Shown here: positions 1 to 64,000 of the stretch, piece after piece
Numbering within the stretch: position 1 is the first letter of the stretch
How the letters are laid out: the number at the start of each line of letters is the position of its first letter
Assembly (NCBI GenBank): GCA_008012315.1
Contig: SSEL01000006.1
Span: 124,001 to 188,000 of the forward strand
Source of the DNA: Rhodospirillaceae bacterium
Lineage (GTDB): Bacteria > Pseudomonadota > Alphaproteobacteria > Dongiales > Dongiaceae
Direction of reading: 5' to 3'
Length of the DNA stretch: 64,000 nucleotides
Notes under the pieces: model-generated
Databases searched by the model: none
What the model was told of the DNA's origin: nothing
What the model saw: the letters and a program-made list of their open reading frames with translations, nothing else
Program-made: the position numbers and the translations under genes

Positions 1-1320
1 GATTTCCGCCATGGCGTCGCGGTCATGCACCATCTCCTGCAACAAGGGAAGCTGAGCCGGCAGCTGGGATGCCGCGTCAGCTTGCGCCGCCAGCAGATGG
101 CGTGGTGGCGTCAACTGGCCGAGGGCAGCCGTCAGGCCCAGCACGGCAACGAGCAAAACCACCTGTCCAAAAGCAAAGGCATGGCGGCGGACGAGTGGGA
201 AACCGACCAGTGGGAAGCGGCGGTTCGCCATGATCAACAGCAGGATCGCCAGGACAGCCGCGACCTTCACGGCCAGGACTCGGCTATAGGCTGTCGCCAG
301 CAGCATCGATGGCGCCGCGATCTGCCAGCAGGCCAGACCGAATCCGGCCGCGATGGCGATCCAGATGACGGCTTTCCGCCGCCAGCTGGAAATAGCTGTC
401 CGGCTTTCGGGCACGATTGCCGGCCGACGCAGCAGCGATCCGATCGATCCGACCCACAGCATCGCGGCCGCCATATGAACGGCCAGGACAAGGCTGGCCA
501 GCCAGCCGATCGCGGCGACATGTCCGGTCGTCGCGAAGGCCAGCACAATCGCCAAGCCGGCGGCGATCAGGAGCCCGTGGCGCATGGTCGTGGCGACAGG
601 GTGGGCGGCGAGACGGCGGACAGCCAGCCAGCTCAGGGCGAGGCCAAGGACGGTCAAGGCTGCGACACGTCCTTCCGGGCTGCCGGCGCCAAGCTGCCAG
701 ACATCCGCTTTCACCAGGACCGCAATCGATCCGCCGGCCATGCCGATCCCCTGGAAGCCGATTTCCAGGGGCGCCGCGACGATGCAGGCGATCGTGCAGC
801 GAAGCGCAAGCCGGCGGCGAAAGGGTTTGCCGCGCAAGCCGGACCAGGCACAGCCCCAAGTCAGGAAAGCCCCGAGATAAAGCACCCAGCGGGTCAACAA
901 GGCGCCCCATTGCCAATCCGCGAAGCCCTGTTCCGCAGCCAGCCAATGCTGGGCTCCCGCACCGATCTGGAACTGGATGGCGCCGGCAACGGGATGACCG
1001 TCGCTGGAGATGATACGATAGCTGAGCGTATAGGTGCCCGGCGCCATGTCCTCGGCGATGGTGCCGTCGATGAGGCTATCGGCTGTCGTCGTCGCAACCT
1101 GCACCTGCCGGCCGGATTGATCGACCAGGCGCAGATCGGTGACGACCACCGGCTCGTCGAAACGCAGAACGAACTGCCGGGGCGGCTCCGCCAGCACCGC
1201 ACGATCGGCCGGCGTGGCGGATTCCAGGACGGCATGGGCCGATGCCGGTGCCGCCTGCAGCAGGACCGACATCAAGATGCCAACCGCCAGAAGAATCCGC
1301 CGCACCAGGCCAGCGTTCAT
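1..1320 (-). CDS. Copper resistance protein, CopC-CopD fusion (partial, 3' end off the window)
   Basis: An open frame of 440 codons runs from an ATG at 1318-1320 off the left edge. Residues 1-28 form a signal peptide ending ASA, so the mature protein would begin with His29 (HAVLESATPAD), the N-terminal copper ligand of CopC proteins. The CopC beta-sandwich ends near SSDGHPVAGAIQF, which carries the usual Asp/His copper residues. About eight hydrophobic helices of a CopD/YcnJ-type membrane domain follow. Such fusions move copper across or sequester it at the inner membrane. It is the last gene of a minus-strand copper cluster, 37 bases after the PCu(A)C gene. The family call is firm; whether it imports copper or confers resistance cannot be told from sequence. 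Confidence 0.9.
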   Translation of the reverse strand, partial: MNAGLVRRILLAVGILMSVLLQAAPASAHAVLESATPADRAVLAEPPRQFVLRFDEPVVVTDLRLVDQSGRQVQVATTTADSLIDGTIAEDMAPGTYTLSYRIISSDGHPVAGAIQFQIGAGAQHWLAAEQGFADWQWGALLTRWVLYLGAFLTWGCAWSGLRGKPFRRRLALRCTIACIVAAPLEIGFQGIGMAGGSIAVLVKADVWQLGAGSPEGRVAALTVLGLALSWLAVRRLAAHPVATTMRHGLLIAAGLAIVLAFATTGHVAAIGWLASLVLAVHMAAAMLWVGSIGSLLRRPAIVPESRTAISSWRRKAVIWIAIAAGFGLACWQIAAPSMLLATAYSRVLAVKVAAVLAILLLIMANRRFPLVGFPLVRRHAFAFGQVVLLVAVLGLTAALGQLTPPRHLLAAQADAASQLPAQLPLLQEMVHDRDAMAEI

Positions 1321-1357
1321 CTGTTTCCGCGTCGCGTCTTCGAGCGATCGACCGTGA

Positions 1358-1816
1358 TTACGGGCGGCTCGGCCCGAGGGCGCCCGCCGCTTCGACCACG
1401 ACTTCCACTTCGACCTTGCCGGCTTTCTCGAATTGCAGGGTCAGCGGGAAGCTTTCGCCTTTCTTCAGCGGTTGCTTCAGCCCCATCAGCATCAGATGCA
1501 TCGACTGCGGCTTGAGGCTGACCGTCTGGCCGGCCGGCAGATCGACGCCATCCATCATTTTCATGCTGGCCATATCGCCCTCCATGACCGTGGCATGGAA
1601 ATGCGCCATCGATGCGACCGGAGTCTCGGCGCCGGTCAGACGATCCGGTCCCGTCCCGTGGTTTTCGATGTCGAGATAGATCGCACCGGTTTGCCCGGAG
1701 CTTGCCGTCGCCCGCGACCACGGCTGGGTCACGGTGAGATTGCCGATCTGCACATCCGCCGCTTGCGCTTGCGTGGCGAAAAGCATGAACCCCAACACGG
1801 CCATTAATCGTTTCAT
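1358..1816 (-). CDS. Periplasmic copper chaperone PCu(A)C family
   Basis: The 152-residue protein has a signal peptide (MKRLMAVLGFMLFATQAQA) and the PCu(A)C/DUF461 copper motif: a His-Met-rich segment (FHATVMEGDMASMKMM) followed by SMHLMLMG. In characterised members these residues bind Cu(I) for delivery to the CuA and CuB sites of cytochrome oxidase. I chose the ATG at 1816 because GGAG lies six bases upstream; an in-frame ATG at 1828 is possible. It sits between the PepSY remnant and the CopC-CopD gene on the same strand, consistent with one copper operon. Confidence 0.92.
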   Translation of the reverse strand: MKRLMAVLGFMLFATQAQAADVQIGNLTVTQPWSRATASSGQTGAIYLDIENHGTGPDRLTGAETPVASMAHFHATVMEGDMASMKMMDGVDLPAGQTVSLKPQSMHLMLMGLKQPLKKGESFPLTLQFEKAGKVEVEVVVEAAGALGPSRP

Positions 1817-1853
1817 TTTGTTCTCCATCGTTTCCGGGATCTTCCAAAAGACC

Positions 1854-2157
1854 TTAACTCAACGCCATCCGCAACACCGGCACGCGCTGAACGACCAGCC
1901 AATCGATCAGCAGGACGGCCACCAGCGACAGGCCCGCCAGTGGCAGCATAATGCCCAAAGCGGCAATCAGGACGACCAGACCTTTCGCCAGCTTCAAATT
2001 GCGTGGCAGCGGCGGCGCCAAGCCGGCCGGCCGGGCGGTGCTGCCACCACATGACCACCGCCGTCACGCAGCTCTCGATCAAGGCCAGGCAGAGGGCGGC
2101 CACGGGCAGCTCAGCCGAAACGGCTGTCGGCTCTGCGGCATTGAAAGAAACCTGCAT
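1854..2157 (-). pseudogene. Frameshifted C-terminal remnant of a PepSY-associated transmembrane protein
   Basis: An ATG at 2157 with a GGAG upstream opens a frame encoding a hydrophobic helix ending AVVMWWQHRPAGRLG, which closely resembles the PepSY_TM family signature 'GVVMWWRRRPAGRLG'. Near 2020-2035, in a GC-rich run, the coding sense moves to the +1 frame. That frame reads PPLPRNLKLAKGLVVLIAAL and then LPLAGLSLVAVLLIDWLVVQ, the family's last helix, ending at a TAA at 1854-1856. The large N-terminal part of the family (usually about 400 residues or more) is missing. I infer decay of a larger copper/iron-cluster membrane gene. A sequencing error could explain the shift but not the missing N-terminus. 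Confidence 0.65.
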
Positions 2158-2249
2158 GGAAAGCTCCGCACAAAAGGCCAGATCGGATCAAATGGACGAT
2201 GGGAGGAATCGGGCGCAGCGTGTCGCTTCGGCCCGCCCCCCCTGCTCGC

Positions 2250-2780
2250 TCAATCCTCCTGACTGCTTTTCTTGCCGAGCTTGACGCCTGGCGCGGGGCT
2301 CTCCACGCTGTCGTCATCCTGGCCGTTTGCCGGAATCTCGATCCACTTTTCCTGGCCCTTGGCGCAGGTCTGGATCACCGGAAAGCGGATGGTCTTGCCT
2401 TCATCCTCGGGCAAGGTCGCCCGGAAGATGAATTCGTCATAGAACGCATCCGGCAGATTGCCGCCGGACCAGTCGATCTCGCTGACATCCTCCTCAACCT
2501 TGGTGCCATACCAATCGTATGGCTGGGCCAGTTTGTGCTTCTTGACCGTCAAGGTCCAACCGGCCTTCGGCATCGGCTTTGCCTGCCTGACGCCTTCGGG
2601 AATCTGTACGCGGATAGATGTCGTCGGCGAACCGGCACAACCATGCGGGACACGTAAGATCGCTTTATAGGTGCTGCCGGCCGGCGCCGCGGTCGTTTCC
2701 AGGGTTACGTGAGCAAAAGCAAGGCCGGGCGCGGCCAGGCAGAACGTAGCAGCGAGCACTGCCGAATATGGGCGAAACAT
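2250..2780 (-). CDS. YcnI family (DUF1775) copper-binding protein
   Basis: The 176-residue secreted protein has a signal peptide ending LAFA, so the mature chain starts with His24 (HVTLE). This is the single-histidine copper ligand described for YcnI. The body has the family's cupin-like beta features, including VPHGCAGSPT and the SEIDWSGGNLPD tryptophan segment. A hydrophilic tail rich in Asp, Ser and Lys ends the chain; the usual C-terminal membrane helix is absent. GGAG lies seven bases before the ATG. Its position within the copper cluster supports a periplasmic copper-chaperone role. Confidence 0.9.
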   Translation of the reverse strand: MFRPYSAVLAATFCLAAPGLAFAHVTLETTAAPAGSTYKAILRVPHGCAGSPTTSIRVQIPEGVRQAKPMPKAGWTLTVKKHKLAQPYDWYGTKVEEDVSEIDWSGGNLPDAFYDEFIFRATLPEDEGKTIRFPVIQTCAKGQEKWIEIPANGQDDDSVESPAPGVKLGKKSSQED

Positions 2781-2860
2781 AGATTACTCCATCTGAGCAA
2801 GTTCGATGAATCCGGCCGCCATCGCTTTATGCGATAATGGAAACCGGTCGAGTGGTTGCG

Positions 2861-3268
2861 TCAGAGGGTGGGCGGTGCCCTGGAGGAAAAACCGAGCGCC
2901 GTGACAACGGCGAATGGCGAATGGCCGGCATCCAGATGGTAGGCATATTGCGGCAGCGCCGGCAGATAAGGAACCAACGGCGCCGGCGCCAGACCATTGG
3001 CCAGCAAATGCAGGGTCTGGCAGATCTGGCAATCGACCCGCACGGGCTTCTTGCCCGTCGAATCCGCCGGATTGTGATCCGGCGCCATCGGCTGGCAGAG
3101 ATAGACGATGGCATCGGCCGCGGCATTGGCGCTGTTGGCCATGCCGACCTGCATTCCCGCCATCAACGAGAAGGGGGCGAGGATTTGCAGCCACAGCGCC
3201 AGCAGGCCGGTCGCCAGGCTGACCCAGCGCCGGTCTCGTCGGCTCATATGGAAAACTTGAAACGCCAT
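2861..3268 (-). CDS. DUF2946 family membrane-anchored protein
   Basis: About 135 residues, with one N-terminal hydrophobic helix (WVSLATGLLALWLQILAPFS), a CxxC pair in VDCQICQTLHLL, and a C-terminus reading RAPPTL. CxxC and the terminal R-A-P-P are hallmarks of DUF2946. These genes commonly head copper clusters with YcnI and PCu(A)C, but their biochemical role is not established. I start at 3268, which has a GGGGAG-type site upstream; ATGs at 3310 and 3247 are also in frame. It appears to be the first gene of the minus-strand copper cluster. Confidence 0.8.
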   Translation of the reverse strand: MAFQVFHMSRRDRRWVSLATGLLALWLQILAPFSLMAGMQVGMANSANAAADAIVYLCQPMAPDHNPADSTGKKPVRVDCQICQTLHLLANGLAPAPLVPYLPALPQYAYHLDAGHSPFAVVTALGFSSRAPPTL

Positions 3269-3544
3269 CCACCAGCTCCCCTCCCCCTTCTGGGGGATGG
3301 CCCCGACCATGAGCCAGATGCATGCCTATCAGGTTTCACGGCCCGGCAGCAAGAGCGCCTGCGGGTGGCGATCATCGGGCGCGGCATCTTGGCGCAGAAT
3401 TGCGGCCGCATACATGACCGCCCGGTTCCTGTTTTCGACGTCTAAAATTCCACCAAGACCCTCGTTTCAGTAAAAATTTCGTCGTGGAACCAGCGGCAAT
3501 CACTTAGCTTACTGACTCGAACCGCTTCAGGGGACCAAAAGCGC

Positions 3545-5323
3545 ATGAATCAGCTCCAGTTGCTGTCGACGGCGATCATCATCGGCATGATGGTGCTCTT
3601 TATATGGGGTCGACTGCGTTATGACGTCGTGACCATGCTGGCGCTGCTGGTTGCCCTGGCTTTGGGGGTGGTTCCCTATGACGAAGCCTTTTCCGGGTTC
3701 AGCGACGAGATCGTGATCATCGTCGGCAGTGCTCTGGTGGTGAGTGGCGCCGTTGCCAGGACCGGGATCATGGAAGCCCTGCTGCAGCGCCTGTCCCCGC
3801 ATGTCCAATCCGTTCCGTTGCAGCTCGGCTTGCTGATCGCGACCGTCACGCTGCTTTCGGCTTTCGTCAAGAATATCGGTGCCCTGGCGATCATGATCCC
3901 GGTCGCGTTTCAGATGGCGCGCAATTCGGGAACCGCGCCGTCGAAATTCCTGATGCCGCTTTCTTTCGGCTCGCTGCTGGGCGGCCTGATGACGCAGATC
4001 GGTACATCGCCGAACATTATCGTTTCGCGATTGCGCCACGACATGACGGGTCACTCGTTTACCATGTTCGACTTCACCCCGGTCGGTGCGATCCTCTCCG
4101 TCATTGGCATCATCTTCCTGACTTTCGGATATAGATTGCTGCCCGAGCGTCGACGCGAGACGGCCGGCATGCATGCGGCACTGGATATCAAGAACTACAC
4201 GACCGAAGCCGAAGTTACCGCCAATTCCGCCGCCGTCGGCAAGACCGTCGCCGATTTGCAGCGCCTTGCCGACGGCGCCGCCATGGTGACGGCGATCCTG
4301 CGCGATACCCAGAAGCCGTCGAAGCCTTTACCGGATGCCGCGCTGCAGGCCGGCGACATCCTGCTGCTGGAAGGCGATCCGCAGGCTTTGGACAATATGG
4401 TGACGCGCGGGAAGCTGAAACTGACCACCGATCACCGCCGTCCCCTGGCCAATGAACCGCATGCCGAAATCGAGGCGATCGAAGCGGTCATCGGTGAGAA
4501 CTCTCCCCTGATCGGATTATCGGCGCAGCGCATGGCCTTGTTCGAACGATTCGGCGTCAATCTGCTGGCCGTCAGCCGGACAGGGCAGCGCATCATCGAC
4601 CGGTTGGGCAGCATCAGCTTGCAGCTTGGCGACGTGATCGTGCTGCAAGGCAATGTCAACAATCTGCCGAACCGCTTGCAGGAATTGGGATGCCTGCCCT
4701 TGGCGGCCCGCACCATCCGCCTCGGCAAGATACGCCGGGCCGTTTTGCCGCTGATTATTCTCACCGCCGCCATGACGCTGACGGCATTCAGCATCGTCCC
4801 CGTGGCTGTTGCCTTTTTCGGTGCTGCCGTGCTGATGGTTCTGACCAAGGCATTGCCGTTGCGCGAGGCCTATCACAACATCGAATGGCCGATCCTGATC
4901 ATGTTGGGTGCGCTCATCCCCGTCAGTGATGCGCTGCGGCGCACCGGCACAACCGACCTGATCGCCGGCTGGCTATCGCATCTGGCCGTGCAATTACCAC
5001 CTTATGGCGCGCTGGGCCTTATCCTGGTCGCGGCGATGGCGGTAACGCCATTCCTCAATAACGCAGCAACGGTGCTGGTCATGGCGCCTATCGCCGGCAG
5101 CTTCGCGACGGCGCTTCATTACAAGCCGGATGCTTTCTTGATGGCGGTGGCAATCGGCGCGGGCTGCGATTTTCTGACGCCGATCGGGCATCAATGCAAC
5201 ACGCTGGTGATGGGGCCAGGCGGCTATCGCTTTGGCGATTACTGGCGCCTCGGCTTGCCTCTGTCGATTCTGGTCATCTTGATCGGCGTGCCATCCCTGA
5301 TCCTGGTCTGGCCGCTGCAATGA
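3545..5323 (+). CDS. SLC13-family permease with two TrkA-C domains
   Basis: The 592-residue protein has the layout of the SLC13/DASS permeases fused to regulatory domains. An N-terminal membrane block (about 1-200) contains the TSPN substrate/sodium motif. Two cytoplasmic TrkA-C domains follow (about 215-300 and 305-390). A second membrane block (about 400-590) contains the matching TPIGHQCN motif. Members carry sulfate, di- and tricarboxylates or other anions, often with sodium; the substrate cannot be read here. A purine-rich AGGGGA precedes the ATG. It stands alone and converges on the beta-barrel gene downstream, with 9 bases between them. Confidence 0.88.
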   Translation: MNQLQLLSTAIIIGMMVLFIWGRLRYDVVTMLALLVALALGVVPYDEAFSGFSDEIVIIVGSALVVSGAVARTGIMEALLQRLSPHVQSVPLQLGLLIATVTLLSAFVKNIGALAIMIPVAFQMARNSGTAPSKFLMPLSFGSLLGGLMTQIGTSPNIIVSRLRHDMTGHSFTMFDFTPVGAILSVIGIIFLTFGYRLLPERRRETAGMHAALDIKNYTTEAEVTANSAAVGKTVADLQRLADGAAMVTAILRDTQKPSKPLPDAALQAGDILLLEGDPQALDNMVTRGKLKLTTDHRRPLANEPHAEIEAIEAVIGENSPLIGLSAQRMALFERFGVNLLAVSRTGQRIIDRLGSISLQLGDVIVLQGNVNNLPNRLQELGCLPLAARTIRLGKIRRAVLPLIILTAAMTLTAFSIVPVAVAFFGAAVLMVLTKALPLREAYHNIEWPILIMLGALIPVSDALRRTGTTDLIAGWLSHLAVQLPPYGALGLILVAAMAVTPFLNNAATVLVMAPIAGSFATALHYKPDAFLMAVAIGAGCDFLTPIGHQCNTLVMGPGGYRFGDYWRLGLPLSILVILIGVPSLILVWPLQ

Positions 5324-5332
5324 GAAGAGAGT

Positions 5333-6358
5333 TTAGAACTTCATGGCCATGCCGACGGTACCGGCATGCTGTATCTGCGTTTGCCCGGCAGTCGTCACGC
5401 TATCACGGATATAGTCATAGCTTGCTTTCACCTTGATATCGGCATCGATTTGCGCCCCGATATCCCAATCCGCGGTCATGCCGAGCGTTTGCGTTCCGTC
5501 CTGATTCATCCGCAGATCGGCGAGGCCATTCCCTGCAGCTTGCGTAAAACAGTAGCGAGCGGCGAAGTCGATATCCGAGCCGAACGGTATCGTTGCACTA
5601 AGGGTCGGTCCCTGCAGGTCGGCGCCGTTATCCGCGCCGGTTGAATGCTGGAAGACGTAATTGATGTCCACCTTCACCGAATGGGGAAAAACATAGGAAA
5701 GCGTCGTATTGCCGGACGTCGTCAAGCTGTCGCTGCCATCGATGGTCTCCCGGCCATAAGCGGTCGTGATCGTCGCCACGAGCCCGCCGGGGAGAGTCGT
5801 CGAGACATTGCTGTTAATGCTGTAGTTCAACTGGTCCAGTGCCATGCCATTGAAGGCAAACCCAATGTCGGGCCGCAATCCGATCGTCAAATCGCCGCTT
5901 TGATAATGCAGCTCCGATCCACCGTCCATGGCAGTCGAACCGATCAAGGATGTATCGAGATAATTTGTCCTGCTGAACGAACCGCGGCTGATGAGAGAGA
6001 AGCCGTCGGAAAAGGGTACGCTGTATTGACCATTTGCGCCGGCCGTGATGCCTCGGCTCGCTGCGTCCGTGTCCTTCGCCCCCAGGACAAGCGGCACGCC
6101 CCCGAGATCGATTTGCTTGTTGGGGTCCCCTGACGAAGCATCCTGCCCTTGCAGTTTCGTGCCGAGATTATCGCCCATGACATCGACGAAGAGCTTCACC
6201 GGGTCTGCGTTATCGGGTGTTGCGTCCGCGCGCGCCGCATTGCTGGCTGCGCTGACACCAATGACACTGGCACCAATGAAGCCGGCAAAAATGAAGCCAG
6301 CGACGCCAAATGCCCGTACGCCAAACGGCGTGCCGTCCCCCAATAGATTTGTCGACAT
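5333..6358 (-). CDS. Predicted outer-membrane beta-barrel protein of unknown function
   Basis: 341 residues. An N-terminal hydrophobic stretch (VAGFIFAGFIGASVIGVSAA) looks like a long signal peptide. The remainder alternates short amphipathic strands rich in Gly, Ser, Thr and aromatic residues (for example YSINSNVSTTLPGGLVATI and YVFPHSVKVDINYVFQHS). The chain ends in Phe (VGMAMKF), the usual terminal residue of outer-membrane barrels. I do not recognise a specific family. It converges on the SLC13 gene and is divergent from the cardiolipin-synthase gene across 261 bases. A transport or structural role in the outer membrane is inference. Confidence 0.6.
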   Translation of the reverse strand: MSTNLLGDGTPFGVRAFGVAGFIFAGFIGASVIGVSAASNAARADATPDNADPVKLFVDVMGDNLGTKLQGQDASSGDPNKQIDLGGVPLVLGAKDTDAASRGITAGANGQYSVPFSDGFSLISRGSFSRTNYLDTSLIGSTAMDGGSELHYQSGDLTIGLRPDIGFAFNGMALDQLNYSINSNVSTTLPGGLVATITTAYGRETIDGSDSLTTSGNTTLSYVFPHSVKVDINYVFQHSTGADNGADLQGPTLSATIPFGSDIDFAARYCFTQAAGNGLADLRMNQDGTQTLGMTADWDIGAQIDADIKVKASYDYIRDSVTTAGQTQIQHAGTVGMAMKF

Positions 6359-6619
6359 AGTCGCGCTCCCGCATCAAACCCAATTGCTGGGCGAAGAATG
6401 CTTCCCTCAAGGAATTGTCCGCTTGGGCAGTAGACCGATCCGGAAAGTTTTCCCCTGAAACATTATTAATTCCCTAATCGAGGCAATATTGTGACGCGAT
6501 CACGGGGCCGTGAAGAATTTGATCGAGCTTTTCCAAGCGAACCGCACTGGCGCCGCTTTATTTCCGGTATCGCATACAAAGGCTTCAACAGGCTATGACT
6601 GACCTCACCAAGCTGCGTC

Positions 6620-8065
6620 TTGCCCAGCGCCGTCAGGTTCGACATGCTTTACCGTATGTGGCAGTTCGCAAGCATTACGTGCTCTGTAGTGCGGCATGGC
6701 GCAGCGGCTTTCGTCTGCGCCGCCTTTCTTGTTGGCTGCGCTTCGGTAAAAGACGCCGATACGATTATCGATGGCTCTGCGGCGACCACAAAGACACCTC
6801 AGATCGACGGCGGGAATGGCCCGATTTCATCTGAGCGCAGCAAACAAATACTGGCCGGTATTACGATGGAAGCCGGCGACAGCGGCATGCTGAAACGCCA
6901 TCTGGCGATCGAAGAGGCGATATCGGATAATCCCCTGACGATCGGCAACACGACACATCTTCTGCGTGACGGCCCTGAATCCTTTCGTGCGATTTTCGCG
7001 GCGATCAAGGCCGCACGCACGCATATCAATCTGGAATATTATTTATTGGAGGATGTTGATAGCGACGGCACCAGTTTAAGCGATCTGCTGTTGCAGAAAC
7101 GCCGCGAAGGGGTTGATGTCAATATCATCTATGACAGCTTTGGCTCACTCACATTGTCCAACGATTTTCTGGATCGGCTGGGCAAAGCCGGCGCGAGAAT
7201 CCTTGAATTCAATCCCGTCAATCCGCTGGACGCCAAGGAAGGCTATTCGCCAAACGAACGCGACCACCGAAAAATTCTGATTGTCGACGGCAAGCTTGCG
7301 ATCATCGGTGGGGTCAATCTTAGCCGCACATATGAGAGCGTTGGCTTCGGCAGAAAAACTGTAGGTCATCCCCCGGAACATTGGCGTGACACCAATCTTC
7401 AAATCGAAGGTCCCGCCGTGGCGCAGGTTCAGGATCTCTTCGTTCAGCACTGGATGGAACAGAATGGACCGCCTCTCGATCAGACGAAATTTTATCCAAC
7501 TTTGCGAGCGCAAGGATCGGAGGTGGTTCGCATCATCGGAAGCTCACCAAATCAGCAGATATCGCATTACTATGTGACCCTTCTTTCAGCGATACGGAAT
7601 GCGGAGAAATCAATCTGGCTGACTGCGGCTTATTTCGTTCCCACGGAGGAAGCCATGACTGACATCACCGCCGCCGCAAAGCGCGGCGTCGATGTGCGAC
7701 TGATGCTGCCGAGCACAAGCGACGCACCGCCTGCTGTTGCCGTCGCCCAGTCGCATTACACCGATTTGCTGGAAGCCGGCGTGAAGATTTATGAAACGCA
7801 GGGCATCGTTCTGCATTCCAAAACCGTTGTCGTCGATGACGTCTGGTCGGCCATCGGCTCGTCGAATTTCGATCAACGGAGCGTTCTGTTCAATGATGAA
7901 ATCGATGCAATTGTCTTGGGTCGCGAAACCGCCGAAGCTTTAAGCGCGATGTTCTTGCAAGACAGCGCGAAGGCAAAACAGATCGATGCGGCCGGTTGGA
8001 AAGACCGGCCGCTCACACAGAAGATAAGAGAATTATTTGCCGAACCCTGGGAGCAGTTGCTCTAG
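6620..8065 (+). CDS. Cardiolipin synthase / phospholipase D-like lipoprotein
   Basis: 481 residues with two phospholipase D motifs, HRKILIVDGK and HSKTVVVDD, each giving the catalytic His-x-Lys-x4-Asp. The spacing and surrounding sequence (IIGGVNLS, AIGSSNFDQRS) match bacterial cardiolipin synthases, which condense phospholipid head groups at the membrane. Unusually, the N-terminus has a hydrophobic stretch followed by LVGC (Cys40), a lipobox, instead of the two membrane helices of ClsA. It therefore looks like a lipid-anchored periplasmic enzyme. Alternative ATGs at 6644 and 6656 would shorten the leader without losing the lipobox. Confidence 0.85.
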   Translation: MPSAVRFDMLYRMWQFASITCSVVRHGAAAFVCAAFLVGCASVKDADTIIDGSAATTKTPQIDGGNGPISSERSKQILAGITMEAGDSGMLKRHLAIEEAISDNPLTIGNTTHLLRDGPESFRAIFAAIKAARTHINLEYYLLEDVDSDGTSLSDLLLQKRREGVDVNIIYDSFGSLTLSNDFLDRLGKAGARILEFNPVNPLDAKEGYSPNERDHRKILIVDGKLAIIGGVNLSRTYESVGFGRKTVGHPPEHWRDTNLQIEGPAVAQVQDLFVQHWMEQNGPPLDQTKFYPTLRAQGSEVVRIIGSSPNQQISHYYVTLLSAIRNAEKSIWLTAAYFVPTEEAMTDITAAAKRGVDVRLMLPSTSDAPPAVAVAQSHYTDLLEAGVKIYETQGIVLHSKTVVVDDVWSAIGSSNFDQRSVLFNDEIDAIVLGRETAEALSAMFLQDSAKAKQIDAAGWKDRPLTQKIRELFAEPWEQLL

Positions 8066-8090
8066 CCGCCGCTACTCAAGCGATTGCGGA

Positions 8091-8417
8091 TCAGTTGCCG
8101 TCGGGCCAGACTTCGCCCTGGGGCGTCAGCAGGACATTACCGGGCGTGCCGTCCTTGCTCACCGCCGAGGCGTGCCAGAAATTATCGCACCCTTTGACGA
8201 GATCGCGAACCTGCCGGTACCCGGCTGCCTCGATCTTTTTCCTAGCATCGTCCGCCGTCGTGCCGTCGATGCGGTCGCCCGCCTCGCAGCCCGCCAATTG
8301 GATCCGCACTTGCGCAGCGGACGGATCGCTTTGCGCTTGTGCCGGGAGGTTGGAGGATAAGGTTGAAAGCCCTGCCACAACCACTGCCGTCGCCAATAAT
8401 CCGATACGTCGCTGCAT
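8091..8417 (-). CDS. Small secreted PepSY-like protein
   Basis: 108 residues with a clear signal peptide (MQRRIGLLATAVVVAGLSTLSSNLPAQAQ). The mature part contains DDARKKIEAAGYRQVRDL followed by FWHASAVSKDG and a short beta hairpin near the C-terminus. This helix-strand pattern is typical of small PepSY-like periplasmic proteins, which have no agreed function. Two cysteines (GCEAGD and KGCDNF) could form a disulfide. It ends 25 bases from the convergent cardiolipin-synthase gene. Confidence 0.7.
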   Translation of the reverse strand: MQRRIGLLATAVVVAGLSTLSSNLPAQAQSDPSAAQVRIQLAGCEAGDRIDGTTADDARKKIEAAGYRQVRDLVKGCDNFWHASAVSKDGTPGNVLLTPQGEVWPDGN

Positions 8418-8546
8418 GCCGATACCTCACTCATAAATTGCTGTTAAGCTTTCCCACCAAGGTATTAACGAAGGAACGCCGTATCGTATTTTCAACCGGC
8501 GTCACGGCATTTTGAGAAAAAACCAGTTTCACCATAGACAGGATTT

Positions 8547-8569
8547 GAAACGATATAATATAACAAAAA
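8547..8569 (+). promoter_or_regulatory. Candidate Zur box upstream of znuA
   Basis: The AT-rich site has the core GATATAATATAAC, close to the alphaproteobacterial Zur palindrome GTTATANTATAAC, flanked by GAAAC on the left. It lies 31 bases before the znuA start in otherwise GC-rich DNA. Zinc-dependent repression of znuACB through such a site is established for related bacteria. Its presence here is seen; Zur binding is inferred, and no zur gene lies in the window. Confidence 0.65.
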
Positions 8570-8600
8570 TTATTGATGACAGGAATGGAACAAGAGCTCC

Positions 8601-9521
8601 ATGCAACCGGTCCATCGGGCCCTGCTTGCCGTCTTAACCCTGGTCTGGTCGCTGACAGCCAGCATGCCCGGGGCTTTTGCGGCCGATGGCCGGCCCCTTG
8701 ATATCGTCGCGGCGGAAAATTTCTATGGCGACGTCGCCGAGCAATTGGGGGGCCCGGACGTCAAGGTCACCAGCATCCTCAGCAACCCCGACCAGGACCC
8801 CCATCTGTTCGAAGCCAGCCCCACCGCCGCCCGGGCTTTGGCCGGGGCGGCGCTGGTCATCTATAACGGTGCCGATTACGACCCTTGGGTCCAGCGATTG
8901 CTGGCAGCGTCCGACACCCCTTCGGCCCGCGTGATTGTCGTGGCGGACCTGATGCAAACCCAAAGCGGTGACAATCCGCACCTCTGGTATGATCCGGATA
9001 CCATGTCGGCCGTGGCGAAAGCCCTGAGCAGCGCCTTGATCACGGCCGACCCGGCACACGCAGCCGACTACCAAAAGCGCCTGCAGGATTTCCTCGCCTC
9101 GCTTCAGCCCCTGACGGATAAGATCCGACACCTGCATGACCGCTATGCCGGCGTCCCCGTCACGGCCACTGAACCGGTTTTTGCCTATATGGCCCAGGCG
9201 ATTGGCCTGGAGGACCGGAACCAGCGCTTTCAGCGGTCGATCATGAACGATACCGAGCCAAGTGCGAAGGACATCGCCGCGTTCCAGGACGATCTTAAAA
9301 ACCGGCGCGTCAAAGCGCTCATTTATAACAGCCAGACCAGCGACGACCTGACCGGCCGGCTGCTCGATCTAGCCAAGACATCCGGCATTCCGGTTGTCGG
9401 CGTCACTGAAACCGAGCCGGCCGATAAGACCTATCAGGAATGGATGCTCGATCAACTGACGGCATTGGAAAAGGCGCTGTCATCGGCATCCGGCGATGCC
9501 GCCACGACAACAACGCAGTAA
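8601..9521 (+). CDS. znuA: Zinc ABC transporter substrate-binding protein
   Basis: 306 residues of the cluster A-I (ZnuA/TroA) solute-binding family. A signal peptide ends near residue 28 (GAFA/ADG). Metal-ligand segments are visible: DPHLFEAS, NPHLWYDPDTM, and a late NSQTSDDLTG/VGVTETEP region. The acidic-histidine loop found in many zinc-specific ZnuA proteins is absent here; instead a His-rich tail is on the ATPase. It captures the metal in the periplasm for ZnuBC. It is the first gene of a tightly spaced znuACB operon behind a Zur-like box. A manganese substrate is less likely given that box. Confidence 0.85.
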   Translation: MQPVHRALLAVLTLVWSLTASMPGAFAADGRPLDIVAAENFYGDVAEQLGGPDVKVTSILSNPDQDPHLFEASPTAARALAGAALVIYNGADYDPWVQRLLAASDTPSARVIVVADLMQTQSGDNPHLWYDPDTMSAVAKALSSALITADPAHAADYQKRLQDFLASLQPLTDKIRHLHDRYAGVPVTATEPVFAYMAQAIGLEDRNQRFQRSIMNDTEPSAKDIAAFQDDLKNRRVKALIYNSQTSDDLTGRLLDLAKTSGIPVVGVTETEPADKTYQEWMLDQLTALEKALSSASGDAATTTTQ

Positions 9522-9522
9522 T

Positions 9523-10425
9523 ATGACGCGCATGGCCTCAACCTCCATTCCGGCAATCGAACTTGAACAGGTGACGATCGCTCTCGGCGGCCGCTTCATC
9601 CTCAGCGATGTGAGTCTGGCCGTCGGCAATGGCGAGTTCATTGGTGTCCTTGGCCCCAATGGCGCCGGTAAGACAACGCTGATGCGCGCCCTCCTTGGCC
9701 TCATCAAACCGTCCTCGGGACATATCACGGTCCTCGGCGAGCAAGCCATCCGCGGCAATCCGGCCATCGGTTATATGCCGCAACTCCGCAGCCTGGCAGC
9801 GCATCTTACGTTGCGCGGCTGGGATTTCGTCGCCAGCGGCATCGATGGCCATCGCTGGGGGCTGCCGGTCCTCAATGCCGCACGACGCCAGGCCGTTGCG
9901 GAAGCAATCGACCTGGTCGGGGCCACCCATCTCGCGCAACGCCCGCTCGGCGACCTTTCGGGCGGCGAACGGCAGCGGCTGATGCTCGCCCAGGCCCTGC
10001 TCGGCCGGCCCAGGCTGTTGCTCCTCGACGAACCGTTGATCAGCCTCGATCCGCATCATCAGCGGGTGGTGGTGGAACTGGTGCGCGAGGTCCAGCAGCG
10101 GCTTGGAATCGCCGTTCTGTTCAGCGCCCATGAGCTGAACCCGCTTCTGGCGGCCATGGACCGGGTTCTCTATCTCGGCAATGGCCACGCCGCTCTTGGC
10201 ACCGTCGACCAGGTGATCAATGGGCCGGTCTTGTCGCGCCTCTATGGCTCCAGCATCGATGTCGTGCGCATCAACCAGCGCATCTTCGTCATGTCCGGCG
10301 GGCACGATGTGGAGCGCGACGCCCACATGCACGAGAACGGCCACGGCCACGACCACGATCTCGGCCACGGTCATGATCACGCGCATGGCCAAGATCACAA
10401 CCCTGATGGGCGTCGTCATGCTTGA
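9523..10425 (+). CDS. znuC: Zinc ABC transporter ATPase with histidine-rich C-terminal tail
   Basis: About 300 residues of ABC ATPase: Walker A GPNGAGKTT, Q-loop region MPQL, signature LSGGERQR, Walker B LLLLDEP and the switch region FSAHEL. It powers metal import through ZnuB. After the ATPase domain about 40 residues carry twelve histidines in GH/DH repeats. Such a tail may bind zinc at the cytoplasmic face, but that is inference. I start at the ATG one base after the znuA stop; an ATG at 9496 inside znuA is possible. Confidence 0.9.
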   Translation: MTRMASTSIPAIELEQVTIALGGRFILSDVSLAVGNGEFIGVLGPNGAGKTTLMRALLGLIKPSSGHITVLGEQAIRGNPAIGYMPQLRSLAAHLTLRGWDFVASGIDGHRWGLPVLNAARRQAVAEAIDLVGATHLAQRPLGDLSGGERQRLMLAQALLGRPRLLLLDEPLISLDPHHQRVVVELVREVQQRLGIAVLFSAHELNPLLAAMDRVLYLGNGHAALGTVDQVINGPVLSRLYGSSIDVVRINQRIFVMSGGHDVERDAHMHENGHGHDHDLGHGHDHAHGQDHNPDGRRHA

Positions 10426-11221
10426 CTATGATTTCATGCAGCATGCTTTCGCCGCGGCCGGCATCGTCGCCATCGTCGCCGGCGTGGTCGGCTTCTTCCT
10501 GGTCTTGCGCGGCCAGACCTTTGCCGGCCATGCCTTGTCGCATGTCGGCTTTGCCGGGGCGACGGGGGCGATCCTGATCGGCGGGTCGCCACTTTCCGGC
10601 CTGATCGCCTTCACGCTGCTGGCCGGGATCGGCATGGGTGCCTTAGGCGACAAGTTGAGCGGCCGCGATGTCGCGATCGGCGTGATTCTGTCCCTGTCGC
10701 TTGGCCTGGGCTTGCTGTTCCTGCATTTTTTCACGGCCTATGCAACCCAGGCGACCGCGTTGCTCTTCGGCAATGTCTTCGGCGTCAGCAATGGCACCCT
10801 GCTGGTCCTGTTCGGAATCGGCGCGGCCGCATTGATCGCCTTGGGCGTAATCGCCAGGCCCTTGCTGTTTGCCAGCCTTCAACCTGAGCTGGCCGAGGCA
10901 AAGGGCGTGTCGCTGCGCCTGGTCTCGGTCCTGTTTCTCGCCATCGTTGCCCTCGCCGTTTCCGCCTGCGCCCAGGTCGTCGGCGTGCTGCTGGTCTTCG
11001 CGCTGATGGTAGGGCCGGCGGCAACCGCCCAGCGGCTGACCAGCCGGCTCGGCCTGGGTGTGGCTTTGGCGGCGGGATTGGCGTTGGTTGAAGCCTGGCT
11101 TGGCCTTGTCCTCGCTTATTACACCGATTGGCCCGCGAGCTTCTGGATCACCGCCCTCAGCGCGCTCGCCTATTTCGCCAGCCTGACCGGCAATCGGCGT
11201 GCCGCCATTCCCGCCCATTGA
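10418..11221 (+). CDS. znuB: Zinc ABC transporter membrane subunit
   Basis: 267 residues with about eight hydrophobic helices and the ABC-3 family pattern, including LRGQTFAGHALSHVGFAGATGA, typical of the ZnuB/TroC permease that docks the ATPase. The ATG at 10418 overlaps the znuC stop (ATGCTTGA), implying translational coupling. Longer in-frame starts inside znuC are unlikely because that stretch would encode the antisense-like frame of the His-rich tail. It forms the inner-membrane channel for the metal. Confidence 0.92.
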   Translation: MLDYDFMQHAFAAAGIVAIVAGVVGFFLVLRGQTFAGHALSHVGFAGATGAILIGGSPLSGLIAFTLLAGIGMGALGDKLSGRDVAIGVILSLSLGLGLLFLHFFTAYATQATALLFGNVFGVSNGTLLVLFGIGAAALIALGVIARPLLFASLQPELAEAKGVSLRLVSVLFLAIVALAVSACAQVVGVLLVFALMVGPAATAQRLTSRLGLGVALAAGLALVEAWLGLVLAYYTDWPASFWITALSALAYFASLTGNRRAAIPAH

Positions 11222-11237
11222 GCATCCGTTTTGGCCT

Positions 11238-11561
11238 TCATTCCCTGAATCTACCGAGGGCCCAATCCCGCGCCTGATCGACCGCCTCGCCTTCGATGGC
11301 TTTCTCCAGGTAAACCGTCAGCCCTTCGCCCCGCCCGTTGCTTCCTGGGGCAGGCATGGCTTTGCCGGGTATGATTTTGTCGGGCACGACCCGGTAGACA
11401 TGCGTCCACAGGCCGAAGCGGCGATGAACGACGACATAGATCAGGCTTCGTTCGGCCGTACCGCGGCGATTGCGATGCAGACAGCTGGAAATAAAGGTTG
11501 CGTCGTCTTCCGGGCCGATCACCAGGGATAGGTCGGGAACGAAATCGATACTATCAGGCAT
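11238..11561 (-). CDS. Hypothetical protein behind a structured, SD-sequestering leader
   Basis: 107 residues; I do not recognise the family. It begins MPDSIDFVPDLSLVIG, has a Cys-His segment (SSCLHRNRRGT), then predicted beta strands (SLIYVVVHRRFGLWTHVYRVV), and ends in a helix (AVDQARDWALGRFRE). No signal peptide or membrane segment is evident, so it is probably cytosolic. A strong AGGAGG site lies eight bases before the ATG, but it is locked in a perfect hairpin in the leader (see the regulatory entry). It converges on znuB with 16 bases between them. Confidence 0.7.
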   Translation of the reverse strand: MPDSIDFVPDLSLVIGPEDDATFISSCLHRNRRGTAERSLIYVVVHRRFGLWTHVYRVVPDKIIPGKAMPAPGSNGRGEGLTVYLEKAIEGEAVDQARDWALGRFRE

Positions 11562-11706
11562 TAAAAATCCCTCCTAAAACACAGGAGGGCTGACGCAGCG
11601 GCTTGGTCCCGTTTGGTTGCCGGTCCGGCCACATCCCCCGATCTCGGGGCACCACCTTGCGCGGGTACGCAGGTTGGCGTTGGGCGTCAGCCCAACTCTT
11701 GATGCG
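11562..11706 (-). promoter_or_regulatory. Candidate riboswitch or other structured cis-regulatory leader
   Basis: Transcribed on the minus strand just before the gene starting at 11561. Plus-strand 11587-11596 and 11684-11693 are perfect 10-base complements (GGGCTGACGC/GCGTCAGCCC), closing a domain of 87 bases as stem P1. Inside lie hairpins at 11636-11649 and 11654-11674. A perfect 7-bp hairpin (11569-11575 with 11583-11589) buries the AGGAGG ribosome site. Its anti-SD strand shares CCC with P1. The P1 5' strand can instead form a perfect local 7-bp hairpin (11679-11696). So P1 excludes both alternative hairpins, the layout of a translational switch. The ligand and class are unknown. Confidence 0.6.
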
Positions 11707-11713
11707 AGAGCGA

Positions 11714-11742
11714 TACATACGCCCGGCCATCATAGCCGTCAA
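11714..11742 (-). promoter_or_regulatory. Candidate sigma-70 promoter of the structured leader
   Basis: On the minus strand, TTGACG (11742-11737) is separated by exactly 17 bases from TATGTA (11719-11714). The -35 matches the consensus at five of six positions; the -10 is weaker. Transcription would begin near 11706, about 13 bases before the first strand of stem P1, which fits the boundary of the structured leader. Inferred from sequence only. Confidence 0.45.
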
Positions 11743-11812
11743 GAGGCCGCCGTTTCATGGTGCCAAGCCCGGATTTCGCGATATGATGAAAGGCGTCAGA
11801 CGAGGTCAGGCC

Positions 11813-12274
11813 ATGCTGCGGACCGATATCGAGATCCGGATTGCAATCACCGAGGACGCCGAAGCGATCAGCCGCACGATCGTGAATGCCCTGCATGAAA
11901 GCAATGCACGCGATTACGCGCCGCCGGTTATCGAGCGGATCGCCGCAAGTTTCACTCCGCACCATATCGCCCGCCAACTCGCGGAACGCCATGTTCTTGT
12001 GGCAACCCTATCCGGCGAGATCGTCGGCACCGTCAGCCTGGAAAAGAACGTTTTGCGCAGCTTCTTCGTCGACCCGGCCTATCACGGCCAGGGCGTCGGA
12101 ACAGCGCTTCTGGAGGAAATCGAAGGACTGGCGGCGGCCAATGGCCATTTTTCCCTTGCCGTGGCCGCGTCGGTAACGGCCGAGCATTTCTATCGCCGGC
12201 GCGGCTTTACCGCCTTGCGGGAGGTCGTGCAAGGCAATGTCCGCGTTATTCTGATGGCCAAGGAACTCGACTGA
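11813..12274 (+). CDS. GNAT family N-acetyltransferase
   Basis: 153 residues of GCN5-related acetyltransferase fold. The acetyl-CoA loop is YHGQGVGTALLEEI (the Q/RxxGxG/A motif), preceded by the strand LRSFFVDPAY and followed by AEHFYRRRGF. It transfers an acetyl group from acetyl-CoA to an amine of unknown identity. GAGG lies seven bases before this ATG; an in-frame ATG at 11783 would add ten residues. It is divergent from the structured-leader gene and ends 22 bases from the convergent AsmA gene. Confidence 0.85.
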   Translation: MLRTDIEIRIAITEDAEAISRTIVNALHESNARDYAPPVIERIAASFTPHHIARQLAERHVLVATLSGEIVGTVSLEKNVLRSFFVDPAYHGQGVGTALLEEIEGLAAANGHFSLAVAASVTAEHFYRRRGFTALREVVQGNVRVILMAKELD

Positions 12275-12296
12275 CCGAAAAGATTCGAAAAGCGGT

Positions 12297-14177
12297 CTAT
12301 TGCTGGTGGCAGCGATTCTCGTCCACAAGTTGACGGAGCGAGGCCGGAAGTTCCTCGGCATGCTCGGCAACCGAATCCTTCGAAACGGATTTGCTTGCCG
12401 CCCGGATCTTGGGGTTTTCCCAGTTGCCGCTGATCTGCAAGGGGACATCCAAGGCGAAAAACCCCGTCGAGTCAGGTTCGCTCTGCAAAAAGAGATTGAT
12501 ATTCTGCTTCGACAGATCGATCCGCCCATCGCCATTGAGATTGGCTTCCGGCGTTCGCAGCTTGAAGGACTCGATCGTTCCCATGCCATTTTTTACCTGC
12601 ATCACGCCGAGCATGCAGGAAATCTTAGCGGTTCCCTTGCCGCGCCTGAACAGGGCGCGAAGATCGGTCGCGATCTTTTCGAGCAAAGCCCGCGCGATCC
12701 GCCCTTCGGTCACCGAGAGAACGAGAGCACCGTCGCTGTTCTTCAGCCCCGCGCCCAGGGTCGAGCCGCTCAGATTTATGATCGCTTTTCCATCGACGCG
12801 ACCTCGGACATCGGCGGATTCACCGAACAGAAGATTGATGAAGCGTTCGATCTTGCCGTCTTCCAATGACAGGGATGCCGTGAGGCGACCGCCATCCCCT
12901 TCGGGCTTGATCGCCCCACCCATATAGAACCGGGAATTCGCCAGATTGAAGCGCGTCTCATTCAACGTCACATCGCCCGGCCCGACCTTCCCATCCAGGA
13001 AGAGATCATCCACCTGGAAATTGCCATAGGTCATCTGTTTCGCCGCAATTTTCGCCGCGACACGCGGCGCATCCTCATCCGGCGTCTGCAGAGAGAATTC
13101 AGCCCATCCTTTTCCTGAGGATTTTTTTTCTGCTTCGCCGCCACCGCCTTCGGCCAGCAATTTATCCAGGTCCAATTGATCGAAGGAGAGCTCGGTGGAT
13201 ACGTCATCCGTTCCACCGCGATTCCCCTCCAGGACTATCAACTTGCCTTTGAAGTCGTTTGTCGCGATGGTGCCTTTGCCATCCATCAGGTTCCAAAGAT
13301 TGCCCTGCCGCGACATGTCGGCCGTCAGGGAGGCCGCCGGATCGGTCGATAATGTCATATGAAAGATGCTGAGTATGTCGCTCAGCTTGCCGGCCGTGAT
13401 GCGGATTGGTCCCTGAACACCTTCGAAGTCGAGCGGCTCTCGCATCGTGCCGGTGAAATCCAGCTTCGCCGAGCGGCGGCGAAGAGAAAAAGTCGTGCCG
13501 AACGGAACCGTCGCATCGCGCATCGTCGCGAAGGATTGCGTCTGGCCCTTCAGCCGGATATCCGCCTCGTTATAGGCACCGTCAGCTTCGATTTCCACGA
13601 AAGCGTCGTCGCCGGTAGCACCCACGGTGACATTGTCCAATCTCACTTTGAGGACATGGCCGCTATATGTCCTGTAGGTGACGAGGCCATTCCGCAATGC
13701 AAAATCCAACAAGGTCGGAAATTGCCGTCGATTTTTCGGTACGACCGCCAGGCCGCCGTCCTGATGTGACTGCGAGCTTTGAGATCCCGCGCCGAAGCGC
13801 CAATTGCCGATGCCCTCGGGATTTCGCTCCAGAACGAGAACCGGCTTGGTGATCGTGAGATGTTGATAGCGCAGCACGCCCGACCACAGCGCCTTGGCAT
13901 CGATATCCGCGGCAACGTGTTCGACCCGCAGCATATCCGCCACACTGCCCCATTGTGCATTCGCAACGCGCAGCTCACCGAGCTCGACATGTAACGGATT
14001 GCCCCACTGGATCACCAGGCTGCCGATATGCACCTGCCGATCGAGCATCTTGCTGACGTAACGTTCAGCGAACGGCCGTGGGTCCATCTTGACCAGAGCC
14101 ACGGCCGCGCCAATTCCCAAGACGATGAGAAGTCCAAGAACGACCAAGAAGGCCGTTGTTATCGATCTAGCGGACAC
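12297..14177 (-). CDS. AsmA family protein
   Basis: 626 residues with one N-terminal membrane helix (TTAFLVVLGLLIVLGIGAAVALV). The AsmA start signature follows (MDPRPFAERYVSKMLDRQVHIGSL), then long repeated beta segments, including the C-terminal AsmA_2 region (VTEGRIARALLEKIATDL, INLFLQSEPDS). AsmA-like proteins belong to the repeating-beta-groove group that shuttles phospholipids between inner and outer membranes, anchored in the inner membrane and lying in the periplasm. It is transcribed toward the convergent GNAT gene, and the BON gene lies 102 bases upstream on the same strand. Confidence 0.88.
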   Translation of the reverse strand: MSARSITTAFLVVLGLLIVLGIGAAVALVKMDPRPFAERYVSKMLDRQVHIGSLVIQWGNPLHVELGELRVANAQWGSVADMLRVEHVAADIDAKALWSGVLRYQHLTITKPVLVLERNPEGIGNWRFGAGSQSSQSHQDGGLAVVPKNRRQFPTLLDFALRNGLVTYRTYSGHVLKVRLDNVTVGATGDDAFVEIEADGAYNEADIRLKGQTQSFATMRDATVPFGTTFSLRRRSAKLDFTGTMREPLDFEGVQGPIRITAGKLSDILSIFHMTLSTDPAASLTADMSRQGNLWNLMDGKGTIATNDFKGKLIVLEGNRGGTDDVSTELSFDQLDLDKLLAEGGGGEAEKKSSGKGWAEFSLQTPDEDAPRVAAKIAAKQMTYGNFQVDDLFLDGKVGPGDVTLNETRFNLANSRFYMGGAIKPEGDGGRLTASLSLEDGKIERFINLLFGESADVRGRVDGKAIINLSGSTLGAGLKNSDGALVLSVTEGRIARALLEKIATDLRALFRRGKGTAKISCMLGVMQVKNGMGTIESFKLRTPEANLNGDGRIDLSKQNINLFLQSEPDSTGFFALDVPLQISGNWENPKIRAASKSVSKDSVAEHAEELPASLRQLVDENRCHQQ

Positions 14178-14279
14178 AGGTTATGCCCCAACAGCTCGTC
14201 GCCATTTCCGGAAGCTGCCGGTCGTGCGCGCTTCAGAAAGTCTCGTGATTAACGCCGCACAGCATATAACCGGCCTCGA

Positions 14280-14597
14280 TTACTGTACGATAATATTGTT
14301 CTTCACGCTGCGCACCCCTTTAACGCTCATGGCAATTTTCTCGGCCTGCTCTTTGTCGGCGGCCGTGGGAACAAAACCACTCAGTTGCACCACGTCCTGC
14401 ATGGTTTCGACTGAAACGCGATTGGCCAGCGTTACCCCGCCTTCGGACGCCAGCTTCGATTTGACCTGCGTGGTAATGGTCGCATCGTCAATATATTCCC
14501 CGGTACGCTCTTCGCCAGAGGTGACGGAACAGGCGGATGCTAAAGCAATGGCAGCGATCGGCACGGTAATCCGCAGAATGCGAGGTATGTTCCACAT
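14280..14597 (-). CDS. BON-domain lipoprotein
   Basis: 105 residues with a lipoprotein signal peptide (lipobox ASAC, Cys23) and one BON domain (DDATITTQVKSKL, then VQLSGFVPTAADKEQAE and VKGVRSVKNNIIV), as in OsmY/DolP-type proteins. BON domains bind phospholipid or envelope surfaces and members often protect the envelope under stress. I start at 14597, with GAGAAGAGAG just upstream; an ATG at 14612 is in frame. It lies next to AsmA on the same strand, consistent with an envelope-maintenance pair. Confidence 0.87.
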   Translation of the reverse strand: MWNIPRILRITVPIAAIALASACSVTSGEERTGEYIDDATITTQVKSKLASEGGVTLANRVSVETMQDVVQLSGFVPTAADKEQAEKIAMSVKGVRSVKNNIIVQ

Positions 14598-14901
14598 CTC
14601 TCTTCTCCACATCGGTTCTTAACGACAACCTTTGTTCGAAGATCAACGTCCTTAGCCTTCGATTGTTCCCCCTACCCGCAACAATTGCCTCCATCAAAAC
14701 AAATTGATAGCCAGGTTGCAGCTCATAAAGCTGGCAATCCCTGGATGACTTGCGCGCATTACGGCAACTTGGCAGCCCTTGTGGAATACAATAACATGCG
14801 ACGTACTGCAGCTTTTCGTGGCCTGTTAAGGACAGCGGTTTCGATTAGACTGCGATGGGTCGGCCGGCGTCGGACCGACCAATACTTGGGAGCAGAATTA
14901 C
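14598..14901. other. Intergenic region, 304 bases, divergent promoters expected
   Basis: The stretch separates the divergent BON and PAS genes and must hold both promoters. A TACAAT hexamer at 14787-14792 would suit a -10 element for the PAS gene, but no good -35 lies at the right distance. No convincing coding sequence, RNA gene or repeat is visible. Confidence 0.4.
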
Positions 14902-15369
14902 ATGGCTTTGCCTTTGCGCTCGGTCGATCAGCTTCACGACGAGCGTCTCCGGCGTATGTACAATTACTGGCATTTGAAACGAGACGGGAAATTGATGCCC
15001 TCTCGCAGCGATATCGATCCTGTCGATCTCTCGTTTTGCCTCGGTTATCTCTGCCTGGCGGAGGTTGTACATGATCCGCATCCCCGATTCCGCTTCCGGG
15101 TTGACGGATCGAATTGCGTGGGCGTCAGCGGCATTGAGTTGACTGGCCGATTCGTGGACGAAATTCCTTTGCAGGATTATCGCGAGGTCACCCAGCAGGC
15201 ATATGAACGGATCATCGAGACCAAGCAGCCGCATTTTTATCTTGATGACGAGGTCTGGGATAGTCGGCATTACCAGGTCGAAGGCCTGCTGCTGCCTTTA
15301 TCGGCCGACGGTGTGAATGTGAATATGATCATCGATGTGATGCTTCCCAGCATCAGCCTGGACCGCTGA
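14902..15369 (+). CDS. PAS-domain protein (PAS_5 type)
   Basis: 155 residues forming a single PAS-like domain of the PAS_5 group. This includes the typical N-terminal helix (RRMYNYWHLKRDGKLMPSR) and the DIDPVDLSFCLGYLCLAEVV, RFRFRVDGSNCV, LTGRFVDEIPL and EGLLLPLSADG segments. These stand-alone proteins are multiplied in Rhodospirillales and related alphaproteobacteria. They probably sense a small ligand or bind a partner, but no output domain is present and the signal is unknown. It stands alone in its transcription direction. Confidence 0.85.
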   Translation: MALPLRSVDQLHDERLRRMYNYWHLKRDGKLMPSRSDIDPVDLSFCLGYLCLAEVVHDPHPRFRFRVDGSNCVGVSGIELTGRFVDEIPLQDYREVTQQAYERIIETKQPHFYLDDEVWDSRHYQVEGLLLPLSADGVNVNMIIDVMLPSISLDR

Positions 15370-15482
15370 AAGGACGGCTTCTTAATTTCCCGGCAGCGGC
15401 CTTCAGTCCTAGCAGCCAGGATAGGCCAGCCAGTGATCCGCCCCAATTCGGTCAGGGCGGATACTGGCCGGGTTTCATGCGC

Positions 15483-16460
15483 CTAAATCGTAGCGAGCAT
15501 CAGGGCCTTGATGGTGTGCATGCGGTTTTCGGCCTGATCGAAGGCGCGATTCCGTGGTCCTTCGAAGACGGCATCCTCCATGTCCATCGCATAGGGATGG
15601 GCGCGGGCGAAGGTCGTCTCCAGATTGTGCTGGGATGGCAGACAGTGCAACACAATGGTATCGTTGCGACCCGTCAGCCGCATCATATGCCGGGTGATAC
15701 GATAATTGCGGAAACCCTCGGTCAGGGCCGCGATATCCTCGCCGGTATCCATGTAGACCCACATATCGCCATAGACGACCTGAGCATTATCCAGCCCCTC
15801 TTCCGGTTCATCCGTCACCATCAGGCGCGACATAGGATGTTTGTCCGCTCCGAATAGTCGGGAGATGAGTTCGGGTTCCGGTTCGGTGCCGGGCGGCGTG
15901 ACCAGCCGCAAGTCGATTCCCATCTTTGCCGCCCCCGCCATCAATGAGACGACGACATTGCCACGGCCATGCCCCACATAGGCAACAACAGCGCCGCTCA
16001 GGTCGATGCCGTTCTCCTTGATCGTCATCATATCGGCGAGAATTTGCGTCGGATGATGCTGGTTGCTCATTGCATTCCACACCGGAACGCCAGCATATGC
16101 CGCGACCTCCTCGATCAAGGCCGTTTCATGACTGCGGATGGCGATGCCATCGAACAGACGCCCTAAAACACGCGCGATATCCTTGATGCTTTCGCCGCTG
16201 CCAAAGCGCAGTTCTTCCGCAGCAAAAACATGAGGATGCGCGCCTTCGTCGGTTGCCGCCACCATGAAAGATGCCCGCGTCCGACAGGATGGCCGCAGGA
16301 AGATCAGGCCGATATTGGAGTTCTGCAGCTTACGTGGAAAGACACGGTTACGCTTCATCTGCTTGCGCAAGATAGCGTCGTTGATCAACGCTTGAATTTG
16401 GCCGGTGGAAAGGTCCTCCAATGTAATGAGGCTCCTGCCCTTGATCGACTCGTTCAACAT
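15483..16460 (-). CDS. Ornithine carbamoyltransferase-like protein with altered substrate loops
   Basis: 325 residues aligning along their length with ArgF: ESIKDIARVLGRLFDGI, HHPTQ (135-139), HCLP (272-275) and FDQAENRMHTIKALMLATI. The carbamoyl-phosphate motif STRT reads SCRT (58-61) and the ornithine loop SMG reads YMD (236-238), although the preceding Asp232 and the HCLP cysteine are kept. Canonical GDARNN is GHGRGN. It is therefore a transcarbamylase fold, possibly with another amine acceptor or weak activity. I start at the ATG with GGAG eight bases upstream; 16523 is a longer option. It has no arginine-biosynthesis neighbours. Confidence 0.8.
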   Translation of the reverse strand: MLNESIKGRSLITLEDLSTGQIQALINDAILRKQMKRNRVFPRKLQNSNIGLIFLRPSCRTRASFMVAATDEGAHPHVFAAEELRFGSGESIKDIARVLGRLFDGIAIRSHETALIEEVAAYAGVPVWNAMSNQHHPTQILADMMTIKENGIDLSGAVVAYVGHGRGNVVVSLMAGAAKMGIDLRLVTPPGTEPEPELISRLFGADKHPMSRLMVTDEPEEGLDNAQVVYGDMWVYMDTGEDIAALTEGFRNYRITRHMMRLTGRNDTIVLHCLPSQHNLETTFARAHPYAMDMEDAVFEGPRNRAFDQAENRMHTIKALMLATI

Positions 16461-16496
16461 ACATTGTCTCCATCTCAGATTGCTTCCCCAATGGCT

Positions 16497-16623
16497 CTGG
16501 CGGCAAGACGCCGCCAGGTGCATGCCGATGCGACTCGCATGTCGGTCGACACGGCGGTGAGATGAAAGTCGAAGTGAGGGAAGACTTGAAGAGCGACGAA
16601 GCCGGCATATGGGATATGCCGGC
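16497..16623 (-). promoter_or_regulatory. Leader hairpins upstream of the carbamoyltransferase-like gene
   Basis: Two perfect hairpins lie between the gene start and the transglycosylase gene. 16497-16504 pairs with 16510-16517 (8 bp, 5-base loop) and 16601-16610 pairs with 16614-16623 (10 bp, 3-base loop). On the minus strand neither is followed by a good T-run, so they look like leader structure rather than strong terminators. The distal one could weakly end the transglycosylase transcript. Function is not known. Confidence 0.35.
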
Positions 16624-16683
16624 GAACGGGCGGTTATCCGTCACGATGTAAAATCGGCGGACGACGATTGGATAAGAGGGTGA

Positions 16684-17718
16684 TTAACCGACCAGCGAGG
16701 CCACGCCGCCCTGGAGCCAGCGCTGTTTCTGATGACTGTCGGACGAGCGGGAATCGGAATCCGCCTCATCCGCCGTTGGCAAGCCAGCCAGCGTCATCAG
16801 CATGACGGGCGACAGCACGCCGCCCGGATTGGTCTGGCCGAAAACCGCGCGATTGCCGGCGAGAGCGCCGTGCCGGTCATCGCCGTCGCTGTTAAAGAGC
16901 TGCGCCAGCTGCGTGGCCGGGTTCTTGGTTTGCAACTGCGCCAGATTGCTGGCATCCATCGGCACATTCAGATCGCGGTAGGCCGCCATATCCGCATTTA
17001 TCTTCTTGCCGAAATTATTATAGACCTCGCTGAGCGATTTCGGCGTGCCGTCGGCCTTGTAGAAGACCTTGCTATTGGCATCGGCAGCCGAGGGGAAAAT
17101 ATCCGCCGCGGCCATCGACGGATCGCTTTTCATGTTGCGCAGGAACTTCAGCGCGCCCTGAACGCCGAGGAAATGCGCCAGATAAAGATCCGTGCCGGTC
17201 ACGTCGCGCCCCAGCTTCTTCTCCATCTTCGCCTGGTTGTCGGCGGCATGCTCGGCCGCCATCTGCGAGGAAAGCTGCGGATCGCGACGCAGATTCAGGA
17301 TTTCCTTCCGAACGGCCGGATCCTTGACGACCATACGACCGTCGCTATTGGTCTTGATCTGGGATGCCAGGTTGCCATAGCCGTATTCGGCGCCGTGATC
17401 CTTGAAAACCGACATCCAGGTCTGCTCGACGAACTGATAGAGCCCGTGCGCCGTGCTGGTCTTCGCCTTGGCATTGGGGTCGAAACTGCTTTCCCGCGCC
17501 GCCTGGGCCATCAGGAAGGAAAAATCGACGCCGGTCGACACGCTGGCCTGTTTGATCGAGGCGACCACATCCGGCTGGATGCCATAGGTATTGCTCGAAG
17601 CTGCGTTCCGACTGGCACGCTGTAAGCTGTGCGAGGCATGGGCGCTGTTATTGGCGATGGAGGTGCCCGTCAGCGAGGCCGGCCCCGCCATTAACGTCTG
17701 CAGCCATGCGGTATTCAT
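16684..17718 (-). CDS. Lytic transglycosylase (SLT domain)
   Basis: 344 residues. The SLT fold starts near residue 50, with the catalytic glutamate in MAQAARESSFDPNAKAKTSTAHGLYQF (Glu76; ARESSFDP). Further typical segments are TDLYLAHFLGVQGALKFL and the Ala-rich helices before it. It cleaves the glycan backbone of peptidoglycan, producing anhydro-muropeptides. No signal peptide is evident, which is common in flagellar-type or locally exported members. The ATG at 17718 has a GGGGGGA site upstream. The C-terminal 80 residues are low complexity (SDSRSSDSHQKQ) and not recognised. Confidence 0.82.
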   Translation of the reverse strand: MNTAWLQTLMAGPASLTGTSIANNSAHASHSLQRASRNAASSNTYGIQPDVVASIKQASVSTGVDFSFLMAQAARESSFDPNAKAKTSTAHGLYQFVEQTWMSVFKDHGAEYGYGNLASQIKTNSDGRMVVKDPAVRKEILNLRRDPQLSSQMAAEHAADNQAKMEKKLGRDVTGTDLYLAHFLGVQGALKFLRNMKSDPSMAAADIFPSAADANSKVFYKADGTPKSLSEVYNNFGKKINADMAAYRDLNVPMDASNLAQLQTKNPATQLAQLFNSDGDDRHGALAGNRAVFGQTNPGGVLSPVMLMTLAGLPTADEADSDSRSSDSHQKQRWLQGGVASLVG

Positions 17719-18113
17719 GACGCATCCCCCCGGTATGACGCATCCCACCGGTCGTCCGGGCCCCGGCCAGCCGGAGGCCGGGATGGGAAAAGCGCCATCG
17801 GCCGGCAAAGTTCATACGGCCAGGATGTCTCCTGGCCGGCAAAAACTGCCGCGCTCATCGGGCTTGATCCCTTAGCTTCCGGCCAAAGCCGCATTTCGGG
17901 CACCTTCATTGCTCATCTTCATGAGGAGATAAAGCAAAGAGCGTGCCAGCTTCGAAAATGATCGGGCGACATGCGGGTTTCACGGCCGTATCGAGCGGCG
18001 GCGAGGCGACTTCAAGCCCTGGCGGGAGAATGTGAAAGGCGGCGGCCCCCATCGTGGCCGCCGCCCTCATGATTCCGGCAAACAATGATGTTTGGCGTTT
18101 CCTTACCGGTCTT
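17719..18113. other. Intergenic region, 395 bases
   Basis: It lies between the transglycosylase and the small lipoprotein, both on the minus strand. It holds a terminator-like hairpin (separate entry) and, near the transglycosylase start, an imperfect duplication of the block ATGACGCATCCC (about 17717-17747). I see no convincing gene; open frames here have no family resemblance or good ribosome sites. Confidence 0.4.
18038..18065 (-). terminator. Hairpin terminator after the small lipoprotein gene
   Basis: A perfect 10-bp GC stem (18038-18047 with 18056-18065) with an 8-base loop lies 48 bases past the lipoprotein stop. On the minus strand it is followed by TTTCACATTCTC, a weak U-rich tail. 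A modest intrinsic terminator is likely. Confidence 0.5.
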
Positions 18114-18284
18114 TTACTTACCAGCCCAGGGGCCTGCAACCGGGTGCAGGTCCTTGGTGCAGTATTGCGGATTGGAAATCTTTCCGTTCCCGCTGCAGTT
18201 GGTATCGAAAAGCCGGCTGTCGGCACAGGCGCCCAATAGCAGAAGACCGCCAAGGACCGCCAAGTTGATCAAGGTTTTATGCAT
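18114..18284 (-). CDS. Small lipoprotein of unknown function
   Basis: 56 residues. MHKTLINLAVLGGLLLLGAC is a full lipoprotein signal with Cys20 as the lipidated residue. The mature part of about 36 residues has two cysteines (NCSGNGK, QYCTKD) that could form a disulfide. AGGGG lies about nine bases before the ATG. No family is recognised. It is bracketed by its own hairpin downstream and probably forms a single-gene transcript. Confidence 0.65.
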   Translation of the reverse strand: MHKTLINLAVLGGLLLLGACADSRLFDTNCSGNGKISNPQYCTKDLHPVAGPWAGK

Positions 18285-18506
18285 CGGAATTCCCCTCTCA
18301 CATGAGTGACCCAACACACCCCTAACGCCGGATTATAGGGTCACTCTCCCTGCAACTGGCAATAGTTTTGCTCCCGCCGCCGATAAGGTCTATGAAAGGT
18401 GTGGGAGTGTGCCAAGCCTTTGTATTCCGCCGAAACAACGCTTTTCGGCGTAGATCGGAAAGGACATAATCCCGCCCTTTGTAACCAAAAAGTGAATGAG
18501 GTTTGC

Positions 18507-18857
18507 ATGTCGATCAAGCGTCTCGGTGACCCGACCCTTATTGCTGATGCCGTCATCCACGGCGACACAGTCTATCTCGCCGGCACTGTCGCCGAAGAAC
18601 CGGTTTCGTCCTCGGTCTATGAGCAGACAAAAAATGTCCTGAAGCAGATCGATGCGGTCCTGGCCGAAGCCGGTTCGGACAAGACCAAGCTTTTGCGCAC
18701 GCAGATCTTCCTGTCCGACATTTCGACCTTCGCCGAGATGAACAAGGCCTGGGGCGAATGGGTCCCGAAGGGCCAGGCGCCGGCCCGCGCCACGGTGGAA
18801 TCGAAACTCGCCGATCCGAAGTGGAAAGTCGAAATCGTCGTGACGGCGGCGCGTTGA
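18507..18857 (+). CDS. RidA family protein
   Basis: 116 residues of the YjgF/YER057c/RidA fold, with the KTKLLRTQIFLSDISTFAEMN helix-strand region and the key arginine in APARATVES. RidA proteins hydrolyse reactive enamine/imine intermediates made by PLP enzymes. The sequence, with SIKRLGDPTLIADAVIHGDTVYLAGTV at the start, is closest to the small YoaB-like branch. I start at 18507, where GAGG precedes the ATG by seven bases. A strong terminator follows. Confidence 0.87.
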   Translation: MSIKRLGDPTLIADAVIHGDTVYLAGTVAEEPVSSSVYEQTKNVLKQIDAVLAEAGSDKTKLLRTQIFLSDISTFAEMNKAWGEWVPKGQAPARATVESKLADPKWKVEIVVTAAR

Positions 18858-18902
18858 TTGCCTGGCAGATAATCGCACTGTCCGGCCGATAGAAGCCGCG
18901 TT

Positions 18903-18938
18903 AAACAGGCGCCATCCGATATCGGATGGCGCCTGTTT
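18903..18938 (+). terminator. Perfect palindromic bidirectional terminator between RidA and MobA genes
   Basis: 18903-18920 is an exact reverse complement of 18921-18938, giving an 18-bp stem with essentially no loop (biologically about 16 bp with a 4-base loop). It is flanked by A-runs on the left and TTTTA on the right. It lies between the convergent RidA and mobA genes and can terminate both. Confidence 0.85.
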
Positions 18939-18953
18939 TATTGGTCACCGGTT

Positions 18954-19598
18954 CTATTGCTCACTGGCCAGTCGGCCGGCGGCGATCAGCCGTTCCGCCA
19001 GGACCAGATCCGCCGGTGTGTTCACGTTGAAGAACGGATCGCACGGCGTGGTCTCAAAATTGACGATGATCGACTTGCAGCGTGCGGTCCAGTCCCCGAC
19101 CTTTCTCAGCCCCTCTTCCACCAGGGCGGCGCGCAATCTCCGGCGCAAATCGACCCGCCAGAGGCCGACAACCGGATGCACCCGGCCGGCACTGCCGGCC
19201 AGCACGGCTTCGATTGTCTCATCCGATATCGGTTCGGCGAGCCTGGCGACCAAGTCTGGCGGCAAAAAGGGACAATCCGTCGGCGCCGTCAGGACCCAGC
19301 GGCAAGCGGGATAGTGCTCGGCCGCCCATTCCATACCGGTCAGCAGGCCGGCCAGCGGCCCCGGAAAGCCGTCGATGTCGTCGCTGACGACCGGAACGCC
19401 CAAGGCATCGAACCGCGACGGATCGCCATTGGCATTCAAGACGAGGCCATCCAGCTGCGAGGCCAGGCACTCGACGGTGCGTTCCAGGATCGACCGGCCA
19501 CCCACCTGCAAGAGCCCTTTATCGCCCCCGCCCATACGGCGCGCCAGGCCGCCCGCCAGCAAAATCCCGATACCGGGTCGCAACTCATTGATCTGCAT
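18954..19598 (-). CDS. mobA: Molybdenum cofactor guanylyltransferase
   Basis: 214 residues of the MobA nucleotidyltransferase family. The nucleotide-binding start is [19 protein letters not shown], followed by [17 protein letters not shown] and the metal/GTP segment [10 protein letters not shown], ending with [10 protein letters not shown]. It joins GMP to molybdopterin to make the guanine dinucleotide cofactor used by DMSO-reductase-type enzymes such as the oxidoreductase at 31420-33459. It is divergent from moaA across 93 bases, so both cofactor genes share a control region. Confidence 0.93.
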
Positions 19599-19691
19599 GA
19601 TTCTTCCTATAAAGCTGGCAACGCCATCCCGGCGCAGATGGATGTCGTTTTGGGGAAGAAATCTGTGCCGGAACTACTTATATTGAGAGAC

Positions 19692-20684
19692 ATGATAGAC
19701 CCATTCGGCCGTACTATTTCCTATTTGCGGGTTTCCGTCACGGACCGCTGCGACTTCCGCTGCATCTATTGCATGGCGGAAGACATGACATTCCTGCCCA
19801 AGGCGGAAGTCCTGACCTTGGAAGAACTGGACCGCCTGTGCAGCACCTTTGTCGGCCTCGGCGTGCGCAAATTGCGCCTGACGGGCGGGGAGCCGCTGGT
19901 TCGCAAGAATATCATGGAATTGATTCGCAGCCTGTCAGGACATCTGAAGAGCGGCGCCTTGGATGAATTGACCCTTACCACCAATGGCAGCCAATTGGCC
20001 AAATACGCCGATGACCTTGCCCGTTGCGGGGTAAAGCGCCTCAATGTCTCCATCGATACGCTGGATCCGGAGAAATTCACCGCCATCACGCGCTGGGGGA
20101 AATTGCCCGTCGTGCTGGATGGATTGCGCGCTGCCAAGCAGGCCGGGCTGAAGGTGAAGATCAATACCGTCGCGCTGAAGGGCGTCAATGACGAAGAGAT
20201 CTTCGATCTGGTCGATTGGGCCGGCCGCGAGGGGCACGACATCACCTTCATCGAGGTGATGCCGATGGGCGATATCGGTGGCGAAAACCGGCTGGATCAG
20301 TTTTTCCCCATCTCGATGCTGCGCGCCAAGCTGCAGCAGCGCTGGACCTTGACGGAAACGGCGGAACGCACCGGAGGTCCCGCCCGCTATGTCCGCGTGG
20401 AAGAAACCGGACAGCGGGTCGGCTTCATCACCCCGCTCACCCATAACTTTTGCGAAAGCTGCAACCGTGTGCGGCTGACCTGCACCGGGACGCTCTATAT
20501 GTGCCTCGGCCAGGACGATGCCGCCGATCTGCGCACGCCGCTGCGGCAAAGCGAGAGCGATGCGATGCTGATCGAGGCGATCCGTGAAGCGATCACCCGG
20601 AAACCGAAGGGCCATGACTTCATCATCGATCGGCGGCACCAGGGGCCGGCCGTTTCCCGTCATATGAGCGTGACCGGCGGATAA
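19692..20684 (+). CDS. moaA: GTP 3',8-cyclase (molybdenum cofactor biosynthesis)
   Basis: 330 residues of radical-SAM enzyme. The N-terminal cluster motif is CDFRCIYC (CxxxCxxC) and the second cluster site is [13 protein letters not shown] (CxxCx13C). The chain ends in Gly-Gly, which MoaA needs for activity. It starts molybdopterin synthesis by cyclising GTP. I chose the ATG at 19692 ([20 protein letters not shown]), which matches the family's N-terminus; in-frame ATGs farther upstream, such as 19639, are less likely. Confidence 0.94.
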
Positions 20685-20722
20685 TCAGCCGCGGCGCTTC
20701 TTTCCCGCGTCAGGACCTTGCC

Positions 20723-21019
20723 ATGATTCGCCACATCGTCATGTGGAGACTGAAGGATACACCCAACAAGGCCGGCAATGCGGTCCGCATCAAGCAATTG
20801 CTGGAAGGCTTGCGGGGCCGTATTCCCGGCTTGCTGAAAATCGAGGTCGGCATCGATTTCAGCCGGAGCGAGACATCGGCCGATGTCGTACTGATTTCCG
20901 AATTCACCGATGCCGATGCCTTGGAAAGCTATCAGCGCCATCCGCTACACGCGGCCATGAAACCGGAAATCGGCGCCATGACTGCCGAGCGGCGTGTCGT
21001 CGATCATGACATCGATTGA
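20723..21019 (+). CDS. Dabb (stress-responsive A/B barrel) protein
   Basis: 98 residues matching the dimeric alpha/beta barrel (Dabb) domain: MIRHIVMWRLKD start, central helix LLEGLRGRIPGLLKIEVGID, and SYQRHPLHAAMKP near the end. Members are small cytosolic dimers; some act as cyclases or ligand binders, most are uncharacterised. It follows moaA by 38 bases and may be co-transcribed, with no known link to molybdopterin. Confidence 0.85.
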   Translation: MIRHIVMWRLKDTPNKAGNAVRIKQLLEGLRGRIPGLLKIEVGIDFSRSETSADVVLISEFTDADALESYQRHPLHAAMKPEIGAMTAERRVVDHDID

Positions 21020-21110
21020 CCGGACAGAAGCGGCAGCAAGATTCGGAGCGTATCGGAACCGCCAGTCTCCATATTGAGTTGATATCGATCGACTATACCG
21101 GAGTCTCGCG

Positions 21111-21884
21111 ATGCGGCTTGAAACCATGCCGAAACGGGTGACAGATCGCCACGCTTCGCCTCTCGACGGTGCAACGGCGCATCTCTCGCAACGATTGGCT
21201 GGCTGCGATTGGCAACAGTTGGAAGGCGACCTGAACCGTTTCGGCTGTGCGACCATTGAAGCGCTGCTGCCACCAGGCGTCTGTCAGGCATTGCGGCAGC
21301 TCTATCCCGATGACGCGCTTTTTCGCAGCCGGATACAAATGGGGCGCCATGGCTTCGGCAAGGGTGAATATAAATACTTCGACTATCCCCTCCCCTCGGC
21401 CGTCGCGACGCTGAGAGAGGAGGCCTATCCCCATCTGGCACCGATCGCCAATCGCTGGCAGGCGGCGATGCGGTTGGATAGGCGCTTTCCTGCCGATCAT
21501 GCAGCCTTCCTCAAAAGCTGCCATGCTGCCGGACAGAAACGCCCGACGCCGTTGCTGCTGCAATATGAGGCCGGCGACTATAACTGCCTGCACCAGGACG
21601 TCTATGGCGAGCTGGTATTTCCGTTACAAATCGCTGTCCTGCTTTCGACGCCGGGAAAGGATTTCACCGGCGGTGATTTCGTCCTGACGGAGCAGCGGCC
21701 ACGGATGCAGTCGCGTGCGGAGGTTGTGCCCTTGCGCCAAGGAGATGAGGTTGTTTTCGCCGTGCGTGATCGTCCCGCGCAAGGGACCAAGGGAACCTAT
21801 CGGGTTCAGATGCGGCATGGCATCAGCCGATTGCGCAGCGGCCATCGCCATACCCTCGGCATCATCTTCCATGATGCCGCGTAA
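21111..21884 (+). CDS. 2-oxoglutarate/Fe(II) oxygenase
   Basis: 257 residues with a prolyl-4-hydroxylase-like double-stranded beta helix. The iron pair is in NCLHQDVYG (HxD), the strand LQIAVLLSTPGKDFTGGDFVL follows, and the distal His is in MRHGISRLRSGHRHTLGIIFHDA, whose Arg would hold 2-oxoglutarate. The substrate is unknown. It overlaps the alkB start by 14 bases, so the two are probably translated together and may serve the same repair response. GGAG lies nine bases before the ATG. Confidence 0.87.
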   Translation: MRLETMPKRVTDRHASPLDGATAHLSQRLAGCDWQQLEGDLNRFGCATIEALLPPGVCQALRQLYPDDALFRSRIQMGRHGFGKGEYKYFDYPLPSAVATLREEAYPHLAPIANRWQAAMRLDRRFPADHAAFLKSCHAAGQKRPTPLLLQYEAGDYNCLHQDVYGELVFPLQIAVLLSTPGKDFTGGDFVLTEQRPRMQSRAEVVPLRQGDEVVFAVRDRPAQGTKGTYRVQMRHGISRLRSGHRHTLGIIFHDAA

Positions 21885-22536
21885 CTCCCTGGCTACCGGT
21901 GATCTCTTCGCCGAATTGGATCAGGGCAACACGCCGTTGTCGGAAGGCGGCGTCATCCTTCGTGGCTTCGCCCTGCCCGAGGTCACCTCTTTGTTTGCGG
22001 AGATCAACGATATCGCGGCCCGGTCGCCCTTCCGTCACATGACCACGCCGGGCGGCTATCGCATGTCCGTTGCCATCACCAATTGTGGCGATTTTGGTTG
22101 GGTGTCAGATCGGCGCGGCTATCGCTACGACGCCATCGATCCGCAGACCGGCAAATCTTGGCCGGATATGCCACCATCCTTTCGCGCCCTTGCCCGGTGC
22201 GCGGCCGGCATTGCCGGCTTCGCGAATTTCAAGCCGACCTGCTGCCTCGTCAATCGCTACGAGCCCGGCGCGAAGCTTTCGTTGCATCAGGACAAGGATG
22301 AAACGGATTTCACCGCCCCCATTGTTTCCGTCTCGCTGGGGCTGCCGGCGACTTTCCTGTTCGGCGGCGCGCGGCGCAGTGACAAGGCCCGCCGTTTCAG
22401 GTTGAACAGCGGCGATGTCGCCGTCTGGGGTGGTGCCTCAAGGCTGTATTTTCACGGCGTCGACACGCTCGCCGACGGCACCGATCACCTAACCGGCCGC
22501 CACCGGTTCAACCTGACTTTCCGTAAGGTGAGATAG
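21871..22536 (+). CDS. alkB: Alpha-ketoglutarate-dependent DNA dealkylase AlkB
   Basis: 221 residues, about the length of E. coli AlkB. Iron ligands are His139 and Asp141 (LHQDKDE) and His195 (YFHGVD). The 2-oxoglutarate residues are Asn128/Tyr130 (NRYEPG) and Arg212/Arg218 (HRFNLTFR). It removes methyl lesions such as 1-methyladenine and 3-methylcytosine from DNA by oxidation. The start lies inside the upstream oxygenase gene (ATG at 21871 or 21874), indicating coupling. No ada gene is adjacent. Confidence 0.93.
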   Translation: MMPRNSLATGDLFAELDQGNTPLSEGGVILRGFALPEVTSLFAEINDIAARSPFRHMTTPGGYRMSVAITNCGDFGWVSDRRGYRYDAIDPQTGKSWPDMPPSFRALARCAAGIAGFANFKPTCCLVNRYEPGAKLSLHQDKDETDFTAPIVSVSLGLPATFLFGGARRSDKARRFRLNSGDVAVWGGASRLYFHGVDTLADGTDHLTGRHRFNLTFRKVR

Positions 22537-22538
22537 GC

Positions 22539-23150
22539 TCAATCGATGACGATCTGATGGGCGAAGGCCTTGCCGTCGGTCAAGATGATCTGACGATAGC
22601 CCAGGAGCTTCATCAAATCGAAAAAATTTGCTTCTTCCGGATGCGTGGCCTGCTGAAAAAAGCTCGTCGACCGAGCAACCGACGTCAGCGTCGCCAGCAA
22701 AGCGCGGGCGCGATAGAGCGTGTCCAATTGCCCATCCACCAGCCCCACGATGATCAGCTTGTCCGACTGGCTGCCCTTGGCTAAGATGGCGTAATAAGGC
22801 GCATATTGCCCGCCCAGCAGTTGCTTCGTCAGGCCGATGATGAAAGCCTGACGCCGAAGCTTGTTGCTGTCCGGCAGAGTCGGCGCGGGCGAGGTGTAAT
22901 GCTCTGTGGTTTTCGGCTGCGGATAATAATATCCCGCATAGCGATCGGTCTGGCCGTCGTTATCGCCGGCTTCATCGGATGGCTCCGGCGGCAAGGGTTC
23001 GGGCGGTATCAGGGAAATAGTTTCTGCCGGATTGGCATCCTGGGTTCCGCTCCCGGTCGATTGCGCCTGTGCCGAGGTGGGATTACCGGCCAGCATGATC
23101 AGGAGGACGACCGCCGGCAAGGCCGCAATCCCTCCAAGGAACCTAGTCAT
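22539..23150 (-). CDS. Conserved secreted protein of alphaproteobacteria (unknown function)
   Basis: 203 residues. A signal peptide ([22 protein letters not shown]) is followed by a Pro-rich linker and a conserved domain with [53 protein letters not shown] and [18 protein letters not shown]. Proteins of this kind are widespread in Rhodospirillales and are often mis-named as molybdopterin guanylyltransferases; no such motif is present. It converges on alkB with two bases between them. The longer start at 23177 lacks a good signal-peptide layout. Confidence 0.72.
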
Positions 23151-23303
23151 TCCATGTCTCTCCCAGAAACCCAACATACATCATCCCGGAATCGCAACGA
23201 TTCGCCGGCTAGACTGTGGTCGGTCGCGGCCCATTTGGCAAGTGGCAGACGAGGTCGCTATACTCCGGCGAACGGAATTTCCGGCATGGAGACTGGAGAG
23301 ATC

Positions 23304-24086
23304 ATGGAAGGTAGCGACCGGTCGCAAGGCGCCATTGCATTCGTGGCGTCGGAAACCGCTGATGCCCAGGCGGCTCAAGCCAGTTTGATCGCCCGCTACG
23401 GCCAAGGCGATCCGGCCAAGTCGGATGTCATCGTCGTCCTGGGCGGCGACGGCACCATGTTGCGGACCCTCCACCGGACCATCGATCACCGCGTCCAGCT
23501 TTTCGGCATGAATTGCGGCACCGTCGGCTTCCTGATGAATCGTTTCGATATCGAGAATTTGCCGGAACGCATCGCCAAGGCGCGCCAGTCGATCCTGCAT
23601 CCCCTGCAGATGCGAGCAACCTGTCAGGACGGGACGGAGCACCTGGCCCTGGCGATCAATGAAGTCTATCTCTCGCGCGAAACCGCCCAAGCAGCACGCA
23701 TCAGCATCAGCATCGACGGTGTCGAGCGTCTTCCCGAACTGGTTTGTGACGGAATCATGGTGGCAACACCGGCTGGCAGCACGGCCTATAACCTTTCCGC
23801 CCATGGCCCGATCCTGCCGATCGGCTCCGGCGTCCTGGCCCTGACGCCAATCAGCGCCTTCCGCCCCCGGCGCTGGCGCGGCGCCATCCTGCCGCATCGT
23901 GCCGTGGTGCATTTCACCATCCGCGATGGCGATAAACGGCCGGTCAGCGCGACTGCCGATTTCAATGAGATCCGCGATATTTCCCAAGTGACGGTCAGTG
24001 AAGATCGCAGCATTCGCCTGACTTTGCTTTTCGACCCGGAGCATCATCTGGAGGAACGCATTCTGCAGGAGCAGTTTCAGGCGTGA
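23304..24086 (+). CDS. nadK: NAD kinase
   Basis: 260 residues with the diagnostic GGDGT (47-51) in [12 protein letters not shown] and the NE motif in [10 protein letters not shown]. The second glycine-rich site is [22 protein letters not shown]. It phosphorylates NAD to NADP in the cytosol. The length is typical of short alphaproteobacterial NAD kinases. GGAG lies about nine bases before the ATG at 23304. It is divergent from the secreted-protein gene, with 153 bases between. Confidence 0.93.
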
Positions 24087-24244
24087 GCGCATCGTCGCTG
24101 GAACAGGGTGCGGCTCTCTGGGCGACTACACCCTGCCCCTCCCCCAATGCACGCCGCTTAGTGAATGAGCGTCTCAAATCTGTCGTAGTTACGCGCGGAT
24201 ATCTGTGACGCCGGTCACCATCGTCGCCATCAACGCGGCGAAAT

Positions 24245-25129
24245 TCACTTTGCCAACCGATCCGAGACATAAGCGGCGACGGCGGCAATGAACCGATCGA
24301 TATCGCCCTGAAGCCGATCGAAGCCATTCGTTTTAACGATCCGGTCTTCATCCATGTACAGGCCGCGATTGACCTCGATCTGCAGCGAATGACGCTGTAT
24401 CGCCGGGCGGCCGATCCGCATCACCAGCTCAGCGCCCTTGAAGGGATCGTTCAGCGTAACCTTATAGCCCATTCCCCGTAACGTGCCTGCCACCATGTCG
24501 GTGAAAGCCGGTTCGCAGGACGTGCCGTCACGATCGCCAAGCACGAAATCGGCGCGCGGGATCCGCTGGCCGCGATGCCGGCCCATGGAGCGCATCGAAT
24601 GGCAATTAATGTGCCAGACGGCGCCGAATTCGGTCCTCGCTTTTTCGGCCAGGGCCTCCAGTTCCTGCAGATAGGGGCGATGAAACCGATCGATCCGCGA
24701 CCGGACTTCGGCGATGGTGAGAGGGCGGTCGTAGATTTCGACATTGCCCTTGATCAGCCGGCGTATCAGGCCGAGGCCCATTTCCGCTTTCTCGCTCTGA
24801 ATGACCGGATTTGGCCAATCCTCTTCCATGATGGTCAGATCGATTTCGTCTTCATGCCGGTTGGGGTCGACATAGGATCGGGGGAACAAGGCTTTCAGAA
24901 AGACAGCGCCATGCAAGGGTGCTGTCTCATAGAGATCATCGACGAAAGCATCTTCGGCACGCCGCAACATGTCACGCGGCGGGATGTGGTTGAAGTCCTG
25001 GGGATAGGCATGGCCGCTATGAGGTGAATCGAAAATCAGCGGCAATTGCAAATCCGGCATTGCCGGCTCGTACCGGGCGAGGACGCCGTCAATATGGTGC
25101 GTGCGGCTGACTTGCGGCGGCAGGGGCAT
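24245..25129 (-). CDS. N-formylglutamate amidohydrolase family protein
   Basis: 294 residues of the N-formylglutamate amidohydrolase/HutG fold. Conserved metal and substrate segments are IFDSPHSGHAYP, YVDPNRHEDEIDL, WHINCHSMRSMG and LQIEVNRGLYMDE. Family members hydrolyse N-formylglutamate to formate and glutamate at the end of histidine breakdown. No other hut genes are nearby, so a different N-acyl amino acid cannot be ruled out. GAGG sits nine bases before the ATG. Confidence 0.9.
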   Translation of the reverse strand: MPLPPQVSRTHHIDGVLARYEPAMPDLQLPLIFDSPHSGHAYPQDFNHIPPRDMLRRAEDAFVDDLYETAPLHGAVFLKALFPRSYVDPNRHEDEIDLTIMEEDWPNPVIQSEKAEMGLGLIRRLIKGNVEIYDRPLTIAEVRSRIDRFHRPYLQELEALAEKARTEFGAVWHINCHSMRSMGRHRGQRIPRADFVLGDRDGTSCEPAFTDMVAGTLRGMGYKVTLNDPFKGAELVMRIGRPAIQRHSLQIEVNRGLYMDEDRIVKTNGFDRLQGDIDRFIAAVAAYVSDRLAK

Positions 25130-25226
25130 GCTCAGCCCCCTCGCTTCCTGGTCTGTCGCGGTGAAAAATCATGCTTCGGCAATTGCATATCCGTTCAGCT
25201 TGCCATCAACCGATAAAGGGTTATTG

Positions 25227-25248
25227 TTGCAATTATCATTATCGTCAA
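25227..25248. promoter_or_regulatory. Fur-box-like site between the amidohydrolase and argE genes
   Basis: The AT-rich site contains ATTATCATTATC, which on the other strand is two head-to-tail GATAAT hexamers, the unit of the classical Fur box. It is flanked symmetrically by TTG and CAA. It lies 97 bases from each of the two divergent genes in otherwise GC-rich DNA. Iron control of either gene would be unexpected, so binding is only a suggestion. Confidence 0.4.
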
Positions 25249-25344
25249 CAAGAACCGCCCAAATCGGCTCCCGCTCGCCTGACTCCCACATCAGGCCGGA
25301 TCGGATGAGGTCAAGAGCCGCGGGGCCGAACGGACAATAGGATC

Positions 25345-26508
25345 ATGACTTCCCCGAAAATGACCAGCCTCGAGATGATGCGGCGCTTGATCGCATTCGA
25401 CACGACCAGCCGTAACTCCAACCTGCAGCTTATCGACTTCGTTCGCGATTATCTTGACGGCTATGGCATCAAAAGCTTGCTGGTGCATGACGATACCGGC
25501 GCCAAGGCCAATCTCTTCGCGACCATCGGTCCGGAAGATAAAGGCGGCATCTGCCTGTCAGGGCATACGGATGTCGTCCCGGTGGACGGCCAGGACTGGC
25601 ACAGCGATCCTTGGGAGATGATCGAGAAGGATGGCCGCCTCTATGGGCGCGGCGTTGCCGATATGAAGGGTTTTCTTGCCGTTGCTCTGGCGGCGGTTCC
25701 CAAATTTGCCGCCGCGGGTTTGAAGACGCCGGTTCATCTGCTGTTCTCGCATGACGAAGAAGTCGGCTGCATCGGCGTGCGCAAGGCACTGGCCCTGATG
25801 AAGGACTGGGACGTGAAGCCCGCCGGCTGCATCGTCGGGGAACCGACCGGCATGCAGGTCACGACCGCCCATAAGGGAAAGAAGAGTGTGCGCTGCCATG
25901 TCCATGGTCATGAATGCCATTCCTCATTGGCGCCGCAGGGCGTCAATGCCGTTGAATATGCCGCCGAGGTTGTCGCGCATCTGAAGCGGATCAGCCGCCG
26001 CATGGCGGAGCAAGGTCCGTTCGATCACGATTATGATGTGCCTTATACGACAGTGCATACGGGCGTCATCAATGGCGGCACCGCCTTGAACATCGTGCCA
26101 AAAGATTGTCATTTCGATTTCGAGTTCCGATATGTCCCCGGCGTCGATCCGGAAGAACTCTTCGAGGATGTCCGCAGCTTCGCCGAAGGCAGCTTGCAGC
26201 CGGAGATGAATCGTGTAGCGCCGGAGACCGGTTTTTCCTGGCGCGAATTATCCGCCTTTCCCGGCCTCAACACGCCGCTCGATGCCGAGATCACCACGGC
26301 TGCCAAGTCGCTGGCGCAGGTGAACGGTACCATCAAGGTCGCCTATGGCACCGAAGCGGGACTCATTCAGAATATCGGCATTCCCACCGTGATCTGCGGC
26401 CCGGGCCACATTGCCCAGGCGCATAAGCCGGATGAATATGTCGATATCGCCCAGATCAAGCAATGCGACGCCTTCATGGATCGCCTGGTCGAGCGTCTCC
26501 GCAAGTAA
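25345..26508 (+). CDS. argE: Acetylornithine deacetylase
   Basis: 387 residues of the M20 metallohydrolase family. Zinc-site motifs are LSGHTDVVPVDGQ and YGRGVADMKGF, the catalytic glutamates are in SHDEEVGC, and a lid domain (HKGKKSVRCHVHG) precedes the C-terminal GPGHIAQAHKPDEY histidine. This matches alphaproteobacterial ArgE, which releases ornithine from N-acetylornithine in arginine synthesis. The start has an ATG at 25345 after AATAGGATC. Other M20 deacylases are a minor alternative. Confidence 0.9.
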   Translation: MTSPKMTSLEMMRRLIAFDTTSRNSNLQLIDFVRDYLDGYGIKSLLVHDDTGAKANLFATIGPEDKGGICLSGHTDVVPVDGQDWHSDPWEMIEKDGRLYGRGVADMKGFLAVALAAVPKFAAAGLKTPVHLLFSHDEEVGCIGVRKALALMKDWDVKPAGCIVGEPTGMQVTTAHKGKKSVRCHVHGHECHSSLAPQGVNAVEYAAEVVAHLKRISRRMAEQGPFDHDYDVPYTTVHTGVINGGTALNIVPKDCHFDFEFRYVPGVDPEELFEDVRSFAEGSLQPEMNRVAPETGFSWRELSAFPGLNTPLDAEITTAAKSLAQVNGTIKVAYGTEAGLIQNIGIPTVICGPGHIAQAHKPDEYVDIAQIKQCDAFMDRLVERLRK

Positions 26509-26564
26509 AGGCAATCGCAATCGGCGGAACGGTACGATGCGGTCCTGCCGGCCATGCGTGCACG

Positions 26565-29500
26565 CTATGTTGCCGGCGCCATGACATGTGCCGACGCCAG
26601 CGATTTGATCTGCTTGAGATCGATCTTGCCGGTACCGAGAACCGGCAGGCTGCCGAGTGGCAGCAGGTCGCCCGCTTTTGGAATCCATAATTTCGGCAGA
26701 TTGCTCTGGCCCAGCGATTTCCAAACATCGTCCGGCGCCAGGTCGCCGTCGCTGACATAAAAGCCGACGAGCCTTTCGCCCTTCTGTGAATCCGGCACGG
26801 CGGTAACGGCTGCGGCTTCAACCCCCGGCACGCTCATCAGCGCCTCTTCGATCCGTAGATGCGGCACCATCTCACCGCCGAGCTTGCTGAACCGCGCCAA
26901 GCGATCGGTGATCCGGATGAAGCCGTCGCTGTCGATCAAGGCAATGTCGCCGGTCACATACCAATCATCCCGCAGCACGCTGGTGGTCTTTTCCGGCTCG
27001 CCGAGATAACCCAGCATCCGCGCCGGACTTTTCAAGAGCAGCAGCCCGTCCTGGTCTTCCCCCAGATCGATCCCACTATCCGGATCGACGATCCGGGCCG
27101 CGACGCCGGGGATCGGATGTCCGACCGTGCCAGGCTTGGTGCCGGTCTGCGTATCCGGACCGAGATCGACATTCGGGACATTGACCGAGACGACCGGCCC
27201 CATTTCCGTGGTGCCATAGCCCTCCAGCAATTGATGGCCGAATTTTTCCTCGAACTCCTTGGCCAATTCCGGCCGCAGCCTCTCTGCCCCCACCACCACG
27301 TGGCGCAGGCTGGCGAAATCCTCGCGGCTGCATTGGCGCAGATAAGTCTGGCAGAAAGTCGGCGTCGCAATCAGCAGGGTCGCCTGATATTTGCCCACCA
27401 GCTTGCCGATGGTTTTCCCGTCCAGCGGATTGGGATGATAGACGACACCGAAGCCGCAGACCAAAGGCAGGCAGAAGGTACCGGTAAAACCGAAGGCATG
27501 GAAGAACGGCAGGATCCCCATCATCTTGTCGTCACGCTGCACCCAGAGGAGCTGCGCGATCGATTCCAGGTTGGAGACAATATTGTGATGCGACAGCATC
27601 ACACCCTTCGGCTCACCCGTCGAGCCGGAGGAAAAGATCACCGTGCAGAGATCGTCCGGCTCCCGATCCTGGTCGCAATAAAGCCGATCGAGCCAACGTG
27701 CCGGCAAAAGCCAGGCCAGCAGATAGACGAGTTTCGCTTCCGTTCCCGTCAGCCCCTTCAAGACATCTTCGATGAAGACCATGCCCGGCTGTTCGGCCAG
27801 CTTGGCCTTCTGCAGAAACGCCCGGGAAGTCAGGATGGTCTCGATCTCCGCTTTGGCAATCGCTGCCTTCAATGCCTCATGGCCGGCCGTGAAGTTAAGA
27901 TTGACGGGCACCTTGCCGGCAAACAACGCCGCCATATTGGCCAGCGCGCCGCCCACCGAAGCCGGCAGCATCAAGCCGACCATGCGCTCCGTCAGGCAGC
28001 GATGGCGCAGCCAGCGCGACAGCAAGATGGAACCGACCAGTGCCCGGCCGTAATTGAGCTCTCGCCCGGTCGAATCCGCCATGCAGAACCGGCTCCAGGT
28101 TTTTTTCGCCCGGCGCAGGAAGCGAAGATGCACGAGATCGTCGCGATTGCGGCGCAGGCGAAACCCATCGCCGCCCATTTCAAGCAGCCGGCGACGCAGG
28201 CTGGAGACGCGGCTGCTGGCCGGCACCGGTGCGCCGAAGGTAACGGTCACCGGATAAAAGAAATGGAGCGGCCATTTCCAGAAAAAACGGCCACCCTTGA
28301 AGCTGAAAACACTGCCCCAGACCTGGTCGAGATGCACCGGAATGACCGGCACATCCAGCCCGTCGAGAATCTTCTCCGCGCCGCGCTTGAAGGGCAGCAT
28401 ATTGCCGGTCCGGCTGATCGCACCTTCGGCGAAGATGCAGACGACATGTCCCGCCTGCAATTCCGCCCGCGCGGCATTAATCGCCTTGACCGCATTACGG
28501 CCGCCGCTGGTGGGAATCGCTTTCATCAAGCGGAACAGCCAGCCGAAAAGCGGCAGATCGAAAAACGGCGCATAGACCATGAACCGAATGAAGCGTTGCA
28601 CACAGGCGCCGACCAGCAAACCGTCGATGAAAGACAGGTGATTGCAGATCAGCAAGGCCGGGCCGTTCAACGGCACATGCTGCGGCCCTTCGATGCGGAT
28701 GCGATAGAGACTGTGCGTGAGGAGCCAGAGGCAGAAACGGATCAAAAAATCGGGCAGCAGCAGGCAGAGATAGATCGTCACGCCGAAGCTGAGCAACCCG
28801 CTGACCAGGATCGACTGGTCCGGCCGCAGGCCAAGCACATGGCCGCATAGCATCAAGGCACCGGCACCGCACAGGATGCCGATATTGTTGAGCACATTAT
28901 TGGCGGCAATCAGCCGGCCGCGGGCATCGGCAGCCGATTTCTGCTGCAGCATGGCATTCAGGGGAACGATGAAGAAGCCGGCGAAGAAACCGAGGATGCC
29001 GAAGCCGGCCGCGGCCCAACCGAAAGCATGATCCGCATAAAGCATGGCAACGGCCGTCAGGCCCATCCCGATCGAGCCGAGCGGCACCAGGCCGAGTTCC
29101 ACCTTATGTCCCGAGAAACGGCCGGCCAGCATGCTGCCGACACCGATGCCGATCGCCATCGCCGCCTGCAGCAGGCTGGTCTGGGAATCGCCGAGATGCA
29201 TCAGCTCCTTGCCATATTGCGTGGTCAGAAGCTGCACCCAGGCGCCGAGGAACCAGAAATAGCTGATGCCGAGCACGGTCAGCCAAAGGCGGTAATTCGC
29301 CTTCAACTGCCTGATACCGATCCAGACCTCGCGAAACGGAATCCAGGAAAACGGCTTTGCCCGGGCCGGCTTCGGGGTCCGGCCGATGCCGAAACTGGCG
29401 AGCGACCCCAAGATCGATATCGCCACCGTGAGGGCGGCGATATCCAGCATTTCGGTCTTCCAATAGTCATAAACGATGCCGCCGGAGACAGCGCCCAGGA

Positions 29501-29993
29501 TGATGGCGAGAAAGGTGCTCATCTCGATGAGCGCATTGCCGCGGGAGAGATCCCGGTCCGGTAGCAATTCAGGGACGCAGCCGTATTTCGCCGGGCTGAA
29601 GAAGGTCGCCTGGGTTGCAAGCAGAAAGAGCACGAACAGCATGCCGCCCATGCTCTCGTAGTAAAACGCCACCATGGCCAGGAGCATGGTGCCGATCTCG
29701 GCGCTCTTGGTGATGATCAGGACGGCCCGCTTCGAATGGCGGTCGGCGAGCTGGCCGGCATAGTCGGAAAACAGCAGAAACGGCAGCACGAACAAGGCGG
29801 AAGCGAGGAAGAGGTAGGCGTTGCTGTCCCATGTTCCGATACCGGCCGCCCGGTTTGCCGCGACCAGGTCGATGGCGAACAGGGTAACGACGAACTTGTA
29901 GAGATTGTCGTTCAGGGCTCCCAGGAACTGGGTCACCAGCATCCAGGCAAAACCCGGCTTCCGCAGGAGATGCCAGTAACTGCTTTCATACAT
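26565..29993 (-). CDS. Trifunctional LplT-PlsC-Aas type protein (MFS + acyltransferase + acyl-ACP synthetase)
   Basis: About 1142 residues. Residues 1-400 form an MFS transporter like LplT (LVTQFLGALNDNLYKFVVTL). Residues 430-620 form a PlsC acyltransferase (NHLSFIDG, HxxxxD type; CIFAEGAISRTG). Residues 660-1140 form an AMP-dependent ligase (VIFSSGSTGEPKGVM, EGYGTTEMGP, WYVTGDIALID). In enterobacteria LplT and Aas are separate and reacylate lysophospholipids brought across the inner membrane. The fusion would flip and repair lysolipids in one chain. An in-frame ATG at 30008 is an alternative start. Confidence 0.92.
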   Translation of the reverse strand: MYESSYWHLLRKPGFAWMLVTQFLGALNDNLYKFVVTLFAIDLVAANRAAGIGTWDSNAYLFLASALFVLPFLLFSDYAGQLADRHSKRAVLIITKSAEIGTMLLAMVAFYYESMGGMLFVLFLLATQATFFSPAKYGCVPELLPDRDLSRGNALIEMSTFLAIILGAVSGGIVYDYWKTEMLDIAALTVAISILGSLASFGIGRTPKPARAKPFSWIPFREVWIGIRQLKANYRLWLTVLGISYFWFLGAWVQLLTTQYGKELMHLGDSQTSLLQAAMAIGIGVGSMLAGRFSGHKVELGLVPLGSIGMGLTAVAMLYADHAFGWAAAGFGILGFFAGFFIVPLNAMLQQKSAADARGRLIAANNVLNNIGILCGAGALMLCGHVLGLRPDQSILVSGLLSFGVTIYLCLLLPDFLIRFCLWLLTHSLYRIRIEGPQHVPLNGPALLICNHLSFIDGLLVGACVQRFIRFMVYAPFFDLPLFGWLFRLMKAIPTSGGRNAVKAINAARAELQAGHVVCIFAEGAISRTGNMLPFKRGAEKILDGLDVPVIPVHLDQVWGSVFSFKGGRFFWKWPLHFFYPVTVTFGAPVPASSRVSSLRRRLLEMGGDGFRLRRNRDDLVHLRFLRRAKKTWSRFCMADSTGRELNYGRALVGSILLSRWLRHRCLTERMVGLMLPASVGGALANMAALFAGKVPVNLNFTAGHEALKAAIAKAEIETILTSRAFLQKAKLAEQPGMVFIEDVLKGLTGTEAKLVYLLAWLLPARWLDRLYCDQDREPDDLCTVIFSSGSTGEPKGVMLSHHNIVSNLESIAQLLWVQRDDKMMGILPFFHAFGFTGTFCLPLVCGFGVVYHPNPLDGKTIGKLVGKYQATLLIATPTFCQTYLRQCSREDFASLRHVVVGAERLRPELAKEFEEKFGHQLLEGYGTTEMGPVVSVNVPNVDLGPDTQTGTKPGTVGHPIPGVAARIVDPDSGIDLGEDQDGLLLLKSPARMLGYLGEPEKTTSVLRDDWYVTGDIALIDSDGFIRITDRLARFSKLGGEMVPHLRIEEALMSVPGVEAAAVTAVPDSQKGERLVGFYVSDGDLAPDDVWKSLGQSNLPKLWIPKAGDLLPLGSLPVLGTGKIDLKQIKSLASAHVMAPAT

Positions 29994-30125
29994 TGATCTT
30001 TTTCCCATCGAACCAAGGTTGGGCTTGCTCGACCTTCGGTGGCGGGCAGGAGCCTGTCAAGGGGCAGAGCTGTTGCAATTGCGTTCCAGTTATGCGGATT
30101 CCGCTTGCGCCAGCGCCCTCGTGTT

Positions 30126-30155
30126 ATTGACACTCATTCGCATTCGCACCATATT
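30126..30155 (+). promoter_or_regulatory. Candidate iron-regulated promoter of bfd
   Basis: TTGACA at 30127-30132 is followed after a 17-base spacer by CATATT at 30150-30155. The spacer is filled with ATTCGC ATTCGC (reverse GCGAAT GCGAAT GAG), repeated hexamers resembling alphaproteobacterial Fur/iron boxes. A repressor bound there would block the polymerase. The gene start is 29 bases downstream. Iron control is expected for bfd; the site itself is inference. Confidence 0.55.
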
Positions 30156-30183
30156 CGATTTATCAATCTGTGCGGAGCCACGC

Positions 30184-30426
30184 ATGTATGTGTGCCTATG
30201 CAACGGTCACCGGTCGAGCGATATCGAGCGGGTGGCCCGGGATCAAAACATGACCTGCCCCAAAGCAATCTACCAGGCTTTGGGCGGCCCGGTTTGCTGC
30301 GGCACCTGCCTGGACGTGGCCCAGGAAATCGTCGAAGACGTTCATGCCGGCAAAACCACGACCACCATGGTTGAAACCGTCGTGGAAACCCCGATGATGA
30401 GCCATCGCCTGATGGCGGCGGAATAA
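30184..30426 (+). CDS. bfd: Bacterioferritin-associated ferredoxin
   Basis: 80 residues with the Bfd [2Fe-2S] cysteine pattern: C4 and C6 (MYVCLCNG), then C39 and C42 (CCGTCLD). Bfd passes electrons to bacterioferritin to release stored iron as Fe(II). The last 30 residues (Thr/Val/Met-rich) extend beyond the minimal family length. No bacterioferritin gene lies in the window. The promoter upstream carries iron-box-like hexamers. The ATG at 30184 has GGAG nearby; longer upstream starts do not resemble the family. Confidence 0.92.
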   Translation: MYVCLCNGHRSSDIERVARDQNMTCPKAIYQALGGPVCCGTCLDVAQEIVEDVHAGKTTTTMVETVVETPMMSHRLMAAE

Positions 30427-30437
30427 GGAACCAAGCC

Positions 30438-30518
30438 ATGTATATATGGCGCTCCATGCCCGCGAGTTCGGTTTTCTGGTTCCTGAGCCTGTTCCGGCGT
30501 CGTTCTTCGCGGCGCTAA
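30438..30518 (+). CDS. Possible 26-residue small protein after bfd
   Basis: A 26-codon frame starts 12 bases after the bfd stop, with AAGGA eight bases before the ATG. It reads MYIWRSMPASSVFWFLSLF followed by RRRSSRR: a short hydrophobic helix with a strongly basic tail, the shape of a small inner-membrane protein. No family is known to me. Support is limited to the ribosome site, spacing and composition. Confidence 0.4.
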   Translation: MYIWRSMPASSVFWFLSLFRRRSSRR

Positions 30519-30739
30519 CGCCATTGGCAGCCAAAGTTGGCCCAATTGATTTTCCAATGAAAATCAAGGATAGTCCTTGCTACTTGGGGGTCTATCCACC
30601 ATATCCTATCGCGTTCGATATTTAGCCTGCCTTGCTATTGGCCCCATCTGGGCTCCTTCAAGACAATGCTTCACTTCGGATAAGCCGTCTTCCGGGACGG
30701 TGACCCCCTCGTTCTCATGCGTTTCTTAAGGAGGCCAAT

Positions 30740-30943
30740 ATGGCTATCGGGACCGTCAAGTTCTTCAATTCGCAAAAAGGTTTCGGCTTCATTCAACCGA
30801 ATGATGGCAGCAAGGATGTGTTTGTTCACATTACCGCCGTCGAGCGGGCCGGTATGTCCACGCTTAGCGAAGGCCAAAAGGTCAGCTATGATGTGGTGAG
30901 CGAGCGCGGCAAGAGTGCCGCCGCAAACCTCCAGCCGGCGTAA
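30740..30943 (+). CDS. Cold-shock protein (CspA family)
   Basis: 67 residues with both RNA-binding motifs, KGFGFI (RNP1) and DVFVHI (RNP2), in a single cold-shock domain. These proteins bind single-stranded RNA and melt secondary structure at low temperature. AAGGAGG precedes the ATG, and about 220 bases upstream are free of other genes, leaving room for the long 5' untranslated region seen in many csp genes. A strong terminator follows 20 bases after the stop. Confidence 0.95.
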   Translation: MAIGTVKFFNSQKGFGFIQPNDGSKDVFVHITAVERAGMSTLSEGQKVSYDVVSERGKSAAANLQPA

Positions 30944-30963
30944 ACCTGCGCACGATGCCTGAC

Positions 30964-30999
30964 AAAAAGGCCCGATATCCCAGGATATCGGGCCTTTTT
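30964..30999 (+). terminator. Intrinsic terminator after the cold-shock gene
   Basis: A perfect GC-rich stem (AAAGGCCCGATATCC with its complement) separated by CA is followed by TTTTT on the plus strand. It ends the csp transcript just upstream of the next gene's ribosome site. Confidence 0.9.
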
Positions 31000-31030
31000 C
31001 GTTCAACCGATGGATTGGGAGGCGATAAGC

Positions 31031-31321
31031 ATGACAGACGATACGGTCGACCTGGATGCGCATCGGGGCATGGCCGCCCAACATGAAACTGAACTACGGC
31101 GCCAAGCCCTCGAAATACAACGGGACCAGGAATTGCTTCGGAAGCGCCAAACCCACTTGGAGGCGATGTTTTTATCCTCGCCGGCAACGACTTGGCCGGA
31201 AGCGGCCGATAAAGCCAGCTATCTTATCCAGCGGCTGCTCGACCTGTCCTGCACGCAGGACCAGCGCCTCATTAAGCTGGTCGAGAGCGTATCAGAGGAT
31301 TTTCGACGGCTTTCGCGATAA
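31031..31321 (+). CDS. Hypothetical protein, largely helical
   Basis: 96 residues, predicted nearly all helix, with a charged coiled-coil-like N-terminal half (QHETELRRQALEIQRDQELLRKRQ) and a second helical region (ADKASYLIQRLLDLSCTQDQRLIKLVESVSEDFRRL). No signal peptide or membrane segment, and I do not recognise a family. A strong GGAGG lies eight bases before the ATG, supporting a real gene. It sits between the csp terminator and the molybdopterin oxidoreductase. Confidence 0.7.
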   Translation: MTDDTVDLDAHRGMAAQHETELRRQALEIQRDQELLRKRQTHLEAMFLSSPATTWPEAADKASYLIQRLLDLSCTQDQRLIKLVESVSEDFRRLSR

Positions 31322-31419
31322 TGGACGGAGCCGGCCCTACCGCCCTGCTGATACCGGACCTAGTCGCTTTTAACGATTAAGGATTATGCTTCTCCGAAAA
31401 GTAGAGACGGGAGAAGACC

Positions 31420-33459
31420 ATGGCCGCGGCCATCGATCGAAATACGAAAACGGTCATCCGAACCACCTGCCCGCGCGATTGCTACGATGCCTGCGGGATC
31501 GCCGTGGTGCAACGCGCGGATGGTCTGGCCCGCGTCCTTGGCGATCCGGATCACCCCGTTTCCCGTGGTGCGCTTTGCGGCAAATGCGCCGTCGCCTATA
31601 ACGGCGCCTTCGTCCAGCCTGAGGCCCGCATCCTGAGCCCGCGCCGCCGCGTCGGCCCCAAAGGCGAAGGACGCTTCGTCGAGATTTCCTGGGACGAGGC
31701 CCTGGCGGAGACCGCCGCCCGGTTGCAGGAGATTGTCGCCCGGTTCGGCGCGGAAACGATCCTGCATGCCCATTATACCGGCACCTGTTCATTGCTGGCC
31801 GGCGGTTTTCCGCAACGCTTCCTCAACCGGCTGGGCGCCGCCGAGATCGACCCGGACAGCATCTGCAATGCCGCCGGCCATGCGGCGCTGAACTATCTCT
31901 ACGGCACATCGTCTCTGGGCTTCGATCCGCGTACGGCGAAGGATGCCGCCTGCATTCTCATCTGGGGCGCCAATCCCTCGGCCGCTGCGCCGCATATGCA
32001 TAAATACTGGCTGAAGGAAACCCCGGCAAAGGTGATCGTGGTCGACCCGGTGCGGCACGATACGGCTGCTGGCGCGCATCTGCATTTGCAGCCCTTCCCC
32101 GGCAGCGATGCCGCACTCGCTTTCGCCATGCTCCGCGTCATGCGCGATGAGAACCTGATCGACCGGGCGTATCTCGCTGCCCACGCCACCGGCTGGCAGG
32201 AAGTCGAACCCGTTCTCGACCGCATCACCTTGGACTGGGCGGAAGCCGCCACCGGTATACCCGCGGCACATATTGTCGAAGCGGCACGCATTTACGGTCG
32301 CGGCCCGTCATTGCTGTGGCTCGGGCAAGGCCTGCAGCGCCAGGCCCAGGGCGGCAATATCTTTCGTGCGATCGGGTTGTTGCCGGCGGCCAGCGGCAAT
32401 CTCGGCAAGCCCGGCGCCGGCTTCTGCTATCTCAATGGCAGCGGCCGCAAAGGTCTCGATGGCGATGATGTCGAAGGCACAGCCCTGCGCCGCAACGCCA
32501 AGCGCATCATCAGCCACATGGATCTGGTCGATACCTTGAGCGATCCGGCCGAAGCGCATGGCCTGATCACCTGGAACATCAATATCGCCGCCTCCAATCC
32601 GCAGCAGCGCGCCTTGCATCAAGCACTGCGTCGCGACGACCTGTTCCACCTGGCGATCGACCCCTTCCCCACCGACACGGTGGATTTCGCCGATATCGTT
32701 CTGCCGGCCGCGACCTTCCTGGAATTCGACGATATCGTCTCGCCCTATTTCGATCTCACGCTGTCGGTTCAGCGCGCAGCCTTGCCGATGATGGGGCAGT
32801 CCCTGCCCAATCAGGAGATCTTCCGCCGGCTGGCCAAAGCCATGGGCTATGCCGAGCCGGAACTGCATGAACCGGATGCGCCGATCCTTGATCGGCTCTG
32901 CCGCCAGGCTGGCTTGAGCGGCTTTGCGGAACTCGCCGGGCATGCGACCGTTACGCTGTTTCCCGAAACACTGGTGCAATTCGCGGATGGCCAATTCCCG
33001 ACGCCAAGCGGCCGGATCGAAATCGCCAGCGCCGCAGCCGAAGCCGACGGCCTGCCGCGCCTGCCGCAACCAACGATCGAGGCCAGGCCGCCCATGGGCT
33101 GGTTCCGCCTGCTCTCACCGGCATCGCCCTGGCTGATGAACAGCAGCTATTTCCAGGACGAGAAGATCCGCGCCAAGGCGGGCCCCGAGGATCTCGTCAT
33201 CCATCCGGCAGATGCCAGCACACTCGGCCTGACCAGCGGTGTCGAGATCCTGGTGAAAAACGACACCGACAGCCTGACCATGCGGGCCGTGGTGGATGAC
33301 CGCATTCCCGCCGGGATCGTGCTGGCCCATAAAAGCCGCTGGCCGAAACTCCTGCCGGAGCACCGCAATATCAATGCCCTCAATCCCGGCCTCCGGGCAG
33401 ATATGGCGGAAAGCACCGCGGTTCACAGCGTCCTGGTGCAAGTGAAGCCCCTATCGTGA
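31420..33459 (+). CDS. Molybdopterin oxidoreductase (DMSO reductase family) with [4Fe-4S] domain
   Basis: 679 residues. The N-terminal iron-sulfur motif is CPRDCYDACG...ALCGKC, followed by the molybdopterin core (ILIWGANPSAAAPHMH, VVDPVRHDTAAGAHLHL) and a C-terminal dinucleotide-binding domain (PWLMNSSYFQDE, VILAHKS-type end). There is no Tat signal, so it is probably cytosolic, like the BisC/anaerobic-dehydrogenase group. The metal-ligand region reads SICNAAGHAALNYLYGTSS, with no obvious Cys or Sec ligand. Substrate unknown. MobA and MoaA in the window would make its cofactor. Confidence 0.9.
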   Translation: MAAAIDRNTKTVIRTTCPRDCYDACGIAVVQRADGLARVLGDPDHPVSRGALCGKCAVAYNGAFVQPEARILSPRRRVGPKGEGRFVEISWDEALAETAARLQEIVARFGAETILHAHYTGTCSLLAGGFPQRFLNRLGAAEIDPDSICNAAGHAALNYLYGTSSLGFDPRTAKDAACILIWGANPSAAAPHMHKYWLKETPAKVIVVDPVRHDTAAGAHLHLQPFPGSDAALAFAMLRVMRDENLIDRAYLAAHATGWQEVEPVLDRITLDWAEAATGIPAAHIVEAARIYGRGPSLLWLGQGLQRQAQGGNIFRAIGLLPAASGNLGKPGAGFCYLNGSGRKGLDGDDVEGTALRRNAKRIISHMDLVDTLSDPAEAHGLITWNINIAASNPQQRALHQALRRDDLFHLAIDPFPTDTVDFADIVLPAATFLEFDDIVSPYFDLTLSVQRAALPMMGQSLPNQEIFRRLAKAMGYAEPELHEPDAPILDRLCRQAGLSGFAELAGHATVTLFPETLVQFADGQFPTPSGRIEIASAAAEADGLPRLPQPTIEARPPMGWFRLLSPASPWLMNSSYFQDEKIRAKAGPEDLVIHPADASTLGLTSGVEILVKNDTDSLTMRAVVDDRIPAGIVLAHKSRWPKLLPEHRNINALNPGLRADMAESTAVHSVLVQVKPLS

Positions 33460-33577
33460 CTGCCTGTAATTTCCGCGCCTGCATGGTGCGATTGAGCAGG
33501 ATTTTCGTCACAAGCCGCTTGCCGCCGCCTCACCAGCGGCTAGACTGGCGGCAATCGACACAGGGAGTATGCGTCAC

Positions 33578-34662
33578 ATGAATCCGAGCGACTTTTTCGC
33601 CGGCGACTACCGCGCGGCCCGCGCCAAGCTGCATGACGCCGCGACGGCGAAAGGGCTGGCTGTGGAAGCTCATTCGAACACCAATCGCGGACCGAAGGGC
33701 GAGGATCTCGCCACCGAGACCATCTGGATCGGTCCCCGCGATGCCAGTCGCCTGTTTATCGGCATGTCGGGCACCCATGGCGCGGAAGGGTTTTGCGGAT
33801 CGGGCATTCAGGTTGGCTGGCTGCGCAGCGGCCAGTTCGACACCCTGCCCGCCGATACGGCGATCTTGCTGATCCACGCGATCAACCCCCATGGGTTTGC
33901 CTGGGTGCGCCGGGTGAATGAGGACAATGTCGATCTCAATCGCAACTTCGTGAACCACAGCCAACCGCATCCGGAAAATGACGGCTATCGCGAATTGCGC
34001 GATGCGATCTGCCCCAAGGAATGGCCGATGCCAGCGAGGCCCGCAACAAGGTCGCTTTCACCAAGTATGCCGATCAGCACGGCGCCATGAAATTGCAGGG
34101 CGCCATCACCTCCGGTCAATACTGGGACAATGAAGGCGTCTTCTATGGCGGCCAGAAGGCAACCTGGTCCAACCGCACCTTGCGCCAGATACTGTCACCT
34201 TATGCCGCGACAGTGCGCCGGGCCGCCTTCATCGATCTCCATACCGGTCTTGGCCCCTATGGCATCGGCGAAATCATGTCCAACCATTTCGGTGACTCCA
34301 CCGGCAACAAGATGATTAAGGACTGGTGGGGCAAGGAGGCGACCTATTTCGACGATGGATCATCGTCTTCCGCCATCACTCTTGGTGACACCAATATCGG
34401 TGTCGACGAGGCCTTGCCGAATACGGCGGTTGGCGGCATCACCCTGGAATATGGCACTGAGCCAGTTGACACGATGCTCGATGCCATCCGCGCCGATAAC
34501 TGGCTCTACATTCACGGCAAGCCGGATAGCGATCAAGGCAAGGCCATCAAGAAGCAAATCCGCGCCGCCTTCTATCCCGACAAGGATGATTGGAAACGCA
34601 TGGTCTGGGAACGCGGCGAATACGCGCTGAAAGGCATGATGCGCGGCCTCACGCAGTCTTAA
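33578..34662 (+). pseudogene. DUF2817 / M14-like metallopeptidase gene split by a -1 frameshift
   Basis: The first frame encodes the N-terminal half with GMSGTHGAEGFCGSG (His and Glu metal ligands) and NEDNVDLNRNF, up to CPKEW near 34024. Coding sense then continues one base back in ADASEARNKVAFTKYADQHG through AAFIDLHTGLGPYG (third metal ligand) and GGITLEYGTEP to the stop at 34662. A single lost G (TGG GCC read as TGGCC) explains it. The zinc ligands fall on both sides, so neither half alone should be active. A true mutation, a sequencing error or programmed slippage are all possible. Confidence 0.78.
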
Positions 34663-34672
34663 TGCATTGACG

Positions 34673-35299
34673 ATGCCCCAGGTGCCGGTCGACAGATTCG
34701 TATCCGGGGCATCCACCTCCCCGCTTGGGGCTTATCTTGACCAAGAACCCTGGCAGGCCACGCGCGACATCCTTGATATCTTAAGCGATCTGATCGTGGC
34801 CATGGAGGAATCGGATTATCGCCGGGACGGCGGCATCTTCTTTCACCGCTCGGCCCGGATCGAGGGTGGTGTGACCGTCAAGCCGCCTGCCATCATCGGC
34901 CCCGGCTGTTTCATCGCCGCCGGGGCTTATCTGCGGGACGGTGTCTGGCTGCAGGATCATTGCATCATCGGTCCTGGCAGCGAAGTGAAGTCGAGCTTCC
35001 TTTTTTCCGGCAGTGCCCTCGCGCATTTCAACTTTATCGGCGATTCAATCCTCGGCACCGGGGTGAATATCGAAGCCGGCGCCATCATCGCCAATCATCG
35101 CAATGAACGCAGCGATAAGGAAGTGCGCGTGCATTACCGCGACGCGGTCATCCGGACCGGCGTCGAGAAATTCGGCGCCCTGGTCGGCGATCATGCGCGA
35201 ATCGGCGCCAATGCCGTGATCGCCCCGGGGGCCTTGCTCGACCCCGGTCAGGTCGTAGGACGGCTTACCCTCCTCGATCAGGACCCCGTCCCCAAATAA
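34673..35299 (+). CDS. Left-handed beta-helix (hexapeptide-repeat) protein, LpxA-like
   Basis: 208 residues. After about 60 N-terminal residues come repeated hexapeptides (IEGGVTVKPPAIIGPGCFIAAGAYLRDGVWL and so on) of the left-handed beta-helix. ALAHFNFIGDSILGTGVNIEAGAIIANHRNE resembles the nucleotidyl/acyltransferase C-terminal domain of GlmU-like proteins. No nucleotidyl-transferase domain is present, so it may be an acyltransferase or a structural homologue. I start at the ATG at 34673; a TTG two codons earlier is possible. It follows the DUF2817 gene by 10 bases. Confidence 0.8.
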   Translation: MPQVPVDRFVSGASTSPLGAYLDQEPWQATRDILDILSDLIVAMEESDYRRDGGIFFHRSARIEGGVTVKPPAIIGPGCFIAAGAYLRDGVWLQDHCIIGPGSEVKSSFLFSGSALAHFNFIGDSILGTGVNIEAGAIIANHRNERSDKEVRVHYRDAVIRTGVEKFGALVGDHARIGANAVIAPGALLDPGQVVGRLTLLDQDPVPK

Positions 35300-35407
35300 T
35301 CGTTCAGCCGATCTTCCCGCACGAATGCGCGGCGCAGACGTCGCTTGCGGTCCCGGGCCCTTAGGTTCAGGCTTGTGCACAGGCATCATGTCGGGAGGGA
35401 GGGCGCG

Positions 35408-35752
35408 ATGTTCCTGAACTATTTTGCCTTGTTCCTGCTGTTATTCGTCTTTCTCGTCTTTGTCTATGGCATCATCTACATCCACGACATCCCCTATGAG
35501 ATCGCCAAGAAGCGCGATCATCCGCATCAGGATGCGATTCACGTGGCGGGTTGGGTCAGTCTCTTTACCTTGCATGTCCTCTGGCCCTTCCTTTGGATCT
35601 GGGCCACGATCTACCGTCCGGAACGCGGCTATGGCTTCAGCGCCAATACCGAAACCAATTCACGTTTGCTAAACGCCGGCGAGCGAATTAACCAGTTGGA
35701 AGCGCGCATCGCAGCGCTTGAATCCACCTCTCCTCCGAGTCAGGCAAGCTAG
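35408..35752 (+). CDS. DUF3302 family inner-membrane protein (YiaW-like)
   Basis: 114 residues with an N-terminal helix (YFALFLLLFVFLVFVYGIIYI), a conserved HDIPYEIAKKRDHPHQDAIHVAGWVSLFTLHVLWPFLWIWATIYRPERGYG core containing a second helix, and a short coiled coil at the end. This is the DUF3302 arrangement, usually found just upstream of a HlyD-type membrane-fusion protein as here (10-base gap). GGGAGG precedes the ATG. The function of the pair is not established. Confidence 0.87.
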   Translation: MFLNYFALFLLLFVFLVFVYGIIYIHDIPYEIAKKRDHPHQDAIHVAGWVSLFTLHVLWPFLWIWATIYRPERGYGFSANTETNSRLLNAGERINQLEARIAALESTSPPSQAS

Positions 35753-35762
35753 GAGCATCATC

Positions 35763-36905
35763 ATGGAAATGTTGATGATCCTGACCTATGCGGCGATCTG
35801 CTTCTGCGTCTTTCGCTTCCTGAAAGTGCCGCTCAACAAGTGGACCTTCACGACCGCAGTGCTGATCGGCTTCCTTGGCATCGGCTTCGTTTTGCTGATG
35901 ATGAATTACAATCACCCCTATACGAAACAGGCCCGTTTCTATTTTTATTCAACACCCATCATCCCTTATGTGCGCGGTGAAGTGATCGATGTGCCGGTCC
36001 AACCCAACTCCCCCGTAAAAAAGGGCGACATTCTCTTCAAGATCGATCCGCGTCCCTATGAATTCGCCGTCAAAAGCAAGACTGCCGCGCTGGCGGAAGC
36101 GGAGCAAGGGGTGAAACAGCTTCAGGCTGCCTATAACGCCGCCCTGGCAGATGTAAAAGAATCCGCCGCGCAACGGGATCGTGCCAAGAAATCCTTCGAA
36201 CGATATGAATCGGCCAATCGGAAAGGCAGTTCGCAGCCCTTCTCCGAAGCCCAGATTGATACCCGGCGCCAGACCTATCTGGCGGCGGATGCCAATGTTT
36301 CCGCATCTCAGGCACGAGCCGATCAGGCGAAGCTAGCATTGGAATCGCTCATCGGCGGCACGAATACGACGGTCGCACGGTTACAGGCCGATCTGCAGGA
36401 TGCGCAATATGATCTCGACCAGACGACGGTGCGCGCACCTACCGACGGATTCGTGACGCAGCTTTTCCTGCGCCCGGGCATGATGGCGGCTCCCTTGCCG
36501 TTACGGCCCGTGATGGTTTTCCTGGACGATCAAAACACCACCTTCGCCGCCTCTTTCGCGCAGAATGCACTTCAACGCATCCGTGTCGGCGACGAGGCGG
36601 AGATCATTTTCACCGCCGTTCCGGGCCGTGTCTTCAGAGGCAAGGTCAATCGGATCGTCAATGCCCTGTCGCAGGGTGAATTGCAGCCGACCGGTGCCCT
36701 GGTCGATCCGGAGACCCGCATGGCCGATGGACGGGTTAGCGCGGTCATCGATATCACGGATGATATTTCAAACTATCAACTGCCGCCGGGTAGTTCCGGC
36801 GAGGTCGCCCTTTACACCGAGCATTGGCATCATTTCGCCATGATCCGCCGCATCTTGCTGCGGATGAAGAGCTGGCAGAATTACGTTTTCCTGGAAGGCC
36901 ACTGA
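35763..36905 (+). CDS. HlyD-family membrane-fusion protein (YiaV-like)
   Basis: 380 residues. Two N-terminal hydrophobic helices (MLMILTYAAICFCVFRFL, WTFTTAVLIGFLGIGFVLLMM) precede a lipoyl/barrel-sandwich half (YVRGEVIDVPVQPNSPVKKGDILFKIDP). A long coiled-coil hairpin (about 115-210) follows, then the second lipoyl half (LDQTTVRAPTDGFVTQL) and a beta-barrel. It would link an inner-membrane transporter to the outer membrane, but no transporter gene is adjacent. It is paired with the DUF3302 gene as in the yiaWV arrangement. Confidence 0.88.
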   Translation: MEMLMILTYAAICFCVFRFLKVPLNKWTFTTAVLIGFLGIGFVLLMMNYNHPYTKQARFYFYSTPIIPYVRGEVIDVPVQPNSPVKKGDILFKIDPRPYEFAVKSKTAALAEAEQGVKQLQAAYNAALADVKESAAQRDRAKKSFERYESANRKGSSQPFSEAQIDTRRQTYLAADANVSASQARADQAKLALESLIGGTNTTVARLQADLQDAQYDLDQTTVRAPTDGFVTQLFLRPGMMAAPLPLRPVMVFLDDQNTTFAASFAQNALQRIRVGDEAEIIFTAVPGRVFRGKVNRIVNALSQGELQPTGALVDPETRMADGRVSAVIDITDDISNYQLPPGSSGEVALYTEHWHHFAMIRRILLRMKSWQNYVFLEGH

Positions 36906-36911
36906 GTTGGG

Positions 36912-38213
36912 TCAGCGAAGCCGGTCGCCGAAGACGTCCGGCTTCGGCCCGCCCATGGCCCAGTCCAGCAGCTCGACCGTGTGAACGATCGGTGCGTCGA
37001 CGGCGCCGGTCAATTGTTGGAGACAGCCGATATTACCGGTGGCGACGGCTTGCGGTGCGACACGGTCGATATTCGCCGCCTTGCGCTGCCGCAAGCCGGC
37101 CGACAATTCCGGCTGAAGCATGTTGTAGGTACCCGCAGAGCCACAGCAGATATGGCCTTCCGGAATATCGACGACCTCGAATCCCGCCTGACGTAGCAGC
37201 TTTGCCGGCAAGTCGCGCAGTTTCTGCCCATGCTGCAGCGAACAGGCTGCGTGATAGGCGACACGCAAGTTCCTGCCCTCGCCGGAAATGGCGCCAAGCC
37301 GATCCAGATATTCGCTGATGTCGCAAGCCAGTTTAGAGGCGCGCCCGGCCCGGTCCCGCCAGGTGAGATCGTCACGGAACATGAAGCCATAATCCTTCAC
37401 CGTCGTGCCGCAGCCGGAGGCGGTGACGATGATGGCGTCCAAGCCGTTCAGCTCCATTTCATGATGCCAGGCGGCAATGTTGCCAGTGGCGGATTCATGA
37501 GCGGCGTCGTGCCGGCCCATATGATGCGTGAGCGAGCCGCAGCAACCGGCATCGGGCGACACCACGACTTCGATGCCCAGGCGATTGAGCAGGCGGATGG
37601 TGGCGGCATTGATCTGCGGCCGCAGCACCTGCTGCGCGCATCCGGCCAGGAGCGCAACCCGGCCACGCCGTTTCCCCTGCGCCGGGAAGATGCCGGGGCG
37701 ATCGGTTGCGGCCGCGGGCGGCACAGTGTCGGGCAACAGATCGGCCATGGCCTTGAAACGTCCCCGCATCAGGCTGGCCAGCCCCAGCTTCTTGCCGATG
37801 CTGCCCGCCGTCAGCGCCAGACGGAACATGCCGGGCCGTGGCAACAGATAGGCCAGGAGCGATCGAAGCATGCGGTCCAGCAAGGGCCGGTGGTAGGTAT
37901 CTTCGACATATTGCCGGGCATAATCGACCAGATGCATGTAATGCACGCCGGACGGACAGGTGGTCATGCAGCTGAGGCAGGAAAGGCAGCGATCGACATG
38001 CGTGACGACGGTATCCGAGGCCGGCTGTCCGCCTTCCAGCATGTCCTTGATCAGGTAGATGCGCCCGCGCGGGCTGTCCAGTTCATCGCCGCGCAGCAGA
38101 TAGGTCGGGCAGGTCGCCGTGCAGAAACCGCAATGAACGCAGGTACGAAGGATCTTCTCCGCTTCGGCGGTATTGGGATCGGCAAGTTGCGCCAGCGTGA
38201 AATTGGTCTGCAT
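36912..38213 (-). CDS. glcF: Glycolate oxidase iron-sulfur subunit
   Basis: 433 residues with two [4Fe-4S] motifs (CVHCGFCTATCP and CLSCLSCMTTCP) and two CCG domains (GCAQQVL...AGCCGSLTHH and YHAACSLQH...GHICCGSAGTYN). It hands electrons from the GlcD/GlcE flavin site to the membrane. It is last in the glcDEF run on the minus strand, 15 bases after glcE. It stops 6 bases from the convergent HlyD gene. Confidence 0.94.
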   Translation of the reverse strand: MQTNFTLAQLADPNTAEAEKILRTCVHCGFCTATCPTYLLRGDELDSPRGRIYLIKDMLEGGQPASDTVVTHVDRCLSCLSCMTTCPSGVHYMHLVDYARQYVEDTYHRPLLDRMLRSLLAYLLPRPGMFRLALTAGSIGKKLGLASLMRGRFKAMADLLPDTVPPAAATDRPGIFPAQGKRRGRVALLAGCAQQVLRPQINAATIRLLNRLGIEVVVSPDAGCCGSLTHHMGRHDAAHESATGNIAAWHHEMELNGLDAIIVTASGCGTTVKDYGFMFRDDLTWRDRAGRASKLACDISEYLDRLGAISGEGRNLRVAYHAACSLQHGQKLRDLPAKLLRQAGFEVVDIPEGHICCGSAGTYNMLQPELSAGLRQRKAANIDRVAPQAVATGNIGCLQQLTGAVDAPIVHTVELLDWAMGGPKPDVFGDRLR

Positions 38214-38228
38214 CTTGGCCCGTCTTCC

Positions 38229-39446
38229 TTACCAATCAGCGCTCAAGCGGCCGGGATTGAGAATGCCCGCCGGATCGAAAGCCTGCTTCACACGGCGCAG
38301 CAGCTGGCTCAACGCGCCCGGCTCAATGATCGGGACCGACCGGCGCAAGACTTCCGGCCCCCGCAGCAAGGTCGCATGACCGCCGTCTGCAACCAGTGAC
38401 TGCCTGATCTTTTCAGCGCCGATATCTGCTACCGGCGGCACCGCAATCCAGAGCAATCCGCCACCCCAATCTAGAAACCAGCTGCAACCGGGCAGTGCGC
38501 TTGCGAGTCGCCCGGCAATGACGGCACCGCTCGCGGGTGGCACCGACAGACGCCAGAGAGCCGTCTCCTGATCCGGCATGAAGGTGGCGACGTCGCGAAT
38601 CTCCCGCCAGAAAGCCAGCGACCGCATCGAATGCAATTCTTCCGTCGCCGCATCGCCGAACATCCGGCGCAAGGCGGTGCAACGATGTTCGACCGAGGGC
38701 CCGGCCCCCTCGATCCGCAGCGCCGTGACGGCCTTATTCGCGTTGCGTATCAGGTCAACATGCGAGCGCCGTGCGAGATCCATCGGCAGATAGCAGGCGC
38801 CACTGATATCATGCGTGCTGCCCAGGGCCATCGTCATGGCGCGATTGGCGGTTTCCGGGTCTTGGCCGAAAAGCAGGACACTGCGCTGTTTCTCGGGGCG
38901 CGGCAGTACCTTCACGGTGACATCGGTCAGCACCGACAATGTGCCGAAGGAACCGGCCAGCAATTTCGGCAGATCATAGCCAGTGACATTCTTCACCACC
39001 GGTCCGCCGGCCTTGTAGACTTCGCCCCGGCCATTGACGGCGGTGAAGCCGAGGAAATGGTCCCGCGCCGCGCCGGCTTGAAAGCGGCGTGGACCGGAGA
39101 GATTACAAGAGAGCACACCGCCGATCGTCCCCTGCCCCGCCGGTTTGCCCCAAAGCGGCCCCCAATCCGCCGGTTCGAAGGCGATCTGCTGGTTCTTCGC
39201 CGCCAGGACCGGCTCGATATCCGACATCAATGTGCCGGCGCCGGCCGTCATCACCAATTCGGCCGCTTCATAGCTGCGAATACCGCTGAGGCGGGCGAGC
39301 GACAGCCGGCGCATCGCCTGGTCCGGCCGGCCCCAGCCGGCCTTGCTGCCTTGCCCGACGATCTGCAGCGGCGCCTTGTCGCGTAAAGCGCCGCAAACGG
39401 CGTCCGCCAGATCGGCTGCGGAGGTTGGGGAGATTTCGTTCGTCAT
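38229..39446 (-). CDS. glcE: Glycolate oxidase FAD-binding subunit
   Basis: 405 residues with the PCMH-type FAD domain (APLQIVGQGSKAGWGRPDQ, ELVMTAGAGTLMSDIEPVL, GQGTIGGVLSCNLSGPRRF, VKNVTGYDLPKLLAGSFGTL) of GlcE. It forms the glycolate dehydrogenase with GlcD and GlcF, oxidising glycolate to glyoxylate. Its ATG overlaps the glcD stop by one base (TGATG), indicating translational coupling. Confidence 0.94.
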   Translation of the reverse strand: MTNEISPTSAADLADAVCGALRDKAPLQIVGQGSKAGWGRPDQAMRRLSLARLSGIRSYEAAELVMTAGAGTLMSDIEPVLAAKNQQIAFEPADWGPLWGKPAGQGTIGGVLSCNLSGPRRFQAGAARDHFLGFTAVNGRGEVYKAGGPVVKNVTGYDLPKLLAGSFGTLSVLTDVTVKVLPRPEKQRSVLLFGQDPETANRAMTMALGSTHDISGACYLPMDLARRSHVDLIRNANKAVTALRIEGAGPSVEHRCTALRRMFGDAATEELHSMRSLAFWREIRDVATFMPDQETALWRLSVPPASGAVIAGRLASALPGCSWFLDWGGGLLWIAVPPVADIGAEKIRQSLVADGGHATLLRGPEVLRRSVPIIEPGALSQLLRRVKQAFDPAGILNPGRLSADW

Positions 39447-40933
39447 CAGAAATGCGGCAGATCGGGACGCGGCAATTGGCCACGATGGATATGCATGGCG
39501 CCCAGTTCGGCGCAGCGGCGCAGCACCGGGAAAACCTTCCCGGGATTGAGCAGTTGCTTATCATCGAAAGCGCATTTGAGCCGCATCTGCTGATTGAGAT
39601 CGAGATCGTTGAACATCTGCGGCATCAGATCGCGCTTTTCGACACCGACACCGTGTTCGCCGGTCAGGACCCCGCCCACCTCGACGCAGAGGCACAGGAT
39701 ATCGGCGCCGAAGGATTCCGCCGCCTCCAATTCGCCCGGCTTATTGGCGTCATACATGATCAACGGATGCAGATTGCCATCACCGGCATGGAAGACATTG
39801 GCGACGCGCAAGCCATAACGCAGCGATAATTCTTCCATGCGCGCCAGCACCTGCGGCAGCTTGCTGCGTGGGATCGTGCCGTCCATGCAATAGTAATCCG
39901 GCGAAATACGGCCGATCGCCGGAAAGGCAGCCTTGCGGCCGGCCCAGAGCAGCAGCCGCTCCTCTTCCGACGAACTGACCCGCTGCGATGTCGCGCCATT
40001 CGCTTCGGCAATCGCACAGACTTGCGACAACAGATGATCGACCTCGACTTCGGGTCCGTCGAGTTCGACGATCAGCAAGGCTTCAGCTTCCATCGGATAG
40101 CCGGCATGCACGAAATCTTCCACCGCATGCGTGGCCGGCCGATCCATCATCTCCATGCCGGCCGGGATGATGCCGGCGGCGATGACATCGGCAACGCATT
40201 GCCCCGCCGCTTCTGAACTTGGGAAGCCCGCCAGCAAGGCGCGCGCCGTTTCCGGTTTGCGCAGCAACCGCACCGTTACCTCGGTGACCACACCCAGCAA
40301 TCCTTCAGAGCCGGTGAGGATGCCCATCAGGTCATAGCCATTGGCATCGAGATGCTTGCCGCCGATGCGCAGCACCTCGCCCGTCATCAGGACGATTTCC
40401 AGGCCAAGGAGATTGTTGGTGGTCAGACCATATTTCAGGCAATGAACGCCGCCGGAATTTTCCGCCACATTGCCGCCGATGCTGCAGGCGATCTGGCTGG
40501 AGGGATCCGGCGCGTAATAGAAGCCGCGCCCGGCAACCGCATGGCTGATCGCCAAATTCGGCACGCCGGGCTGCACCACGGCACAGCGATTGTCGTAGTC
40601 GATCTCAAGGATGCGGTTGAACTTGCCGAGACCCAGCAGGATGCCATCCGCCAAAGGCAAGGCGCCGCCGGAAAGCGACGTGCCTGAGCCGCGCGGCACA
40701 ACCTTGACGCCCTCCTGGTGGCAAAAGCGCAGGATGGCCGCGACCTCCGCCGTGTCTTTCGGCAAGACGGCAATCATCGGCGGCTGCCGGTAAGCGGTCA
40801 GCCCATCATTCTCATAGGCGCGCAAGGCAATGGAGTCGGCAATGACACCGGCCGGGTCGATCAGGCGTTTCAGCGCATCGACCAGTTGCGGGCGGCGCGC
40901 GAGAACGGCGGAATCGGGTTCAGGCATCAACAT
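39446..40933 (-). CDS. glcD: Glycolate oxidase subunit GlcD
   Basis: 495 residues of the FAD-linked oxidase family. The FAD domain has VVPRGSGTSLSGGALP, CAVVQPGVPNLAIS and IGGNVAENSGGVHCLKYG. The C-terminal oxidase domain has NVFHAGDGNLHPLIMYD and GGVLTGEHGVGVEKRDLM, which holds the histidines of the active site. It is the catalytic subunit and first gene of glcDEF. No glcC regulator is adjacent. ATG codons at 40933 and 40927 are both possible starts. Confidence 0.95.
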   Translation of the reverse strand: MLMPEPDSAVLARRPQLVDALKRLIDPAGVIADSIALRAYENDGLTAYRQPPMIAVLPKDTAEVAAILRFCHQEGVKVVPRGSGTSLSGGALPLADGILLGLGKFNRILEIDYDNRCAVVQPGVPNLAISHAVAGRGFYYAPDPSSQIACSIGGNVAENSGGVHCLKYGLTTNNLLGLEIVLMTGEVLRIGGKHLDANGYDLMGILTGSEGLLGVVTEVTVRLLRKPETARALLAGFPSSEAAGQCVADVIAAGIIPAGMEMMDRPATHAVEDFVHAGYPMEAEALLIVELDGPEVEVDHLLSQVCAIAEANGATSQRVSSSEEERLLLWAGRKAAFPAIGRISPDYYCMDGTIPRSKLPQVLARMEELSLRYGLRVANVFHAGDGNLHPLIMYDANKPGELEAAESFGADILCLCVEVGGVLTGEHGVGVEKRDLMPQMFNDLDLNQQMRLKCAFDDKQLLNPGKVFPVLRRCAELGAMHIHRGQLPRPDLPHF

Positions 40934-41043
40934 GTCAACGTCTTAGCCCATCTGATATATCACTGTAAACGACCTCGGAAGGCATCGTTCCGATACCATG
41001 TCATATTTGTCCGAGATGGTATAAAGGGAACCGGCAAAAACGA

Positions 41044-41068
41044 AACCGCGCCGGAAACCGGCGCGGTT
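41044..41068 (-). terminator. Intrinsic terminator after rpmJ
   Basis: A perfect 11-bp GC stem (AACCGCGCCGG with its complement) and a three-base loop. Read on the minus strand it is followed by TCGTTTTTG. It lies about 75 bases past the rpmJ stop. A second small hairpin (41103-41120) lies between them. Confidence 0.75.
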
Positions 41069-41141
41069 CGTAACGGAACGTGATCTATCTCAGAGAGCGC
41101 AACCCGATCCTGCGATCGGGGCACTCAACCTGCCCCGAAAC

Positions 41142-41267
41142 TCAGCCCTGGCGGGCCTTATAACGCGGGTTGGTCTTGTTAATGATATAGACCCGGCCCT
41201 TGCGGCGAACGATGCGGCAATCCTTGTGGCGCCCCTTCGCTGCCTTGAGCGAATTAATGACTTTCAT
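41142..41267 (-). CDS. rpmJ: 50S ribosomal protein L36
   Basis: A 41-residue frame on the minus strand: [20 protein letters not shown], then [20 protein letters not shown] and Gly. This is the alphaproteobacterial L36 form, which lacks the full zinc-binding cysteine set (only one Cys remains). It has its own terminator and stands alone, as is usual for rpmJ in this class. AGGACCGGACC lies just before the ATG. Confidence 0.95.
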
Positions 41268-41384
41268 GGTCCGGTCCTCGAATTCACAAACGCGGGCGGA
41301 ACATAGTGACCGCGGCGCTAACTGTCAAGTATGCTCGACCCAAGATAACGCATTGAAAATAAACACAATACCCTCAATGCGCCC

Positions 41385-42140
41385 TCATGAGGTGCGGGTA
41401 CTGCCCATTTTTATCGCATAGAAACGATAGACTCGCAGCAAACCGGCGTCATAGGCCGCCAGTCGGCGCTGCCACAATTCTGCCTCCGCAACCGTCTCCT
41501 GGGGAAAGGCGCGGCTGGCCTCCTTGCCTTCCGGTTTCTGCACGAAACTGTCCCACCCCTCGGTGACGAGCTTGCGATAGCGCTCCGTGATGTCCTCGCC
41601 GATGCGCAGGTCGAATTTCAGCTCCCGAAAAGCCTTTTCGTAATCGGCGACCGACCAGAACAGCGACTGCTCCATCGCTTTGGCGCCCAAAGTCGCGGCC
41701 AGGCGCGGATCGTCCGGCTTGATCTTTTCCCCCAGCACGGAATCGACGATCGTGATCTGGCCGCGCGTCTTCAGTGCCGCCTCCAGGCGCGACAGCATCT
41801 GCGATTTGCCGGCAACGACATGCAGATGGTCGGCGCAGAAAATGCAGTCGAACTGGCCGGATTTCAGGACCGTGGTTCTGGGGTCGTAGTGGCTGATCGC
41901 CGCCTTGCGATCCATCCCATGCTTCACCGACAGCGCCTTCCCGGCATCGGCCAGAATCTGATCCGATTCATAGCCGGTCGCATAGACGTTGAATTCCTTG
42001 GCAATGGCGCGTGTGCTGCCGCCCAATCCGCAGCCGAAATCGAGGATCGACATCGTCTCGTTCAGGGCGAAGGGTTTCACCAGATAAAGAATGTAGTCGG
42101 AATTGCCGGGGCGGCTGTTGCCCTCGCCCCAGACGGCCAT
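41385..42140 (-). CDS. SAM-dependent methyltransferase, N-terminus uncertain
   Basis: 251 residues from the first ATG, with a Rossmann SAM site (SILDFGCGLGGSTRAIA), FDCIFCADHLHVVA and TIVDSVLGEKI, typical of class I methyltransferases. The acceptor is unknown. The frame continues upstream of 42140 for 45 codons (RLKAWWEGYDLPAPEPAPEP onward) to a TAG at 42276-42278. This is protein-like sequence resembling the N-terminus of related proteins but with no ATG, GTG or TTG. The gene may have lost its start or carry a frameshift; translation from 42140 would still leave the SAM site. Confidence 0.7.
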   Translation of the reverse strand: MAVWGEGNSRPGNSDYILYLVKPFALNETMSILDFGCGLGGSTRAIAKEFNVYATGYESDQILADAGKALSVKHGMDRKAAISHYDPRTTVLKSGQFDCIFCADHLHVVAGKSQMLSRLEAALKTRGQITIVDSVLGEKIKPDDPRLAATLGAKAMEQSLFWSVADYEKAFRELKFDLRIGEDITERYRKLVTEGWDSFVQKPEGKEASRAFPQETVAEAELWQRRLAAYDAGLLRVYRFYAIKMGSTRTS

Positions 42141-42465
42141 CTGGACCTTGACGATCGGATGTTCCAGCGGCGGGATCGGGGTCGGCGGTACCGACAGATC
42201 GAGAACCGGCTCCGCCGGTTCGGGCGCGGGTTCCGGTGCCGGCAGGTCATATCCTTCCCACCACGCCTTGAGACGCTAGCGGAAGGGCTTTCTCTGTTGA
42301 GATCCAGCCGATTTCGAGCCAAACAATCCCATTCCTCACGCTCGCCAAATCAAATACTTACGGTCGACAATCCAGCCATGCTGATGGTAATGCACGTTGC
42401 GTCCGGCGAGGTGCCGCATCGTCAAGCCGGACTCGGTCGAATTATATAGATGACCAATCGTTAAC

Positions 42466-43869
42466 ATGAACGTAACGAGCACCCCTTCCTTGTCCCCCGT
42501 GCCGGTCGCGGCGCCGGTCAGCCATCATATCCGCCGGACGGTCAGCCTGGCGCTGCCGGTGATGCTGTCGCGGGCGGGGCTCGTCATCATGATCGCCATC
42601 GACACGTTCCTGTGCCGCGGCAGCGGCGTCGAACTGGCCTATTTCGGCGGCAGCGTTCAGCCGCAGACCTTGCTGCAAGCCGTCGGCATCGGCCTTTTGA
42701 TCGGGACCATCGTGCTATGCGCCCAGGCGGATGGCGCAGGGGAACGTGAACGTTGCGGCGGCATCTGGCGGTTATCGATGATCGTGGCCGGCATCCTGGG
42801 ATTGCTGCAGGCCCTTATTCTCGTCAGCGGCGACGCCTTGATGCGGCTGCTGGGCCAGCCCGCCGACATTGCCGCCGGCAGCGGCTTTGCCCTGCAGATG
42901 TTCGCCATCGGCATGCCGGGCCTGATGCTTTTTTCCGCCTGCAATCTGGTGCTGGAAGGGATCAGCCGGCCCTGGCCGGGCACCATCATCATGCTGGTCG
43001 CCAATATCGCGAACTTCGCTTTGGCCTGGCCCTTGACCAATGGCACCATCGATCTGTCGCCCATTTTCGGCACGCAGATTTCCGGCGCCAGCGGGGCCGC
43101 CCTGGCGACCTCCATCACGCGATGGCTGATGTTCTTATGTGCCCTGACCGTCGTTTTCCGCCAGCGGGATCGCGCCGTTTACGGCATCAAGTTTCTCGGC
43201 GGCTGGCAGCGCGGCGAGTTGAAGCGACTGCTCTGGCTGGGCCTGCCCTTGGCGCTGGCGATCGCCCTTGAATCGAGCTGCTTCGGCTCGATGATCGTGA
43301 TGGCCGGGTGGCTCGGCACATCCTCCCTCGCCGCCATGCATTCGGCGATCAATCTCACCAGCCTCGTCTATATGCTGACGATCGGCATCGCCACGGCGGC
43401 CGCCATCCGGGTCGCCAATGCCATCGGCCGCGGATCCTGGCGCGATGCGGCGCGCGCCGGCTGGGTTGCCTTCGGCATGGAATTCGCCGTCATGGCGTCG
43501 GTTTCCATCACCCTTTCTCTTCTCGTGAAGCCGCTCGCCCGTGCGTATAGCCACGATGACGCCGTCCTGGTGCTGCTGATACCGGTCTTCACCGTCACCG
43601 CCCTGATGATCGTCATCGACGGCTTGCAGGGCGTGCTGATGGGCAGCCTGCGCGGCGCCTCGGATACGACCCTGCCGACGATCATCTATGGATTGAGTTT
43701 CTGGGCCGTCGGCGTGCCGATCGGCTATATCTGGGGCTATCGCCATGGTATGGGACCAATGGCGCTGATGACCGCGCTGGCGACCTCGCTGTGTATCGCG
43801 ATGACATTGCTGATCTGGCGGTTCCATGCGCTGACGCGAAAGAGAATTCGGGCCGAGGCCCAAGGATAA
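42466..43869 (+). CDS. MATE family efflux transporter
   Basis: 467 residues with about twelve hydrophobic helices in two similar halves, beginning HIRRTVSLALPVMLSRAGLVIMIAIDTFL and with the second-half start LWLGLPLALAIALESSCFGSMIVM, the usual MATE symmetry. Such pumps export drugs or metabolites using sodium or proton gradients. The substrate cannot be read. It is followed by the oxidoreductase gene after 13 bases, probably in one transcript. Confidence 0.9.
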   Translation: MNVTSTPSLSPVPVAAPVSHHIRRTVSLALPVMLSRAGLVIMIAIDTFLCRGSGVELAYFGGSVQPQTLLQAVGIGLLIGTIVLCAQADGAGERERCGGIWRLSMIVAGILGLLQALILVSGDALMRLLGQPADIAAGSGFALQMFAIGMPGLMLFSACNLVLEGISRPWPGTIIMLVANIANFALAWPLTNGTIDLSPIFGTQISGASGAALATSITRWLMFLCALTVVFRQRDRAVYGIKFLGGWQRGELKRLLWLGLPLALAIALESSCFGSMIVMAGWLGTSSLAAMHSAINLTSLVYMLTIGIATAAAIRVANAIGRGSWRDAARAGWVAFGMEFAVMASVSITLSLLVKPLARAYSHDDAVLVLLIPVFTVTALMIVIDGLQGVLMGSLRGASDTTLPTIIYGLSFWAVGVPIGYIWGYRHGMGPMALMTALATSLCIAMTLLIWRFHALTRKRIRAEAQG

Positions 43870-43882
43870 GGTAGCGGGAGTG

Positions 43883-45007
43883 ATGACGAATAACTGCGAT
43901 TTTCTGATCATCGGTGCCGGTGTCTCGGGAGCCGCGGCCGGCTATGAACTGGTGAAATCCGGCAAGGTCGTGATGCTGGAAGCAGAAGACGCACCCGGCT
44001 ACCATTCGACCGGGCGCTCAGCGGCACTCTTTACCCGGAATTACGGACCGGCCCTGGTGCGGGCAATCAGTTCGGCCAGCTTCGACTTCCTGTCCAATCC
44101 GCCAGCGGGCTTTGCCGACCATCCGCTGCTGACGCCGCGGGGCGGCATGAGCGTCGCCTTGCATGGCGATGAAGCACGGTTGGACCAGGTGCTCGCCCTC
44201 GGCACGCAAGAGCATCCCATTCTCGAACTTTCCGTCGAGGACGCATTGGAGCGCGCACCCTTGCTGCGCCGCGATCAAATCGCTCGTGCCGTCATCGAAC
44301 CGGGCGTCCTTGATATGGATGTCGATGCCATCCATCGCGGTTTTCTGAAGGGCATGAAGGAAGGTGGCGGCAAGGTCGTCACCAGCGCCCAGGTGACCGA
44401 ACTGACACCGACGGCATCCGGTTGGCAGGTCAAGGCAGGCGGCGAGACCTACCAGGCGAAAACCGTCATCAACGCCGCCGGCGCTTGGGCCAACCAGATC
44501 GGCTTGCTGGCCGGCGCCAAATCGATCGGCCTGGTGCCGAAGCGGCGGACCGCCATCCTGATCGACCCGCCGACGGGGATGGATATCAGCAAGATGCCGG
44601 CGGTCGACTTCGCCGGCGGCGAGACCTATATCAAACCGAGTTCCGGCAAGCTGATGGCCTCCCCCGGCGACCAGACGCCGGTCGAGCCCCAGGATATCCA
44701 GCCCGATGAGATGGATATCGCCGTCCTGGCCGATTGGCTGGAACGCCACACCCAGCTCACCATCCGGCGGATCGATCACAGCTGGGCCGGATTGCGCAGC
44801 TTCGTCGCCGACGAAATGCCGGTCGCCGGCTTTGACCCTGCCCTGGAAAATTTCTTCTGGTTGGCGGGACAAGGCGGATTTGGCATCATGATGTCGGCAA
44901 CCTTGGGACGCATTACAGCCAATCTCATCAATCAGGGCAATATTCCCAACGACCTGACCGCCCGGGGGATTTCAGCCGAAGCCCTGGCGCCGCAGCGCTG
45001 CCAATGA
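43883..45007 (+). CDS. FAD-dependent oxidoreductase (DadA / glycine oxidase-like)
   Basis: 374 residues with an N-terminal dinucleotide fold (CDFLIIGAGVSGAAAGYEL), the GYHSTGRSAALF segment, VINAAGAWANQIG in the middle and the C-terminal FWLAGQGGFGIMMSATLG. This is the D-amino-acid/glycine oxidase family that oxidises an amino acid or amine at FAD. The exact substrate is open. It lies directly after MATE; a GTG at 43880 is an alternative start. Confidence 0.88.
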   Translation: MTNNCDFLIIGAGVSGAAAGYELVKSGKVVMLEAEDAPGYHSTGRSAALFTRNYGPALVRAISSASFDFLSNPPAGFADHPLLTPRGGMSVALHGDEARLDQVLALGTQEHPILELSVEDALERAPLLRRDQIARAVIEPGVLDMDVDAIHRGFLKGMKEGGGKVVTSAQVTELTPTASGWQVKAGGETYQAKTVINAAGAWANQIGLLAGAKSIGLVPKRRTAILIDPPTGMDISKMPAVDFAGGETYIKPSSGKLMASPGDQTPVEPQDIQPDEMDIAVLADWLERHTQLTIRRIDHSWAGLRSFVADEMPVAGFDPALENFFWLAGQGGFGIMMSATLGRITANLINQGNIPNDLTARGISAEALAPQRCQ

Positions 45008-45091
45008 GGTGGCCGCCCGGTATCGCCAGTTAAGGTTTTTTCAACTGCCGGCAGGGATAGTGGCAGGTAGATGACGGGGGAAGGAAACCGG

Positions 45092-45394
45092 ATGCTTACA
45101 CGGAAATCGAGCAGCGAACGGCGGGCTTCGCCACGTTATGCCGTCAACCTGCCGACGCATCTGGATGTTCAGGGCACCGACGTCGCCTGCCGGTTGATTG
45201 ATATCTCAGCCAGCGGTGCGCTGTTGAAGACGAACCGTGCCGCTTTGGTCGGCGACAAGATTTCGGTCGATCTGCCGGGATTGGGGCCGATCATCGGGTC
45301 GGTGGTGCGCATCACGCCGTCCCATATCGCGATCGCCTTCCCGGGTTTGCTGGTCATCAATCACCTGATCGAGACCAAGCCGCATCTCATCTGA
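45092..45394 (+). CDS. PilZ domain protein
   Basis: 100 residues consisting of one PilZ domain: RRASPRYAVNLP with the RxxxR-like motif, and DISASGALL (D-x-S-x-x-G), the two cyclic-di-GMP contact motifs. It would bind c-di-GMP and act on an unknown partner. AAGGA precedes this ATG by about eight bases; an ATG at 45071 is in frame. It converges on a second PilZ gene with four bases between them. Confidence 0.85.
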   Translation: MLTRKSSSERRASPRYAVNLPTHLDVQGTDVACRLIDISASGALLKTNRAALVGDKISVDLPGLGPIIGSVVRITPSHIAIAFPGLLVINHLIETKPHLI

Positions 45395-45398
45395 CGGC

Positions 45399-45734
45399 TT
45401 AACCTCTCAGGCGCAGATCATACTGGCGCGTCAGCATCGCGATCTCGAATTCCGACATCTGTTGTGCGGAAGCCAGTTCCAAGTGCAGCAGGCCGTTACT
45501 GAAATCAACCACCACGGCTTCCCGTTTGCGGCGATACTGCTCCGGCAGGATATAAAGATGCGTGCCCGGACGCAGCGGGCCGCTTTCCGGCGGCATCACG
45601 CAGGCCCCACCCTGGGAAAGATTGAGATAGGTGCTGATCACCATCACGCGACGACTGGCGAAGTCGTCATAGATCAGCATGACTGTACCATCGTAGCGAA
45701 AGCGCTGGTACCGGCGCCGGTCGAGATCGCTCAC
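45399..45734 (-). CDS. PilZ domain protein
   Basis: About 111 residues with RRRYQRFRYDG (RxxxR) and NLSQGGACV (N-x-S-x-x-G), so c-di-GMP binding is plausible. I prefer the GTG at 45734, which has GGGGGG just upstream; an ATG at 45779 gives a hydrophobic 15-residue extension without a ribosome site. It differs clearly in sequence from the neighbouring PilZ gene, so this is not a recent duplication. It is divergent from the LuxO-like regulator. Confidence 0.78.
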   Translation of the reverse strand: MSDLDRRRYQRFRYDGTVMLIYDDFASRRVMVISTYLNLSQGGACVMPPESGPLRPGTHLYILPEQYRRKREAVVVDFSNGLLHLELASAQQMSEFEIAMLTRQYDLRLRG

Positions 45735-45897
45735 AACACCCCCCAAAGGATGCAAGCCGACGACAAAGGCGAAAATCAAATATAGGATTAAATGAGGCTC
45801 GGACGCCAGCTCTAAAAGACCGGTCCTATAGCTACAGTGGGTTGAAAACTTTGATTGATTACTATCTTCGCAGTAGAAAGGCCGATCCGGCGACAGG

Positions 45898-45915
45898 TTG
45901 AGACAGTGGTCTCAA
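45898..45915. promoter_or_regulatory. Inverted repeat upstream of the LuxO-like regulator
   Basis: TTGAGAC and GTCTCAA form a perfect 7-base inverted repeat with a 4-base gap, 82 bases before the regulator's ATG and between two divergent genes. TTGACA immediately overlaps its right edge and could be a -35 element. It may be an operator; no binder is known. Confidence 0.35.
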
Positions 45916-45996
45916 TTGACACCTCTTTCACCATCTGCGCCTGATGGCTAAAGATTTTAAAAGATTGCCGGCCTGATTTATCGATGGGCGAAACGA

Positions 45997-47421
45997 ATGG
46001 ACGGACAGCTCAGATCCGACGTTCTTCTGGTGGAAGACACCTTTTCCATGGCCCGGATATTCCAGGAATATCTGCGCCGCGGATCCTATGCCGTCCGTCA
46101 TTGCGATACCGGCCGCGCGGCCATCAAGGAAATCATCCGCCAACCGCCTGACGTCGTTCTGCTCGATCTGCGGTTACCGGATATCGATGGCCTGGAAGTG
46201 CTGCGTCATATCAGAAACAACCAGTTGGCCACGGCGACCGTCGTCATCACGGCGGACGGATCCATCAGCACGGCCGTCGAAGCCATGCGCGAAGGCGCCT
46301 ATGATTTCCTGGTCAAACCTTTCAATGCCGACCGCCTGCTGATCACGCTCAACAACGTGTTGGAGCGCCGCCGGCTCTCCACCGTCGTTGCGACACTGAG
46401 TGGGAATTTCAGCCAATCCGAATTCTACGGCTTCATCGGCAAGTCCCAGGTGATGCAGACGGCCTATCGTATGATCGCTGCTGCCGCCTCCAGCAAGGCG
46501 ACGGTCTTCATTACCGGCCAATCGGGTACCGGCAAGGAAGTCGCCGCCCAGGCGATCCACGGCATTTCGCCCCGCGCCAATGCCCCCTTCGTGCCGCTCA
46601 ATTGCGCGGCCGTCCCGAAGGATCTCCTGGAAAGCGCGATTTTCGGGCATGTGAAAGGCGCCTTCACCGGTGCGCAGGGTGACCGCGAAGGTGCTGCGGC
46701 CAGCGCCGATGGCGGTACCTTGTTCCTCGATGAAATCTGCGAGATGTCGATCGACCTGCAACCAAAGCTGCTGCGTTTCTTGCAGACGGGAAGCTTCCAG
46801 CGCGTCGGCAGCGACCGCGTGGAAAGGGTCGATGTGCGCATCCTCTGCGCCACCAACCGGGACCCAATGACCGAGGTCGCCGCCGGCCGCTTCCGCGAAG
46901 ACCTGTTTTACCGGCTGCATGTCTTGAACATCATGCTGCCGCCGTTGCGCGAGCGGGGCGAGGATATCCTGCAGCTCGCACATCATTTCCTCGATCAGTA
47001 TGCCCGCGAGGAAAACAAGAATTTCAATGGATTTGCCGCCGAGGTCGAGCGCTGTTTCACCAATTATGCCTGGCCCGGCAATATCCGGCAATTGCAGAAC
47101 TTGATCCGCAATATCGTGGTGATGAATGCGGGGCCCGTCGTGACGCTGGATATGCTGCCGCCGCAGCTCCTTACCTCCAACGCCGCTCAGCCGAGCGGTC
47201 CCGCCATGGCAATGCCGTTTCAGCCGGTTGTCTTGCCATCGCAACCCGATGCTGCGCCCGTGCCGGATATTAAACCCTTGGCCGAGATCGAGCGCGATGC
47301 GATCGAACAGGCAATCGCCCGCTGCGACGGCAATATCCCCCGCGCGGCCGCCGCGCTTGGGGTCAGTCCGTCAACGCTCTATCGCAAGCGTCAGAGCTGG
47401 GACCGGTCTATTGCGAGCTGA
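45997..47421 (+). CDS. Sigma-54-dependent response regulator, LuxO-like
   Basis: 474 residues. The receiver domain (1-120) has acidic Glu13/Asp14 and phospho-acceptor Asp57 (VVLLDLRLPDIDG). The AAA+ domain (about 145-375) has Walker A GQSGTGKE, the sigma-54 contact loop GAFTGA and Walker B GGTLFLDEI. The C-terminal Fis-type helix-turn-helix is AIARCDGNIPRAAAALGVSPSTLYRK. It activates sigma-54 promoters when phosphorylated. The layout matches LuxO-type regulators. Its last 14 bases overlap the convergent Hpt gene, its likely phosphodonor. Confidence 0.9.
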   Translation: MDGQLRSDVLLVEDTFSMARIFQEYLRRGSYAVRHCDTGRAAIKEIIRQPPDVVLLDLRLPDIDGLEVLRHIRNNQLATATVVITADGSISTAVEAMREGAYDFLVKPFNADRLLITLNNVLERRRLSTVVATLSGNFSQSEFYGFIGKSQVMQTAYRMIAAAASSKATVFITGQSGTGKEVAAQAIHGISPRANAPFVPLNCAAVPKDLLESAIFGHVKGAFTGAQGDREGAAASADGGTLFLDEICEMSIDLQPKLLRFLQTGSFQRVGSDRVERVDVRILCATNRDPMTEVAAGRFREDLFYRLHVLNIMLPPLRERGEDILQLAHHFLDQYAREENKNFNGFAAEVERCFTNYAWPGNIRQLQNLIRNIVVMNAGPVVTLDMLPPQLLTSNAAQPSGPAMAMPFQPVVLPSQPDAAPVPDIKPLAEIERDAIEQAIARCDGNIPRAAAALGVSPSTLYRKRQSWDRSIAS

Positions 47422-47761
47422 GCGCGAGCTGGTCGCATAAATCGGCGAATTCGCGGCTTTCCGCGGTCGCGGCAGCAAACAGATCGGGGGTTAGCTGATC
47501 GATCGAGGCGACCTGCCCGCGATCGCCGGCATGTTGCAAAGCAGCCGCCAATTCTCCCGTTTGCCGCAGACCGAAGCTGAGCGCCGTGCTTTTCAGCGAA
47601 TGCGCATGACGCGCCAGTTCCTTCCATTCGTCATTTTGCCGACATGCCTTGATGGCCGTGATACGCTCGGCCGTCTCATCCAGGAATTGCCGTGACAGCC
47701 GGACGAAAACATCCTGCCCGATATCTTCGATCAATTGATCGATGGCGTGGCGATCAAGCAT
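47408..47761 (-). CDS. Hpt-domain phosphotransfer protein (LuxU-like)
   Basis: 117 residues forming a single Hpt four-helix bundle with the phospho-histidine in RHAHSLKSTALSFGL (His54). It would pass phosphate from a hybrid kinase to a receiver domain. The neighbouring LuxO-like regulator, which it overlaps tail to tail by 14 bases, is the natural partner. No kinase is encoded nearby. The start is the ATG at 47761. Confidence 0.85.
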   Translation of the reverse strand: MLDRHAIDQLIEDIGQDVFVRLSRQFLDETAERITAIKACRQNDEWKELARHAHSLKSTALSFGLRQTGELAAALQHAGDRGQVASIDQLTPDLFAAATAESREFADLCDQLALSSQ

Positions 47762-47808
47762 GCCGTCCCTCTCCCACCATCCAGCCGGTCATGAGCTGCT
47801 TTCTGCCA

Positions 47809-48582
47809 TCATGCGCCCTTATGTTCCTGGATGACATTGCCGCCATCGACCACAATCATCTGGCCCGTGACATAACTGGCGGATTCCGACGCCAGAAAAG
47901 CAGCGACGGCGGCCACTTCCACAGCCCGTCCCGGTCGCCCAAGCGGCGTATTCATACCGGCTTCAATTTCCATCTTCGAAGAGGACGACGTGTGGATCCA
48001 GCCCGGCGCAACGGCATTGACCGTGATGCCCTTGCTGCCGACTTCGAGGGCCGCGGCCCGCGTGAAGCCCACCATCGCCGCCTTGGCCGCGCTGTAGGCG
48101 GCGCTGCGATCGAAGGTGACGACCGGGCCGGTCACCGAGGCGATGTTGACGATGCGGCCATATTTACGCCGCAGCATCTGCGGCATCACTGCGCGCGTGA
48201 CATAGAAGCAGGTATTCATATTGATATCGAGCGCGCGCTGCCATTCCGCCGTTTCCATCTGATGAACCCGCGATGCCTTGGCGCGCTCGCCCGTCTGGAT
48301 CAGGCCGGCATTGTTCACCAGGATATCGATGCGACCGAAGGCTTTCAGCACCCGGTCGACGAGGCGCGCGACCTGCCGCTCGCGCGTCAGATCCGCCGCC
48401 AGGCCAAGCTTCTTCTCCGCCGCCACCGGCAAGTCAGCGAGCCGATCCTTGATGCGATCCGTCGTCGAGGTGATGGCGACGCTTGCGCCCGCTTCCGCCA
48501 GGATTTTTGCGGTTGCGAAGCCGATTCCGTAGGCACTCCCCGCGCCGGTCACGAGAGCGACTTGCCCTGACATCGTCTGCAT
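47809..48582 (-). CDS. Short-chain dehydrogenase/reductase (FabG-like)
   Basis: 257 residues of classical SDR: VALVTGAGSAYGIGFATA (cofactor loop), DILVNNAGLIQ, the serine in VNIASVTGP, and the catalytic Tyr-Lys pair in YSAAKAAM, ending with VTGQMIVVDGG. It reduces or oxidises an alcohol/ketone with NAD(P). The substrate is unknown. GGGGAAG lies before the ATG at 48582. It is divergent from the aminotransferase gene across 147 bases. Confidence 0.9.
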   Translation of the reverse strand: MQTMSGQVALVTGAGSAYGIGFATAKILAEAGASVAITSTTDRIKDRLADLPVAAEKKLGLAADLTRERQVARLVDRVLKAFGRIDILVNNAGLIQTGERAKASRVHQMETAEWQRALDINMNTCFYVTRAVMPQMLRRKYGRIVNIASVTGPVVTFDRSAAYSAAKAAMVGFTRAAALEVGSKGITVNAVAPGWIHTSSSSKMEIEAGMNTPLGRPGRAVEVAAVAAFLASESASYVTGQMIVVDGGNVIQEHKGA

Positions 48583-48729
48583 TTTTTCTTCCCCTGTCTT
48601 GACGCCGTTGTTTTCAGCCGCCCAGTGATAAATTCCCGGGATGTGTTCCCGGGACGCGACCTTGGCGCCACTTGCTGACCTCCTGGCCAGCCGCTATCAA
48701 TAGCAGCGCAAATTAGGAGTAGCGTCGAA

Positions 48730-50094
48730 ATGGCGAATTTGGAAGCAGGTGTTTCCATGGATCAGGTCGCGGCAATGATCCGCCGCGAGAGCGATCATTA
48801 CATGCAGCGCAATCCCACCTCGCAGCGCCTGGCGAAAGAAGCGGCGTCTCATTGGCATAACGGCGTGCCGATGCATTGGATGCTGGACTGGTCGACACCC
48901 TTCCCGCTTTTCGTCGCCGATGCTTCAGGCTCCATTTTGACCGATGTCGACGGCCATAAATATGATGATTTCTGCCTCGGCGATACGGGATCAATGTTCG
49001 GCCATTCGCCGGCGCCGGTCGCGGCCGCCATCGCCGAACAGGCGCGCCGCGGCCTTACTTATATGTTGCCGACCGAGGATGTCGTTGAGGTCGGCAAGCT
49101 GCTGACCGCGAAATTCGGCTTGCCTTATTGGCAGGTTGCGACGACGGCGACCGACGCCAACCGCTTCGTCATCCGCTGGTGCCGCGGCATCACGAAGCGG
49201 GATAAGATCCTTGTCTTCCATGGCTGCTATCACGGCTCTTGCGACGATACCTTCGTGCGCCTGAAAGACGGCAAGCCGATCCATCGGCCCGGCCTGATCG
49301 GCCAGGTCTACGATCTCACCACCCACACGAAAGTGGTGGAGTTCAATGATGTCGCCGCCCTGGAAGCGGCGCTCAAGGACCGCGATGTCGCCTGCGTCAT
49401 TACCGAGCCGGCTTTGACCAATATCGGCATGGTCCTGCCGCAGCCCGGCTATCTGGACGCCTTGCGGGAACTGACGCGGAAATACGGCACGCTGCTGGTG
49501 ATCGATGAGACCCATACGATTTCGACCGGCTATGGCGGCTATACGCGGACGCATCGGCTGGAACCGGATTTCCTGACCATCGGCAAGCCGATTGCCGGCG
49601 GCATCCCCTGCTCCGTCTATGGCTGCAGTGCCGAGATGGCGGTGAAGATGAAGGAAGCCGAAGCCTCGTCCGGTCCCGGCTATAGCGGCATGGGCACCAC
49701 GCTCAGCGCCAATGCGATGGCCCTGAAAGCGATGCGCGCCAATCTGGAGCAGGTGGTGACGCCGGCCGCCTATGAGCACATGCTGCCTTTGTCGGAACGC
49801 CTGGCGCGCGGCATCGAAGCGGAAATCCGCAAACGCAACATGCCCTGGCATGTCTCGAATGTCGGCGCCCGCGCGGAATTCGTCTGTGCGCCGGAGCGGC
49901 CGCGCAACGGTACCGAGGCGCAAGCCGCCATGCATCACAAGGTCGAACTGGCGATTCACCTTTATTTGCTGAACCGCGGCATCATCATCGCGCCATTCCA
50001 CAACATGACACTGGTTTGCCCGGCGACAACCGCCGCCCAGGTCGATCATCTGATCGCCAGCGTCGGCGGCTGCATCGACGAATTGCAGAACTGA
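48730..50094 (+). CDS. Class III aminotransferase (PLP-dependent)
   Basis: 454 residues of the glutamate-1-semialdehyde/omega-aminotransferase fold. Conserved parts are GHSPAPVAAAIAEQ, FHGCYHGSCDDT, LLVIDETHTISTGYGGYT (Asp binding the pyridine nitrogen), and FLTIGKPIAGGIPC with the PLP lysine. It probably transfers an amino group from an amine or amino acid; the substrate is not readable. It is followed after 75 bases by the glutamine-synthetase-like gene, so both may act on the same amine. Confidence 0.88.
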   Translation: MANLEAGVSMDQVAAMIRRESDHYMQRNPTSQRLAKEAASHWHNGVPMHWMLDWSTPFPLFVADASGSILTDVDGHKYDDFCLGDTGSMFGHSPAPVAAAIAEQARRGLTYMLPTEDVVEVGKLLTAKFGLPYWQVATTATDANRFVIRWCRGITKRDKILVFHGCYHGSCDDTFVRLKDGKPIHRPGLIGQVYDLTTHTKVVEFNDVAALEAALKDRDVACVITEPALTNIGMVLPQPGYLDALRELTRKYGTLLVIDETHTISTGYGGYTRTHRLEPDFLTIGKPIAGGIPCSVYGCSAEMAVKMKEAEASSGPGYSGMGTTLSANAMALKAMRANLEQVVTPAAYEHMLPLSERLARGIEAEIRKRNMPWHVSNVGARAEFVCAPERPRNGTEAQAAMHHKVELAIHLYLLNRGIIIAPFHNMTLVCPATTAAQVDHLIASVGGCIDELQN

Positions 50095-50169
50095 CGACAG
50101 CCGGTGACAGCATTGCGCCACCTCGATGCCGGCGCAGCCTTTTTTCAAAACAACCAAGGATGAGGAAAA

Positions 50170-51582
50170 TTGAGTCAGGGTAAGACCAGCCAAGGAACAG
50201 CCAGCCCGGAAATTGCCGAGACGCACGAATGCGATGCGTTCCTGGAAAAGCATCCGGACGTGCGCTTCGTGCAGATTTTCTGGACCAACCTCACCGGCGT
50301 CCCGCGCGGCAAAAACCTGCTGCGGAACGACCTGCGGCCCATTTTCGATTACGCCCGCTTCCTGCCCGGCACCATGGGCGCCCTCGACATCACCGGCGAA
50401 GACGTCGATGAAACCGGCCTGGTCTGGTCCGATGGCGATGCCGACCGGCTCGGCCGGGCCGTACCGGGCACCCTCACCAAGGCGCCCTGGCTCGGCCCCG
50501 ATTTCGCGCAACTGATGCTGTCGATGTATGAGCTGGACGGCTCACGCTGCTTTTTCGATCCCCGCCAGGTCCTGAAGGGTGTGATCGAACGCTTCAAGGA
50601 ATTCAAGCTGACGCCCGTCGTGGCCTGCGAATTGGAATTCTTCCTGGTCGACCGGGAAATCGCCGCCAATGGCGGCCGGCAATCGCCGGTTTCACCCGTC
50701 ACCAGGCATCGGCAAAAGGATATCCAGGTCTATGGCTTGCGCGAGCTGGACGATTTCGAACCCTTCTTCCGCGATGTCTATGCCCATGGCGAGGCGATCG
50801 GCCTGCCGCTGGAATCCTCCATATCCGAATATGCCCAGGGACAAATGGAACTGGGCCTGCGCCACCGCGCCGATGCGCTGCGGGCCTGCGACGACGCCGC
50901 CATCTACAAGCGGCTGCTGAAAGGCACGGCGGTGCGCCACGGTTTCGAAGCGACCTTCATGGCCAAGCCGCATAACGACCTCGCCGGCAGCGGCATGCAT
51001 CTGCATGTCAGCCTGGCGGACGAAAGCGGTCGCAACGTTTTCGCCAGCGATGCGCCCGAGGGAAGCGATCTGCTGAAATTCGCAGTCGGCGGCATGAGAG
51101 CCATGCTCGACGATTCCATGGCCGTCTTCGCCCCGAATGCCAATTCATATCGCCGCTTTCGCGCCAACTCCTACGCACCGGTCGCGCCGACCTGGGGGGT
51201 CAACAACCGGACGGTCAGCTTCCGGGTGCCGGCCGGCCCGGCCCATACCCGCCATGTCGAGCACCGCATCTGTGGCGCCGATGCCAATCCCTATCTGGCC
51301 GTGGCGGCTTTGCTCGCCGGCATCCATCACGGCCTGACCCACCGGATCGATCCAGGTCCCGCCATCGTCGGCAACGGCTATGCCCAGGCCCAGGAAATGG
51401 GGTCGAGCCTGCCGACCAACTGGTTCGCGGCCCTGGACCTGTTCGAGAAATCGGCGCGGATGAAAGACTATTTCGGCGAACGGTTTCATCATGTCTTCAC
51501 GGCCGTGAAACGGGCGGAACAGGATCGTTTTTTCAGCCGCGTGACGGAGCTGGATTACGCGTGGTATCTCCGTAACGCGTAA
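50170..51582 (+). CDS. Glutamine-synthetase-family ligase (PuuA-like)
   Basis: 470 residues of the GS type-I fold. Metal and ATP residues sit in CELEFFLVD, ISEYAQGQMELGLRH, GSGMHLHVSL and RRFRANSYAPVAPTWGVNNRTVSFRVP. Sequences like this typically join glutamate to an amine (gamma-glutamylputrescine synthetase and relatives) rather than ammonia, and the adenylylation site of GlnA is not evident. It starts at a TTG (50170) with GAGGA just upstream. Pairing with a class III aminotransferase suggests an amine catabolic step. Confidence 0.85.
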   Translation: MSQGKTSQGTASPEIAETHECDAFLEKHPDVRFVQIFWTNLTGVPRGKNLLRNDLRPIFDYARFLPGTMGALDITGEDVDETGLVWSDGDADRLGRAVPGTLTKAPWLGPDFAQLMLSMYELDGSRCFFDPRQVLKGVIERFKEFKLTPVVACELEFFLVDREIAANGGRQSPVSPVTRHRQKDIQVYGLRELDDFEPFFRDVYAHGEAIGLPLESSISEYAQGQMELGLRHRADALRACDDAAIYKRLLKGTAVRHGFEATFMAKPHNDLAGSGMHLHVSLADESGRNVFASDAPEGSDLLKFAVGGMRAMLDDSMAVFAPNANSYRRFRANSYAPVAPTWGVNNRTVSFRVPAGPAHTRHVEHRICGADANPYLAVAALLAGIHHGLTHRIDPGPAIVGNGYAQAQEMGSSLPTNWFAALDLFEKSARMKDYFGERFHHVFTAVKRAEQDRFFSRVTELDYAWYLRNA

Positions 51583-51798
51583 TTTTTTCGTTACAGTTGC
51601 ACTCATGCTTTAGGCGATCGAGAAATTTCCTTTGATATCCGGCGGGTTCAACGCAACGAGCCGGCCGGATATCAACAACCGATCCGACCCCTCATTTGGC
51701 GCGACTCAGCTATACCTTGTCGTCAATTATCCTGTTGTGGTAATTAGATAGGTGATTCGCTGCCATTGGCGGATCCATCAAAGATATTGGGACGACGC

Positions 51799-52041
51799 AT
51801 GCTTGGGATCTTTTCCCGCCGGAAACAAACGCGAGTGACTGTCGGCGCGCGTTATCAGAACGCCGATATGTCGATACTGGTGTGGGAGGTGGCGTCGACT
51901 TTCAACGGCATCGACGGCACGCCTTACGCTCATATCTTCTGTGTCAACGACACCAGCCGGCGCAAGACAGTGGCGCAGAGTGCACTGGAATCCGGCGTAC
52001 AGTATCGACGCCTCAGCCAGCCGGCCGAAACCAGCCTCTGA
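51799..52041 (+). CDS. Conserved small hypothetical protein
   Basis: 80 residues: MLGIFSRRKQTRVTVGARYQ followed by NADMSILVWEVASTFNGIDG and YAHIFCVNDTSRRKTVAQSALESG. The MLGxFSRRx start and the short beta pattern recall a small protein widespread in alphaproteobacteria, with no known role. An in-frame TTG at 51766 is possible. About 215 bases free of genes lie upstream. Confidence 0.6.
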   Translation: MLGIFSRRKQTRVTVGARYQNADMSILVWEVASTFNGIDGTPYAHIFCVNDTSRRKTVAQSALESGVQYRRLSQPAETSL

Positions 52042-52098
52042 TCGGAAGCGGCGCCAGTCATTCTGCGACAGGCCGTCATTTCATGACAGGACAGGCCC

Positions 52099-52590
52099 TC
52101 ATTTGCTGTTGGCCGCCGCCGGAAATTTGAAGCCCTTGTAGACCACGTGATCGCCAACCTGGATGTCGAGCTGATTGGTGATGCCTGCATTGACCTCCAG
52201 CACGCCCCGCACATAGCGGTCGGACGGGATCAGATTTTCGGAGAAGGGCTGGGCATTCTTCACGATCTGCGTGATGCTGCCATCGGCGGCGATGAAGATC
52301 ATGTCCAGCGGCAAATAGGTATTCTTCATCCAGAAGGCGACAGCCTGATCCTGCGGATACAGGAATAGCATGCCGGCATTGGCTGCCATTTCCTGGCGAA
52401 ACATCAGGCCTTGGGCGCGGGCCTCCGGATCGCTGGCGATCTCGACATTGAATCGGTGGGCGGCATTCCGCGTCTGGACGACCAGGATTTCGCGGGAGAA
52501 TTCGACAGCGGCCGCAGGAGCCGTCCCGGCGACCAGGAAGACAAGTCCAAGGAAGCCCAGGAACTGCGCAATACCGAGACGTTTCACCAT
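52099..52590 (-). CDS. DUF192 family secreted protein
   Basis: 163 residues with a signal peptide (QFLGFLGLVFLVAGTAPAAA) and the DUF192 core: FNVEIASDPEARAQGLMFRQ, GMLFLYPQDQAVAFWMKNTYLPLDMIFI, GVLEVNAGITNQLDIQVGDHV. The fold resembles a small beta barrel; function is unknown. AAGG lies about eight bases before the ATG at 52590; a start at 52617 is also possible. It is divergent from coxG across 85 bases. Confidence 0.88.
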   Translation of the reverse strand: MVKRLGIAQFLGFLGLVFLVAGTAPAAAVEFSREILVVQTRNAAHRFNVEIASDPEARAQGLMFRQEMAANAGMLFLYPQDQAVAFWMKNTYLPLDMIFIAADGSITQIVKNAQPFSENLIPSDRYVRGVLEVNAGITNQLDIQVGDHVVYKGFKFPAAANSK

Positions 52591-52675
52591 TTTTCGACCT
52601 TCGGGCCAACTTGACATTAAATCAAGACCTGCTTGGATGACTGAGTGAGCGTATCTGCAATTAGGAAAGAAGCCA

Positions 52676-53410
52676 ATGGATCTGACAGGCGAATACCGGA
52701 TCGGCGCGCCGCGAGAGACAGTTTGGTCTGCCTTGAACAATCCCGAGGTTTTGCGCGCCAGTATCGCCGGCTGCGATGAACTGACCCGCGTTTCCGATAC
52801 GGAATTCACCGCCCGCATCACGGCGAAAATCGGCCCCGTGAAGGCCGGCTTCGGCGGCAAGGTGACGTTGAGCGATATCGATCCGCCCAATGGCTATACC
52901 ATCACCGGCGAAGGCCAGGGCGGTGCCGCGGGCTTCGCCAAAGGCAGCGCCAAGGTGCAGTTGGATTCACAGGAAGAAGGCCGCGCCACGCTTTTGAAAT
53001 ATGCCGTGGTCGCGCAGATCGGTGGGAAACTCGCGCAAATCGGATCGCGCCTGGTCGAGGGCAGCGCCAAGAAGATGGCGGATGAATTTTTCGCGGCTTT
53101 CACCGAGCAAGTGCATGCCACGATGCCCGTCCCCGGCACCATACCAGCTGGCGCCATTCCAGCGGATGCCATTCCGGCGGCCGTGAGTGCGGCCGATCAG
53201 ACCGCCGCCGATCATGCCCCACTGGATCGCGCTTTGGATAAGCTCACGCCTGACGACGTCCAGGCAGCGGCGGAAGCGGCGGCGGCGCCGATGCCATCCG
53301 ATCTGTCGGCAGCCGACGGCCGCTCCAGCGAGCTCAGCAAACCGCTGATCATTCTCGGCGGCATCGTCGTTGCGCTGCTCGTGGTGATCCTGGCCCTGTC
53401 CTATTTCTAA
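52676..53410 (+). CDS. CoxG family protein (carbon monoxide dehydrogenase subunit G-like)
   Basis: 244 residues. Residues 1-150 match the SRPBCC-type CoxG domain (MDLTGEYRIGAPRETVWSAL, ITAKIGPVKAGFGGKVTL, GGKLAQIGSRLVEGSAKKMADEFF). An Ala/Pro-rich linker leads to a C-terminal membrane helix (LIILGGIVVALLVVILALSYF). In CO-oxidising bacteria CoxG recruits the dehydrogenase to the membrane. No coxSLM genes are in the window; related accessory genes lie 5 kb downstream. Confidence 0.9.
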   Translation: MDLTGEYRIGAPRETVWSALNNPEVLRASIAGCDELTRVSDTEFTARITAKIGPVKAGFGGKVTLSDIDPPNGYTITGEGQGGAAGFAKGSAKVQLDSQEEGRATLLKYAVVAQIGGKLAQIGSRLVEGSAKKMADEFFAAFTEQVHATMPVPGTIPAGAIPADAIPAAVSAADQTAADHAPLDRALDKLTPDDVQAAAEAAAAPMPSDLSAADGRSSELSKPLIILGGIVVALLVVILALSYF

Positions 53411-53447
53411 AGCGCCGTATTTCTGAAACGTCGTATTTCTGAAACGC

Positions 53448-55112
53448 TCAATCGACCGGCGGCTGAAAATCGGGCGGCGACTGTTCCTTCAGGCAATTGT
53501 CGACCGGCCTTGCCGTCGGCTTGTCGAGAAAGATATCGGCGATCACGCCGGCGCAAAGATCGTTTCCCAGGACATCATGCCCAATGCCGGGAAAACCGAT
53601 GACGAAGCCGTTCTTCAGCGTCGCCGCCGCCAACCGGGCATAGGATGGCGGCGTCACCGGGTCATAGGCACCGCTGAGGATCAGCGACGGTATGTCACTT
53701 TCGACCGGCTGGGCTAAACGTTTATCGGGCAGGCTGCGGGCCCAGACGGCGCAGAGCGGCGCCGGTTCCTGATCGGCGAAATCCTCCAGCAAGGGATAGG
53801 CGCGGTAATTCGATTTGACCCGCTCCAGGTCGTTGAACACCACGTCTTCTGCGCAATTGATCGTCGTTGCCATCGCATCGCCCCAATCCGGACGGTCGTT
53901 CAGATTGGCCAGGAAATTATCGATTTCATGATCCAGGTATCGTGGCACCCGGCGCTCGAAAATATCGATGATCTGCGGTACCCGCTCGATATCGGCCAGG
54001 TTATACATATTGAAGAAGAGATGATTGAGCAGCATCTCTCCCGTGAAGCCGAATTGCAGCGGCTTGCTGCTTGTCGGATTGGCGCGTTTCACCGGCAGCG
54101 GTTTCGCATCGAGTGCCCTGACCAGCTTCAGCAGCCGATCACCAAGATCCGGATACCAGGCCCGGCATCGATCGTCGGCAGCACATCCGTCGATGATCTT
54201 GCGGAAGGCACGATTGGTGCGCCAGGCATCATCTTCCAGGAATTTGACCCGAAAGGGATAGACCGAATCCAAAATGGTGCTGCGGATATCTTCCGGGAAA
54301 TCGCGCATATAGGTCAGCGCCAAGCGGGTCCCATAGGAGACCCCGTAAACATTCCAGCGCGGGATCGCCAAAGCCGAAAAGATGTCATGCAGATCGGCTG
54401 AACTCGCCACCGTCGTATAGGCGGCCACGTCATGGCCCTCTCCCTTCAGGCGTGCCAGACAGGCCGCCGCCGCGTCCCGCTCGACGGTTTCCAGGCGGCG
54501 GTAATCATTGCCATAGGTTAGGCTTTCTATATTCAACGCCGATAGTTCCGGGCAATCTACCCGCGGCTCGGTCAATCCTACGCCGCGCTGGTCGAACAGG
54601 ATGAGGTCGCGATGACGGAGCCAGGGATTGTCCGCCAGATATCCCCACCAATAGCCGATCCGATCGGCATCGAGCCAATCGCCATCGCCGGGGCCGCCGG
54701 ATATGTAAACCACCGGATCGTCCCGCCGGCGTTCACTTGGCGTGGAAATAACGACGACTGGTAGCGTCAATATCTGCTGTGCCGGTTCGGCCGGGATTGC
54801 TGCGCGGCCGCGGTTGGCCAGCGCGCCCGAATGGCCGTTCGGCCGTTGCGGCGCCGGAACATGGTTCTGCCCGCCGCTCAAGCGCCGTTCCGGCACCTGG
54901 ACGTGATAGCAGGTAACCACATGGCCGGCTGGCGGCTTGAACCAGCAGGAAACCCGTTGCGCGTTAGGAATATCCTGTGCCGATGAAGTCCCGGATAGGA
55001 GCATGGCACCGGCCAGCATGGCGGCGCCGACAATCCATCTGCCGAGCGTCCAGATGGCTCCATCCGGGCTTCTCCCGTCCCCGCATCTGTCGTCCCGGTA
55101 AACGGTTGCCAT
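53448..55112 (-). CDS. Secreted alpha/beta hydrolase (tripeptidyl-aminopeptidase-like)
   Basis: About 554 residues, with a signal peptide (WIVGAAMLAGAMLLSGTSSAQD). The oxyanion region is ISGGPGDGDW, the nucleophile elbow VYGVSYGTRLAL (Gly-x-Ser-x-Gly), and the acid and His lie in GAYDPVTPP and GIGHDVLG. The C-terminal TAP-type extension is present. Such proteins release N-terminal residues or hydrolyse esters in the periplasm or outside. ATGs at 55220, 55178 and 55160 would lengthen the N-terminus; the one at 55112 has AGGA upstream. Confidence 0.82.
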   Translation of the reverse strand: MATVYRDDRCGDGRSPDGAIWTLGRWIVGAAMLAGAMLLSGTSSAQDIPNAQRVSCWFKPPAGHVVTCYHVQVPERRLSGGQNHVPAPQRPNGHSGALANRGRAAIPAEPAQQILTLPVVVISTPSERRRDDPVVYISGGPGDGDWLDADRIGYWWGYLADNPWLRHRDLILFDQRGVGLTEPRVDCPELSALNIESLTYGNDYRRLETVERDAAAACLARLKGEGHDVAAYTTVASSADLHDIFSALAIPRWNVYGVSYGTRLALTYMRDFPEDIRSTILDSVYPFRVKFLEDDAWRTNRAFRKIIDGCAADDRCRAWYPDLGDRLLKLVRALDAKPLPVKRANPTSSKPLQFGFTGEMLLNHLFFNMYNLADIERVPQIIDIFERRVPRYLDHEIDNFLANLNDRPDWGDAMATTINCAEDVVFNDLERVKSNYRAYPLLEDFADQEPAPLCAVWARSLPDKRLAQPVESDIPSLILSGAYDPVTPPSYARLAAATLKNGFVIGFPGIGHDVLGNDLCAGVIADIFLDKPTARPVDNCLKEQSPPDFQPPVD

Positions 55113-55244
55113 TCGGTCCTGCTTCTCCGTCCTTGGCCGCTTGCGTCCCTTGAGCGGCATCTTGAGGACCCCATCCATGCGCCGCAAGCAGCTTTTACAA
55201 ATTATTAAGCCCCGGTACACTCACCGCGCTTCGAAGGATCGATA

Positions 55245-57797
55245 ATGTCAAAGCAGGCGCCGGCTGGTAAAAAGCGGATCTGGGTATTATCCGCGATAGC
55301 GGTATTCATCGCCGCTGTCCTGGCTGCTTTTTTCTGGCGCGGATCGCTGGTGGCGGAAGGTGCCGAATGGCTGGTGAAGCGACAGTTCGGCGTCAGCGCG
55401 AAATTCAACGTCGCCAATATCGATCTATCCGGCATTTGGCTTCCCGAACTTTCGCTCGGCGATGGCGGCGAATTGCGCCTGAAGGATATCCGCATCGACT
55501 ACGCGCTCAACGATTTCAGCCTGTCGGATATCAAAGCCATCCAGATCGGAGAAGCCGAAATCCAGGCGCGCTACGACGGCAGCTTCCACCTCGGCAGCCT
55601 GGAACCTGCACTGGCGAAGCTCACGGGCGGCACTCGTGGATCATCCATCCATCCGATAGTCGTTCTGCATCATATCAAAGTGCATCTCGCCACCCCGATC
55701 GGCGACCAGCAGATCGACGGGATGGCGACGTATGACAAGGATACGCTGTTCACCAATCTGAACTGGACCGAAGCGGAAAATGCGGCGCGCCTGAACACGA
55801 CGGCAACGATCCGATCGGTTTCGACGCAGCCCCGGCCCGAAGGACAGATACAGGGATCGATCACCGCGCAGTCGAAACTATGGCAGCTTCTGCCGGCCGT
55901 GACGCCGACCGGCGGACAGATCGGCGTCAATGTATCGGTCACCGGTAACCGCGGCGATCCAACCGCACCACGGCTCCAGGCGAACCTGGCGTTGCAGAAT
56001 TTGTCCATTGAGGACCTTGCGGAACCGCTCAATGGCTCGATCAATGCCGCGGTGCAGTTGGCTGGCAGCGAAAAAATGCCCCAGCAACTCTCAGGCGACA
56101 CGTTCTCCTTCAGCGATCTGACGGCGGCTATCAAAGGCGGCCCGTCGGCGACTTTCGCCGGCAAGCTCAGCAACGGCCGGGGCACCCTGGCACTTGGCGC
56201 GGATAAAACGACACTCACGGCCGATATCGATCTGTCGGTCAAAGATGAGCAAGCCATCTTCGGTGGCATGACGTTGAAAGAACCGTCTGCCGATCTCAAG
56301 CTGCGGGTGAATGATGACGGCGCCATCGTGACATTGACGCCGCGCGAAGCAGGAAAGATCGCCATCCGCGACCTCGTCAAGGCGCCGATCTCCCTTCCCG
56401 GCGGGCTAACCGTGCCCATCAAAGCCGACGGCACCCAGCTCGCAATCGCGATTGCCCCGACAACCATGGCTCCCATCGCCGCCAAACTGGCGCTGGGTGA
56501 CGTGAAAACCCAAATCGTCGCGACTGGCAGCAATGACAAGACCACCCTGACCCTCAACGGCGGCAAGGCGGCCTTCGGCGGCGACACGGTCGATAGCCGC
56601 GAGGCGCAACTCGTTATTTCCACGCTGCGGATGGACTTTCTCGGCCAATCCGCCACCATCGGTAATCTGCAGATCGACGCCAAGGGCAAGGCTGACCTCA
56701 TGACCGGCACGGCGTCGGTGACCATGGATGCGATTGATCTCGGAAAAATGACGGCGCCGTTGAAGGCCACGGCAAAGCTGACCGGAAAGCCGGGCCGGAT
56801 CGACATGACGGCCAAAGTGACGGACCAGACGGGACGGCTCACTTTGACCACAACCGGCAATATCGACCCCGCTCGCGGCAATGGCCGCTTCCAGGTCGAC
56901 CTTGCCCCGCTGGTCTTCGCCAAAGACGGCTGGCAGGTTGGCGATCTCGTTCCAATCCTCCGGCAATACAGCCGGGACATCGACGGCAAGGTCGCGCTCA
57001 AGGGCACGATCGATCTTGCAGCCGATCGCAGTCTCACCTCGAAGCTCAATCTGGCGATCGACAATCTCTCCGGCCAAATCGGTCCCGCGGTCTTTCAGAA
57101 CCTCAATGGCGTCGTGCTGATCGACCGGCCCTGGCCATTTTCCACCGCCGCCAATCAGAGCCTCGCCGTCGAGCAATTGGTGGTCGGCCTGCCCTTCACA
57201 AGCGGCCTCATCAATTTCGACATCGATGACGGCAGGCTGCTGAAGATCAATGCCGGCAACCTCAACCTGGCCGGTGGCCAGGTCTCTCTTGCCCCCACGC
57301 AGCTCACCCTCGACGCGCCAGTCCAGCAACTCAACCTTCAGGTCGACCGCCTGGGTGTCGATGAACTGTTCCAATTGATCGGCATGGCCGGCCTATCCGG
57401 CGAAGGCCAGATCTCCGGCAATATCCCGGTCAGCCTGTTTCCCACCGGGGTCGTCATCAAGGATGCCAAATTGGCATCGATCGGCCCGGGCAAGCTGAAA
57501 TACGACAAGGCCGCGGCCCCGACCATGATCAAAAGCGCCGGTGACAGCGTGAATATGGCCTTGGATGCCCTGTCCGACTTTCATTACAAGGAATTGATTC
57601 TGACGCTGCAACGCGAACTGACCGGCGATGCCAACCTCGGCTTGCATATCAGCGGTAACAACCCCAGCTTCTATAATGGCTATCCGGTGGAGTTCAATTT
57701 CACGGCAACCGGCCGCCTGGACGAGGTTTTGCGCAAAGGCTTGGCCGGCTATCAAGTGCCCGCTATGATCGAGCAACGGTTGAATGATTTCAGATAA
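55245..57797 (+). CDS. YdbH-family intermembrane phospholipid transport protein
   Basis: 850 residues with an N-terminal membrane helix (IWVLSAIAVFIAAVLAAFFW) and a long series of beta segments. The C-terminal domain (INAGNLNLAGGQVSL, IGMAGLSGEGQISGNIPVSLFPTGVVI, DFHYKELILTLQRELTGDANLGLHISGNNP) is the conserved YdbH end. In enterobacteria YdbH, with TamB and YhdP, bridges inner and outer membranes to carry phospholipid, helped by YnbE and YdbL. Those two genes follow directly, giving the same operon order. Confidence 0.9.
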   Translation: MSKQAPAGKKRIWVLSAIAVFIAAVLAAFFWRGSLVAEGAEWLVKRQFGVSAKFNVANIDLSGIWLPELSLGDGGELRLKDIRIDYALNDFSLSDIKAIQIGEAEIQARYDGSFHLGSLEPALAKLTGGTRGSSIHPIVVLHHIKVHLATPIGDQQIDGMATYDKDTLFTNLNWTEAENAARLNTTATIRSVSTQPRPEGQIQGSITAQSKLWQLLPAVTPTGGQIGVNVSVTGNRGDPTAPRLQANLALQNLSIEDLAEPLNGSINAAVQLAGSEKMPQQLSGDTFSFSDLTAAIKGGPSATFAGKLSNGRGTLALGADKTTLTADIDLSVKDEQAIFGGMTLKEPSADLKLRVNDDGAIVTLTPREAGKIAIRDLVKAPISLPGGLTVPIKADGTQLAIAIAPTTMAPIAAKLALGDVKTQIVATGSNDKTTLTLNGGKAAFGGDTVDSREAQLVISTLRMDFLGQSATIGNLQIDAKGKADLMTGTASVTMDAIDLGKMTAPLKATAKLTGKPGRIDMTAKVTDQTGRLTLTTTGNIDPARGNGRFQVDLAPLVFAKDGWQVGDLVPILRQYSRDIDGKVALKGTIDLAADRSLTSKLNLAIDNLSGQIGPAVFQNLNGVVLIDRPWPFSTAANQSLAVEQLVVGLPFTSGLINFDIDDGRLLKINAGNLNLAGGQVSLAPTQLTLDAPVQQLNLQVDRLGVDELFQLIGMAGLSGEGQISGNIPVSLFPTGVVIKDAKLASIGPGKLKYDKAAAPTMIKSAGDSVNMALDALSDFHYKELILTLQRELTGDANLGLHISGNNPSFYNGYPVEFNFTATGRLDEVLRKGLAGYQVPAMIEQRLNDFR

Positions 57798-57837
57798 AAT
57801 AATCTCGGGTAAATAAATCCTAGCCAGGGAGTTTGAA

Positions 57838-58077
57838 GTGGCGCCGAATGCGAAGTGTGACGCAGGGCTTGGCGGTGCGGGACGCCGGGTTCGCGGTCCG
57901 GTTTTCCTTGCTGTTTCCCTCGCCGTGATCCTGGCGGCCTGCAGCCCGACGGTGAAGGTCGAGGCGCCCGACAAGCCGATCGTGATCAATTTGAACGTCA
58001 AGATCGAGCAAGAGGTCCGGGTCAAGGTTGATCGCGACGTCGATACCTTGGTTCAATCCAATCCCAACCTGTTCTAG
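57838..58077 (+). CDS. YnbE-family lipoprotein
   Basis: 79 residues starting at a GTG with AGGGAG upstream. The lipobox AAC (Cys35) follows a hydrophobic stretch. The mature part PTVKVEAPDKPIVINLNVKI and EQEVRVKVDRDVDTL is characteristic of YnbE, an outer-membrane lipoprotein that partners YdbH. It lies between ydbH and ydbL, 40 bases after ydbH. Confidence 0.9.
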   Translation: MAPNAKCDAGLGGAGRRVRGPVFLAVSLAVILAACSPTVKVEAPDKPIVINLNVKIEQEVRVKVDRDVDTLVQSNPNLF

Positions 58078-58101
58078 TTCAGAAGAAAGAGGTCGATCGC
58101 C

Positions 58102-58512
58102 ATGTTTGCGGCCAATATGCGCATTCTCAGCCGCTTTCGGCACCTGAGCCGGCATAATACCTTGAGCCTGGCGTTGGGCCTGGCCGTGCTCCTGGCCGTG
58201 CCGCTGGCGTCCAATACGATTTTCGTTGCTCCCGCCGCCGCAGAAACGTTGGATGGCGCACGTGCCAAGGGGTTGATTGGCGAGCGGCCGGACGGTTATG
58301 TCGGCATCGTCTCCGGCAATGCCGGCGCCGACATACAGACGCTGGTGCAAAACATCAACCAACAGCGGCGCGCCAAATACGAACAGATTGCCAAGCAGAA
58401 GGGCGTGCCCGCCGAGCAGATCGGCGCCATTACCGCCGAAAAGATCATCCAGGAGAAACTCCAACCCGGTTGGTACTTCATGGATAGTGGCGGCAAGTGG
58501 ATAAAAAAATAG
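58102..58512 (+). CDS. YdbL-family (DUF1318) periplasmic protein
   Basis: 136 residues with a signal peptide ending near APAAA and the DUF1318 core (LDGARAKGLIGERPDGYVGIV, VQNINQQRRAKYEQIAKQKG, IIQEKLQPGWYFMDSGGKW). In E. coli YdbL modulates the YdbH-YnbE interaction. It completes the ydbH-ynbE-ydbL operon, and the CoxD gene begins ten bases later, so read-through is likely. Confidence 0.9.
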   Translation: MFAANMRILSRFRHLSRHNTLSLALGLAVLLAVPLASNTIFVAPAAAETLDGARAKGLIGERPDGYVGIVSGNAGADIQTLVQNINQQRRAKYEQIAKQKGVPAEQIGAITAEKIIQEKLQPGWYFMDSGGKWIKK

Positions 58513-58521
58513 CGAGTGCCG

Positions 58522-59460
58522 ATGAGCGCAGCCATCCAGCCGCAGTCTTTCCACGCTTTTCCGGCATCGATCGACGATGCCGTCACCCTGCTGCAGGCCG
58601 GCAACTACATTGCCGATCGCAGCCTCGCCACCGCCGTCTTCCTGGCGTTGAAATTGCGCCGCCCGCTTTTCCTGGAAGGTGAAGCCGGCGTCGGCAAGAC
58701 GGAAATCGCCAAGGTCCTGGCCGGCACGCTCGGCCGCCGGCTAATCCGCCTGCAATGCTATGAAGGGCTGGATATCGCCGCGGCAGTCTATGAATGGAAC
58801 TATGCCCGGCAGATGTTGGAAATCCGCCTGGCCGAAGCAGCCCATGCCGGTTCCCGCGAAGAGATCGCCGGCGACATCTTTTCCGACCGCTTCCTGATCC
58901 GGCGGCCTCTGCTGCAGGCTTTGGAACCCGATCCGGCCGGCCCGCCGGTTTTGCTGATCGACGAGCTCGACCGTACCGACGAGCCATTCGAAGCCTTTCT
59001 GCTCGAATTGCTGTCGGATTTCCAGGTGACGATTCCCGAGATCGGCATCATCAAGGCGCCGGAACCGCCGATCGTCATCATCACCTCCAACCGCACGCGG
59101 GAAATTCACGACGCGCTGAAGCGCCGCTGCTTCTATTACTGGGTCGATTATCCCGATGCCGTGCGGGAGCAGGAAATCCTGCGCACCAAAGTGCCGCATG
59201 CCGCCGAGAACCTGTCGCGCGAGGTGGTGGCCTTCATCCAGAAGCTGCGCGGCCAGGATCTCTACAAGCTGCCCGGTGTCGCCGAGACGATCGATTGGAC
59301 CGATGCGCTGGTCCAGTTGGACCAGGTCGCACTCAATCCCAAGGCGATCGACAACAGTTTGGGCGCCCTGCTCAAATACCAGGACGATATCGCGCGCATC
59401 CGCGGCAGCGAAGCGGGCCGTCTGCTGGACGAGATCCGCGCCGAAATGGCGGCACGCTGA
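58522..59460 (+). CDS. MoxR-type AAA+ ATPase, CoxD-like
   Basis: 312 residues with Walker A GEAGVGKTE, Walker B LLIDELDR, a sensor near IVIITSNRTREIHDALKRR and the EPFEAFLLELLSDFQVTIPE segment of MoxR ATPases. In CO dehydrogenase maturation CoxD, working with the VWA protein CoxE, acts on the Mo-Cu centre. A CoxE-like gene follows after two bases. A GTG at 58516 is an alternative start. Confidence 0.9.
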   Translation: MSAAIQPQSFHAFPASIDDAVTLLQAGNYIADRSLATAVFLALKLRRPLFLEGEAGVGKTEIAKVLAGTLGRRLIRLQCYEGLDIAAAVYEWNYARQMLEIRLAEAAHAGSREEIAGDIFSDRFLIRRPLLQALEPDPAGPPVLLIDELDRTDEPFEAFLLELLSDFQVTIPEIGIIKAPEPPIVIITSNRTREIHDALKRRCFYYWVDYPDAVREQEILRTKVPHAAENLSREVVAFIQKLRGQDLYKLPGVAETIDWTDALVQLDQVALNPKAIDNSLGALLKYQDDIARIRGSEAGRLLDEIRAEMAAR

Positions 59461-59462
59461 TC

Positions 59463-60668
59463 ATGGCCGGACGGCTGACGGACAACATCATGCAATTCGC
59501 CCGCACCTTGCGTGCCGCCGGCCTGCCGATCGGCCCCGGCAAAGTGATCGATGCGGTCGAGGCCCTGCAGGCCGCCGGCATCGGCAGCCGCGAGGATTTC
59601 TATTGGACCCTGCACGCCGTCTTCGTGCAGCGCCGGGAACAGCGCGAGATCTTCGATCAGGCCTTTCACATCTTCTGGAAGAACCCGCAATTCCTGAAGC
59701 GCATGATGTCGCTACTCCTGCCCAGCCTGGCAATCGATCAAAGCGATCCCACCAAGCAGCAGGAAATCAACCGGCGCCTGGCTGAGGCTTTGCAGAAAGA
59801 CCGCGCCGATCAGGCGGAAGATCTGTCCGATGCGGAAGAAGAGCTGCAGATCGATGCGGCGATGACCTATTCCCAGCGCGAGATCCTGCAGCGGATGGAT
59901 TTCGACAAGATGAGCGGCACCGAGCTGCAGCTCGCCAAGAAAGCCATCGCACAGCTTCGTCTTCCGCTCATGGACGTGCCGACCCGGCGCTTCCGGAACG
60001 ACAATCACGGCCGGATCGTCGATATGCGCGCCACTTTGCGGGCGAGCCTGCGGCATCATGGAACCATACCGCTGCGTCTCAAATCGCCCCGTCGGCGGCA
60101 TCCGCCGCTGGTCGTGCTCTGCGACATATCCGGGTCGATGAGCCGCTATGCGCGCCTTGCCCTGCATTTTGTGCATGCCGTTACCAATGATCGCGACCGG
60201 GTCCATACGTTTCTGTTCGGCACGCAACTCAGCAACATCACGCGCCATCTGCGTCATCGCGATGTCGATATCGCCCTCGATCTGGTCGCCGAGCATGTTC
60301 TCGACTGGTCGGGCGGCACGCGCATCGGCGCCAGCCTGGCTGATTTCAATCTGCACTGGGCGCGCCGGGTATTGGGCCAGGGGGCTCTCATTTTGCTGAT
60401 CAGCGACGGGCTGGAGCGCGATGACGGCGAGACACTGGAGCGGGAAATCGGCCGCCTGCACCGCTCCTGCCGGCGCCTGATCTGGCTCAACCCCCTGCTG
60501 CGCTACGATGCTTATGAACCGCTGAGCCTCGGTGCCGGTATTCTGATCAAGCACGTTGACGACTTCCGCCCGATACATAATCTGAACAGTATGCAGGATC
60601 TGGCCGAGGCCCTGAGCGCGGAACATCCACGCCGCTCGTCCGGACTGCGCGGAGGACTAGCCGCATGA
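59463..60668 (+). CDS. VWA-domain protein, CoxE-like
   Basis: 401 residues. The C-terminal VWA domain holds the MIDAS motif LCDISGSMSRY with SGGTRIG and LLISDGLERDD. The N-terminal half has a long helical region (MSGTELQLAKKAIAQLRLPL), as in CoxE. It pairs with the upstream MoxR ATPase as a metal-dependent maturation chaperone. Its stop overlaps the next ATG (ATGA), so the run is translationally coupled. Confidence 0.9.
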   Translation: MAGRLTDNIMQFARTLRAAGLPIGPGKVIDAVEALQAAGIGSREDFYWTLHAVFVQRREQREIFDQAFHIFWKNPQFLKRMMSLLLPSLAIDQSDPTKQQEINRRLAEALQKDRADQAEDLSDAEEELQIDAAMTYSQREILQRMDFDKMSGTELQLAKKAIAQLRLPLMDVPTRRFRNDNHGRIVDMRATLRASLRHHGTIPLRLKSPRRRHPPLVVLCDISGSMSRYARLALHFVHAVTNDRDRVHTFLFGTQLSNITRHLRHRDVDIALDLVAEHVLDWSGGTRIGASLADFNLHWARRVLGQGALILLISDGLERDDGETLEREIGRLHRSCRRLIWLNPLLRYDAYEPLSLGAGILIKHVDDFRPIHNLNSMQDLAEALSAEHPRRSSGLRGGLAA

Positions 60669-60985
60669 CCGCCGACCAGGACATTCTCACCATTGCCGCC
60701 GATTGGAAAAACCAGGGGCTGGATGTCGCCATCGCCACGGTGACCAGTACCTGGGGCTCATCGCCGCGGCCGGCCGGCAGCCAGCTGGTCGTCGATGGAC
60801 AGGGCCGCATGATGGGCTCGGTTTCCGGCGGCTGCATCGAGGGCGCGGTCGTCAAGGAAGCGCTCGATGTCATGCAGGATGGCAAGCCGCGCTTGCTGGA
60901 TTTCGGCATCACCAATGAGCAGGCCTGGGAAGTCGGCCTGGCCTGCGGCGGCAAGCTGCAGGTCTATGTCGAGCGGCTGGACTGA
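60665..60985 (+). CDS. XdhC/CoxI N-terminal domain protein
   Basis: 106 residues containing only the first XdhC_CoxI domain: WGSSPRPAGSQLVV, GSVSGGCIEGAVVKEAL and EVGLACGGKLQVYVE, whose cysteines are the conserved pair of the family. XdhC-type proteins protect and insert sulfurated molybdopterin into molybdenum hydroxylases. The Rossmann half is encoded separately by the next gene, 12 bases on; a two-gene split is common in this class. Confidence 0.88.
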   Translation: MTADQDILTIAADWKNQGLDVAIATVTSTWGSSPRPAGSQLVVDGQGRMMGSVSGGCIEGAVVKEALDVMQDGKPRLLDFGITNEQAWEVGLACGGKLQVYVERLD

Positions 60986-60997
60986 ACGGGTGATTTG

Positions 60998-61699
60998 ATG
61001 CGCCGCGACCTGCTGAACGAAATTCTGGACCTGAAAGCACGAGGCGAACCCGCTGCTCTGGTCACCAATTTGGCAACCGGCGCGCAGGATATCGTCACCG
61101 CAACCCGCACCGCCAGCAAGCTGGATCTGTCGATAACCGATCTGGCGGCCGCGCGCCAGGCGCTGACGGACAATCGCAGCGGCGAAATCGAGGCGGCCGG
61201 GCAGCGCCTCTTCGTGCATGTGCATAATCCGGCCGCACGCTTGATGATCGTCGGTGCGGTGCATATTTCGCAATCGCTTGCGCCGATGGCGATGCTGGCC
61301 GGTTATCAGGTGATCGTCATCGATCCGCGCCGTTCCTTCGCCTCGGCGGAACGCTTCCCCGGCATCGAGCTGCATCACGACTGGCCGGATGAAGCGCTTG
61401 AGGTGCTGCGGCCTGATGGGCGCAGCGCCATCGTCACGCTGACACATGATCCCAAACTGGACGATCCCGCCCTCACCTTCGCCTTGCGCTCACCGGCTTT
61501 CTATATCGGCGCTCTCGGCAGCAAGAAGACTCATGCGGCACGCTTGGCGCGGCTGCAGGCCGAAGGTTTCAGCGAGGCGGATTGCGCCCGCATCCATGGA
61601 CCGGCCGGGCTGGATATCGGCGCCAAGTCGCCGGCGGAAATCGCCATCTCGGTCATGGCACAATTGACGGCCGCCTTGCATCACCGGCCGACGCGTTAG
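60998..61699 (+). CDS. XdhC family protein with Rossmann domain
   Basis: 233 residues. An N-terminal XdhC-like segment (RRDLLNEILDLKARGEPAALV) precedes the XdhC_C Rossmann domain (RLMIVGAVHISQSLAPMA, VIVIDPRRSFASAERFPG, FYIGALGSKKTHAARLARL, GLDIGAKSPAEIAISVMAQL). It likely binds the molybdenum cofactor for insertion, together with the preceding small XdhC protein. It is part of the CoxD-CoxE-XdhC run. Confidence 0.9.
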   Translation: MRRDLLNEILDLKARGEPAALVTNLATGAQDIVTATRTASKLDLSITDLAAARQALTDNRSGEIEAAGQRLFVHVHNPAARLMIVGAVHISQSLAPMAMLAGYQVIVIDPRRSFASAERFPGIELHHDWPDEALEVLRPDGRSAIVTLTHDPKLDDPALTFALRSPAFYIGALGSKKTHAARLARLQAEGFSEADCARIHGPAGLDIGAKSPAEIAISVMAQLTAALHHRPTR

Positions 61700-61705
61700 G
61701 ACAAC

Positions 61706-63334
61706 ATGATTTTCGGCGCACTACCATTGGAGCAATGCCAGGGAGCCATCCTTGCCCATGCGGTCAGGGCCGGCGACCAGCTGTTCAGAAAAGGCCGCTA
61801 CCTCAATAGCGACGACCTCGCAGCATTGGCGGCACATGGCCATCACCAGATCGTTGTCGCGCGCCTGGAGCCCGGCGACGTCGGCGAAGATCAGGCGGCA
61901 GCGAATCTGGCGAAGGCGGTGGCCGGCGCCCATATCCGCATCGATCCGCCCTTCACCGGCCGGGCCAATCTGTTTGCCGAGACGAGCGGGCTGCTTTGCC
62001 TCGACGAAGACCTGATCGATGCGATCAATGAGATCGACGAAGCCATGACCTTGGCGACGCTGGCCAATCATCAGCCGGTCATGGCCGGACAGATGGTGGC
62101 GACGGTGAAAATCATCCCCTTCGCCGTTCCCGACAGCCTGTTGCAGAAGACCTGCGCCGTCGCCCGACGCGGCACCGCCAGCGTCCAGGTGGCGCCGTTC
62201 AGGTCACACCGCATCGCCCTCATCCAGACGGTCCTGCCGACCTTGAAAGAGAGTGTCCTGGAGAAGACACGCGATATCACGGCGCGGCGTATCGCCGAAC
62301 TTGGCAGCACATTGATCAGCGAGAAGCGTTGCGCACACCAGACCGAGCCGCTGCGATCCGCCATCGATGACAGCCTGAAGGAGCAGGCAGACCTCCTGCT
62401 GATACTCGGCGCAAGCGCGATCACCGACCGCCTCGATGTCATTCCCGCCGCCGTGACGGCCCTGGGCGGCCATGTCGAGCAATTCGGCATGCCCGTCGAT
62501 CCCGGCAATCTGTTGCTGCTGGCGAAGCTTGGCGACACGCCCGTCATCGGCCTGCCGGGATGCGCCCGGTCGCCTAAACGCAACGGCGTCGATTGGGTCC
62601 TGCAGCGACTGGTCGCCGACCTCCCCGTCACCGCACGGGATATCCGCCGCATGGGTGTCGGCGGTCTGCTTGGGGAAATTCCCAGCCGCCCGCAGCCGCG
62701 CCTCGGCGACAAACCACAGAATCGCCGGGACAGTGGCCGGCACATAGCCGCGGTCATTCTCGCCGCCGGCCAGTCCCGGCGCATGGGCCAGAACAAACTC
62801 CTGCTCGACCTTAATGGCAAGCCCTTGCTCTGCCATGTCATCGATCAGGCGCTGGCATTGGAGTTTTCGGAAATCGTCGTGGTTGCCGGCCATCAGGTTG
62901 ACGATATCCGTGCCGCGATCGGCGACCGTCCGGTGCGGATTGTCCTGGCGCCGGACTATGCCGACGGCATGAGCGCATCGCTCAAGGCCGGCATTGACAA
63001 TCTGAAGCCAGAGACCGATGCGGCGATGATCCTGCTCGGCGACATGCCGCAGGTGAGCGCCCCGCTCCTGCGCCGCATGATCGCCGCCTATAATCCGGTT
63101 GAAGGCCGTACCATCGTCCTGCCGGTACATGAGGGCAAACGTGGCAACCCGGTTCTCTGGGATCGCCGGTTTTTCCCTGAGATGCGGCAACTGGCCGGCG
63201 ATGTCGGTGCGCGCCATCTGATTGGCGAACATGCGGAACAGGTCGCGGAGATCGCCGTCGATGACCGAGCGATCTTGCGCGATATCGATACGCCGGAAGC
63301 CTATGCGAAATTACAGCAGGATCTGACTGCATGA
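61706..63334 (+). CDS. MoeA-like molybdopterin-binding domain fused to MocA-type nucleotidyltransferase
   Basis: 542 residues. The N-terminal half resembles a molybdopterin-binding (MoaB/MogA-like) domain (TLISEKRCAHQTEPLRSAID, LLLILGASAITDRLDVIPAA, GLPGCARSPKRNGVDWVLQ). From about residue 345 there is an NTP-transferase (AVILAAGQSRRMGQNKLLL, AAMILLGDMPQVSAPLLRRM) like MocA, which makes the cytosine dinucleotide cofactor used by CO-dehydrogenase-type enzymes. The fusion fits the neighbouring Cox/XdhC genes. Its stop overlaps the next ATG by four bases. Confidence 0.9.
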   Translation: MIFGALPLEQCQGAILAHAVRAGDQLFRKGRYLNSDDLAALAAHGHHQIVVARLEPGDVGEDQAAANLAKAVAGAHIRIDPPFTGRANLFAETSGLLCLDEDLIDAINEIDEAMTLATLANHQPVMAGQMVATVKIIPFAVPDSLLQKTCAVARRGTASVQVAPFRSHRIALIQTVLPTLKESVLEKTRDITARRIAELGSTLISEKRCAHQTEPLRSAIDDSLKEQADLLLILGASAITDRLDVIPAAVTALGGHVEQFGMPVDPGNLLLLAKLGDTPVIGLPGCARSPKRNGVDWVLQRLVADLPVTARDIRRMGVGGLLGEIPSRPQPRLGDKPQNRRDSGRHIAAVILAAGQSRRMGQNKLLLDLNGKPLLCHVIDQALALEFSEIVVVAGHQVDDIRAAIGDRPVRIVLAPDYADGMSASLKAGIDNLKPETDAAMILLGDMPQVSAPLLRRMIAAYNPVEGRTIVLPVHEGKRGNPVLWDRRFFPEMRQLAGDVGARHLIGEHAEQVAEIAVDDRAILRDIDTPEAYAKLQQDLTA

Positions 63335-63750
63335 GTGCGACGCTCTATCACCAGGCCCTGGTGCAACGCGCCAAGGCGGCTGTCGGCAAAGGCAGGCTGG
63401 ATAACGCGACCGCGAGCATCACGCTGGATAACCCACTTTGCGGCGATCGCGTCACCATCGACATTGAAAAATCCGGCGAACAGATCGGCGCGATCGGCCA
63501 TCATGTGCGCGGCTGCATTCTTTGCGAAGCCGCCGCGGCCACGATTGCCGAATATTGCCGCAATCGCGACCTCGGCAGCGCCCGCGCAATCCTGCCGGCG
63601 ATCCGCGCCATGATGCGGGATGGCGATGCCGCGCCGGCCGACTGGGCCTGCCTCGATATCTTCACGCCGGTCCATGCGACGAAAAGCCGGCGCGATTGCG
63701 TTTTATTGCCCTTCGAGGCTTTCGAGAAAGCGCTGGTCGCGGGGTCCTAG
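63331..63750 (+). CDS. NifU-like iron-sulfur scaffold protein
   Basis: 139 residues of the IscU/SufU type with the conserved cysteines in NPLCGDR (Cys37), GCILCEAAAA (Cys62, Cys65) and RRDCVLLPFEAF. It would build or carry iron-sulfur clusters. Being the last gene of the coupled molybdenum-hydroxylase accessory run, it may serve the [2Fe-2S] subunit of that enzyme. Its TAG stop lies in the left arm of a large inverted repeat. Confidence 0.87.
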   Translation: MSATLYHQALVQRAKAAVGKGRLDNATASITLDNPLCGDRVTIDIEKSGEQIGAIGHHVRGCILCEAAAATIAEYCRNRDLGSARAILPAIRAMMRDGDAAPADWACLDIFTPVHATKSRRDCVLLPFEAFEKALVAGS

Positions 63751-63806
63751 AGGCGGATCGTTTTAGACGGAATCGCTTTGCGATCTGTCTAAAACGATCC
63801 GCCTCT
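63749..63806. terminator. 20-bp perfect inverted repeat with inner hairpin, terminator or dispersed palindrome
   Basis: 63749-63768 pairs perfectly with 63787-63806 (20 bp). The 18-base middle contains ATCGC TTT GCGAT, a second small hairpin. The arms hold a T-run and an A-run rather than being followed by one. It starts within the scaffold gene's stop codon and lies 29 bases from the end of the convergent DUF523 gene. It could end both transcripts, or be one copy of a dispersed palindrome. Confidence 0.7.
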
Positions 63807-63834
63807 CATCCATAAGATAGAAGACGATCGCGCT

Positions 63835-64000
63835 CTAATCCGGCTGGCATCGCAGCCAGGATTCGGCCTCAGTCAATTGACTTTCATCGAAGACCAGAAT
63901 GCCGTGGCGGCGAAGCAAAGCTGCGGTGACGCCCTCGCCGGCAATGCGGCGGCCCTGGAAGCTGCCGTCATAGATCTCGCGGCCGCCACAGGACGGGCTG
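63835..64000 (-). CDS. DUF523 family protein (partial, 5' end off the window)
   Basis: The last 54 codons of a minus-strand gene running in from the right edge: SPSCGGREIYDGSFQGRRIA, then GEGVTAALLRRHGILVFDES and a short tail to TAG. SPSCG followed by IYDGSF and GVTAALLRRHGI is the typical C-terminal part of DUF523 (YbbK-like) proteins. Function is unknown. The fragment is too short to say more. Confidence 0.8.
   Translation of the reverse strand, partial: SPSCGGREIYDGSFQGRRIAGEGVTAALLRRHGILVFDESQLTEAESWLRCQPD

Follow-up and report, generated by a model that had tools for sequence, protein, structure and literature searches.

The leader in front of a small gene on the minus strand of the window (the whole 64,000-nt stretch of DNA analysed here) is a genuine riboswitch and belongs to a class already known, SAM-I/IV, and we infer with high confidence that it binds SAM and shuts off the small gene when SAM is plentiful. 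In a covariance scan, RF01725 (SAM-I/IV) was the sole Rfam match above cut-off in the whole window. It was placed at 11603-11710 on the minus strand, to which all leader coordinates below refer, with 62.5 bits against a gathering score of 41.1 and an E value of 6e-8 for the whole window. The match was full-length (model positions 1-99), all core positions were matched, the alignment contained zero non-standard pairs, and the SAM-binding core letters agreed with the consensus. The original prediction had matched the aptamer to no known class, and the possibility of a new class is ruled out by this match. Near the leader, matches to the glutamine-II and eL15 leader models were far below cut-off and were set aside, and the model of SAM-II (RF00521) gave no match within the 64-kb window.

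The Rfam alignment divided the aptamer into P1 (GCAUC/GAUGU; 5' strand GCATC at 11701-11705, 3' strand GATGT at 11631-11635), a plain P2 hairpin at 11679-11696 (GTTGGGC, 11696-11690, with GCCCAAC, 11685-11679), P3 with CCAACC/AAGGUGG, the P4 hairpin (CCCCGAGATCGGGG, 11636-11649) situated after P3 and before the P1 3' strand, a 3' hairpin, and the PK-2 3' strand CGGG (11608-11611), whose partner is the loop-3 strand CCCG (11662-11665). The 7-bp local hairpin reported previously is the P2 of this aptamer, and folding also returned P4. The class was introduced with a P2 that is free of the internal loop seen in SAM-I and SAM-IV (Weinberg et al. 2010, PMC2864571), and P2 in this leader is likewise a plain hairpin without an internal loop. 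SAM-I/IV has further been contrasted with SAM-IV by the presence of P4 and PK-2 and the absence of PK-1 (PMC6890682); both P4 (11649-11636) and PK-2 (CCCG/CGGG) were found in the leader, and PK-1 was judged absent by one feature, the short P2 loop of 4-6 nt. Across an alignment of 24 alphaproteobacterial leaders, P1, P2 and PK-2 jointly showed 95% standard pairs and 22 two-sided cells, compared with 32-46% pairing in slid versions. P1 was 100% paired with GC/AU/GU exchanges at its outer pair, and PK-2 was 91.6% paired with two-sided changes at two of its four pairs.

A promoter-like pair had been proposed upstream, and it was read as such on the minus strand: TTGACG (11742-11737), a 17-nt spacer and TATGTA (11719-11714), together spanning 11714-11742. 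Its position is conserved in relatives. A pair defined as TTG-N16-18, with A as the second base of the second hexamer and its end no more than 8 nt from where the aptamer starts, was recovered in 17 of 21 relatives, compared with a shuffled mean of 1.0 and a maximum of 4. The conserved position and spacing place the transcription start just before P1, and transcription would be expected to begin at about 11708-11706.

We then considered the perfect 10-bp long-range complement between GGGCTGACGC (11693-11684) and GCGTCAGCCC (11596-11587), which was confirmed on the minus strand. The original prediction took this helix for the P1 of the aptamer, a place that belongs instead to GCATC (11705-11701) with GATGT (11635-11631); the 10-bp helix is an anti-aptamer helix. 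Its 5' strand (11684-11693) draws on the P2 5' strand and loop as well as the opening bases of the P2 3' strand, and its 3' strand (11587-11596) is located just past the 3' end of the aptamer, which makes the helix incompatible with the aptamer. Among the 24 leaders of mixed genes, 91.6% of cells were paired, with two-sided changes at five of ten pairs; the covariation score was reached by none of 500 shuffles, and slid controls gave 34-52%. Restricting the alignment to 22 leaders of the 107-residue protein family, whose sequences are related, gave 90.4% pairing and two-sided changes at four of ten pairs (15 such cells), with two of five measures not above shuffles (pairs with a two-sided change, 170/500; pair types, 482/500). 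Slid controls over both leader alignments were 32-52% paired. It was noted that the helix is poorly kept in the family leaders L017, L022, L055 and L065. In an alignment-free comparison, which is inflated by relatedness and base composition, the duplex between P2 and its own downstream strand had a mean of -18.3 kcal/mol compared with -15.9 kcal/mol when permuted, and none of 20,000 permutations was as strong. No report of a P2-invading switch helix in SAM-I/IV was found in the open-access literature.

The best-conserved portion of the long helix is its loop core, UGACG/CGUCA, which is sterically separable from the Shine-Dalgarno hairpin. These features would suit a pseudoknot between the P2 loop (CUGACG) and CGUCAG, leaving P2 unopened and the Shine-Dalgarno hairpin free to coexist with it, without strand exchange. 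We regard this arrangement as rather unlikely: the GGGC part also covaries with the downstream strand, showing GC, AU and GU at the outer three pairs, and a P2 loop of just 4-6 nt argues against it as well. The preferred reading is a helix that opens P2.

The Shine-Dalgarno sequence AGGAGGG (11569-11575) is perfectly complementary to the anti-Shine-Dalgarno strand CCCTCCT (11583-11589), as had been predicted, and folding also paired the two. The bases CCC (11589-11587) are common to this hairpin and the long helix, so that the two states overlap at the Shine-Dalgarno sequence by three bases only. The gap to the ATG at 11561, previously counted as eight bases, is 7. The two states were nearly equal in energy (-70.7 and -70.1 kcal/mol in Vienna, with PK-2 and SAM outside the model), and the full-length Vienna minimum did not contain the aptamer P1. 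In folds of successive prefixes, the aptamer appeared at 80-110 nt, the anti-aptamer helix at 120-130 nt, and P2 with the Shine-Dalgarno hairpin from 140 nt. Such a progression is that of an RNA choosing its fold during transcription, and SAM could tip this choice.

According to the proposed mechanism, the first ~105 nt would fold to P1-P2-P3-P4 with PK-2 and bind SAM. With SAM bound, P2 would stay closed, so the downstream strand GCGUCAGCCCUCCU could not invade it; its CCCUCCU half would then pair with AGGAGGG, hiding the ribosome site and silencing the gene. When SAM is absent, GCGUCAGCCC would pair with GGGCUGACGC, breaking P2, taking up three anti-Shine-Dalgarno bases and exposing the ribosome site, and the protein would be made at low SAM. 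The expected sign is OFF because P2 is required in the fold that binds the ligand, and its presence frees the anti-Shine-Dalgarno strand. This sign agrees with other alphaproteobacterial RF01725 copies, located before metA (homoserine O-succinyltransferase) and metF genes, as is expected of SAM repression.

A new aptamer class, with the 10-bp helix as its P1 and ligand binding turning the gene on, had been the earlier reading, and the long helix and its competition with Shine-Dalgarno sequestration are indeed real. We consider that reading exceedingly improbable given the RF01725 assignment with all core positions matched, the location of the helix 3' strand outside the aptamer, and the destruction of P2 when the helix forms. 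An ON switch is rejected, as the helix put forward as the aptamer P1 abolishes the aptamer P2; the two states were assigned the wrong way round. What stands of the original prediction is a riboswitch with two mutually exclusive states, sequestration of the ribosome site, a promoter close upstream and a small gene of no recognised kind. The checks that it proposed, namely Rfam models, orthologue leaders and covariation, support the existence of the switch and turned up none of the results named beforehand as speaking against it; the novelty of the class was lost.

Control in this leader is probably translational. The same SAM-I/IV OFF switch might instead act mainly by termination, with the hairpin at 11589-11569 and the U-run behind it serving as an intrinsic terminator in place of, or besides, the Shine-Dalgarno blocker. 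With the ATTTTT behind it, the 8-bp hairpin receives a terminator-like score, a U-run lies between hairpin and AUG in many relatives, and the last 9 nt ahead of the start codon are 43% T. However, the U-run is frequent without being universal, missing from the metA leaders and from some relatives in which the hairpin is retained (L045); the stem is short, the Shine-Dalgarno sequence itself sits inside the 3' arm of the hairpin, and terminator-like matches were equally common in shuffles (mean 0.7). Termination as the main route is thus a possibility that we hold only tentatively. The terminator-like hairpin and the common U-run suggest that termination may contribute to a mainly translational switch, in which the SAM-bound Shine-Dalgarno hairpin and its following AUUUUU may also stop transcription. 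In the metA leaders L026, L031, L032 and L033, it was noted that the anti-aptamer strand GCGTC appears paired with GACGC beside the start codon, not with a strong Shine-Dalgarno sequence, as another version of this competition.

The gene behind the switch is a 107-codon open reading frame (11238-11561, minus strand), and its 107-residue product belongs to an undescribed family of 80-120 residues. Relatives are 24-47% identical and share the invariant residues D19, H46, R47, T53, H54, Y56 and L85. Consistent with the earlier statement that the protein has no recognised family, no match was found in Pfam, NCBIfam or PHROGs, and none of 24 family members matched Pfam or NCBIfam at E 0.1. AlphaFold models with pLDDT values of 77 and 80 showed four strands and a C-terminal helix. 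A fold search of these models against the PDB gave no match with E <0.3, their VIA-align Z values of at most 6.3 fall in the range that the tool calls uninformative, and a sequence search against the PDB gave one weak match (E 0.043). Flanking open reading frames read in 15 relatives revealed no common neighbour gene, and no relative of the protein was found in the phages searched. Within the window, the gene is convergent with a zinc-uptake-type operon on the plus strand (8601-11221), encoding a ZnuA-like binding protein, an ATPase and an ABC-3 permease.

We found that the association of the protein family with the riboswitch extends across many Alphaproteobacteria. Protein similarity led to 23 loci, of which 20 had RF01725 directly upstream; this count leaves out two repeats, L044 and L062. 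Searching by protein alone identified homologues in Azospirillum sp. TSO22-1 and Caenispirillum bisanense, both with RF01725 directly upstream. A protein search of plasmids added copies in Mesorhizobium mediterraneum and Microvirga sp. VF16, both with RF01725 upstream, and a copy without it in Skermanella rosea. The family genes on the first two plasmids (L042:1492-1854 and L043:1492-1851, respectively) are missing from the plasmid gene tables, which are incomplete, the one for Microvirga having just one feature. Among 385 genomes of the class, a profile search identified six with the family, and RF01725 was present in all six, a count that is partly circular as five of these were first found via the RNA. 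In one order the same approach recovered the family from 15 of 82 genomes and in a second order from 5 of 248, and RF01725 was directly upstream in 18 of the 20 further loci scanned with Rfam. Among 17 genomes of the window's own taxonomic family, both the protein and RF01725 occurred only in the genome of the window.

The loci without the riboswitch (L041, L059 and L060) each lie directly behind a Pls/PosA-type peptide-synthetase-like gene, as annotated for L041 (Skermanella rosea) and as judged from upstream sequence for L059 and L060. In the genomes of L059 and L060, another family copy does carry the riboswitch, and these three loci appear to represent a second type of family member. It was also noted that at L055 and L056 the family member under SAM-I/IV control is closely followed, on the same strand, by a glycine riboswitch (RF00504), and that the family gene behind the riboswitch at L020:1650-1960 is seemingly split over two frames, through a frameshift or a sequencing error. 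The near-constant position of the family directly behind a SAM-I/IV switch points to an unrecognised part in methionine/SAM metabolism. For the 107-residue protein, the riboswitch suggests a role in methionine/SAM homeostasis, most likely as an accessory function needed at low SAM.

SAM-II is the usual SAM riboswitch of Alphaproteobacteria. The genome of the window has two SAM-II (RF00521) copies outside the window, before metA and a metZ/metY-type gene, as named from reading the translations. The core methionine genes thus have SAM control of their own, which makes the 107-residue gene a further, separate SAM-controlled unit. Other targets of RF01725 were also encountered. In AT-rich genomes of ~1.4 Mb, RF01725 was located ~100 nt upstream of genes for OmpW-family outer-membrane proteins (L011, L015, L019 and L021), which one would not expect a SAM switch to control. 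At L006, L007, L008, L009, L010, L014 and L018, SAM-I/IV switches precede other small proteins without a significant Pfam match and with no obvious kinship to the 107-residue family.

Because the target is not a known methionine gene, it could be asked whether the SAM-I/IV scaffold here has an altered ligand, in the manner of the spermidine variants of SAM-I; SAM-rejecting variants do exist in the SAM-I class (PMC10853860). We consider this very unlikely, as the consensus core (CAUCAAGAG, CCAACC, AAGGUGG and GAUG) is unchanged from RF01725 and equals that of the copies preceding metA. We give roughly even odds to a broader proposal with two parts: that the small proteins are an unrecognised, SAM-repressed component of alphaproteobacterial methionine/SAM homeostasis, produced solely under SAM scarcity, and that alphaproteobacterial SAM-I/IV switches share a platform that invades P2 rather than P1. 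As the RNA class is known, the novelty lies in the target, an unnamed and often unannotated protein family behind a SAM sensor in many alphaproteobacterial genera. A conserved riboswitch before an orphan gene is among the better clues to the role of that gene and makes the role testable, and the competing P2 helix supplies SAM-I/IV switches with a concrete expression platform.

Compared with known SAM riboswitches, the leader is unrelated in fold to SAM-II (SAM_alpha, RF00521) and shares its clan and ligand-binding core with SAM-I (S-box) and SAM-IV. SAM-I differs from this leader in having a kink-turn in P2 and no PK-2 (PMC6890682), whereas SAM-IV differs from SAM-I/IV in that PK-1 is present and P4 absent (PMC6890682). 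With the SAM-I/IV class (RF01725; PMC2864571, PMC6890682), the leader agrees in aptamer sequence, in all helices, in a P2 without an internal loop, in P4 and in PK-2; it stands apart in preceding an undescribed small-protein family and in the P2-invading switch helix documented here.
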